Shown here in pieces: positions 1 to 37,680 of a stretch of DNA of 37,680 bases; positions within the stretch are counted from its first letter, which is position 1; the number at the start of each line of letters is the position of its first letter. The translations under genes were made by a program, and so were the position numbers. The notes under the pieces were generated by a model that was not told where the DNA came from, ran no database searches, and worked only from the letters and a program-made list of their open reading frames with translations. The DNA is from Acidimicrobiales bacterium (GTDB lineage: Bacteria; Actinomycetota; Acidimicrobiia; Acidimicrobiales; SZUA-35): contig JAHEJO010000006.1 in NCBI GenBank assembly GCA_024638805.1, forward strand, positions 1-37,680. The letters run 5' to 3'.

Positions 1-264
1 GTCCTGGGAACGAGCGTCGAGGCCGATCTTCCGCCGACCAGCGCAGCGCTGATCACCACCACGACCGAGGCGACCACCACCACCCAGGCGACCACCACGA
101 CGACCGAGGCGACCACCACCGCATCGCCAACGACTCGGCGTCCCACGACGACCCGTCGTCCCACCACCACAGCCCGGCCGACAACCACCACACCGGTCAC
201 GATTCCCGACGTCACATTCAGCCAACCCACCTGGGTCGGCACCGGCGCCGACACAACCCCCTGA
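1..264 (+). CDS. C-terminal part of Thr-rich, probably exported protein (partial)
   Basis: The reading frame is open from the window edge and ends in TGA at 262-264; the start lies outside. The visible 87 residues are very rich in threonine: runs of Thr broken by Glu-Ala or Gln-Ala, then Pro-Thr-Thr-Arg-Arg blocks, then a less biased tail with one Trp. Such stretches usually act as extended, often glycosylated stalks or linkers in exported or wall-associated actinobacterial proteins. No catalytic domain is visible here, so the function cannot be named. The Thr codons are mostly ACC/ACG, giving an imperfect DNA repeat. The gene converges on recO with only 26 bases between the two stop codons. 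Confidence 0.6.
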   Translation, partial: VLGTSVEADLPPTSAALITTTTEATTTTQATTTTTEATTTASPTTRRPTTTRRPTTTARPTTTTPVTIPDVTFSQPTWVGTGADTTP

Positions 265-290
265 GTTTGGGCGTTCACCGGGGCGGGCAC

Positions 291-1001
291 CTAGCGGAAC
301 GGCACCGCTGACTTGAGCCGACGCTCGAGATGTTGCTCCAGCAACTGGACGGCGAGGAACTCGGTCTGATCCGCGACATCGGCAGGAGTCTCAGCGAGCA
401 TTCGTCGCACCTCGCCTGCCAGAACAAGGCCGAGGGCGTGGCGGACCTCGGGTGTGATCGGTCTGCCGGCGCGGTGGTCGTCGCACAGCACGCCACCTTG
501 ATCGAGCGCGATCGCTTCAATCGGCTCGCTCTTTCCGCAGATCACGCACTCGTCGACTCGGGGTTGGATACCTTCCAGCATCAAGAGCTTGGCCACAAAG
601 GCCGGCAGAACGCTGTGATTGCCGCTACGGTCGAGCTCCTGCAACGCCCCGGTGAGCAAGTTGAAAATGCTGCGGTCGGGCCCACCTTCCTGAGTGGTGA
701 GTTCCACGGCCTCGAGCATTACCGCAGCCCGATGAAGCCGACCGGGATCGGACCGAAGATAGGTGAACCGAAACGCCGTTTCGACCTGGGTCACGATGTC
801 CAGGTTCCTGCCCTCGTAGAACTGGCCGTTGACCCAGGACATCGGCTCGAGTCGAGAGCCGAACTTCGAGCGCGTGCGCCGGATTCCCTTTGCGACCGCC
901 CGGATCTTGCCGTGACCAGCAGTGAAAAGCGTGATGATCCGGTCGGCTTCGCCCAGCTTGTGGGTGCGCAGTACAACACCCTCGTCTCGATACAGAGCCA
1001 C
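291..1001 (-). CDS. recO: DNA repair protein RecO
   Basis: RecO works in RecF-pathway recombinational repair, binding single-stranded DNA and helping RecR load RecA. The 236-residue product has the usual length. It opens with an OB-fold segment (LYRDEGVVLRTHKLGEADRI), has a helical middle, and carries a C-terminal zinc motif with C152, C155, C173 and H176 (CVIC then LCDDH). I chose the GTG at 999-1001 because family similarity begins exactly there; upstream in-frame residues belong to the shadow of uppS. The start is 7 bases after the uppS stop, so the two genes are probably co-transcribed and translationally coupled. No good Shine-Dalgarno is seen at the expected distance, which fits coupling. 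Confidence 0.93.
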   Translation of the reverse strand: MALYRDEGVVLRTHKLGEADRIITLFTAGHGKIRAVAKGIRRTRSKFGSRLEPMSWVNGQFYEGRNLDIVTQVETAFRFTYLRSDPGRLHRAAVMLEAVELTTQEGGPDRSIFNLLTGALQELDRSGNHSVLPAFVAKLLMLEGIQPRVDECVICGKSEPIEAIALDQGGVLCDDHRAGRPITPEVRHALGLVLAGEVRRMLAETPADVADQTEFLAVQLLEQHLERRLKSAVPFR

Positions 1002-1008
1002 CGTGGCG

Positions 1009-1710
1009 CTACAGCCCCCCGAAGCGACGATTCCGGCGCTGGAACTCCTCGACCGCTTCGTACATCTCCTTGCGGCCGAAATCGGGCCAATAGGCGTTGA
1101 CGAACACGAACTCTGCGTAGGCCGACTGCCATAGCAGGAAGTTGGAGACCCGGTGCTCTCCCGAGGTCCGCACCCAGAGGTCGACGTCGGGCATCGACGG
1201 GTCGTACATGCGGGCTGAGATCGCCGATTCGGTGGGCTCGACGGCGTCAGCGTTGAGCGCTTTGACGGCATCGACCAGCTCGGCACGACTGCCGTAGTTG
1301 AACGCGATGCTGAGCGTGAGCCTGGAGTTCTGCTCGGTCAGCACCTCGGACTCTTCGATACGGCGGAGCAACCGTCGTGGGATGCGCCAGTCCCGGCGCC
1401 CGACGAACTTGATCCGCACGCCCTTGTCGTTCAGTTCGTCCCGCCGGCGCAGAAGGAGTTGTTCGTTGAAGTTCATGAGATACCGCACCTCTGCGATGGG
1501 GCGGCGCCAATTCTCGGTGCTGAACGCATACACCGTAAGCCACGAGATCTCGAGCTCGAGCGCAGCGTCCACGGTGTCGACCAATGCCTGCTCTCCGGCT
1601 GCGTGGCCCTCGGTTCGAGCCAAGTTTCGCTCCGACGCCCACCGGCCGTTTCCGTCCATCACACAGGCAACATGGGTTGGGACCCGTGTCGGATCGATCA
1701 CATCCTGCAC
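1009..1710 (-). CDS. uppS: Isoprenyl transferase (undecaprenyl diphosphate synthase family)
   Basis: This cis-prenyltransferase condenses isopentenyl diphosphate onto an allylic diphosphate to make the polyprenyl lipid carrier for peptidoglycan and wall polysaccharides. The 233 residues carry the family signatures: the phosphate-binding VMDGNGRWA motif with the catalytic Asp at position 19, YAFSTENWRRP in the first third, and RTSGEHRVSNFLLWQ plus YAEFVF near the C-terminus. Its length is normal for bacterial UppS. It lies 9 bases downstream of the RDD gene and 7 bases upstream of recO, so the three form a leftward operon. The uppS-recO pairing recurs in other actinobacteria. Whether the product is the long (C55) or a shorter chain cannot be told from sequence. 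Confidence 0.95.
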   Translation of the reverse strand: MQDVIDPTRVPTHVACVMDGNGRWASERNLARTEGHAAGEQALVDTVDAALELEISWLTVYAFSTENWRRPIAEVRYLMNFNEQLLLRRRDELNDKGVRIKFVGRRDWRIPRRLLRRIEESEVLTEQNSRLTLSIAFNYGSRAELVDAVKALNADAVEPTESAISARMYDPSMPDVDLWVRTSGEHRVSNFLLWQSAYAEFVFVNAYWPDFGRKEMYEAVEEFQRRNRRFGGL

Positions 1711-1719
1711 CGTATCGGA

Positions 1720-2907
1720 TCAGGCGTTCTGGCTGTCCTCGATCGGTGTCCAGCCCCGGGATGGGTCGTGGCGAAGCCATCTCCTGCCTTCGACATCCCA
1801 GAACAGCCATGCTGCCCACTGCTCGTTCCACACCGGTTCTCCCCGCGGAGCGCCCTGTGTCGGTTCCGAGACCTGGGCCTCGACCTTCACGGGTCTGGGC
1901 CCGCGATCGGTGGACGGCTCCGGCGTCCAGACCGGTGCTTCCTTGGCCTCGGGGAAGTGCCAGGCAGCCGCATGGCTGGCGGTCGGCAGCTCCGGTTCCT
2001 GTGCCTCACCTTCGACGCCTTGTGGCCGCCACCCGAAAGCGCTGCCCGTCCTGGCTTCGTGTTCTTCCAACGACTCCACGAACACACTCGAGAGCGTGGC
2101 ACCCTCGCCCACGGGCAGGTCACCCGAGGTCGTCGACGAGTCAACGGTTTCCTCGAGGTCGAGTACCGGATAGTCGCCCTCGCCGGTCGGTGTGGACGCC
2201 GCCAGTGCCTGCTCCACATCGACCGTCGTGGTGATGGCGGTCACCACCGGTGGCGGCGGGACCTCGGACGCTTCGACGCTGGCCGAACCCTTCGTGTCGC
2301 TCGTCTCGGACTCAGCGGGAGGTGCGTCAGCAGAGCCCTCGGCACCCGGTTCGTGCACAGATGCGTCGACGACCATCGTGTCGGCGCTCAAGTCGCCGAG
2401 CCGCTGATGCCGCTCGTTGCGGGCGGCAACGATCCAGCCGAGCAGGCCCGGGACGATGTAGGGGAACAGATCGACCGAGCCGACGAGATAGCGGCGTACA
2501 TAGCTGTCCAGTGGTGGCTTGTCGCCCTTGACGTCGGTGACTTTCAGGTTGAACATCCTGTGACCGACCGACCAGCCGGTGTTGGCCGGTACCAGCACCC
2601 AGGCGATCAACGAGAACATGATGAGCGACAGGACGCCGAGCACGAGGCCGCGCCCGTGGAGCGAGTAGTAGTAGTCGCCGATAGTCGTGCCGAAGTTGAC
2701 TCCCTCGTCGATGCGTTCCAGCGAGGCACGCTGGAAATCGGAGTAGATCGGTTGACCCTCTGGGTTCCGTTGTGCGATCTCGAACCGAACGGTCAAGCGG
2801 TACAGAACCAGACCCCAGATCAGGAGAACCAGAAACAGATCGATTGCTGACGCCGCGATCCGACGGGGCAGCACGCTGGTCTGGGGATCTGTGAGCACAG
2901 TCCTCAT
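1720..2907 (-). CDS. RDD-family membrane protein with long acidic tail
   Basis: The N-terminal ~160 residues form an RDD domain: an Arg-Arg start (LPRRIAASAIDLFLVLLIWG), a second hydrophobic segment around residues 88-108, the SVGHRMFNLKV motif, and a third segment ending near NERHQRLGDLSADTMVV. RDD proteins are small membrane proteins, some linked to ion exchange, but no general function is settled. Residues ~175-350 are a Pro/Glu/Ser/Thr-rich, probably disordered cytoplasmic region. The last ~40 residues are Trp-rich (EQWAAWLFWDVEGRRW) and resemble the DUF2510 type of small C-terminal module. The start is ATG 2905-2907. It is the first gene of the leftward operon with uppS and recO and is divergent from glyS. 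Confidence 0.8.
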   Translation of the reverse strand: MRTVLTDPQTSVLPRRIAASAIDLFLVLLIWGLVLYRLTVRFEIAQRNPEGQPIYSDFQRASLERIDEGVNFGTTIGDYYYSLHGRGLVLGVLSLIMFSLIAWVLVPANTGWSVGHRMFNLKVTDVKGDKPPLDSYVRRYLVGSVDLFPYIVPGLLGWIVAARNERHQRLGDLSADTMVVDASVHEPGAEGSADAPPAESETSDTKGSASVEASEVPPPPVVTAITTTVDVEQALAASTPTGEGDYPVLDLEETVDSSTTSGDLPVGEGATLSSVFVESLEEHEARTGSAFGWRPQGVEGEAQEPELPTASHAAAWHFPEAKEAPVWTPEPSTDRGPRPVKVEAQVSEPTQGAPRGEPVWNEQWAAWLFWDVEGRRWLRHDPSRGWTPIEDSQNA

Positions 2908-2950
2908 TGTGCCAATGTTCTGCGCCGAATGTTTGGATTTGCGGCCTCAA

Positions 2951-3006
2951 GAGCACAGGTCATTGTCCCTCGGAGCACAGGTCATTGTCCCTCGGAGCAC
3001 AGGTCG
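2951..3006. repeat. 22-bp tandem repeat, about 2.5 copies, upstream of glyS
   Basis: A 22-bp unit beginning GAGCACAGGTCATTGTCC occurs at 2951-2972 and 2973-2994 without mismatch, followed by a partial third copy at 2995-3006. It lies in the 122-bp gap between the divergent RDD and glyS genes. A -35-like TTGTCC inside the second copy (2985-2990) is 17 bp from a weak -10-like TTATCC (3008-3013), so the duplication may have copied promoter or operator sequence. The promoter assignment is inference. Confidence 0.85.
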
Positions 3007-3029
3007 TTTATCCCGTTAGCCTTTCGGCC

Positions 3030-4349
3030 ATGTCCGATGGTGCGTCGCCTCAGCCGGAGTTGTTCGACCATGTCGTGAATCTGTGCAAACGTCGGGGTTT
3101 CGTGTTCCCGTCGGCTGAGATCTACGGCGGTTTCCGGTCCACCTACGACTACGGACCGGTGGGCGTGCTGATGCTGCGAAACGTCAAGGACGCATGGTGG
3201 CGGTCGATCGTGCAGCGGCGTCATGACGTGGTTGGGCTCGATGCGTCGATTCTGGGGCCACCGCAGGTCTGGGAGGCTTCGGGTCATCTGACCAACTTCA
3301 CCGATCCTCTGGTCGATTGCAGGGAATGTGGTCAACGTTTTCGTGAGGACAGCCTCGAGTCCGGTGACGTGTGCCCACACTGTGGCGCGGAGAAGTCCTT
3401 CACCGAAGCTCGCCAGTTCAACCTGATGTTCAAAACGCAGGCCGGCCCGGTTTCCGGTGCCGATGCGTATCTGCGACCCGAAACAGCGCAGGGGATGTTC
3501 ATCAACTTCGCCAATGTGCAGTTCACCAGCCGCAAGAAACCTCCATTCGGGATCGCCCAGATCGGAAAGAGCTTCCGGAACGAGATCACACCAGGAAACT
3601 TCGTGTTCCGGACCCGAGAGTTCGAGCAGATGGAGATGGAGTACTTCGTCCCACCCGACGAAGCGCAGAAATGGTATGACTACTGGTGCGGTGAGCGCCT
3701 GGACTGGTATGTCGAGCTGGGGATCGATCCCGGTCTGCTCCGCCTGCGTCCCCACGGCGACGACGAACTCAGTCACTATTCCTCCGAGACCAGTGACGTC
3801 GAGTTCCTCTTTCCGTGGGGCTGGGGTGAGTTGGAGGGCATCGCGAACCGTGGCGACTACGACCTGATCCAGCATGCCGACCATTCAGGTCACCGGCTGG
3901 ACTTCTTCGACCAGGCGACGAACACCCGCTATGTCCCCCACGTGATCGAACCAGCGGCCGGTGCCACCCGTGCCATGATGGCGTTTCTCATCGCCGGCTA
4001 TCGCACCGAGATGGTGCGTGATGAAGAACGGACCGTCCTCGGTCTACACCCGCGGATCGCACCTTTCGTTGCCGCCGTATTGCCGTTGTCCCGCAAAGCT
4101 GAACTCATCGAGCCCGCCCAGAAGTTGTTTTCCGAGCTGGCCGAACACTTCAACACCGATTTCGACGAGACCCAGGCGATCGGCAAGCGGTACCGGCGGC
4201 AGGACGAGATCGGCACGCCGTATTGCGTCACCTACGATTTCGATTCCCTCGACGATGGGGCGGTCACGATCCGCGACCGCGACACGATGGATCAGGTGCG
4301 GATTCCGCTCGCCGGTGTCGTCCCCTGGATCCAGGCCAAACTCGTCTGA
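3030..4349 (+). CDS. glyS: Glycyl-tRNA synthetase, alpha2 type
   Basis: A class II aminoacyl-tRNA synthetase that charges tRNA-Gly. The 439-residue single-chain form is the dimeric type of actinobacteria, archaea and eukaryotes, not the alpha2beta2 GlyQ/GlyS type. Visible features are the N-terminal FPSAEIYGGFRSTYDYGPVG, a CxxC...CxxC segment (CRECG and CPHCG) between residues ~105 and 130, class II motif 2 (GKSFRNEITPGNFVFRTREF), and a C-terminal anticodon-binding domain. I placed the start at ATG 3030, where family similarity begins; the reading frame stays open upstream but only across the repeat region. dnaG follows 72 bases later on the same strand. Confidence 0.95.
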   Translation: MSDGASPQPELFDHVVNLCKRRGFVFPSAEIYGGFRSTYDYGPVGVLMLRNVKDAWWRSIVQRRHDVVGLDASILGPPQVWEASGHLTNFTDPLVDCRECGQRFREDSLESGDVCPHCGAEKSFTEARQFNLMFKTQAGPVSGADAYLRPETAQGMFINFANVQFTSRKKPPFGIAQIGKSFRNEITPGNFVFRTREFEQMEMEYFVPPDEAQKWYDYWCGERLDWYVELGIDPGLLRLRPHGDDELSHYSSETSDVEFLFPWGWGELEGIANRGDYDLIQHADHSGHRLDFFDQATNTRYVPHVIEPAAGATRAMMAFLIAGYRTEMVRDEERTVLGLHPRIAPFVAAVLPLSRKAELIEPAQKLFSELAEHFNTDFDETQAIGKRYRRQDEIGTPYCVTYDFDSLDDGAVTIRDRDTMDQVRIPLAGVVPWIQAKLV

Positions 4350-4421
4350 CTCGACGGCGCAGTCGGCGGCCTGTACTGCGATCACGCCTGGCCACCGCGT
4401 CCGTGGTCGTATCCTGGTCGT

Positions 4422-6284
4422 GTGGGGATTCTGGATGAGGACCTTGAACGGGTCCGCAACGAGAGCGACATCGTCCAGGTCATCAGCGGTTACACCCAGC
4501 TCAGACGGGTCGGCACCCGGTTCACCGGTCTGTGTCCGTTCCACAACGAGCGCTCCGGGTCGTTCTCGGTCAATGCTGAGCAGAACCTCTATTACTGCTT
4601 CGGGTGCCACGCCAAGGGTGACGTCATCACCTTCGTTCGAGAGAAGGAGGGATTGGATTTTGTCGGAGCTGTCGAATGGTTGGCCCAGAAGCTCGGAATC
4701 GAGCTGCGCTACACCCAGGCAGGTCAAGGCAGGGAACGAAAACGACGATCGGAGCTGCAGGATCTGATCGGACGGGCCGCCCACTGGTACCACAAACTGC
4801 TTCTCGACAGTCCTGATGCTGCTGCGGCCCGCTCCTATCTCAGGACTCGCGGCTTCACCGGCGACCTCGTGCGGGACTTCCAGATCGGTTGGGCACCCGA
4901 TGATTGGGATGCTCTCGCCCGTTACTTGAACGCTTCGAACCGAGACTTCGTCGATTCGGGGTTGGGACTGGTCAATCGCCGTAACCGGCAACAGGACTGG
5001 TTCCGCGGTCGGATTCTGTTTCCGATCGCCGACGTGCAGGGCCATCCGATCGGTTTCGGTGGTCGGCTCCTTCCGGGCGCCGAGGGCGCAAAGTACATCA
5101 ACAGCAAGGACTCGGTGGTCTACAACAAGAGTGCGGTCCTCTACGGGCTCGACCGGGCCAAGAGCAGCATTGTGAACGCCGCGGAGGTGGTGATCTGCGA
5201 GGGTTACACCGACGTGATCGGGTATCACCTCGCTGGAGTGCCCAGGGCGGTCGCGACCTGCGGGACAGCGCTCACCGAGGAGCACGTCCGGCTCCTGACC
5301 AAATTCGCCAACCGCGTCGTGCTCAGCTTCGACAGTGACAAGGCCGGACAGAACGCAGCCGCCCGCTTCTATGAGTGGGAGCGGAAGTACAACCTCGATG
5401 TGCGGGTCGTCGACTTGCCCGACGGCGCCGATCCGGGAGATCTGGCGCTCACCGATCCCAAACGTTTGGCCGACACCGTGGCCGCGGCCCGCCCATTCCT
5501 GGAGTTCCGAGTCAACCGTGTGCTGGGTGCTGCGATGACCGACACGGTCGAAGGCCGGGCCCGCGCCGCCGAGGCGGCGCTGGACGTTGTCAGCGAACAC
5601 CCCGATCCCCTGGTGCAGGATGCCTATGCCCTCCAGATCGCCGACCACACTCGGATGGCACCTGAAACGATTCGTGCGATGCTCGCCACCCCACGGCCGC
5701 ATGTGGGATCGCAGCGACGGTCGGCCCGATCAGTGCCCAACAGTCCCGACGGTCGCTGGCCACCGGACGGCTCGGTCCGTACCGATCAGGCTTCTCGTGT
5801 TGCAGGGCCGGTCGGCGCGGTGCGGCTACCCGGGCAGACGCGCCCTCCCGCGGCGGAGATCGCAGCACTGCAGCTCGCCGTGCACGCACCGGACGGGATC
5901 GGACGGTACGTCGTGGCCGACGTGTTCTCCAACGATCGCCTGGCCGAGCTGTTCGCCCTGCTGATCGACCATGGTGACGTGACCGCCGCGATTGCCCAGG
6001 CGGATGGGGAGGACGCCGACCTGCTGTACCGACTGGCGGTCGGATCGGCTGACACCGATCCCCTCGATGTCGCTTGCCGGCTCTGGACCCGGTTCATCGA
6101 GGCGCAGCGACACGACCGTTTGCGGCGGCCGCTGGAGGGTTTCGAAGCCGAATCGAGCGAGTTGGTTGCCGAGATGAGGTGGTTCCAGGAAACCCTGGAG
6201 GCATTGCAGGACCCCGGTTCGCAGGAAGTGACCGTCGGCGAGTTGCTAGCGTGGGTCACAACAGCACCGAAGGAGGTCGACTGA
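4422..6284 (+). CDS. dnaG: DNA primase DnaG
   Basis: Primase makes the RNA primers for chromosome replication. The 620 residues show the N-terminal CHC2 zinc-binding domain with C38, H41, C59 and C62 (CPFH and CFGC), the central catalytic core, and a TOPRIM fold with the acidic [12 protein letters not shown] motif and SFDSDKAGQ motif around residues 260-310. A less conserved Pro/Arg-rich linker at ~425-470 leads to a C-terminal helicase-interaction domain. The start is GTG 4422-4424, which places similarity at residue 1. Only 5 bases separate its stop from the rpoD start, so dnaG and rpoD form one operon resembling the macromolecular-synthesis operon but without rpsU. Confidence 0.95.
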
Positions 6285-6289
6285 TCACA

Positions 6290-7513
6290 ATGCAAGCCGC
6301 GTCCCGAGGCTCCCTTTTCAGCGAGGAGCATCGCGATCGGTTGCACTTGCGCGCCAAGGCGGGTCGCTCGCTCACCCCTGACGATGTCGTCGAGGTGATG
6401 CACAACATCGAGTTGACACCTGAGTTGCTTTCCGAGATCGAATCCTTCCTGTCCGAGAACAAGATCCCCTTCGACCACGATGAGGTGGAGGAGAGCGTCG
6501 CCACCGAGCCCGTCGGTGCAAGTGGCCGGCGGCGTCGCCGGCCCGATTCGGCGGTCATCGCCGCTCAAGCGGTCGCTCGGGCGTCGGCTTCCTCGGACCC
6601 GGTGCGCATGTATCTCAAGGAGATCGGGCGCGTGCCGCTCCTGGGTGCCGACGAAGAGGTCTCACTGGCCAAGCGGATCGAACAGGGAGCCGAGGAGTCC
6701 AGAAAGCAAGCCGAGCTGGTCATGTCCGGTGAATGGGATCTGCTCGAGCCCGGTGATCGGCGTCGGATCCGACGGGTCGTTGCCGATGGTGAACAGGCTC
6801 GCAACGATCTGACAGCGGCCAACCTGCGGCTCGTCGTCTCGATCGCCAAGCGGTACACCGGCCGTGGTGTTGCGATGCTCGATCTGATCCAGGAAGGCAA
6901 CCTTGGTCTGATGCGGGCGGTGCAGAAGTTCGACTACGCCCGGGGCTTCAAATTCTCCACCTACGCGACCTGGTGGATTCGCCAGGCGATCACCCGGGCG
7001 ATCGCCGACCAGTCGCGCACGATCCGGGTGCCGGTCCACATGGTGGAATCCATGAACCGCGTCATCCGGACACAGCGGGCGCTGAACCAGAAGCTCGAGC
7101 GAGATCCCACCTTGGTCGAGATCGCCAGAGATGTGGACATGACACCCGAACGGGTCGAGGAGATCCTGCGTATCGCCCGTCAGGAGGCGTTCAGCCTCGA
7201 TACGCCGGTCGGCGACGAGGATGCCTCGTCCATGGCCGACTTCATCCCGGACAAAGGGGCCGCACCGGTTGACGTCGCCGCCCGGCATTTGTTGGCGACC
7301 GCGGTCTCGGAGGTGATGAAGGAGCTGTCGGAACGAGAGGCCGAGGTGGTCAAGCTCCGCTTCGGTATCGACGACGGGCAACCCCGGACACTGGAGGAGG
7401 TCGGGCGCGAGTTCGGCGTGACGCGCGAACGGATTCGCCAGATCGAGAACAAGACCCTCGCCAAACTGCGGCATCCACTCCGCTCCGAGAAGCTACGCGG
7501 GTACCTGGATTAG
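6290..7513 (+). CDS. rpoD: Principal sigma-70 factor
   Basis: This directs RNA polymerase to housekeeping promoters. From ATG 6290 the product is 407 residues. It has a short region 1.1-like N-terminus ([20 protein letters not shown]), region 1.2 ([17 protein letters not shown]), region 2 with [28 protein letters not shown] and [17 protein letters not shown], region 3, and region 4 with [21 protein letters not shown]. The complete set of regions marks it as the primary sigma rather than a group 3 or 4 factor. An AGGAGG at 6271-6276 lies about 13 bases before the ATG, longer than ideal, but no better start is present. It is the promoter-distal gene of the dnaG-rpoD operon. Confidence 0.93.
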
Positions 7514-7530
7514 CTCGGTTCGGGTGCCGT

Positions 7531-7558
7531 CGGTCGAGGCTGGCTCTTTCGTCGACCG
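7531..7558. terminator. Candidate hairpin between rpoD and tRNA-Met
   Basis: CGGTCGA (7531-7537) and TCGACCG (7552-7558) form a 7-bp stem around a 14-base loop. It sits 17 bases after the rpoD stop and just before the 3' end of the oppositely oriented tRNA-Met gene. It could end transcription from either side. No U-tract is evident, which is common in GC-rich actinobacteria. Confidence 0.4.
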
Positions 7559-7566
7559 CGGCTCTG

Positions 7567-7639
7567 TGGGGCGGGTGGGGTTCGAACCCACGACCAAAGC
7601 ATTATGAGTGCCGTGCTCTAACCACTGAGCTACCGCCCC
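7567..7639 (-). tRNA. tRNA-Met (CAT), elongator type
   Basis: On the minus strand the cloverleaf folds with acceptor GGGGCGG/CCGCCCC, D-stem GCTC/GAGC, T-stem GTGGG/CCCAC with loop TTCGAAC, and an anticodon loop CTCATAA giving CAT. The CACTCATAATG anticodon arm matches elongator tRNA-Met more than initiator tRNA; a tRNA-Ile with modified CAT cannot be fully excluded. The outermost pair of the anticodon stem is a C-U mismatch. The 3' CCA is not encoded. Confidence 0.9.
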
Positions 7640-7672
7640 GTGGTAGTTCGACGGGTGGCCTTGTAGTTCTCG

Positions 7673-7745
7673 CTCCGGGGGTGGGGCTCGAACCCACGAC
7701 AAACCGATTAACAGTCGGTTGCTCTGCCAACTGAGCTACCCCGGA
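7673..7745 (-). tRNA. tRNA-Asn (GTT)
   Basis: The minus-strand sequence folds as a canonical 73-base tRNA: acceptor TCCGGGG/CCCCGGA, D-stem GCTC/GAGC, anticodon stem CCGA(C)/(A)TCGG with loop CTGTTAA giving anticodon GTT, and T-stem GTGGG/CCCAC with loop TTCGAGC. The discriminator is G, as usual for tRNA-Asn. The CCA end is not encoded. It lies 33 bases upstream of tRNA-Met on the same strand and is probably co-transcribed with it. Confidence 0.93.
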
Positions 7746-8126
7746 TGGACCACATGAGCCTAACAACTCCACCTCTGGATCGGCTCCGATTCGGACAGGC
7801 CGAGGCGCAGAGCTCAGCGACCGAGAATGGATTTCGGCTCGCGCAGGCCCAACCTCAGAACGTGTACGGCGGGAAGCGTACCAGCCGGAGGCAGTACGCC
7901 GAGGAGATCGTCGGCCACCGCACGGATCGTCGCGTCGTCGTCTGACGTGGGTGCCGGTGTCGTGGGTAGTTACCCAATCGCCGATGAACGACCGCAGACG
8001 CTCGGCATCGCGTGGCACGAGCCGTTGCTTGAACCAGCCCAGCCGCAGTGACAGTGCTGCTGGAGTCGGGCTCGGCTGGGTGACCGTCAAGCAGGGAGGG
8101 AAGGTCGACTGGCTACATTGCCGAGC
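7746..8126. other. 381-base gap between tRNA-Asn and P450 gene
   Basis: No intact gene can be called here. The stretch contains a minus-strand sequence with coding-like codon use split between two frames (described as a possible pseudogene at 7814-8090), and the upstream region of the P450 gene. No convincing -35/-10 pair, riboswitch or repeat is seen. Confidence 0.5.
7814..8090 (-). pseudogene. Possible small frameshifted gene, function unknown
   Basis: One minus-strand frame from a TTG at 8088-8090 reads a plausible protein segment (RLGWFKQRLVPRDAERLRSF, then IGDWVTTHDTGT). It then degrades into Arg-rich noise. The next frame takes over with DDDATIRAVADDLLGVLPP and ends LREPKSILGR before TGA at 7814-7816. 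Both pieces have G/C-biased third positions. Removing one base from the GGG at 7949-7951 would join them into about 91 residues. There is no clear ribosome binding site and I recognise no family. It may be a broken gene, a sequencing indel, or chance. Confidence 0.3.
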
Positions 8127-9395
8127 ATGAACGTCCCGGGCCCTGATGTCGATACTTCCGGCCACGCACCGAACCCGATCATGCCATGGTTCTGGTTGCG
8201 CCCGGCTACCGAGATCGATGCCGACCTCGCCTGGCTTCGCGCTCGGGGACCGGTCTTCTTTCCCGAACCGGAGCTGGGGCCGGACTCGCTGATCAAGAGT
8301 GGCCCTGGCGCCTGGGTGATCACCAGCCACGACCAGGTTCTGGAGCTGTCCAAGAACCCGGCGGTCTTCTCCTCCGCCCAGGGCATCACCGTGTTGGACA
8401 CCCCGCCGGAGTTCAACGAGTTCTTCTCCTCGATGATCGCGATGGACGATCCTCGGCATGCGCGGTTGCGCCGCATCGTCTCCCGAGGTTTCACGCCCCG
8501 CATGATGGATCGGCTCGAAGGTTCGATCGGGGTGGTGGCCGACGACATCGTGGACCGTCTCACCGATCGGGGGACCTTCGATTTCGTCGTGGATGTGGCC
8601 GCCGCACTTCCGCTGAAGATCGTGTGCGATCTGATGGGCGTGCCGGATTCGCAGTACCGGTTCGTGTTCGATCGGACCAACGTGATCCTCGGCGCCGGCG
8701 ATCCTGAGTACGTGCCCGACGCCGGCGACATCGCTACCGCCCTGCTCACCGCCGGCGGCGAGCTGGCCGAGTTGATGCGAGCCGTCGCCCAGTCGAAAAG
8801 GGGTGGCGACGGGGTCGACCTGACCAGTCAACTCGTGAACGCTGATCTCGACGAAGACGAGCTGACCGACGCCGATCTGGCCAGTTTCTTCATCCTGCTC
8901 GTGGTGGCCGGCAATGAAACGACCCGGAACGCCATCAGCTGGGCGATGTTGTATCTGACCGACAATCCGGGCGAGCGGGCTCGATGGGCTGCGCACTTCG
9001 ATGCGATGGCTCCGTCGGCGGTGGAGGAGATCGTGCGCCTGGCCAGTCCGGTCACCTACATGCGCCGGACCGTGGTGTCCGACGTCGTCGTCGGCGGGAT
9101 CGAGATGAAAGCCGGGGACAAGGTGGCCCTCAACTACCTGGCTGCCAATCGGGATCCTGTCGTCTTCGACGATCCGCTCCGATTCGATGTCGGCCGCAAC
9201 CCCAACCCGCACGTCGGATTCGGGGGACCGGGTCCCCATTTCTGTCTCGGGGCCCACCTGGCCCGGAAGGAGATCACGGTGTTGTTTCGTGAGCTCTTCA
9301 CACGGGTCCCGGGAATCCACGTAACCGGTCCTCCCGACCTGCTCGAATCCAGCTTCATCCACGGCATAAAGCACATGCAGGCCGTCGTCGACTGA
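8127..9395 (+). CDS. Cytochrome P450
   Basis: A heme monooxygenase inserting one oxygen atom from O2 into an organic substrate, with electrons from separate ferredoxin and reductase partners, none of which is encoded nearby. The 422-residue protein has the I-helix oxygen-activation motif VVAGNETTRNA, the K-helix ExxR (EEIVR), and the heme-binding loop FGGPGPHFCLGAHLAR with the proximal Cys at residue 373. The overall pattern, including HFCLGAHLAR, resembles actinobacterial CYP125/CYP142/CYP124-type enzymes that oxidise sterol or fatty-acyl side chains. That substrate guess is inference from resemblance only. ATG 8127 is chosen over an in-frame TTG at 8118. It has no signal peptide, so it is cytosolic. 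Confidence 0.9.
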   Translation: MNVPGPDVDTSGHAPNPIMPWFWLRPATEIDADLAWLRARGPVFFPEPELGPDSLIKSGPGAWVITSHDQVLELSKNPAVFSSAQGITVLDTPPEFNEFFSSMIAMDDPRHARLRRIVSRGFTPRMMDRLEGSIGVVADDIVDRLTDRGTFDFVVDVAAALPLKIVCDLMGVPDSQYRFVFDRTNVILGAGDPEYVPDAGDIATALLTAGGELAELMRAVAQSKRGGDGVDLTSQLVNADLDEDELTDADLASFFILLVVAGNETTRNAISWAMLYLTDNPGERARWAAHFDAMAPSAVEEIVRLASPVTYMRRTVVSDVVVGGIEMKAGDKVALNYLAANRDPVVFDDPLRFDVGRNPNPHVGFGGPGPHFCLGAHLARKEITVLFRELFTRVPGIHVTGPPDLLESSFIHGIKHMQAVVD

Positions 9396-9483
9396 GTCCG
9401 ACCCCACCGCACGAAACGGCGACGACGACAAATGACCATGTCGAGAGCGAGTAATCCGGGCCCTGATCGGGAAAGATGTCGGG

Positions 9484-10836
9484 GTGCATATCGTCATCGT
9501 CGGAGCGGGTGAGATCGGCTTCTACCTAGCGGAACGCCTCGCTGTCGAGGATCACGACATCGTGATCGTCGAGAAGAACCCCGGCCGGGCCGAGGAGGTG
9601 GCCGAACGGCTCGACGTGCAGGTCGTCGTCGGGAGCGGCTCGCATCCCGACGTTCTGAAGGACGCCCGCATCGACCGCGCCGAATTCGTCGCCGCGGTGA
9701 CTCAGGTCGACGAGATCAACCTGCTCGCATCGCTCATCGCGGCAGGACACGACGTGGAGACGACGGTCGTCCGTTTGCAGAATCCGGCATTCCGCGGTCT
9801 AGCCGCAGAGCAGCTTCGCACCAGGGTGGCCGCCAACCTGGTGATCGACCCTGATGCCGACACCGCCGACGAGATCCTCGAGCTCGTCCACGCCACCGGT
9901 ACCGACGAGGTGTACAAAATGGGGGACGACCTCGTAGTACTCGGCGCCGTCGTCCGTGAGAACGCCACCCTCGCAAACCGGTCGTTGGCCGACATCGGCA
10001 CCTCGGCCGGCAACACCTGGGATTTTCTGTTCGGCGCGATCACACGCAGCGGCAAGACGGTGATCCCTCGAGGTGACCAGATGCTCCTGCCCGGCGACCA
10101 TGTCCGGGTCCTCTGTCGTGAGGACTACAAGAAACAGATGCTCGAACGTCTCGGCGTGCCGGGAGCGCGAGCCCGCCGGGTGATGATCCTGGGCGGGGGA
10201 GCGATCGGCAGCAGACTGGCGAGCCGGCTGCAGGCCGAGGGGACCGAGGTAGTTCTCGTCGAGCGAGATCCGCGGAGGGCCAGCGAACTGGCTGCACAAC
10301 TGCAGCGGGTCGTGGTGATCCGCGGCGATGTCACCGACACCGAGCTGCTGGCCGAAGAGGCCATCGGCCGTATGGACGCCGTGGTGGCGGCCACCGGTGA
10401 GGACGCCTCGAACGTCCTCGCCTGCGGGTTTGCCGCCGAAGAAGGAGCGTCGTTCACCGTGGCCGTACTGCACCGGCTCGCTCTCCTGCCGCTCGTGTCC
10501 AGGTTCGGGATCGACGCAGCGCTGAGCCCCCGCACAGCGTCGGCGAATGCCGTTCTGCGTCACATCCGGGGTAACACGTCGACGGTGGCCACTTTCCTGG
10601 AGAGCGACGCCGAGGTCGACGAGATCGAGGTCAGTCCGGGCTCGACGGCCGACGGTGCGGTCGTCGCGGAGTTGAACGTGCCCAAGGACGTGCTCCTCGG
10701 TGCGGTAACCCGTCCCGATGGGCCCTCCGAGATCGTCCGGGGCCGAACCGTGCTGAAGGCCGGTGATCACGTCGTTCTGTTCGCCCGTCCTCAGAGCTTG
10801 GCCAATGCTCGATCCCTGTTCACCGAACAGACCTGA
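9484..10836 (+). CDS. trkA: Trk potassium uptake regulatory subunit TrkA
   Basis: This peripheral, NAD(H)-binding subunit gates the TrkH potassium channel-like translocator. The 450 residues contain two RCK repeats, each with a Rossmann RCK_N (MHIVIVGAGEIGFYLAERL at the N-terminus and RRVMILGGGAIGSRLASRL near residue 230) followed by a TrkA_C domain (TLANRSLADIGTSAG near 155-165 and the STADGAVVAELNVPKD region near 385-400). The start is GTG 9484-9486, where the first dinucleotide-binding motif begins almost at once. trkH starts 6 bases after its stop, so the pair is an operon encoding both parts of the transporter. Confidence 0.95.
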   Translation: MHIVIVGAGEIGFYLAERLAVEDHDIVIVEKNPGRAEEVAERLDVQVVVGSGSHPDVLKDARIDRAEFVAAVTQVDEINLLASLIAAGHDVETTVVRLQNPAFRGLAAEQLRTRVAANLVIDPDADTADEILELVHATGTDEVYKMGDDLVVLGAVVRENATLANRSLADIGTSAGNTWDFLFGAITRSGKTVIPRGDQMLLPGDHVRVLCREDYKKQMLERLGVPGARARRVMILGGGAIGSRLASRLQAEGTEVVLVERDPRRASELAAQLQRVVVIRGDVTDTELLAEEAIGRMDAVVAATGEDASNVLACGFAAEEGASFTVAVLHRLALLPLVSRFGIDAALSPRTASANAVLRHIRGNTSTVATFLESDAEVDEIEVSPGSTADGAVVAELNVPKDVLLGAVTRPDGPSEIVRGRTVLKAGDHVVLFARPQSLANARSLFTEQT

Positions 10837-10842
10837 GTACCG

Positions 10843-12360
10843 ATGACACGTTCGGTCTTCGACCCGCCGCGTCGGTTCAAGAGTCTCCTCGCCCACGTCA
10901 ACGGGCTCATCATGGTGGTCGCCGGCCTCGGGATCTTCGTCGCAGGGATCGTCGAGGCGTTGTACTCCGGCCCGGCAGTGGCAGAGCTGTTGCTCTACGG
11001 CGCCGCCATCGGAGTGGTCGGGTACATCTTGTGGCGTTCAACCGCCATCCCTGAGGGTATTCACGTGGTCGACGTCTTCATCACGGTCACGGGCGCCTGG
11101 GCGCTTCTCGCCGTAATCGGCGCCGTCCCCTATCTCCTGACCGGCACCCTGACCAGGATCGACTACGCACTGTTCGAGGCGATCTCGGGGTTCACGACGA
11201 CCGGCGCCACCGTGTTACGTCCGATCGAGGAAGCCCCTAAAGGCGTTCTCTTCTGGCGATCGATCACACAGTGGATGGGCGGCATGGGGGTCATCGTCCT
11301 GGTGGTGGCGGTCCTCCCGACGGTTGGCGCCGGCGGTATGGATTTGATGGAGGCCGAGGCCCCCGGTCCGACCGGGGAGCGGTTGACCCCCCGGGTGCGC
11401 AACACCGCCAGGCGTCTGTGGGGTGTGTATCTCGGCTTCACGGGGGCGGTCGCGATCGCATACGTCGCAGCCGGGATGAGCGTCTACGACGCCGTATCGC
11501 ACTCCTTCACGACGGTCTCCACCGGCGGGTTCTCGCCCTACAATGCCAGCATCCACCACTTCGACTCGGGCTGGATCGAATGGATCGCCATCGTGTCGAT
11601 GTTCATCGCCGGGTGCAGCTTCACGCTGATCTATCGGGCGCTACGAGGCAAACCGGGTGCGTTCCTGACTTCGGCGGAGTTCAAGCTCTATCTGGCTCTG
11701 GTTGTCGTTGCGACCATCGTTGTGATGTTCACAGCCGGCGAGGGCGTCGAAGGCTGGGACGGGTTTCGGGATGCGGTCTTCACCGTCAACGCCATCGTTT
11801 CGACCACCGGCTACGCAACGGCCGACTTCGACTTGTGGGGCGATGCCTCCAAGGCGATCATCCTTCTCCTGATGCCCCTGGGCGGTATGGCTGGATCGAC
11901 GGCTGGCGGCGTCAAGATGATCCGGCTGATGGCTGTCGGGTCCTTCGCCAAACGCGAGGCGCTCCGCCAGCTCCATCCTCGGATCGTCCGACCGGTCCGG
12001 GTCGGAGCCGCAACCCTGACCGATGCGGTCGCTTTCCGGGTGCTGGGATTCCTGGTGCTGGCTCTGTCGATCTTCGGGCTGGCGGCGCTGCTGATCGCGA
12101 TCAGCGGGGCCGACATGGTGACCTCGTTCTCGGCCGCCGCGACCACCATTGGCAACGTCGGTCCGGGCCTGAACGACATCGGCCCCACCCAGGACTTCAG
12201 GAACCTGCCGACGCCGGCGATCCCGATCGCGTTCATCACGATGTTGCTCGGACGGTTGGAGATCTACCCAGTCCTTCTCGCCCTTCTTGCGTTCACGCGG
12301 GCTTCACCGGCGACCCTGCGCCGACAGATCGAGAATTCCCGTTCGTCCAACCGTCGATGA
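10843..12360 (+). CDS. trkH: Trk potassium uptake protein TrkH
   Basis: Integral membrane potassium translocator working with TrkA encoded just upstream. The 505-residue protein has about ten hydrophobic segments and the four pore-loop filter motifs of the SKT superfamily: FTTTGATVL (~residue 110), FTTVSTGGFS (~225), STTGYAT (~325) and ATTIGNVGPG (~440). The conserved Gly in each selectivity loop is present, so K+ conduction is expected. The start is ATG 10843, 6 bases past the trkA stop. Confidence 0.94.
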   Translation: MTRSVFDPPRRFKSLLAHVNGLIMVVAGLGIFVAGIVEALYSGPAVAELLLYGAAIGVVGYILWRSTAIPEGIHVVDVFITVTGAWALLAVIGAVPYLLTGTLTRIDYALFEAISGFTTTGATVLRPIEEAPKGVLFWRSITQWMGGMGVIVLVVAVLPTVGAGGMDLMEAEAPGPTGERLTPRVRNTARRLWGVYLGFTGAVAIAYVAAGMSVYDAVSHSFTTVSTGGFSPYNASIHHFDSGWIEWIAIVSMFIAGCSFTLIYRALRGKPGAFLTSAEFKLYLALVVVATIVVMFTAGEGVEGWDGFRDAVFTVNAIVSTTGYATADFDLWGDASKAIILLLMPLGGMAGSTAGGVKMIRLMAVGSFAKREALRQLHPRIVRPVRVGAATLTDAVAFRVLGFLVLALSIFGLAALLIAISGADMVTSFSAAATTIGNVGPGLNDIGPTQDFRNLPTPAIPIAFITMLLGRLEIYPVLLALLAFTRASPATLRRQIENSRSSNRR

Positions 12361-12382
12361 GCGGGCGCCGACGACAACAACC

Positions 12383-13828
12383 TCAGTCAGAGAACGATCG
12401 GAGCCGATTCTTTTCGACCTTGCCCATCGCATTTCGGGGGAGACCGGCGACCACCTCCCACCGGCGTGGCCGTTTGAAACCGGCCAGCCGGCCGGAGAGA
12501 TCGGGCGGCTCGAACGCAACGGCTTCCTCGCCCTCCTCGAGCACGACGAAGGCGACTACGGTTTCGCCCCATTCTTCGTCCGGCTGACCGACGACGGCGG
12601 ACTCGAGGATCCGCGGGTCCTCATCGATTGCCTGCTCGACCTCCTTGGGGTAGATGTTGTAGCCACCCGAGATGATCAGGTCCGACGCTCTTCCCGACAG
12701 GGTCAGCACACCTTTGGCGTCGAGCGTGCCGATGTCGCCGGTGCGAAACCACCCGTCCTCGGTGAACGATGCGACGGTCGCGTCGGGTCGCCGCCAGTAC
12801 CTGTCCAGGAGATGCGGCCCTCTGACCTCGACGATGTGGTCATCACCGATGCGCAGTTCCATCTGGGGCAGCGGCCTACCGACGGTCCCCGGTCCGGCTT
12901 CGCCCGGAACGGTCGAGGTGATGATCCCGCATTCGGTCATCCCGTAGCGCTCGGTGATCGTCCGACCCGTGCGATCGCTGAAGCGGGCATGGAGCCGAGT
13001 GGTCATCGGCGCAGACCCGGAGGTGAACAGACGGACACCGGCGGCGAGGTCGGCGGTGAAGTCCGGTTCATCGAGGAGGCGGGAGTAGTGGGTCGGCACA
13101 CCCATGAGCACGCTCGCCACAGGTAGTTGTGCGATCACCTGCGCTGCGTCGAATCGGGGTAGGAAGGTGATCGCCGCGCCGCGGAGCATCAGCGGATGGA
13201 GAGCCACGAACAGACCGTGCACATGGAAGACGGGGAGCGTGTGGAGCAAATGATCGTCGCCGGTGATCCCCCAGACCTCGGCGAGCGCTTCGGCGTTGGT
13301 CGTGAGTCCCCGATGGGTGAGGACCGCCCCCTTGGATCGACCGGTGGTTCCGGACGTGAACAGCATCGCCGCCGGATCACCGGGCGACGCGTGAGCGAGG
13401 GGTACGTCCACGTCGTGAGGCTGGCGGTCGACCAACTCGGCGAAGGTGCCGTCCTCGTGCTCGCCGAGCGTCAGTCCCCGCCCCCTTCCGGGTGTCGTGA
13501 CGATGTATCCGGTCTCGGCGTCATCGATGAAGACGTCGACCTCGCCGTCGGTGTACGCGGTATTCAACGGCACGAACACCACGCCGGTCCTAAGACATGC
13601 CAACCAGAGTGCGATCGCATCGGTGCTCTTTGCGATCTGAGCGATGAGACGATCACCGGGCGTCAGACCCCACTCGATCAGCGCCGACGCCATCCGGCTC
13701 GAGCGATCGGCCACGTCTCCATAGCTCTGCGTCGACCGCTCGGGCCGGTGAAAGAGGGGGCGATCCCTCTCGACATCAGCGGCGTGCATCAACCGCAGGT
13801 AGAGGTTGACGTTGTCGGATGCGGTCAC
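12383..13828 (-). CDS. matB: Acyl-CoA synthetase, malonyl-CoA synthetase (MatB) type
   Basis: An ANL-superfamily ligase that adenylates a carboxylate and transfers it to CoA. The 481 residues carry the P-loop LFTSGTTGRSKGAVLTHRGL, ERYGMTE, GWFRTGDIG, the hinge GRASDLIISGGYNIYPKEVE, and the catalytic Lys motif LPRNAMGKVEKNRLR. Several segments (ACLRTGVVFVPLNTAYT, LPVFHVHGLFVA, LMGVPTHYSRLL, FTSGSAPM) closely match MatB malonyl-CoA synthetases as I remember them, so malonate or methylmalonate is the likely substrate, giving extender units for fatty acid or polyketide synthesis. A broader medium-chain acyl-CoA ligase role is possible. The start is GTG 13826-13828. It is transcribed toward trkH and divergently from the next gene. 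Confidence 0.85.
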   Translation of the reverse strand: MTASDNVNLYLRLMHAADVERDRPLFHRPERSTQSYGDVADRSSRMASALIEWGLTPGDRLIAQIAKSTDAIALWLACLRTGVVFVPLNTAYTDGEVDVFIDDAETGYIVTTPGRGRGLTLGEHEDGTFAELVDRQPHDVDVPLAHASPGDPAAMLFTSGTTGRSKGAVLTHRGLTTNAEALAEVWGITGDDHLLHTLPVFHVHGLFVALHPLMLRGAAITFLPRFDAAQVIAQLPVASVLMGVPTHYSRLLDEPDFTADLAAGVRLFTSGSAPMTTRLHARFSDRTGRTITERYGMTECGIITSTVPGEAGPGTVGRPLPQMELRIGDDHIVEVRGPHLLDRYWRRPDATVASFTEDGWFRTGDIGTLDAKGVLTLSGRASDLIISGGYNIYPKEVEQAIDEDPRILESAVVGQPDEEWGETVVAFVVLEEGEEAVAFEPPDLSGRLAGFKRPRRWEVVAGLPRNAMGKVEKNRLRSFSD

Positions 13829-13904
13829 CGCATCACGCTAGGTGACGCCGCATGAATCGCCGAAGAATCTGGCACGATGGAGGACGTTCCAGGAGGTAGC
13901 CGAG

Positions 13905-14471
13905 TTGGCGCTCATCGATGTGCCGGGTTTCATCACCGATCTGAAGGGTCATGCGGCCGACCACGGCTTCCACGTGCACGATGAGCGTCACTTCGTGGAG
14001 ACCTACAGCATGGCACAGGCCTTCGAGGTGGATCTGCATCCCGAGCGGGCCTGCGGCGGTCCGCTCGACCTTCATCTCGCCCTCGAGGTCGATCCCAGAA
14101 CCTTGCTGACTTTCGAAGACGCGATGATCAGTCTCCCCGAGGACGCCGAACCACCCGAAGGTTTCGCCTTTCCCTTGATCTTCAGCTGGGCGATGCCACC
14201 GCTGGTGAAACCGCCGGATCTGCTCGTCCTCGCCACCGAGTTGGCGGGCGTAGGGGGAACGGTCCTACCGCTCGAGGTCTCGGCGATCGATTCGACCGCA
14301 ACCGCGACCGACGCTCCCGAACGCAAACTGGCGATCACGTCCAGGGTGCCGCTGTCATTGGGCGACCTCTTCATGGAGAAAGAATCGTTGTGCGAGCCGT
14401 TCGAGCGCTGTCGCAAGGTGTGCGAATACATGCTGGACCGGGCGCCGATCTGGCTCGACGAGGTGCTCTGA
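13905..14471 (+). CDS. Unrecognised 188-residue protein
   Basis: I do not recognise a family. The frame is open from GTG 13842, but the TTG at 13905 has an AGGAGG (13891-13896) 8 bases upstream. It also leaves a normal 76-base gap to the divergent matB-type gene, so I prefer TTG. The protein is soluble, acidic, with no signal peptide or membrane segment. Features are an HVHDERHFVETY segment near the N-terminus, a central LIFSWAMPPLVKPPDLLVLA stretch, and three Cys near the C-terminus (ESLCEPFERCRKVCEYML). The IMPase-family gene begins 8 bases after its stop, so the two are probably co-transcribed. Its job may relate to the phosphatase, but the sequence does not show how. Confidence 0.75.
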   Translation: MALIDVPGFITDLKGHAADHGFHVHDERHFVETYSMAQAFEVDLHPERACGGPLDLHLALEVDPRTLLTFEDAMISLPEDAEPPEGFAFPLIFSWAMPPLVKPPDLLVLATELAGVGGTVLPLEVSAIDSTATATDAPERKLAITSRVPLSLGDLFMEKESLCEPFERCRKVCEYMLDRAPIWLDEVL

Positions 14472-14479
14472 GCCATCGC

Positions 14480-15202
14480 GTGCGCCCCGAGGACCTGATC
14501 GCGCTGTTCGACGATCTCGCCATCGAACTGAGCGATCGCCTCGACCGCAACTCCGACTGGGACGAAACCGGCGCGGTGTCCGGCCAGTATCGCCACGACG
14601 TTGTGGCCGACCAACTGATCGTGCCTCGCTTGCTCGACGCCGGGTTGCGCGTTCTGACCGAAGAATCGGGAGTCTCTGGAGCGGGTGACATCACCGTCGT
14701 GGTCGATCCGGTCGACGGTTCCACGAATGCCAGCCGGGGGCTGCCGTGGTACGCCACGAGCCTGTGTGCGGTCGACGCGGATGGGCTGTATGCGAGCGGC
14801 GTGTACAACCTGGCACTCGGGGACCGGTTCGTGGCGGTGCGGGGTGAGGGCACCGAATCGCAGCCAACAGCATGCACCTCGCTGGGCGAGGCCATCGTCT
14901 CGCTGTCGGGATGGCCCGATCGACATCTCGGATGGCGACAGTACCGAACCTATGGGGCATCGGCGCTCGACCTGTGCGCAGTCGCAACCGGGACCTTCGA
15001 CGCCTTCATCGATGTCGACGCCGCTCACGGTGTCTGGGACTACCTCGGTGCACTTCTCTACTGCTCCGAATCCGGATGCGCCGTCGGGGAACTCAACGGC
15101 GACGAACTGGTCGTACTCGACACGCAGGTGCGGCGAGGGCCGATCGTTGCGTCCACAGCGGAGCTGCTCGAGGACATCGTGGCGGCGCTCAAGCGCACCT
15201 GA
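14480..15202 (+). CDS. Inositol monophosphatase family protein
   Basis: A Mg2+-dependent phosphatase of the IMPase/FBPase fold, which removes phosphate from inositol phosphate or a related sugar phosphate. Metal-binding motifs are visible: TEESG (~residue 56), DPVDGSTNASRGLPWY (~residue 75), and the C-terminal GVWDYLGALLYCSESG. The first and third motifs keep the key acidic residues. The 240 residues from GTG 14480 are slightly short for the family; no better start is seen and the frame stays open upstream inside the preceding gene. In actinobacteria such enzymes serve myo-inositol supply (phosphatidylinositol, mycothiol) or histidinol phosphate hydrolysis, and the substrate is not decided by sequence. 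tRNA-Val begins 24 bases downstream. Confidence 0.85.
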   Translation: MRPEDLIALFDDLAIELSDRLDRNSDWDETGAVSGQYRHDVVADQLIVPRLLDAGLRVLTEESGVSGAGDITVVVDPVDGSTNASRGLPWYATSLCAVDADGLYASGVYNLALGDRFVAVRGEGTESQPTACTSLGEAIVSLSGWPDRHLGWRQYRTYGASALDLCAVATGTFDAFIDVDAAHGVWDYLGALLYCSESGCAVGELNGDELVVLDTQVRRGPIVASTAELLEDIVAALKRT

Positions 15203-15226
15203 GGTCCGATAACCTTCTGCGCCTCA

Positions 15227-15300
15227 GGGCGTTTAGCTCAGTTGGCTAGAGCGTCGCGTTTACACCGCGCAGGTCGGGGGTTCGAGTCCCTCAACGCCCA
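15227..15300 (+). tRNA. tRNA-Val (TAC)
   Basis: A 74-base tRNA with acceptor GGGCGTT/AACGCCC, D-stem GCTC/GAGC, anticodon loop TTTACAC giving TAC, and T-arm GGGGG-TTCGAGT-CCCTC with one G-U pair. The discriminator is A, as expected for Val. The CCA end is not encoded. Confidence 0.93.
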
Positions 15301-15416
15301 CGTCGCAGCGTCGGTGGCCCCTTTACTGACCGAGGTCGAAGAATGGTCGACCGTGTGATGGATTTCGCCGTCCGAGTCATGTGTTCCCCTCGAAGCCTCG
15401 GCCGCTTCGCGCAGTG

Positions 15417-15429
15417 TGATCATCGATCA
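15417..15429. promoter_or_regulatory. Candidate operator upstream of furA
   Basis: TGATC-ATC-GATCA is a perfect 5-3-5 inverted repeat about 70-80 bases upstream of the chosen furA start, in an otherwise GC-rich 197-base gap after tRNA-Val. FurA proteins of mycobacteria repress their own furA-katG promoter from an AT-rich site close to the start, so this is a possible FurA site. Short palindromes of this size also arise by chance. Confidence 0.3.
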
Positions 15430-15497
15430 ACCACTCCGAGCATGGTCGAGGCAGGCAGCCTCGGCGCGTGGAGGTTTTCTGCGTCCAGAGGTTGATA

Positions 15498-15950
15498 GTG
15501 TCCAGAATTCCACGCAGACTGCCTTTCGTGCCCGTCGATGTTGCGCAGTTGCTCCGTGACCACGGACTCCAAGTGACTGCGCAACGGCTCGCAGTTGTCC
15601 GTGCCGTGTCCGCTCAGCCGCACAGCACTGCCAATGACGTGGCTGTGACGGTCCGTGAACAGATCGGCGCCATATCGCGGCAATCGGTGTACGACGCCCT
15701 CACCGTCCTGGCCGAGCACCACATCATCCGTCGGATCCAGCCGGCGGGTTCACCGACGAGATTCGAAGACCGAGTCGGCGACAACCATCACCATCTCATC
15801 TGCCGGAGCTGCGACCGTCTGTTCGACGTCGATTGCGCCGTCGGCGACGCCCCGTGTCTGACGCCTGCGCAGGACTGGCAATTCGACGTGCGAGAGGCCG
15901 AGGTCATCTACTGGGGCATCTGCCCCGAGTGCCAGGCCTCGACCACCTGA
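15498..15950 (+). CDS. furA: Fur-family regulator FurA
   Basis: A metal-dependent repressor of the Fur superfamily. The 150-residue protein has the N-terminal winged helix ([20 protein letters not shown], then [20 protein letters not shown]) and the dimerisation domain with the histidine-rich [36 protein letters not shown]. The DCAVG-APCLT and [11 protein letters not shown] segments are hallmarks of mycobacterial FurA, the repressor paired with katG. Two CxxC-like Cys pairs (CRSC, CPEC) suggest structural zinc. I chose GTG 15498, with AGAGG 6 bases upstream; GTG 15528 is the main alternative. katG follows 77 bases downstream on the same strand, so FurA most likely represses katG and itself and releases under peroxide stress. 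Confidence 0.92.
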
Positions 15951-16027
15951 ACCCATGGCCTCCTCGCGAGACCTCTACCCCGTAACCACCAACAACCGAC
16001 CGGTCAACCGGACAACAAGGAGAATCA

Positions 16028-18211
16028 ATGCCCGATAGCCCAACCCAAACACCCGAATGGGGCGCCCTCACCTCGAGCGAGGCTCAATCGAACGAGAAAT
16101 GGTGGCCGAACCAGCTGAACCTGCGAATCCTCCACCAGAACCACCCGAACTCCAACCCGCTCGGCGCTGACTTCGACTACGCCACAACGGTCTCCGGGAT
16201 CGATTTCGACGAGCTGACCCGGGACGTCGATGCCCTCATGACCGACTCCAAGGACTGGTGGCCGGCCGACTGGGGCCACTACGGGGGGTTCTTCATCCGC
16301 ATGAGCTGGCACGCCGCCGGAACCTACCGGGTCTCCGACGGTCGCGGCGGCGGTGGCACCGGCGCCCAACGGTTCGCTCCGCTGAACTCCTGGCCGGACA
16401 ACGGCAACCTCGACAAAGCCCGCCGCCTACTGCTGCCGATCAAGCAGAAGTACGGCAAGGCCATCTCCTGGGCCGACCTCTTCGTCTTCGCCGGCAACCG
16501 TGCCCTCGAGACCATGGGATTCACGACGTTCGGGTTCGCCTTCGGTCGGTCCGACGTGTGGGCGCCCGAGGACGACATTTACTGGGGTCCGGAGAACGAA
16601 TGGCTCGGCGACCAGCGCTATTCCGGCGAACGCGAGCTGGCCAACCCGCTCGCCGCGGTCCAGATGGGCCTCATCTACGTCAACCCGGAAGGCCCCAACG
16701 GCATCCCGGACGCGTTGGCCTCGGCCCACGACATCCGTGAGACGTTCGCCCGCATGGCCATGAACGACGAGGAGACCGCTGCACTCACCATCGGCGGTCA
16801 CACCTTTGGCAAGATGCACGGCAACGGTCCCGCCGACCTGGTCGGTGTTGAGCCCGAGGGTGCCGGCCTGGCCGAGCAGGGCTTTGGCTGGGTCAACACC
16901 AACGAGACCGGGCTCGGTCAGTTCACCGTCACCTCCGGCCTCGAGGGCGCGTGGACGCCGACACCCACCCGGTGGGACAACATGTACCTCGAGACCCTCT
17001 TCGCCCACGAGTGGGAGGTCGTCGAATCACCCGCCGGCGCCAAGCAGTGGCAGCCCCGCGAGGTGAAGGAGGGATTCATGGTCCCGCCGGTGGAGCCCGG
17101 GGCACCGGAGACCAAGCCCACCATGTCGACCGCCGACATGGCGATGATCACCGACCCTGCATACCTGGAGATCTCCAAGCGGTTCCACGAGAATCCCGAC
17201 CAGCTCGCCGATGCGTTCGCTCGGGCATGGTTCAAACTCCTGCACCGCGATATGGGTCCGGCGATTCGGTACGTCGGTCCGCAGGCCCCGACCGAGGCTC
17301 TCGTCTGGCAGGACAACTCGCCGGCTCACCAGGGGGCACTGATCGGCGACGCCGAGATCGCCGAACTGAAGTCCACGATCCTCGGATCGGGCCTGACCAT
17401 CGAGCAGCTCCTCAAGACGGCCTGGGCATCGGCCTCGACGTATCGGAGGACCGACTTCCGAGGTGGTGCCAACGGTGCCCGGATCCGGCTCGAGCCTCAG
17501 ATGAGCTGGGATGTCAACATCCAGGCCGGCGTCGGTTCCGTGATCGCCAAGCTGGAGGAGATCCAGGGCGCGTTCAACGGCAAAGGCGGTGCCCAGGTGT
17601 CGCTCGCCGACCTGATCGTTCTCGGCGGGTCCGCCGCCGTCGAGGCGGGCGCAAAAGCTGCGGGGTACGACATCACAGTGCCGTTCACCCCGGGCCGCAC
17701 CGACGCCGACCAGGACAGCACCGACGTCGAGTCGTTGGGCTACCTAGAGCCGCTGGCCGACGGATTTCGGAACTACGTTGCCAAACAGGGCGCCGTCCCG
17801 ACCGAGCACCTGCTCATCGACAAGGCGTACATGCTGAACCTGTCGGCGCCGGAAATGACCGCCCTCGTCGGTGGCCTCCGGGTGTTGGGCAACAACGTCG
17901 GCTCCGAGGGCCATGGCGTGTTGACGGATCGTCCGGGTCAGCTGACCACCGACTTCTTCACCCACCTGCTCGACATGGACGTCAAGTGGTCGGCTGTCGG
18001 CGAAGCGGAAGATGCCTTCGAGGGCCGCGACCGCGCCACCGGTGAGCTGAAGTGGACCGGTACACGGGTCGATCTCGTGTTCGGTTCGAACAGCCAGCTC
18101 CGTGCCATCGCCGAGGAGTACGGAGCCAACGGCGGCGATGAGCTGTTCCTCAACGCCTTCATTTCCGGTTGGGTCAAGGTCATGGAGAACGACCGTTTCG
18201 ATCTCGACTGA
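16028..18211 (+). CDS. katG: Catalase-peroxidase KatG
   Basis: A bifunctional heme enzyme that removes H2O2 as catalase and as peroxidase. The 727 residues show both duplicated peroxidase halves. Distal R91, W94 and H95 lie in [11 protein letters not shown], proximal H258 in [11 protein letters not shown], and the Met-Tyr-Trp cofactor residues W94, Y217 ([12 protein letters not shown]) and M243 are all present, so catalase activity is expected. There is no signal peptide. AAGGAG lies just before ATG 16028. It is the second gene of a furA-katG unit, the arrangement known from mycobacteria and streptomycetes, and is followed by a strong hairpin. Confidence 0.97.
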
Positions 18212-18223
18212 GAGCGTTGTACT

Positions 18224-18259
18224 GACGGTGGGGCGCTGCGGTTGTGGCGCCCCACCGTC
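18224..18259 (+). terminator. Strong katG terminator hairpin
   Basis: GACGGTGGGGCGC (18224-18236) and GCGCCCCACCGTC (18247-18259) form a perfect 13-bp stem around a 10-base loop, 12 bases past the katG stop. No T-run follows, as is common for terminators in GC-rich genomes. It also lies 44 bases beyond the stop of the converging FAD monooxygenase gene and could serve both directions. Confidence 0.85.
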
Positions 18260-18303
18260 GCGTTCTGGCTCGGCTCGGTCGATCCGGGTTGTGGCAAACG
18301 GCT

Positions 18304-20256
18304 TCAAGTGGGCGGGGGCGGATCCGACATGAAGCCGACGAAAAAGGCCGCGAGACCGCTGTGGTCGTCCAGCGGAACGACGTGAGCCACGTACTGGTCG
18401 GGCCGTACCACGATCGTGCAGCCATGGGCGCGGTCGATGCCTCTGCTGTCGAAGATGTCTGGCCCGCGCCTCGTGTCCGGACAGAAGATCTTCTCGTAGT
18501 CCACGAGCCCGAGCCGACCCTTGCGCGGGAGTAGGAACGCAGGCATCGATCCGATCGCCACGTCTCGGTGGGAGTGCTGGCAGACGGCCCGGACATCGAT
18601 CACGGAGTCCACGTCAGCGCCGGGCGGTGTATAGCGCCCGACCGGTGAGTCGGGGCTGTCCTGAAGGAAAGCGCAAAGCCTCGCCAGCCGTGACGACGGA
18701 ACTGCCGGGTCGTTCGCATCCGCAAAAACGAAGATCCGCCATCGCCCATCCGCCTTGATGATGTGGCCCAGGTGGACCGGTTTCGCATCGGCCAGGCGCA
18801 CGACGGCTTCGGAATGGAATCGCTTTCCGATGGTCAGGCCGCTTGCTAGCCGTTGGTGGGTGGGCGCATGCGTGATCATCGACGTGTCGTAGCGAGTTTC
18901 GACTCCGGCGGTGAAACGTGCATGTTTGGTGAAATACTCCTGGAACTCGGCGCGATCGGCGATCTCGTCGTTCGACTGGCGGATAGGCCCAGCCCGAGCG
19001 CCGAACAGATTGGCCATGTCTCGATCGAAGTCGATCAGCTCTTGCGCGACGGCCTGGCGCTCGTCGGAGTAGGTGCGCAGGATGTCCGGCGTGCAGCGTC
19101 CCAGCACCACCGACGCGAGCTTCCATCCCAGGTTGAAGCTGTCCGCCATCGAGACGTTCATACCCTGGCCCGCTTTCGGGCTGTGGGTGTGGCACGCATC
19201 GCCGGTGATGAAGACCCGTGGCGAAGATCGGTCGTCTCCAACCGCCGCAGCATCGTCGAAGGTGTCGGACAGTCGCTGGCCGATCTCATAGACGGACCAC
19301 CACGCGACCTCCTTCACATCGAGGTGGAATGGGTGCAGGACGCGCTGGGCGGCAGCGATGATCTCGTCGGCGGTGATGTTGCGGTCGGCGGCGCGCTCAT
19401 CCGGTTCGAGTTCGCCGAGTTCGGTGTACATGCGAACCATGTAGCCGCCCTCGCGGGGAATGACCAGCACACTGCCCTCGCTCGCTGACTGGATGGCCGA
19501 CTTGAGCCGAATATCGGGGAAGTCGGTGACGGCCAGGAGATCCATCACACCCCAGATCTTGTTGGCAGCATCGCCTCGGAGAGCGAGGCCCAGCGAGGTG
19601 CGTACGGTGCTTCGAGCGCCATCGCAGCCAACCAGGTAGCGGGCACGGACCGTTTCGATCTCACCTTCGTGACCGGGATCGACGCGCTCGAGCGTCGCTG
19701 TGACCGGGTGGGTCGGCGTGTCACTCTCTTCGGAAGCATCGACGGTGAGACCTGTGAACCTGCGGCCATAGTCGGGCGCCAGACGCCTCGGTGACGTGGC
19801 CATCGTGTCGAGGAAGAAGTCATGAATCCTCGCTTGACTCAAGATGGTGTGGGGGAACTCCGAAAGCCCGTCCTCGACATCTTGGATCCGATCCGCTCGA
19901 GCGATTCTGTCAGGATCTGTGTCATCCGCCCGCCAGAACGTCGTCTCGTTGACCCAGTACGCCTCCTTCATCACCCTGTCGCAGAAGCCGAATGTCTCGA
20001 ACATCTCCATCGATCGACAGGCCACGCCGTCGGCTTGGCCGATGCGCAACGGCCCGAGCTTCTGGTCGACGATTCGCGTGGTGATCTCCGGGAACGCCGC
20101 CAGTTGAGTGGCCAAGGTCAGCCCGGCCGGCCCGCAGCCGATGACCAGCACGTCAACCTCGCCGGGAGGCTCGGTCGAGCCGGGCTCGTCAACCCCCGCG
20201 GCAACGGGGAGAACCGCAGGATCGCCCGGAGCGAAGCCCTCGAGGTGATATTGCAT
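18304..20256 (-). CDS. FAD-dependent aromatic monooxygenase (phenol 2-monooxygenase / 3-hydroxybenzoate 4-monooxygenase type)
   Basis: A class A flavoprotein hydroxylase using NAD(P)H and O2. The ~650 residues include a Rossmann FAD motif (DVLVIGCGPAGLTLATQL near residue 35), a DG motif (GCDGARSTVRTSLGL) and a GD motif (ITGDACHTHSPKAGQGMNVS). The C-terminal third is a thioredoxin-like phenol hydroxylase dimerisation domain (SGLTIGKRFHSEAVVRLADA through a final VRPDQYVAHVVPL). The length and last domain fit phenol 2-monooxygenase or MobA-like 3-hydroxybenzoate hydroxylase rather than the ~400-residue PobA type. I chose ATG 20254-20256, a position where similarity begins. The true substrate is unknown. 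It is a single gene, convergent with katG, with two palindromes upstream that are distinct from the PadR-type sites nearby. Confidence 0.88.
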   Translation of the reverse strand: MQYHLEGFAPGDPAVLPVAAGVDEPGSTEPPGEVDVLVIGCGPAGLTLATQLAAFPEITTRIVDQKLGPLRIGQADGVACRSMEMFETFGFCDRVMKEAYWVNETTFWRADDTDPDRIARADRIQDVEDGLSEFPHTILSQARIHDFFLDTMATSPRRLAPDYGRRFTGLTVDASEESDTPTHPVTATLERVDPGHEGEIETVRARYLVGCDGARSTVRTSLGLALRGDAANKIWGVMDLLAVTDFPDIRLKSAIQSASEGSVLVIPREGGYMVRMYTELGELEPDERAADRNITADEIIAAAQRVLHPFHLDVKEVAWWSVYEIGQRLSDTFDDAAAVGDDRSSPRVFITGDACHTHSPKAGQGMNVSMADSFNLGWKLASVVLGRCTPDILRTYSDERQAVAQELIDFDRDMANLFGARAGPIRQSNDEIADRAEFQEYFTKHARFTAGVETRYDTSMITHAPTHQRLASGLTIGKRFHSEAVVRLADAKPVHLGHIIKADGRWRIFVFADANDPAVPSSRLARLCAFLQDSPDSPVGRYTPPGADVDSVIDVRAVCQHSHRDVAIGSMPAFLLPRKGRLGLVDYEKIFCPDTRRGPDIFDSRGIDRAHGCTIVVRPDQYVAHVVPLDDHSGLAAFFVGFMSDPPPPT

Positions 20257-20276
20257 TCGGAACAACTCCAGTCGTA

Positions 20277-20309
20277 GTGGCCCACAAGGCACGCGGCATG
20301 GTGGCCCAC
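20277..20309 (-). promoter_or_regulatory. Paired GTGGsCCAC palindromes upstream of the FAD monooxygenase
   Basis: GTGGCCCAC (a 4-1-4 inverted repeat) occurs at 20277-20285 and again at 20301-20309, centres 24 bp apart, starting 20 bases upstream of the monooxygenase start codon. A -10-like TATGAT (minus strand, 20316-20321) lies just upstream, so both repeats would sit at or after the transcription start, a position typical of repressor operators. The -10 assignment is tentative and no regulator is identified. Confidence 0.45.
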
Positions 20310-20462
20310 CCGGCGATCATAGGAGGCTGACGATGAGGGCCGGAGATCGCAGCTCAACCCGCCGCGCGTTCGGGGTCATCGTGGCGATCGCGTTCGCTCC
20401 CGACCGACAATGGGATGCAGGCTCGTACTGGTTTCGGAGTCTGGGTCGGCGGTCGTGGACCG

Positions 20463-20490
20463 TGATTGGGTAGCTTTGATTGGGTAGCTC
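20463..20490. repeat. 14-bp direct tandem repeat at the padR 3' end
   Basis: TGATTGGGTAGCT followed by T or C is repeated directly at 20463-20476 and 20477-20490, touching the padR stop codon. It looks like a small duplication with no evident function. Confidence 0.7.
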
Positions 20491-21122
20491 TATGAGTCCA
20501 GCGGTGATTGGTCGTGGGCCAGGAGGCAGGTGAGAACTTCGGTGCGCGGGGTCATTCCGAGGTCTTGGGTGGTAGGCCACTCGCCGATTTCATCTCGGGC
20601 GAATTCGATCCACCGTTCGATGGTTTTGAACATCTCGATTTGGAAGGTGGCGAAGAGCACGGACAGGTGTGTGCGTTCCGGGAATGGGTGTCCGCCGTCG
20701 AGGTATGACGCCATCAGGTCGACGATGGCTTCGTGGTGTTCGCTGATGTCGGCTTCGAGTTCGTCGAGGGCTCGATTCAGGTCCTCTGTCGAGCCGTGAT
20801 CGGCGAAGAGCAGCCGCAGCAGTGCCTCGATCTCGATACGTGGCGGTTGGGTCCGCGAGCTCGTCCACTCCGTGAGCGCATGGCGGCCTTCGGTCGTGAT
20901 CTCGTAGACGTTGCGGCTCCGGTTGCCCGACTCCTCCTTGTGCGCGGTCGCGTAGCCAAGCTCGACGAGCTTCTTGGGTTCGGAATAGAGGAGACGCTCG
21001 GACTTGGGCCAGGCGTATCGGAGGCTGCGCTGGGCCTGCTGGGTGAGTTCGTAGCCTGTCCATGGTCTCAGGTTCAGGAGCGCGAGGACCGCGTACGACG
21101 AGATTGTCGTTCTCTGTGCCAT
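20490..21122 (-). CDS. PadR-family transcriptional regulator
   Basis: A 210-residue regulator with the PadR winged helix at the N-terminus (SYAVLALLNLRPWTGYELTQ, then SLRYAWPKSERLLYSEPKKL, ELGYATAHKE, and the YEITTEGRHALTEW wing). A longer C-terminal helical domain, PadR_C/VirR-like, provides dimerisation. PadR proteins are usually repressors released by phenolics, drugs or stress. The ATG is at 21120-21122. The gap to the divergent isomerase-family gene contains two perfect 17-bp palindromes. The same paired site stands before osmC, so the simplest reading is that this protein binds all four sites and represses itself, the isomerase-family gene and osmC-FMO. Binding is inferred from position, not shown. 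Confidence 0.9.
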   Translation of the reverse strand: MAQRTTISSYAVLALLNLRPWTGYELTQQAQRSLRYAWPKSERLLYSEPKKLVELGYATAHKEESGNRSRNVYEITTEGRHALTEWTSSRTQPPRIEIEALLRLLFADHGSTEDLNRALDELEADISEHHEAIVDLMASYLDGGHPFPERTHLSVLFATFQIEMFKTIERWIEFARDEIGEWPTTQDLGMTPRTEVLTCLLAHDQSPLDS

Positions 21123-21126
21123 AGAC

Positions 21127-21174
21127 TTGATCTTACTGCAAGGTGCAGTAGTATGTATACTGCATAGTGCAGTA
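21127..21174 (+). promoter_or_regulatory. Promoter with paired 17-bp operators between padR and the isomerase-family gene
   Basis: Two perfect inverted repeats of form TACTGCA-N3-TGCAGTA occupy 21134-21150 and 21158-21174, centres 24 bp apart. On the plus strand a -35-like TTGATC (21127-21132) and a -10-like TAGTAT (21149-21154) are separated by 16 bp. The first operator therefore fills the spacer and the second covers the expected start point. The padR promoter must overlap the same region on the other strand, which implies autoregulation. Confidence 0.85.
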
Positions 21175-21238
21175 ATTCAAGTCTGCCTGCGTGAAGTCGC
21201 ATCGGGCGAGCACCAGTCAATCCGGTCGGGAGGACCTC

Positions 21239-22006
21239 GTGGAGATCGCAGAGCACATCACCGTCATCGGTCAGGATGCCAGACTCTTCGCAGAGGCGGC
21301 GGGGCAAAGCGGACTCGAAGCGAACATCGACCCGTGTCCCGGATGGAACATGCGAGACCTCGTTCGGCACCTGAGTGAGATCCACCTCTGGGCTGGGGCC
21401 CACGTTGCTCGACGCGCCACCAAGATGTGGGTGGATGACCTCGCTGAGTTATCTGCGTCCTGGCCGGATCTGGCGGTGTTCTGGCCGGATGACGATCACC
21501 TGATCGACTTCTACCTCGCGACGAACGCCAACCTGATCCGAGAACTGGAGTCGGCGCCCGCCGACGTCGAGGCGATGACCTTCCTCCCGGCCCCCTCGCC
21601 ACTTGCCATGTGGGCACGGCGTCAAGCCCACGAGATTTCAATCCATCGCTTCGACGCACAGAACGCGGCCGGGATGACGTCTGGATTCGACCCCGCCCTT
21701 GCCGCGGACGGAATCGACGAGTTGCTCACGGCATTCGCCCCCCGAGCCAGGACTTTTCCGATCGAGGTCACCAGGACTATGGCTGTTCATGCAACGGACA
21801 CCGACGACCGGTGGCATGTGACGATGGGGCCAACCGGCATCGCTACCCGCCGCGGTACCGGCCCCGCGGATGTCACCCTCGTCGGCCGAGCAGCCGACCT
21901 GTACCTGACCATGTGGAACCGTGGACAGGACGCCGGCATAGAGGTGGCCGGCGACCAAGACCTCCTCGAAACCTGGCACACCAACCACCGAATCCGCTGG
22001 TCCTGA
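21239..22006 (+). CDS. Mycothiol-dependent maleylpyruvate isomerase family protein
   Basis: A DinB/MDMPI-fold protein of 255 residues. The N-terminal helical bundle has the family pattern around CPGWNMRDLVRHLSEIHLW and AHEISIHRFDAQNA, supplying the His/Glu/His metal-site residues. A smaller C-terminal domain follows (from about residue 150, ending with the TMWNRGQDAG segment). Characterised members are zinc enzymes using mycothiol as cofactor, for example maleylpyruvate isomerisation, or act in thiol transfer and detoxification. The exact reaction here is unknown. GTG 21239 is chosen because GGGAGGA (21228-21234) lies 4 bases upstream; the frame is open further upstream only as untranslated leader. 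Its promoter carries two operators shared with the osmC-FMO unit, so it probably acts in the same response. Confidence 0.82.
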   Translation: MEIAEHITVIGQDARLFAEAAGQSGLEANIDPCPGWNMRDLVRHLSEIHLWAGAHVARRATKMWVDDLAELSASWPDLAVFWPDDDHLIDFYLATNANLIRELESAPADVEAMTFLPAPSPLAMWARRQAHEISIHRFDAQNAAGMTSGFDPALAADGIDELLTAFAPRARTFPIEVTRTMAVHATDTDDRWHVTMGPTGIATRRGTGPADVTLVGRAADLYLTMWNRGQDAGIEVAGDQDLLETWHTNHRIRWS

Positions 22007-22131
22007 CAGGCGACTCCCCGAAGCGGCCGATCAACTCCCGGGAGAGCTGGCCGCCGCAATCGAGTGGAGGCAGGCATCGCTGATGTCGTCCTCGGTCGCG
22101 TTGCGGGAGCCGATCCGTAGCTACTGGCCTA

Positions 22132-23385
22132 TCAACTGGTGGCGTTGAGTCGGAGATGCCTGTCGAGGTGTTCGCTGAGCTCTTCGGAATCGCGTTCTGC
22201 GCCGCTTATGAAACTCGACCGCCGCCGACGGAGCACGTTGAGGCCGGTCACGTAGAGGCCCGGGGCATCGACGACGCCACCATCGTGACGAATGCGACCC
22301 TTGCGGTCGAACACCGGCACGTCGAGCCAGGAGTAGTCGGGGCGGTAGCCGGTGGCCCAGACCACGGTGCCGATGTCGTCTTCGGCGAGGTCGATTTCCA
22401 ATCGCGCCGGCGACGGAACTCGCGTGGCATCGAACCGTCTCGCCGGACCGACCTCGGAGACCGCGGCAGCTTCGACCCAATCGTCGAACCGCTGCAGCAG
22501 GCGGTTCATCTTGAGGTCCGCCAGCTTGCAGACGTTGGCGAGCGAACCCGAGAACTGGGCGACACCATCGCTGATGCGTCCCAGCCGACCGACGACTTCG
22601 ACCCCACGATCGGTGAGCGCGTTGAGGTCGATGGAACGGTGCTCGGGCGTGCCGATCAGCTGGGGTGAGGGTACATGGCGAGCGCGTACGAGATCGTCGA
22701 GGTCATCGCGGCCCTCATCGAGGATGCCGGCCTTGTCCATCCACCAGAAGACATCGCGCCCCCGGTAGCTCCTGGGCATTCGCACGTGTTCGCCCACGGA
22801 CATCATGACCGCTCGGCCCGAGCGGCTGATCTCGTCGGTGAGCTGAACGCCCGTTGCGGAGGCACCGACGACGAGCACCGCTCGGTCATCGAGATCGTTC
22901 GGGCAGCGATACGTCATAGCGGTGAACTGAGCGACCGAAGCGGGGACTTGCGCTGCAGCGCTGGGCACATTGGCGATGTTGGAGCCGCCGCTGGCGATCA
23001 CGACGCCGTCACAGGTCCAGGTGCCGTGGTCGGTCTCCACCGTGTAACCGCGATCGTTGGCACGGACGCGGGTCACCGTTGTGTGGGTCTGGACCGGCGC
23101 CGAGATCGTCGCCGCATACGCAGAGATGAAGTCGGCGAGGTCCCGCACGGTCATGTACCCGTCGGGGTCGTCGCCGGAATAGCCCATGCCGGGGAGTTGG
23201 TTCTGCCAGTTCGGCGTCAGCAGGCGCAACGAATCCCATCGTTCCGTGCGCCATGAGTTCGCCACCTCACCCCGTTCGAGCACCACGTGGGGGATCGAAC
23301 GCTCGGTGAGGCGGCGACTCATGGCGAGGCCGGCATGCCCGGCGCCGATGATGACCGCCGGGACGTGTGTTGCCGGCGCCGTCAT
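22132..23385 (-). CDS. Flavin-containing monooxygenase-like NAD(P)/FAD oxidoreductase
   Basis: A 417-residue two-dinucleotide-binding flavoprotein. The FAD motif is IGAGHAGLAMSRRL at the N-terminus, followed by ERGEVANSWRTERWDSLRLL and GYMTVRDLADFISAYA. The NADPH motif VVGASATGVQLTDEI lies near residue 160, and the ATG-type motif VVWATGYRPDYSWLDVP near residue 350. This is the pattern of the CzcO/FMO/YUCCA-like group (COG2072), which oxidise soft nucleophiles (S or N) or carbonyls. ATG 23383-23385 is chosen: it lies 7 bases after the osmC stop, consistent with translational coupling. It therefore shares the operator-controlled osmC promoter. The substrate cannot be read from sequence. Confidence 0.87.
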   Translation of the reverse strand: MTAPATHVPAVIIGAGHAGLAMSRRLTERSIPHVVLERGEVANSWRTERWDSLRLLTPNWQNQLPGMGYSGDDPDGYMTVRDLADFISAYAATISAPVQTHTTVTRVRANDRGYTVETDHGTWTCDGVVIASGGSNIANVPSAAAQVPASVAQFTAMTYRCPNDLDDRAVLVVGASATGVQLTDEISRSGRAVMMSVGEHVRMPRSYRGRDVFWWMDKAGILDEGRDDLDDLVRARHVPSPQLIGTPEHRSIDLNALTDRGVEVVGRLGRISDGVAQFSGSLANVCKLADLKMNRLLQRFDDWVEAAAVSEVGPARRFDATRVPSPARLEIDLAEDDIGTVVWATGYRPDYSWLDVPVFDRKGRIRHDGGVVDAPGLYVTGLNVLRRRRSSFISGAERDSEELSEHLDRHLRLNATS

Positions 23386-23392
23386 TGGCCGC

Positions 23393-23953
23393 TCAGCTGA
23401 CCTCGACGGCCACCCGGGTCGGGTTGGTGACCATGTCGTAGACAGCGGACCGCTTCTGAGCTTGTGCCACCAGCGCCTGTATGTCCTCATTCGACGCATC
23501 GGCATCGATGCTGAAACGCACGACAACGTCATCGAAGCCATTGCGAACGTCCGGGTCAGCGCCCAGGATTCCGAGCACGTTCATCTTGCCCTCGACCGTT
23601 GACGTGACCGACTTCAGCTGGATTTGGCGGTGTTGGGCAACCGATGCCACGCCTGCGGTCAGACAACTTGCCAACGATGCGAGAAGGATCTCGGGAGGTG
23701 TGGCGCCACGGTCCTCGGCCGCGAAGCACTCGGGATGATCGGCGTCGAAGGAGTAGGGCGTCTTGTGGTGATGCTCCTGGCCGAGGCCGGTGAAACCGTC
23801 GACAGTCGTTTGGCTGAACGTGCCGTTGACCCACGAGCAGTTGGCCCGCCAGGTGAACTCAGCCGCTTCGGGCGCTCCGGTCAGCGCCTCGCGTGCGCCC
23901 AGCAATGCTTCGGTGTTCACGCCGTTGTTGACGGGAGTATCGATAGTGGTCAT
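23393..23953 (-). CDS. OsmC-family protein
   Basis: A 186-residue OsmC/YhfA-like thiol protein. The family core is visible: HPECFAAEDRGATPPEILL followed by the active-site LASLASCLTAGVASVAQHRQ, then the beta-strand VTSTVEGKMNVLGILG and a final MVTNPTRVAVEV. Both candidate redox cysteines (PEC and ASC) are present. OsmC relatives reduce organic or fatty-acid hydroperoxides with thiol partners, though the YhfA-like branch is less defined. ATG 23951-23953 has AAGGGG at a good distance upstream. It heads a two-gene unit with the FMO-like gene, behind a promoter with the same paired operators as the isomerase-family gene. Confidence 0.9.
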   Translation of the reverse strand: MTTIDTPVNNGVNTEALLGAREALTGAPEAAEFTWRANCSWVNGTFSQTTVDGFTGLGQEHHHKTPYSFDADHPECFAAEDRGATPPEILLASLASCLTAGVASVAQHRQIQLKSVTSTVEGKMNVLGILGADPDVRNGFDDVVVRFSIDADASNEDIQALVAQAQKRSAVYDMVTNPTRVAVEVS

Positions 23954-24021
23954 TGGATTGGCCCCTTTGTCTGGTTGTTTGCTTCGAGGTGGATGGGACT
24001 CCCCAGCCGGGTAGTCCTCAA

Positions 24022-24069
24022 TACTGCAACATGCAGTAGTGACTCTACTGCAGTTCGCAGCAATGTCAA
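24022..24069 (-). promoter_or_regulatory. osmC-FMO promoter with paired 17-bp operators
   Basis: On the minus strand a consensus -35 TTGACA (24064-24069) and a -10-like TAGAGT (24042-24047) are 16 bp apart. A TACTGCA-N3-CGCAGCA site with two mismatches (24046-24062) fills the spacer, and a perfect TACTGCA-N3-TGCAGTA (24022-24038) covers the expected start point, centres 24 bp apart. Spacing and arrangement are identical to the promoter at 21127-21174, which strongly suggests one regulator. Confidence 0.85.
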
Positions 24070-24224
24070 GAAGAGCCGTTCGCGCTCTCGCCGACCGGGC
24101 CAGCACAACGCCCGAGGTCGCAACGGGCCCGCTACTCAGAGTTCCGTTTGGTGAACCGTCGTCAGCCCTGCCGGCGCTGTATCAGCGGTGATGTTCGCCC
24201 TTGTGGGCACATGAACGCACAGGT

Positions 24225-25139
24225 TCAGACGGTTTGGGTGCGCTCGAGCGGGTGGACGACGGGAGCGATCGGTCGCACCAGGAAGCGCCGAAAGACCTCG
24301 AGATAGCCGCTGTAGGTGTCGATGTGGACGGTTCCGGCACTTCGGGCTGCCACTCGATGCAGCGCCGGCAGTCGATACCACGCCACGCCAGGGTGCCGGT
24401 GGTGATCGACGTGCAGGTTGTTGTTGAGGAACAGCAGCGCCCAGAATCCGCGACTGTTCACGATCGCGGTGTGTGGACCGTCGAGGGCGGCGCGGTGCTC
24501 GGCGAACGAGCGAACGAGCGTCAGCGACATGCCCATGTAGCCGAACCCCAGCGCGAACTCCCAGGCCGGCAGACCGAGCCACTGAGCACCGACCAGCACC
24601 ATCACATCAGCGCACAGGAACCTGATCGTTATCCAGCGCCGGTCGTCGTCGATCACGTGCCCGGCGAGCCTGCGGCCGACCGACGCGATCGCAAACCCCG
24701 GACCGAGCACCATTCGGCCCAGCAGGGTGCACCTCCAGGTCAGCAGCATCCGTAGTAGCTGCGGGGCCGTGTCCCATGCGGCCCTGTGCAAGTAGGGGCT
24801 TTCCGGGTCGCGATCGGGGTCGGTGAGTTCGGTTGTCGCATGGTGCTCGATGTGGTCACCCCGATAGAGCCAGAACGGGTACACGAGCCCCAGCGGCGCA
24901 CCCACCAGCGAGACGTTGAGGCGTGGCCACGGCGTCGGGTGACCGTGGACGACTTCGTGCTGGAGCGAGCCGTACCACGCTCCGAGCACCGCCAGCAGGA
25001 CGAGGGTGATCGGCAGGGGCAGGCGGTCGTGGACGACGAGGAGCGCCGCGAGTCCTGCCGCGATGCAACCGGCCACGATGAGCGTCGGCCATTCGACGCT
25101 GCGTGGTAGCCGATCATCCCGCTGTCCCAAGAAGTTCAT
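24225..25139 (-). CDS. Membrane fatty acid desaturase / hydroxylase
   Basis: A di-iron integral membrane enzyme of about 304 residues. The three histidine boxes are clear: HEVVHGH (~residue 64), HIEHH (~100) and HVDHHRHP (~250), spread between hydrophobic segments (GCIAAGLAALLVV, ITLVLLAVLGAWYG, and two further pairs). This is the FA_desaturase fold, whose members desaturate acyl chains or hydroxylate related lipids using O2 and external electron donors. ATG 25137-25139 is preferred over the upstream in-frame ATG because the XRE regulator's promoter occupies that stretch. It is divergent from an XRE regulator, which may control it in response to lipid or temperature. No PadR-type site is near it. 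Confidence 0.85.
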   Translation of the reverse strand: MNFLGQRDDRLPRSVEWPTLIVAGCIAAGLAALLVVHDRLPLPITLVLLAVLGAWYGSLQHEVVHGHPTPWPRLNVSLVGAPLGLVYPFWLYRGDHIEHHATTELTDPDRDPESPYLHRAAWDTAPQLLRMLLTWRCTLLGRMVLGPGFAIASVGRRLAGHVIDDDRRWITIRFLCADVMVLVGAQWLGLPAWEFALGFGYMGMSLTLVRSFAEHRAALDGPHTAIVNSRGFWALLFLNNNLHVDHHRHPGVAWYRLPALHRVAARSAGTVHIDTYSGYLEVFRRFLVRPIAPVVHPLERTQTV

Positions 25140-25233
25140 GTTCCACTCAGAATGACATGGCGATATGTCCTTGTCATTGGGTGTTTGGCCACGTTCCGCG
25201 TCACTGAGGCACAATTACGCTCCAATCGATGCG

Positions 25234-25261
25234 TTTACACAGCAGATGATGTGAGTACACT
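25234..25261 (+). promoter_or_regulatory. Promoter of the XRE regulator, probably leaderless
   Basis: TTTACA (25234-25239) and TACACT (25256-25261) form a good -35/-10 pair with a 16-bp spacer. The -10 box ends 6 bases before the GTG start at 25268, so transcription would begin at or next to the start codon. No Shine-Dalgarno is present, as expected for a leaderless message. Confidence 0.6.
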
Positions 25262-25267
25262 ACGAAC

Positions 25268-26122
25268 GTGGTGCAACGCAACGATCGTCTCGAGACATTC
25301 CGGTCCCGATTGGAGGAGATCGTCCGCGCCAGCGGGGTGTCACGTACGGCCTTCGCCGAGGAGGCCGGCATCGATCGCTCGACGCTGTCGCAGCTCCTCG
25401 GATCGACCAACGGCAGACTCCCGCGACTGGACACGCTCCTGGCGATAGCTCGGAAAGAGGAGGTTTCGATCGACTGGCTGGTCGGTTTGTCCAATGACGG
25501 ACCGATGCAGGCCCAAATGATCCAGGAGGAGATGGCCTTCGAGCCGCTCGGCCACGCCGACAACGAGGAGCGGCTGGTCGCGTGGCTCACCGAGTCGGTC
25601 GGCTACAAGGTGCGGTACGTCCCGTCGACCATTCCCGATCTGTTGAAGACCGCGTCCGTCATCCGGTACGAGCTCGAGCGATATGTGGCGGCAACGCCCA
25701 CACAGCGCATCGAGACCGCAGCCGCCCGACTGACCTGGGCACGTTCGCCCGACACTGCGATGGAGTGCTGTTCGTCGGTCCAGAGCGTCAAGGCTCTCGC
25801 CCGTGGTGAAGGGATCTGGGCAGAGCTCGACCGCACCGAGCGAGTTGCCCAGCTCGACCACATCGCCGAACTCGCCGACGAGCTGTACCCCACGCTGCGT
25901 TGGTTCCTCTTCGATGGTCTCGAACGGTATGCGGCGCCGGTCACGATCTTCGGCCCGCTGCGGGCGTCGCTGTATCTGGGCCAGCTATACCTGGTTCTGA
26001 CGTCGAGCGATCATGTGCGCACGCTGACCCGCCATTTCGACGAGTTGATCCGCGGCGCCGTGGTCCAACCTCCCGAAATCGCCGACTATGTCACTCGCCT
26101 GAAGCACGAGATCAGCGGCTGA
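25268..26122 (+). CDS. XRE-family regulator with C-terminal effector domain
   Basis: A 284-residue DNA-binding protein. Residues ~8-70 form a Cro/CI-type helix-turn-helix (SGVSRTAFAEEAGIDRSTLS, then LLGSTNGRLPRLDTLLAIAR, VSIDWLVGLS). The remaining ~210 residues are predicted soluble and helical, with no family I can name. They contain a Cys pair (MECCSSVQSV) and a LYLGQLYLVLTSSDHVRTLT stretch. The C-terminal part may sense a ligand or oligomerise. It starts at GTG 25268 and is divergent from the desaturase gene with a 128-base shared intergenic region, so it is a likely regulator of that gene. Confidence 0.8.
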   Translation: MVQRNDRLETFRSRLEEIVRASGVSRTAFAEEAGIDRSTLSQLLGSTNGRLPRLDTLLAIARKEEVSIDWLVGLSNDGPMQAQMIQEEMAFEPLGHADNEERLVAWLTESVGYKVRYVPSTIPDLLKTASVIRYELERYVAATPTQRIETAAARLTWARSPDTAMECCSSVQSVKALARGEGIWAELDRTERVAQLDHIAELADELYPTLRWFLFDGLERYAAPVTIFGPLRASLYLGQLYLVLTSSDHVRTLTRHFDELIRGAVVQPPEIADYVTRLKHEISG

Positions 26123-26179
26123 TGTCGAGCGGCACGTGGGGAGCGAAGATCCGATGGGGAGCTCGCCAGGGTTCAGTAC

Positions 26180-26612
26180 TCAGGAGCCGGCGGCGGTCGA
26201 CGCGTGGTGGATGACGATGACGACGAAGGCAGCGTCGAGCTTCCGGAGGTCCTCATCGTCGGGTTGGCCGCTGTCGCTGATCTCGATTCCGTAGAATGGC
26301 GAGCCGAGGGTCCAAACGCAGGCATGTGGCGATTACCTGGCGTGACTCATCGCCGTCAGCCAGGTGGGCGATGGTGTGGACTGACCCACACTTCAGAATC
26401 ACCTCGTCCTCGGGCTGGGCAACGATGTTCCTCCACCACATCCGCTTGCGTTGGGAAAGCATGAGCAGCCGGTCGCCGTCCCGCACATACTGCACAGGCG
26501 TCGTGTAACGATTGCCGGTCCTGGCTCCGGTCACGGTGATGATGTTCAACGTCCGGCCGAGGACGGAACGCAGGCCGGGCGTCTCGAGCATCATCATGAC
26601 CGCCGAATTCAT
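26180..26612 (-). pseudogene. Deazaflavin (F420)-dependent nitroreductase family protein, frameshifted
   Basis: The first part, from ATG 26610-26612, reads MNSAVMMMLETPG, VTGARTGNRYTTPVQYV, RDGDRLLMLSQRKRMWWRNI, as in Ddn-like F420H2-dependent reductases. After LRLDP the frame runs into Arg-rich noise and stops at 26253. The next frame continues the expected family end: PFYGIEISDSGQPDDEDL, then LDAAFVVIVIHH, ending in TGA at 26180. Removing one base from the GGG at 26308-26310 restores about 143 residues. This is either a real inactivating mutation or a sequencing indel. An earlier ATG at 26723 would overlap the divergent gene and is less likely. Confidence 0.7.
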
Positions 26613-26685
26613 CCACGGCTTCGGCGTCCCGGGCAGCGTTGTCCGGACGAGGTAGACGGTACCGTCAGCTGGCGAAGGAGGCCGG

Positions 26686-27930
26686 ATGGTTTCAGAACGA
26701 CATGAAGAACGGGCCTCGGGCACGCAGCTGGTGACCGGTACGTTCGATCTCGCATCGCAGGAGGATCATGATCGGATCCGACGGCTGGCCGACGCGATCC
26801 TGGCCGGCGACGTACGGGCGCAGTCGCCCGGAGATCCAACCCTTCCACTCGACGCTCGAATCGCCGCCCACCTGGCCACGTCCAAGGAGACGGTGCAGGC
26901 CCTCCATTGGGAGGGGACCGTGGCCGTCGTGTTCGCCATGTGGGGCGAGCAGCGCCGGCTCCGGCCCAGAAACAGCGACAACCCCACCGGTGAGGACGCT
27001 CTCCATGTGAAACTGGACCAGCTGGATTGGCTCTTCGACGGCACGCCCACAGGGTGGCGGGTGTATCCCGTCGATGACGGTGACCCCGACGACAGCGCAA
27101 CGGTGGCGATCGAGCGGGCGACACACCACCGCTCCGGCGATCGGGTCTTGGTGCTGCGGCTCGCCGATGCGATCCCGACCGATGACGGACCCCTCGCCGA
27201 GCTCGACCACGTCGATGACTCCCGCAAGGGAGGTGCGATCATCCTCGGTGCCGCAACCGCCGTCGCCGATGGTTGCAACGCCGTCGTAATGACCGATGCG
27301 GACAACTCGGTCAACCTGGGCCAGGTTGGTGGCCTGCTCGGTCCTTTCCACGCTGGCGCCGATGTGGTCGTTGGCGACCGCAAGCACCCCGATGCGGTGC
27401 TGGTGAAAGCGGAGGCGCGCTGGGGACCGGGCATCGTCGTGCTGCGCCACATGCAGCGCATGGCCGGCAGAACACTGTTCGCAACCGGACTCCGTGACAC
27501 CCAGGCTGCCTTCAAGCTCTACAGCCGAGATGCGCTGATCGACATACTGGCGGCTCCGTCCACCTTCGGATTCGCATTCGACTCGGACTGGCTGTACGCA
27601 TCGTTGGCGGGAGGAAGATCGATCGAGCGGGTTCCGTTCGCGTTCGTCGACTCCGCCGAGGAATCGGCGTCCATCACCCAGGGCCCGATGACCACATGGG
27701 AGTCACTGCTCCGGGGTCTGGTATCAGCAGCTCGGGCGCGCAACGTCGATCACAACGTGGAGATGGCCCAGGTGATCGACGACTATGCGAGCGCGGCAAC
27801 GCTCGAGCTGGTGGTCGAGCGCGTGCCACCAGAGCTGGAGGGCGTGCCCGACAGCCAGCTCGGCGACCCGGCCCTGATGACACCGGCGCGGCTGCGCCAG
27901 TGGCTCGAGGAACTGACCCAGCAGTTCTGA
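26686..27930 (+). CDS. GT-A fold glycosyltransferase (family 2-like)
   Basis: A 414-residue protein. After ~125 residues without recognisable motifs, the central part looks like a nucleotide-diphospho-sugar transferase: VYPVDDGDPDDSATVAIERA, a DxD-like VVMTDADNSVNLGQV, ADVVVGDRKHPDAV, then the acceptor-side GLRDTQAAFKLYSRDAL and FAFDSDWLYASLAGG. That order resembles polyprenyl-phosphate glycosyltransferases (DPM1 type). There is no transmembrane segment, so it is probably cytosolic or peripheral. The usual early DDGS-type motif is replaced by DDGDPDDS. It has GGAGG upstream of ATG 26686. The donor and acceptor cannot be assigned. It is divergent from the Ddn-like relic and followed by a hairpin. 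Confidence 0.72.
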   Translation: MVSERHEERASGTQLVTGTFDLASQEDHDRIRRLADAILAGDVRAQSPGDPTLPLDARIAAHLATSKETVQALHWEGTVAVVFAMWGEQRRLRPRNSDNPTGEDALHVKLDQLDWLFDGTPTGWRVYPVDDGDPDDSATVAIERATHHRSGDRVLVLRLADAIPTDDGPLAELDHVDDSRKGGAIILGAATAVADGCNAVVMTDADNSVNLGQVGGLLGPFHAGADVVVGDRKHPDAVLVKAEARWGPGIVVLRHMQRMAGRTLFATGLRDTQAAFKLYSRDALIDILAAPSTFGFAFDSDWLYASLAGGRSIERVPFAFVDSAEESASITQGPMTTWESLLRGLVSAARARNVDHNVEMAQVIDDYASAATLELVVERVPPELEGVPDSQLGDPALMTPARLRQWLEELTQQF

Positions 27931-27946
27931 GAGCGAGTGAACGAAG

Positions 27947-27970
27947 GCGGGCCCTTTGACCCTGGCCCGC
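27947..27970 (+). terminator. Hairpin after the glycosyltransferase gene
   Basis: GCGGGCC (27947-27953) and GGCCCGC (27964-27970) form a 7-bp GC stem with a 10-base loop, 16 bases past the stop codon at 27930. It is in the right place for a terminator; no T-run follows. Confidence 0.6.
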
Positions 27971-28029
27971 GCCCGCGGTCGGTGTGACGCTGAGCGTGTA
28001 CCTGAGGCGGCGGTTCCAAGGGAGGCACG

Positions 28030-30237
28030 ATGCCCGACTGCGCTGGACGGTGGATCCTTCTGATGGTGATCTTCACCGTGGCGGCAGCGTGCTCGGGCGG
28101 CGGAGACGACGCAGCGGTCAGCGCAGTCTTCGATTCGGGATCGGAGACGACGGCATCGGCGCAAGCCGAGCCGGAGCGAGAAGTCGACCTCGAGCCGGCG
28201 GCACTGGACGACGACCCGTGCCGGCCCGGCGAGCTCTGCCTGACGATCGTCGCCGACGAGCCGATCGGCAAGGAGCTGCGGCTGATGCTGTATGAGACGG
28301 TGGCCGGTGCCTGGCCGCACGCCTACCGCAATCTGCCCACACCGAGCTGGGTGTTCGAAGAGCGGCCACCGGTCCCTGAGCAGTTCCCGTTGCGGCTCCA
28401 AATGCCGATCGAGGGCAACCTGTTCGCCATCTCGACCGATCCGATCGAGGGCGCCGAGGTCGGCTTGGCGATCGCCACCGGCGTCCGGTCGATCATGACC
28501 GTCGAGTCGACCGACGCCCGCGGCTTCTCGGCCGGCACTCACGTGTACGAGCCGGGTGCGGTCATGGAGTTCGGCACGATCGAGCTCGTGCTGCCGGCCG
28601 GCGACGTATGCGAACTCAACCCCCAGCACCCCGACTGTCTCACTGGCGACATGTTCTGGGCGACGCACATGCTCGGCGTAGTCGACTTCGTCCCGGGAGC
28701 GATCTATCTTGACGTCGCCGACCTCGACGGAGACGGTGTCAGGGACATCGTCACCGTCGGCGAGCCGCACTTCGTTGAGCCGGACCGGCCGCTGTCCGAC
28801 CTCAAGCTCGGTATCTACTACCTCAATGCCGACCTGACGGTGCGGGAGTCGGAGATCGTCGACGCCTGGACCGAGAACGACCCGGCGTTCTACAGCCCGT
28901 GGGGGGTGCGCGTGGTCGAACACGCCGGCGAGCCGCTGATCATCGTCGGCACCAATATTCCAGAACTTGCGCCGCTGGAGCAGGGCTCCGGCAACGTCTA
29001 CTCGTACCGACGGACCGGCGACGGGTGGCAACGGGCGCTGGTGATTGGGAACCCCGACCCGACCGACAGCAACTACAACGCCATGATCGTCGTCACCTGT
29101 GACATTGACCAGGATGGCGACGAGGATCTGGCGTTGAGCAGCGCATTCGGCACGTCGGCGGTCGGGAGCTGGATGGAGAACACCGGCAGCCTCGACACGC
29201 CTTGGATGCCGCATCTGCAATCGATGGCCGCCGACACCGACCCGGCGATCCGCGGGACGCTCGGCTACAAGTGCACCGACCTCAGCGGCGACGGCTACCC
29301 CGAGGTCGCCTACAACGCGATGTTCGACATCCCGAACACAGATCCCGCCCGGTACCGCGGTGAGATCTGGCTCGGGCTCAACCCCGGCCCCGGCGGGTGG
29401 GACGAGCCGTGGGACAAGGTGGTCATCGACGACGACAATTGGGCGTCAGCCGACATGTGGTTCCACGACTTCAACGGCGACGGCCACGCCGACCTGATCG
29501 CCAACCAGATCTTCGACTCGACCGTGACCCGCTATGTCCATCCCGGAGACGACCTCACCGCGCCGTGGACGCCCGAGATCATCATCGACGACATGACATC
29601 GCCGAGCGACATGTGGCTCGCCGACATGGATGGCGATGGATTGGTCGACATCGTCGGCGCCGACCACACCGCCCACAACGGCGTGTGGTACCGCAACCCC
29701 GGTGCCGATGTCGGCGGCATGTGGGACGGGAGTTCGATCTTCCGCGACATACCGATGCCCGGTGACTTTGTCATGGTCGACCTCGACGAGGATGGCGATC
29801 TCGACTGGGTCGGGACCTCGATGACCCTCGGCCGGGCGTACATCGTCGAGCAGGTACGCCCTTCGGCCGGACTGGTCGCCACGATTTCGCTGCCCGACGG
29901 CTTCGACCAGACCATCACTCGGTTGGTCATCACCCTCGCCAATGAGATCCCGGTGACCGGAATGCCGGTGGCGATCCTGGCCGCGGTCGAGAATACCGAC
30001 GCCGATGGCGATGGGTTGAACGACGTCGACCAGATCCTCTCACCCGGCCACGATCTCGTACTGGCGATCGACGACGTCGGAACAGCCGGTGACTACCATG
30101 TCGTCGTCGGCGTGTACGTGGAGGGCGGCGGACAGTTCATGCCGGTGGCCGGCACGGACCTCGTGGCCGAGACCGACAAGGTCACCTTCGGCGAGGGCCC
30201 GGTCGAGATGATGATGGGGCTCGAGCTGTACGAGTGA
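28030..30237 (+). CDS. Exported lipoprotein with FG-GAP/VCBS-type calcium-binding repeats
   Basis: A 735-residue secreted lipoprotein. The signal peptide (WILLMVIFTVAAACSGGG) ends in a lipobox with the lipidated Cys at residue 21, followed by a Gly/Asp-rich tether. Residues ~225-605 hold repeated segments ending in Ca2+-binding DxDxDG loops: DLDGDGVRDIV, DIDQDGDEDLAL, DLSGDGYPEVAY, DFNGDGHADLIA, DMDGDGLVDIVG, DLDEDGDLDWVG. These are VCBS/FG-GAP repeats that fold into a beta-propeller. One more loop (DADGDGLNDVD) is near the C-terminus. Such propellers bind partners or surfaces; no catalytic domain is visible. It converges on another lipoprotein whose mature N-terminus is strikingly similar (Cys-Gly-Gly-Gly-Asp-Asp). 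Confidence 0.88.
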   Translation: MPDCAGRWILLMVIFTVAAACSGGGDDAAVSAVFDSGSETTASAQAEPEREVDLEPAALDDDPCRPGELCLTIVADEPIGKELRLMLYETVAGAWPHAYRNLPTPSWVFEERPPVPEQFPLRLQMPIEGNLFAISTDPIEGAEVGLAIATGVRSIMTVESTDARGFSAGTHVYEPGAVMEFGTIELVLPAGDVCELNPQHPDCLTGDMFWATHMLGVVDFVPGAIYLDVADLDGDGVRDIVTVGEPHFVEPDRPLSDLKLGIYYLNADLTVRESEIVDAWTENDPAFYSPWGVRVVEHAGEPLIIVGTNIPELAPLEQGSGNVYSYRRTGDGWQRALVIGNPDPTDSNYNAMIVVTCDIDQDGDEDLALSSAFGTSAVGSWMENTGSLDTPWMPHLQSMAADTDPAIRGTLGYKCTDLSGDGYPEVAYNAMFDIPNTDPARYRGEIWLGLNPGPGGWDEPWDKVVIDDDNWASADMWFHDFNGDGHADLIANQIFDSTVTRYVHPGDDLTAPWTPEIIIDDMTSPSDMWLADMDGDGLVDIVGADHTAHNGVWYRNPGADVGGMWDGSSIFRDIPMPGDFVMVDLDEDGDLDWVGTSMTLGRAYIVEQVRPSAGLVATISLPDGFDQTITRLVITLANEIPVTGMPVAILAAVENTDADGDGLNDVDQILSPGHDLVLAIDDVGTAGDYHVVVGVYVEGGGQFMPVAGTDLVAETDKVTFGEGPVEMMMGLELYE

Positions 30238-30269
30238 ATCGCTCACTCGCAGTGAATCACTCACTCGCG
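30231..30269. repeat. 18-bp tandem duplication with hairpins between convergent lipoprotein genes
   Basis: GTGAATCGCTCACTCGCA (30234-30251) is repeated as GTGAATCACTCACTCGCG (30252-30269). The first copy folds CGAGTGA/TCACTCG around a 5-base loop (30231-30249), with the TGA stop of the upstream gene inside the stem. The second folds AGTGA/TCACT (30251-30265). It lies 19 bases before the stop of the converging gene, so it is a plausible bidirectional terminator arising by duplication. Confidence 0.7.
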
Positions 30270-30287
30270 GCCAAACTCATACGACGA

Positions 30288-31574
30288 CTACCGGGTGGCC
30301 AGTACCTCGGCGATGCCGACCTCGGCGAGCCCGGCCAATCCCGCCCGGAACTCCTTGCGGCCGGCCTCCAGGTCCGCATACCCGGCAGCGGTGTAGTACA
30401 CGGTCATTGCCGACGGCCGCTCGAAAGCGACCACGCCCTCGTCGGGGGTGATCGGTCGGCCGACCGACGGCTTGGCGACGTCGTACATCGTGTGCATCGC
30501 GGCGGTCGGGAACGCCGACGGGACGACGATCACATGGCCGATGCCGTCCTCTTCGAACGCCGCCAGCGCGTCCTCGATCGTCGGCTCGGCATAGTTCATC
30601 CGACCGGTACGCGTTGGCCACTGCAGAGCAGCGGCGATCTCGTCGTGGAACGCCGACTCAATCGGTCCCAGGTCCGAGAAGATCTCTCCCTCTCGCCAAC
30701 CGTAGGACGGGTCAGCCGGCACGTATGGTGTGCCGTGGGCGGCGAGGAGCACGCCGATGTCGTCTTCGGCGACGGTCGCCGGCACTGCGGTCCGAAGCTC
30801 CTCGGCCATCGACACCACCGCGGCCTTCACATGGGCGCGCATCTCGGGATCCTCGAAGAACGGAGCGACCATCACCACGTCGATCCCGCCCGTGAGGGCT
30901 GCGGCAGCCTCGGTCTGCTCCTCGACCTCCTGGGTGTGGGTCGAGCTGGCCAGCAGCATGGGCACGACGACGATCGCGTCGTACCCGCCGTCCTGGTCGA
31001 TCTCCCACATGACGTCGGGGATGCGCGGGATGGCATCGAGGAACGCCAAGCGTGTGACGATCTCGGCGCCCTCGACGTGAGAGTCGACCGCGGCGACGTG
31101 CTCGGCGAGCAGCTCGTTGTGCGGGCTCTGGTCACCGAACGATTCGTAGATCTCGACGACCTCGTCGTGGAACGCCTCCCAGGTGAAGAACGGTGGCACG
31201 TCACCGGCCGGTGAGATCTCCATCTCGTGGGCGACGTCGTTGCCATTGACGTCGGGGAACACGTAGGTCATGGCGGTGGCGATCTCGTCGTAGGCCGCCG
31301 CCCACTCGGTGTGTTGCATCTCGACCGGTGTGCCGAGGGTTGCGGCGTGCGGGCCGAACTCGCTGCCGTCCGGGAAGCTGACTACGACGTCGCCGTCGGC
31401 GACGTGAGCCGGTTCGCCGTGCCCGACGAACAACAAGACCACCCGAGTAGTTGATGGCTCGGTCGTGGTGGTGCCGGTGTTGGCGGCTTCGGTGACCATC
31501 CCGTCGTCGCCGCCGCCGCAGGCAGCGGCCAGCAGGCACATCACGGCGATCCAACAACCGTGTCGAGCATGCAC
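30288..31574 (-). CDS. Lipoprotein with tandem chelatase-like (CbiX/ferrochelatase superfamily) domains
   Basis: A 428-residue exported lipoprotein. The signal peptide (CWIAVMCLLAAACGGGDD) places the lipidated Cys at residue 19. Two related alpha/beta halves follow. The first begins VVLLFVGHGEP (His 52), continues through AYDEIATAMTYVFP, and ends AIVVVPMLLASSTHTQEV. The second has IGVLLAAHGTPYVPADPSYG and IGHVIVVPSAFPTAAMHTMY. The His-Gly motif after a beta strand and the downstream PMLL/PSAF strand with His match class II chelatases (CbiX, ferrochelatase), which insert metal into tetrapyrroles. Those enzymes are cytosolic, so an exported form is unusual. GTG 31574 has GGGAGAG upstream; the longer open frame before it is noise. 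Function is inferred only from fold-level likeness. Confidence 0.72.
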   Translation of the reverse strand: MHARHGCWIAVMCLLAAACGGGDDGMVTEAANTGTTTTEPSTTRVVLLFVGHGEPAHVADGDVVVSFPDGSEFGPHAATLGTPVEMQHTEWAAAYDEIATAMTYVFPDVNGNDVAHEMEISPAGDVPPFFTWEAFHDEVVEIYESFGDQSPHNELLAEHVAAVDSHVEGAEIVTRLAFLDAIPRIPDVMWEIDQDGGYDAIVVVPMLLASSTHTQEVEEQTEAAAALTGGIDVVMVAPFFEDPEMRAHVKAAVVSMAEELRTAVPATVAEDDIGVLLAAHGTPYVPADPSYGWREGEIFSDLGPIESAFHDEIAAALQWPTRTGRMNYAEPTIEDALAAFEEDGIGHVIVVPSAFPTAAMHTMYDVAKPSVGRPITPDEGVVAFERPSAMTVYYTAAGYADLEAGRKEFRAGLAGLAEVGIAEVLATR

Positions 31575-31707
31575 AGCTCTCTCCCTTCGGCCCTCGTCAC
31601 ACTGGTTAGCACCCGCGGGCACCTCGCAACAGAGGCGAAGGTCCGTCGACGATTCGCAGTGATCGGACGACGACCCGGTGAGGCGGGCCCGGTGCCCCAG
31701 CTCGTCC

Positions 31708-34497
31708 TCAGAACTTGCCCGAGTTGACCCATTCCTTCTTGGGCGGCACGACTTCGGTGTTGTCCCAATGCTCGACGACCCGGCCGTGTTCGATGCGGAA
31801 GATGTCGACGTGGGCGACGCGTGTCCCCGCTCGCCTGGCCTTGCACAGCGTCGCGACGAAACTGCCTTCGCCGACCAGCAGGACGATCTCTTCGTAGGCC
31901 AACGGGCCATGGGTGCGCGCCGCCTCCCGCAGTGCACTTCGCCCATCTGCGAACGATGCGTTGTGCTCGATGTGATTGCGGGCGAGGTAGCGGTCGATCT
32001 TGTTCGATTTGTGGCGTTGAATCAGGGTCTTCTCGATCATCGATCTCACAAGCGCTTTGTTCTTGTCGGTGTGGGCGACATCGCTGATCTGGGTCGTACC
32101 GTCGGTCACCGAGCGCCATGATCCTCGTTCGCGGGTGTGTGGCGCCACGGCGTCCCAATGCTCGATGATCGAGTCGTTGGCGTCGAAGGCATAGAAGTCG
32201 GTGGTCACCCACTCGCTCCTGCCGTTGTTCAGACTCTGGAGTCCGTGGAGGAAGACGTAAGGTGCGTCTGCGATCGAGCGGATGACCCGCACGGATCGCT
32301 GCGGGTTCTGGTGGACGAACCGCTCGGCGTACTCGATGAAACCGTCGGCTCCGTCCCGTGTGCCGGCGCTGTGTTGGATCAGACGATCACCGAGGTGAGC
32401 GTCAACTGCCTCTCTGGGTCGCCCTTCGTGGAGGGCGCGGAGGTGAAAGTCGATGGCATTGTCCCGTATCGCATCGATCCGACTCCGTCCTGAATAGAGC
32501 GCGTCCTCGGAAGCGTCCTCTTCGTCGACCACCTCGATCTCGACGTCGTCCACTGCGATTCCTGCGTCGTCTTCTGCGATCTCGACGTCGTGCTCGGCGA
32601 TTTCGAGATCTTGCGCGGCCACCTCGCGATCGTGTTTGGCGATTTCGAGTTCGGCGGTTTCGAGGGCGTCCTTGTCCGCGACCGGCGCACCGGTGGTTTG
32701 TACGGCGTCGTGATCGGCGTCAACGGTCCGTTCGGCGTCGCCTGCGGGAGGCATTTCGGGGGTCTTGACGCGAACGGCACCCTTCAGGCCGGTCGCTTTG
32801 CGAGCAGCGCGTACGCACTGCGAGATGCTGTGCCAGATGTGCTCATCGCCGAGGGTGTCGAGGAAGCCCGACCGCTCGAGAACCGACGACACAGGGTGAA
32901 TGACCCGGGCCAGGTAGAGCCTGATCCCGCGCCTGGCCAACTCACCATGGAGATGTTCGAGCATGTCTGCGCTGGTCGAGTCGAGTTGGGACGTCGCCTC
33001 GAGGTCGAGTACGAGGGCGCGGGCGTCGGGCCACTTGTCGATCTCGCGCAGCAGGCGATCCTCGATCGCGGTGGCATTCGCCCAGAACAGCGGTGCGTCG
33101 AGCCGGATGACGACGATCCCGGGCACCGTTCTGCGGGTCGTGTGACCGCGCATCCGACCCCACGCCGCCTTCTCCGCAGCGATCTTGCCGAGCACCTCCA
33201 TCCGCGGCGAGCTCGACCGGTAGATGATGGCGAGCAGGGACGTCACGATCGCGACGCCGAGTCCGGGTAACGGACCGAGCAGCACGACACCGCCGATTCC
33301 CACCATCGCAGCGACGAAGTCAGCCCGCCGTATCTTCCGAAAGCGCCGCAGCGCAGCGATATCCATCAATCCCCAGACCGCGGCCACGACGATTGCGCTC
33401 AACACGGCTTGCGGCAGATCGGTGAAGACCCAGGTGAAGGCGAGCAACACGACCACGACCAGTCCGGCGGCGGACAGGCCCGTGACTTGACTGCTGCTCC
33501 CGGCCTGATCGGCTGATGCCGTCTTCGACAGACTCCCTGCCACCCCGAGGCCCCCTGACAGGCCGGCGCCGATGTTGGACGCTCCCATCCCGACCAGTTC
33601 GTACTCGGTCTCCACGCGATACCCGCCGCGCGTCGCGAACAGCCGAGTGGCCGCGAGGCCCTCGGCCATCGCGACCAGCGCCAACGATGCGCCTCCCACG
33701 ACGACGGCGCCGAGGTCCTCGCGGGGGATGATCGGAAGACCGAGTGGAGGTAGCCCACCAGGCACCTCGCCGATCGTTGTCACCCCCTCCGACTCCAGCG
33801 CCAGCAGCTTCGATGCCGTAACGGCGCCTACGAGCGTCACCAGCCCCCACGGCACGCGGGACGAGATTCGGCGACCGCCCAGCAGGATCGCAAGGGCCAG
33901 CCCGCCGACGATCGCCGTCGTCGGGTCGGCGTCGCCGATCTTCCCGATCGTGCGCACGAAGATCTCGATGAGGGTGCCCTTGGGTTTGGGGATCCCGAGC
34001 AGTGTCGGCAGCTCGCCGACCACGATCGTGAGCGTCAGGCCGAAGACGAAGCCGGTCACGATCGGTTTGGAAAGGAACTCGGCAACCCAGGCGATTCGCA
34101 ACAGACCGGTTGCGATCAGGACGATGCCGGCCGAGATCGCGAGTGCGGCAGTGATCGCGACCGCGTCCTCGGGATTGTCGCTGGCGATGTCGGCGACGAG
34201 CGAACCGGAGACGATCGCAACGGTCGACGCCGGGCCCACGATGAGCTGGGGCGACGAGCCGAGGACTGCGTACGCCAGTAGTGCCAGCGGTACTGCGTAG
34301 AGACCGACCTCTACCGGGACTCCGGCAATCCGTGCGTAACCGAGTGACTGCGGAATCATGAGCGCAGCCACGATCGCTCCTGCCACGATGTCGCCCCGTA
34401 GGCGGCTCCGGTCGTACAGCGGCAGCCACTGTACGATCGGCAACGCCTTCGCGGCAGCTCTCCAACTCATGCGACGGCGCTCCGTCGAGTTGTTCAT
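31708..34497 (-). CDS. SulP-family anion transporter fused to STAS, a 7-residue-repeat linker and two SnoaL-like domains
   Basis: A 929-residue membrane protein in one uninterrupted frame. Residues ~20-430 form a SulP (SLC26) transporter with the signature MIPQSLGYARIAGVPVEVGL and ~10-12 hydrophobic segments. Residues ~457-565 are a STAS domain with LDSTSADML (D506). Residues 617-658 are six tandem 7-residue units of consensus [LV]EIAxxD. Then come two SnoaL/NTF2-like domains: ~673-808 (with IQHSAGTRDG and EHWDAVAP) and 809-929 (with IEHNASFADG and EHWDNTEVVP). SulP proteins carry sulfate, bicarbonate, nitrate or other anions, and the substrate is unknown here. SulP-STAS is standard; the doubled SnoaL tail is not known to me. 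The start is ATG 34495-34497. The gene runs toward the chelatase-like lipoprotein gene. Confidence 0.87.
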   Translation of the reverse strand: MNNSTERRRMSWRAAAKALPIVQWLPLYDRSRLRGDIVAGAIVAALMIPQSLGYARIAGVPVEVGLYAVPLALLAYAVLGSSPQLIVGPASTVAIVSGSLVADIASDNPEDAVAITAALAISAGIVLIATGLLRIAWVAEFLSKPIVTGFVFGLTLTIVVGELPTLLGIPKPKGTLIEIFVRTIGKIGDADPTTAIVGGLALAILLGGRRISSRVPWGLVTLVGAVTASKLLALESEGVTTIGEVPGGLPPLGLPIIPREDLGAVVVGGASLALVAMAEGLAATRLFATRGGYRVETEYELVGMGASNIGAGLSGGLGVAGSLSKTASADQAGSSSQVTGLSAAGLVVVVLLAFTWVFTDLPQAVLSAIVVAAVWGLMDIAALRRFRKIRRADFVAAMVGIGGVVLLGPLPGLGVAIVTSLLAIIYRSSSPRMEVLGKIAAEKAAWGRMRGHTTRRTVPGIVVIRLDAPLFWANATAIEDRLLREIDKWPDARALVLDLEATSQLDSTSADMLEHLHGELARRGIRLYLARVIHPVSSVLERSGFLDTLGDEHIWHSISQCVRAARKATGLKGAVRVKTPEMPPAGDAERTVDADHDAVQTTGAPVADKDALETAELEIAKHDREVAAQDLEIAEHDVEIAEDDAGIAVDDVEIEVVDEEDASEDALYSGRSRIDAIRDNAIDFHLRALHEGRPREAVDAHLGDRLIQHSAGTRDGADGFIEYAERFVHQNPQRSVRVIRSIADAPYVFLHGLQSLNNGRSEWVTTDFYAFDANDSIIEHWDAVAPHTRERGSWRSVTDGTTQISDVAHTDKNKALVRSMIEKTLIQRHKSNKIDRYLARNHIEHNASFADGRSALREAARTHGPLAYEEIVLLVGEGSFVATLCKARRAGTRVAHVDIFRIEHGRVVEHWDNTEVVPPKKEWVNSGKF
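32524..32649 (-). repeat. Six 21-bp coding repeats in the SulP fusion linker
   Basis: This stretch encodes six consecutive 7-residue units (residues 617-658), four of them close to [LV]EIAxxD and two diverged. The DNA is an imperfect 21-bp repeat. It lies between the STAS and first SnoaL-like domain and is strongly acidic. The regular spacing suggests an extended or helical spacer. Confidence 0.85.
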
Positions 34498-34521
34498 TCG
34501 AACCCCCTTGTTCGTTCGAAC
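34497..34521. promoter_or_regulatory. Two TTCGAA palindromes just upstream of the SulP fusion start
   Basis: TTCGAA occurs at 34497-34502, overlapping the start codon, and inside GTTCGAAC at 34514-34521, with 18 bp between the two. They could be an operator for a regulator acting at the translation start region. No -35/-10 pair is convincing and chance is possible. Confidence 0.3.
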
Positions 34522-34657
34522 ATGGTTTCGTCAAGACTACGCAGACAGCCAAGCCGCTGGCCGACGAAAAGCGACACAGGCCCATAGGACAGTCGAAGCG
34601 CCGTGCTCGCCGGCACCCTGGGCGCGGCGGTCGGCCCCTCACATGCCCGATCGGCGA

Positions 34658-35113
34658 TCAGTCGGGGGCGCCGTAGACCGTCTCTATGGGGGCGGGGTCC
34701 AGGAACATTCGGATGCTGGCGATGCGCCCACCGCGGAAGTCGATCTTGGTGACCATGTCCCATGTGACCGGAGGCCTTCCGAAGAACGAGGCGGTCTCGC
34801 GCTGGGTGTAGTAGAGCGAGTTGCCGGCGACGGCGAGGTCGAACGGGACGCCGGATCCGTGCTCGATGACTTCGTGCTCGTTCTCGTAGTCATAGCGTGC
34901 GACGATCTCGTCGATTCCCCGGCGCTCCGCAAACAGCGGTCGCAGCGGCTCCCACGACGGGGTGTAGTTCGACCAGAAGACGATGTCGTCGGCCATGTAT
35001 CCGGTCAGTTCCTGCACGAACTCGGCGGCCGATATCTCGTTGGCCGCATACCTTGACGTTGTGGCGGACAGTGCCCCCGAAATCGTCAAGATCGCATCGT
35101 CTCGGGACTCCAT
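34658..35113 (-). CDS. SnoaL/NTF2-like protein
   Basis: A 151-residue cone-fold protein without signal peptide. It runs from ISGALSATTSRYAANEISAA, through MADDIVFWSNYTPSWEPLRP, RRGIDEIVARYDYENEHEVI and NSLYYTQRETASFFGRPPV, to IASIRMFLDPAPIETVYG, the alpha+beta order of NTF2-like superfamily members. Such proteins range from enzymes (isomerases, cyclases, dehydratases) to ligand-binding subunits, and this one cannot be assigned. The start is ATG 35111-35113. It lies upstream of the SulP-SnoaL fusion on the same strand, separated by 160 bases, so this locus holds three SnoaL-like domains. It is divergent from a VOC-family gene. Confidence 0.8.
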   Translation of the reverse strand: MESRDDAILTISGALSATTSRYAANEISAAEFVQELTGYMADDIVFWSNYTPSWEPLRPLFAERRGIDEIVARYDYENEHEVIEHGSGVPFDLAVAGNSLYYTQRETASFFGRPPVTWDMVTKIDFRGGRIASIRMFLDPAPIETVYGAPD

Positions 35114-35286
35114 GGCACCTCGTCTCGGTTGGCCGAACGGGCCCGACTGTAATCGACACACCGTTGGCGATGCACTGGCCTGGGCGGCCCAGGTCCACGG
35201 CCATGCCGGTCGGAACAGGCTCCACCTGGTGCTGGCGAAAAGGCCGAATATCTCCCGGGCCACCCGAACGTGTGCGAGAGTGCGTC

Positions 35287-35676
35287 ATGCGCACCGTTGG
35301 AGCAAGCCACGTGTCGTTTTCGGTCAGCGACTTCGACCGTTCGTTGGCGTGGTACCGGGAGGTCTTCGGAGCCGAGGTCATGCTCGACGAACCTTCGGAC
35401 CACCGTCACGCCGCGGTGCTCAGGTTGCCCGGTTCGGACCTGTTGATCGGTCTTTGCCAATTCTACGAGCGAGACCACGCGCCGTTCGATCCGACCCGTA
35501 CCGGCCTCGACCACTTCGCCTTCGCGGTCGCGACCCACCATGAACTGGATGGCTGGACCGCTCATCTCGACCGTCTCGGCATCGCCCACTCTGGCCTGCT
35601 GGAGGTCCCTCCCGGCGCGATCGTGAACTTCAAGGATCCCGACGGGATAGCGCTGGCGCTCATGTGGCGTCGCTGA
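35287..35676 (+). CDS. VOC-family (glyoxalase/bleomycin resistance/dioxygenase) protein
   Basis: A 129-residue single VOC protein with two beta-alpha-beta-beta-beta modules: an N-terminal GASHVSFSVSDFDRSLAWYR module and a second one around LDHFAFAVATHHELDGW, closing with VNFKDPDGIALALMWRR. Metal-ligand candidates are His8, His in LDHFAF, and a Glu or Asp near the ends, but assignments are tentative. Members include glyoxalase I, dioxygenases and drug-binding proteins. I chose ATG 35287; GTG 35272 is a possible alternative. It is the first rightward gene after a divergent SnoaL-like gene. A zinc-less MDR oxidoreductase follows 94 bases on. Confidence 0.8.
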   Translation: MRTVGASHVSFSVSDFDRSLAWYREVFGAEVMLDEPSDHRHAAVLRLPGSDLLIGLCQFYERDHAPFDPTRTGLDHFAFAVATHHELDGWTAHLDRLGIAHSGLLEVPPGAIVNFKDPDGIALALMWRR

Positions 35677-35770
35677 CCGGTGACCTCGAACCGCAGGCCG
35701 GTACCCTTTGTGATCCGGTAGGTTCCTGGGGATTGGCATTCGGCATCGACGTCGGAGCTGAGGTACGAGC

Positions 35771-36727
35771 ATGAAAGCGGTCGTCTACGAGCGTTACGGA
35801 TCCCCCGAGGTGCTGCGGGTCGAGGAGATCCCAGCGCCGTCTCCAGGCATTGATCAGGTACTCGTCAAGGTCGCTGCGACGTCGGTGAATCTGACCGATT
35901 GGGAGGGTCTGAGCGGCTCACCGCTGTACGCCCGTATCGGCGGGCTGCGCTCCCCGGCTCGCCGGACGCTCGGTTCGGACATCGCCGGGTGGGTCGAAAG
36001 CGTCGGCACCGACGTCACACGATTCCGGCCCGGCGACGAGGTGTACGGTGACAACCTCTGGCTGAAGGGCGGCTTCGCCGAGTATGCGGTTGTGCCCGAG
36101 TCCTCTCTGGCTCCAAAGCCGGAGGGGCTCACGTTCGCCGAGGTGTCGACGATCCCTCAGGCGGGTGTGATCGCGTTACAGGGCACCGCCAGTGCCCGGC
36201 CCGGGCAACGGGTGCTGATCAACGGGGGCGGTGGGGGCTCGGGTTCCTTCGCGATCCAATTGGCCAAGAACCTCGGGGCGCACGTGACCGGTGTCGACAA
36301 CGCCGGCAAGCTCGACTTCATGCGGTCGCTCGGCGCGGACGAGGTGATCGATTACCGCAGCGACGACTTCACCGATTGCGAAGACCCCTACGACCTCGTC
36401 CTCGACCTCGTCGGTCATCGATCGGTGTTCGCGGTCCGCCGTGCGCTCGCCCGTGGCGGCAGGTACCTGTGGGTCGGCGGTTCCCTCTCGACGATGCTCA
36501 GTACCCTGACGGTCGGCTTCTTCGCCGGCCGGCTCACGGGTCGAAGGTTGGGGATCCTCGGCGTGAAAGAAGGACCAGCCCACTTCGAGGCTCTGGCCGA
36601 CCTCTGCGTCCACGGTCAGGTGCGAATCCACATCGATCGCACCTTCGGGCTCGACGACGTACCCGAGGCCTTGGCGTATCTCGGCGAGGGTCGCGTCCTT
36701 GGCAAGCTGGTGGTCGAGGTCGGATGA
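35771..36727 (+). CDS. NAD(P)-dependent MDR-family oxidoreductase (quinone reductase-like)
   Basis: A 318-residue medium-chain reductase. The N-terminal GroES-like domain begins MKAVVYERYGSPEVLRVEEI with SVNLTDWEGLSG and LGSDIAGWVESVGTDVTRFR. The Rossmann cofactor loop is VLINGGGGGSGSFAIQLAKN (residues ~140-160), followed by GADEVIDYR. The C-terminus keeps the IDRTFGLDDVPEALAYL and GRVLGKLVVEV endings typical of quinone oxidoreductase/enoyl-reductase relatives. No structural or catalytic zinc Cys set is visible, so it belongs to the zinc-independent group. It probably reduces quinones or enones with NADPH. The start is ATG 35771. The MDR gene and the VOC gene may form one rightward unit. Confidence 0.88.
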   Translation: MKAVVYERYGSPEVLRVEEIPAPSPGIDQVLVKVAATSVNLTDWEGLSGSPLYARIGGLRSPARRTLGSDIAGWVESVGTDVTRFRPGDEVYGDNLWLKGGFAEYAVVPESSLAPKPEGLTFAEVSTIPQAGVIALQGTASARPGQRVLINGGGGGSGSFAIQLAKNLGAHVTGVDNAGKLDFMRSLGADEVIDYRSDDFTDCEDPYDLVLDLVGHRSVFAVRRALARGGRYLWVGGSLSTMLSTLTVGFFAGRLTGRRLGILGVKEGPAHFEALADLCVHGQVRIHIDRTFGLDDVPEALAYLGEGRVLGKLVVEVG

Positions 36728-36748
36728 ACCGGGCGTAGCGCCTCGTGC

Positions 36749-37680
36749 TCACTGGCCCTGCGATTGCAGGCCGACCACTTCTTGAGCGCAACCCCACGAG
36801 AGGATGAATCCACCGCCGCTGTGCCCGTAGTTGTGCACCAACGGCCGGCCATCCGGTAGTACCTCTCGTTCCACTCGCACGGCCGGGCGGCCCGGACGAA
36901 AGCCCACCCGCACCTCGACCACGTCGAGTACGGAAACCCGCTCGTCAAGCCGGGCGCAGTCGGCAAGGATGCGCTCGGTCGTTGCCGGGTCTGGCTCGAC
37001 GTCGGTCCGGCCGGGCTGGCGGGTCCCGCCGAGGATGATTTCTTTCGATCGCGGGTAGACGTAGGCGACGCGGTCGATGTCGGATTCGTCGGCGACTCCG
37101 TCGCGAATTCCCGGATTGGCGACCGCTACCACCTGACCCCGGATGGGGTACACGGTCGAGTCGGCGGCGAGTTCCGCGGCTCCGAGCCCCGAGCAGTTGA
37201 CGACGACGTCGCCCTCGACGTCGGCCAGGTCGCTGATCTCGGCCTCGGTGATCGTTCCCCCGAGAGCCAACAGGCGATCCGTCAGCCATCTCAAGTAGAT
37301 CGGCGGTTCGATGATGAACCCGTCGACCTCGAAACCGGCGGCGTAGCCGGGAGGGAGTTCGTCGCTTCGGAGTCGGCGGACATACGGCGACGCTTCCCAC
37401 CCGGTCGAGCCCGGTTCGGTCCGCTCCAACTCGCGTTGGCGCAATGGCTTGATACCGGTCGTCGGGTCCTCGGCGATGTCGACGAACCGACGTCGGCTGG
37501 CGATCGCCCACCGTCGGGTCGACTCCTGCGGCTCCAGCATCGTCGGTGTCCACACCGCTGCTGCCACCGCCGAGACGGTCGACTCGTGCGTCTCCCGGGC
37601 CACCACGTGAGCGTCCCAACCCGCTTCGAGCAGTGCGACCGCCGTCGTCAACCCCGAGACACCGGCTCCGACGATCGTCG
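36749..37680 (-). CDS. D-amino-acid oxidase-like FAD protein (partial, start beyond window)
   Basis: An FAD-dependent oxidase of the DAO family, which deaminates D-amino acids oxidatively to keto acids, ammonia and H2O2. About 310 residues are visible. The frame is open at the window edge, where a Rossmann segment TIVGAGVSGLTTAVALL begins, so only a few N-terminal residues are missing. Family motifs are VNCSGLGAAELAADSTVYPI followed by RGQVV, YVYPRSKEIILGGTRQ, and near the end VRVGFRPGRPAVRVE and HNYGHSGGGFILSWGCA. The Tyr/Arg residues that bind the substrate carboxylate in known DAAOs are plausibly represented (Y in VYPRS, R in RPGRP). It converges on the MDR gene with 21 bases between stops. 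Confidence 0.9.
   Translation of the reverse strand, partial: TIVGAGVSGLTTAVALLEAGWDAHVVARETHESTVSAVAAAVWTPTMLEPQESTRRWAIASRRRFVDIAEDPTTGIKPLRQRELERTEPGSTGWEASPYVRRLRSDELPPGYAAGFEVDGFIIEPPIYLRWLTDRLLALGGTITEAEISDLADVEGDVVVNCSGLGAAELAADSTVYPIRGQVVAVANPGIRDGVADESDIDRVAYVYPRSKEIILGGTRQPGRTDVEPDPATTERILADCARLDERVSVLDVVEVRVGFRPGRPAVRVEREVLPDGRPLVHNYGHSGGGFILSWGCAQEVVGLQSQGQ

Follow-up and report, generated by a model that had tools for sequence, protein, structure and literature searches.

Why do the cytosolic ends of SulP transporters, proteins that occur across life, bear STAS domains and sometimes enzymes? The question is addressed by a gene from an Acidimicrobiales bacterium, lying within a stretch of 37,680 nucleotides (the window). 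In this gene, the sequence encoding a SulP transporter and its STAS domain runs on, through an acidic repeat linker, into two SnoaL/NTF2-like domains. The fusion thus offers a natural test: do SulP tails process cargo, sense a ligand, or merely ride along?

The fused protein and its parts

A preliminary description of the window reported one uninterrupted frame of 929 codons, encoding a complete SulP transporter with its STAS domain, six acidic repeats of 7 residues each, and two SnoaL/NTF2-like domains with common signatures. All of this was borne out (Table 1), the number of repeats being about six. The frame (34497..31708), for which no strand had been named, lies on the minus strand. It opens with ATG and contains no internal stop codons, and stop codons are present on the plus strand across the same region. 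GC content by codon position stays coding-like across the linker and the tail (in the linker, GC1 is 0.84, GC2 0.26, and GC3 0.72).

Table 1. Features of the fused gene, with coordinates in the window and residues in the encoded protein
Feature	Residues	Coordinates	Strand	Evidence
Fused gene (SulP, STAS, acidic repeat linker, two SnoaL/NTF2-like domains)	929 aa	31708..34497	minus	uninterrupted ORF, Pfam
SulP transmembrane domain (Sulfate_transp)	33-399	33301..34401	minus	PF00916 (E 2.5e-85), TIGR00815 above cut-off, alignment to 7lhv
STAS domain	456-556	32830..33132	minus	PF01740 (E 4.4e-17), match to PDB 2kln
Acidic linker	571-668	32494..32787	minus	31 D/E vs 7 K/R
Six 7-residue repeats, consensus D-L/V-E-I-A-E-x	616-657	32527..32652	minus	TRF, period 21
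First SnoaL/NTF2-like domain (QHS 708, EHWD 779)	686-780 (Pfam)	32158..32442	minus	PF12680, AF2 model
Second SnoaL/NTF2-like domain (EHN 844, EHWD 909)	807-929	31711..32079	minus	PF12680 (second stretch), 3g0k match, AF2 model, alignments

The domains place the protein in the SulP/SLC26 family, with scores (287 bits for PF00916 and 62 bits for PF01740) above the curated cut-offs, and TIGR00815 is matched at 388.5 against a cut-off of 380.5. Narrower identities were rejected: by the NCBIfam equivalog cut-offs, 880 bits are needed for the bicarbonate transporter BicA and 614 for the dicarboxylate transporter DauA, and the protein scores 151 and 112, respectively. In AtSULTR4;1, the residues named for the sulfate site include Q112, Y116, E347, S392, and Arg393, and Glu347 is required for proton-driven transport (PMC8298490). 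The alignment to 7lhv puts Q50, Y54, E279, and S324 of the fused protein at the first four positions, and Lys325 (K325) in place of the arginine. Because E279 keeps the glutamate that proton-driven transport in AtSULTR4;1 requires, we infer from the sequence that the SulP part is an H+-coupled importer of a sulfate-like oxyanion. Between the SulP parts of the fused protein and of its orthologue in G417, a genome of the same family, dN is 0.12 and dS is 0.97, from which it follows that the transporter is under purifying selection.

The DNA of the linker consists in part of 21-nt tandem repeats (32523-32653, detected by TRF). At a lag of 7, residues 609-664 match themselves at 19 positions, a number reached at any lag by only 1 of 20,000 shuffled sequences. 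The well-formed units are ELEIAKH, DREVAAQ, DLEIAEH, DVEIAED, DAGIAVD, and DVEIEVV.

The tail matches SnoaL_2 (PF12680) in two stretches, with a score of 42 bits (E 2.6e-7 in the whole protein and 1.4e-10 for the tail alone), and the SnoaL family is matched as well; the second domain scanned by itself falls below the Pfam cut-off. Membership in the SnoaL/NTF2-like superfamily also agrees with the cone fold of both domains. Two NTF2 cones are predicted with confidence in an AF2 model of the tail (pLDDT 93, pTM 0.91). The best Foldseek matches of this model are Lsd19, 3g0k, iota-carbonic anhydrase, SnoaL2, and ketosteroid isomerase. Most of these nearest solved folds are small-molecule enzymes: Lsd19 (an epoxide hydrolase, itself a tandem), SnoaL2, and ketosteroid isomerase.

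Both neighbors of the fused gene are on the minus strand. The upstream gene (within 34658-35263) seems to encode one NTF2/SnoaL-like domain on its own, its SnoaL_2 match (E 0.021) falling short of the Pfam cut-off. The downstream gene (within 30288-31574) encodes a ferrochelatase/CbiX-like protein that is probably exported, to judge from its lipoprotein-like N-terminus (CLLAAACGGG), which would be unusual for a chelatase.

The tail and its stand-alone relatives

The preliminary description knew of no doubled SnoaL tail on a SulP protein, and no published SulP-SnoaL fusion was found in a literature search. The doubled SnoaL unit itself, however, is widespread. It constitutes a recognizable family, whose members stand alone, at about 255-270 residues, in bacteria of hundreds of species. 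When the species collection was scanned with a profile built from the tail, at least 543 related loci came up, whereas a scan of genome contigs with the window's own tail as the query gave no match. The best 80 of these loci span Actinomycetota, Bacteroidota, Rhodothermota, Chloroflexota, Pseudomonadota, Bacillota, and others. In most of the stand-alone proteins, only a few residues precede the first NTF2 helix, and the chain finishes in NxGKF or similar; the fused protein ends in VNSGKF, common to the family. By the test of conserved columns, the tail is a member: it retains all 16 that are invariant in an alignment of 69 rows (QH, D, EHWD, N, H, EHW, N..KF).

Is the tail a working copy or a relic? 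In a tree of 41 rows, its branch is 1.48 changes per site long, compared with a median of 0.19 for end branches, and this could mean relaxed constraint. It falls in a clade (support 99/98) with free proteins of Acidimicrobiales, Lewinella, a Flavobacteriales genome, Rhodothermaceae, and a Chloroflexi genome, though its exact place is unsure, because its make-up is unusual and its branch long. Yet at about 49% identity to its nearest relative, the tail keeps not only the 16 invariant residues but also 42 of 48 strongly conserved columns. Were all sites drifting equally to 49% identity, the probability of such conservation would be about 2e-8, a value that takes neutral decay as the only null and so speaks to constraint rather than to what the tail does. 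Since all the invariant residues have survived fast evolution, the tail is not decaying; the pattern of its residues shows the constraint to be like that on a functional copy.

In the neighborhoods examined among these loci, which reach at most 6 kb on each side, no SulP gene adjoins a tandem SnoaL gene except in the window. A substrate common to the two parts is therefore not independently backed by gene context. Of 69 loci (within L054-L133), 29, spread over several phyla, have an AraC-like regulator gene within 500 bases of the tandem SnoaL gene, the name AraC having been assigned by inspection of sequence and not by family scan. The two make up a recurrent, apparently uncharacterized pair. 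The fusion draws attention to a large and apparently uncharacterized family with a recurrent AraC-regulator neighbor, whose culturable hosts include Ruegeria. As a separate observation, tandem SnoaL genes of oral or animal-associated Firmicutes (L077, L078, and L081 from Streptococcus; L082 and L083) share ABC transporter neighbors.

Some members of the family are themselves joined to other domains. In Acidimicrobiales, the tandem SnoaL unit is found behind one ABM-like (dimeric alpha-beta barrel) domain, and in Bacteroidota, apparently behind two (L036, L138, L142, L149, L103, and L128 in all). The name ABM-like rests on resemblance, as Pfam models gave no confirmation. The family would thus seem prone to fusion.

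Possible roles of the tail

The preliminary description suggested that a transported anion, or a ligand related to it, is sensed or chemically processed on the transporter itself; this is one reading among several. The explanation put first here, at about an even chance, is that the tail is a tethered, still-active module, catalytic or small-molecule binding, attached to an H+-coupled oxyanion transporter where it faces the cytosol. According to this model, which draws on sequence comparison and the predicted fold, one lineage would have acquired an in-frame fusion of a SulP-STAS gene with a gene for tandem SnoaL (a double NTF2 fold). The SulP part would import a sulfate-like oxyanion with protons and form the usual SLC26 dimer. 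Both the STAS domains and the tail would face the cytosol, since the tail follows STAS, which is cytosolic in the SulP family. The acidic repeat linker would hold one SnoaL pair per subunit, each pair folding as its own pseudo-dimer. The tail would retain its chemistry, but its job may have changed once it became tied to the membrane, and its target or its regulator may be something close to the exit of the transporter. The proposal is weighed down by the single metagenome-assembled genome, the long branch of the tail, and the surroundings of the stand-alone copies, which were often near AraC regulators and never near SulP. It nonetheless ranks above the three alternatives, which are taken here in descending order.

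STAS domains are thought to dock regulators, and perhaps the SnoaL pair has lost catalysis and now binds a ligand so as to regulate the transporter by way of STAS. This is unlikely, although it comes nearest to the favored explanation. Contacts between STAS and the core modulate transport in AtSULTR4;1 (PMC8298490), and NTF2-like domains fused to the OAD gamma subunit of a sodium pump have been proposed as ligand sensors (PMC3924330). The fast evolution of the tail is also what an altered binding pocket might show. Against it, both cones keep every invariant polar residue of what are presumed to be active sites, and the full-length fold predicted without an alignment (pLDDT 37) was too poor to show contact between tail and STAS.

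Or perhaps the fusion was an accident and the tail is tolerated, SnoaL doing its ancestral job, unrelated to transport, while merely anchored to the membrane. The restriction of the fusion to one lineage, the lack of any link between stand-alone relatives and SulP, and the readiness of the family to join ABM-like domains all fit an incidental join, as does the host genome, where no other tandem-SnoaL copy was found. But the long branch implies that the tail has changed more than its free relatives, and the linker with its repeats is a more elaborate structure than the short acidic tail of the G417 orthologue. This explanation is doubtful too and is placed behind that of the sensor.

The join and its parallels in known systems

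How far does the fusion extend? The nearest orthologues of the SulP part are those of G417 (80% identity) and G704 (67%), followed at 50-54% by about a dozen in another family and by that of G222. All of them end shortly after STAS and lack a SnoaL tail; the G417 protein terminates in ...EIDLDADDEVEILDDEDANDLRTVEDDASPRPEA, a short acidic tail with neither repeats nor SnoaL. As the close orthologues end there and the tail stands alone elsewhere, the fusion amounts to two known parts that were joined at old gene ends in this lineage specifically. The preliminary description had counted separate genes in close relatives against a true fusion. The parts are indeed separate there, but they are unlinked, and the in-frame join here is not undone. 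Comparison by tblastx with G417 or G704 gave no synteny at the DNA level beyond the SulP gene, other matches resembling the noise of GC-rich frames.

No second genome carrying the fusion was found among roughly 1,150-1,550 searched. The sets for the whole-protein search, which overlap, comprised the 60 nearest relatives, 39 family members, about 400 genomes of the order, about 400 of the phylum, the families of G704 and G761, 25 tandem-SnoaL genomes, and 198 genomes of the phylum of G802 (this last scan run without a positive control). Of 1,553 genomes counted as searched, about 400 of the order were searched twice, with the tail profile and with the whole protein; the collection contains about 98,000 genomes, and the number of distinct ones covered was thus roughly 1,150. 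Given that coverage and a wide scan that yielded the best 80 loci, further cases may exist. Several candidates were set aside. In G810, the upstream part of an apparent STAS-SnoaL chain is an unrelated RecX-like gene. Of the long open frames upstream of tandem SnoaL, those of L034 and L084 gave no sign of a real fusion, and those of L036, L138, L142, and L149 contain the ABM-like domain.

The join itself falls right after the acidic tail and exactly at the start of SnoaL, that is, at the former end of one gene and the former start of the other. The position aligned with the stand-alone SnoaL start codon is ATC, the ancestral start having been lost. From residue 582 up to the tail there is no in-frame ATG, and the GTG codons in frame (626, 649, and 656) have no clear ribosome site upstream. 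Neither of the other two minus-strand frames has a stop between about codon 592 and 698, which means that a single missed indel near the join could not turn the sequence back into a pair of normal genes. An artefact, either a chimeric assembly or a base error between two adjacent genes (e.g., a substitution removing a stop), might be suspected where the fusion is in none of the relatives and the host is one metagenome-assembled genome (a 2.79-Mb draft in 213 contigs, 84.6% complete), but it is very improbable: a chimera would have had to hit the ends of both genes by chance and preserve the frame, codon-position bias is kept, the standard SnoaL start is absent, the acidic tail is common to the fused protein and the G417 orthologue, and the argument from frames tells against a missed indel, though not against a stop-removing substitution.

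Stand-alone tandem SnoaL proteins (from Acidimicrobiales, Lewinella, Rhodothermaceae, Chloroflexi, Streptococcus, and others) have the same two-domain unit and motifs at about 30-49% identity and end in NSGKF/NxGKF as the tail does, but they are free, often beside an AraC regulator, and on much shorter branches. AtSULTR4;1 and other STAS-bearing SLC26/SulP transporters have the same full transmembrane and STAS domains, with the Q, Y, E, and S of the sulfate site conserved; the fused protein differs from AtSULTR4;1 in having Lys for Arg393 and in adding 373 residues after STAS. The tandem epoxide hydrolase Lsd19 (3rga) and iota-carbonic anhydrase (7c5x) resemble the tail in having two or more NTF2 cones per chain, but at only 9-12% identity.

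The iota-carbonic anhydrases bear on the boldest form of an improbable idea, that the SnoaL pair is an enzyme converting the ion or acid imported by SulP, its NTF2 cones handling CO2/bicarbonate as those enzymes do. They are defined by an (H)HHSS motif and a CaMKII-AD or COG4337-type domain (PMC8132391, PMC8425729). The tail has EHWD instead of HHSS, and CaMKII_AD gave no match up to E 10; membership was rejected, leaving a likeness of fold only.

The closest parallel in design is the fusion of SulP-STAS with carbonic anhydrase, for which Rv3273 is an example (Felce and Saier 2004, as cited in PMC6458275). There, too, an enzyme-like domain is at the C-terminus of SulP, and this enzyme is presumed to work on the ion that SulP transports. 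The Pfam scan of the fused protein found no carbonic anhydrase domain, so it is not one of these. Within the same genome family, L005 (G035:C135) contains an 812-aa SulP-STAS frame running into beta-carbonic anhydrase-like sequence (CSDARVPP), likely another such fusion. C-terminal enzymes on SulP are thus already known, and what is new, as far as the searches reach, is the partner: the known fusions carry a beta-carbonic anhydrase, and the protein described here, confined to one lineage, carries a SnoaL/NTF2 pair. If the pair did convert the cargo, the coupling of transporter to enzyme would have been invented independently a second time, next to the case of SulP-carbonic anhydrase.
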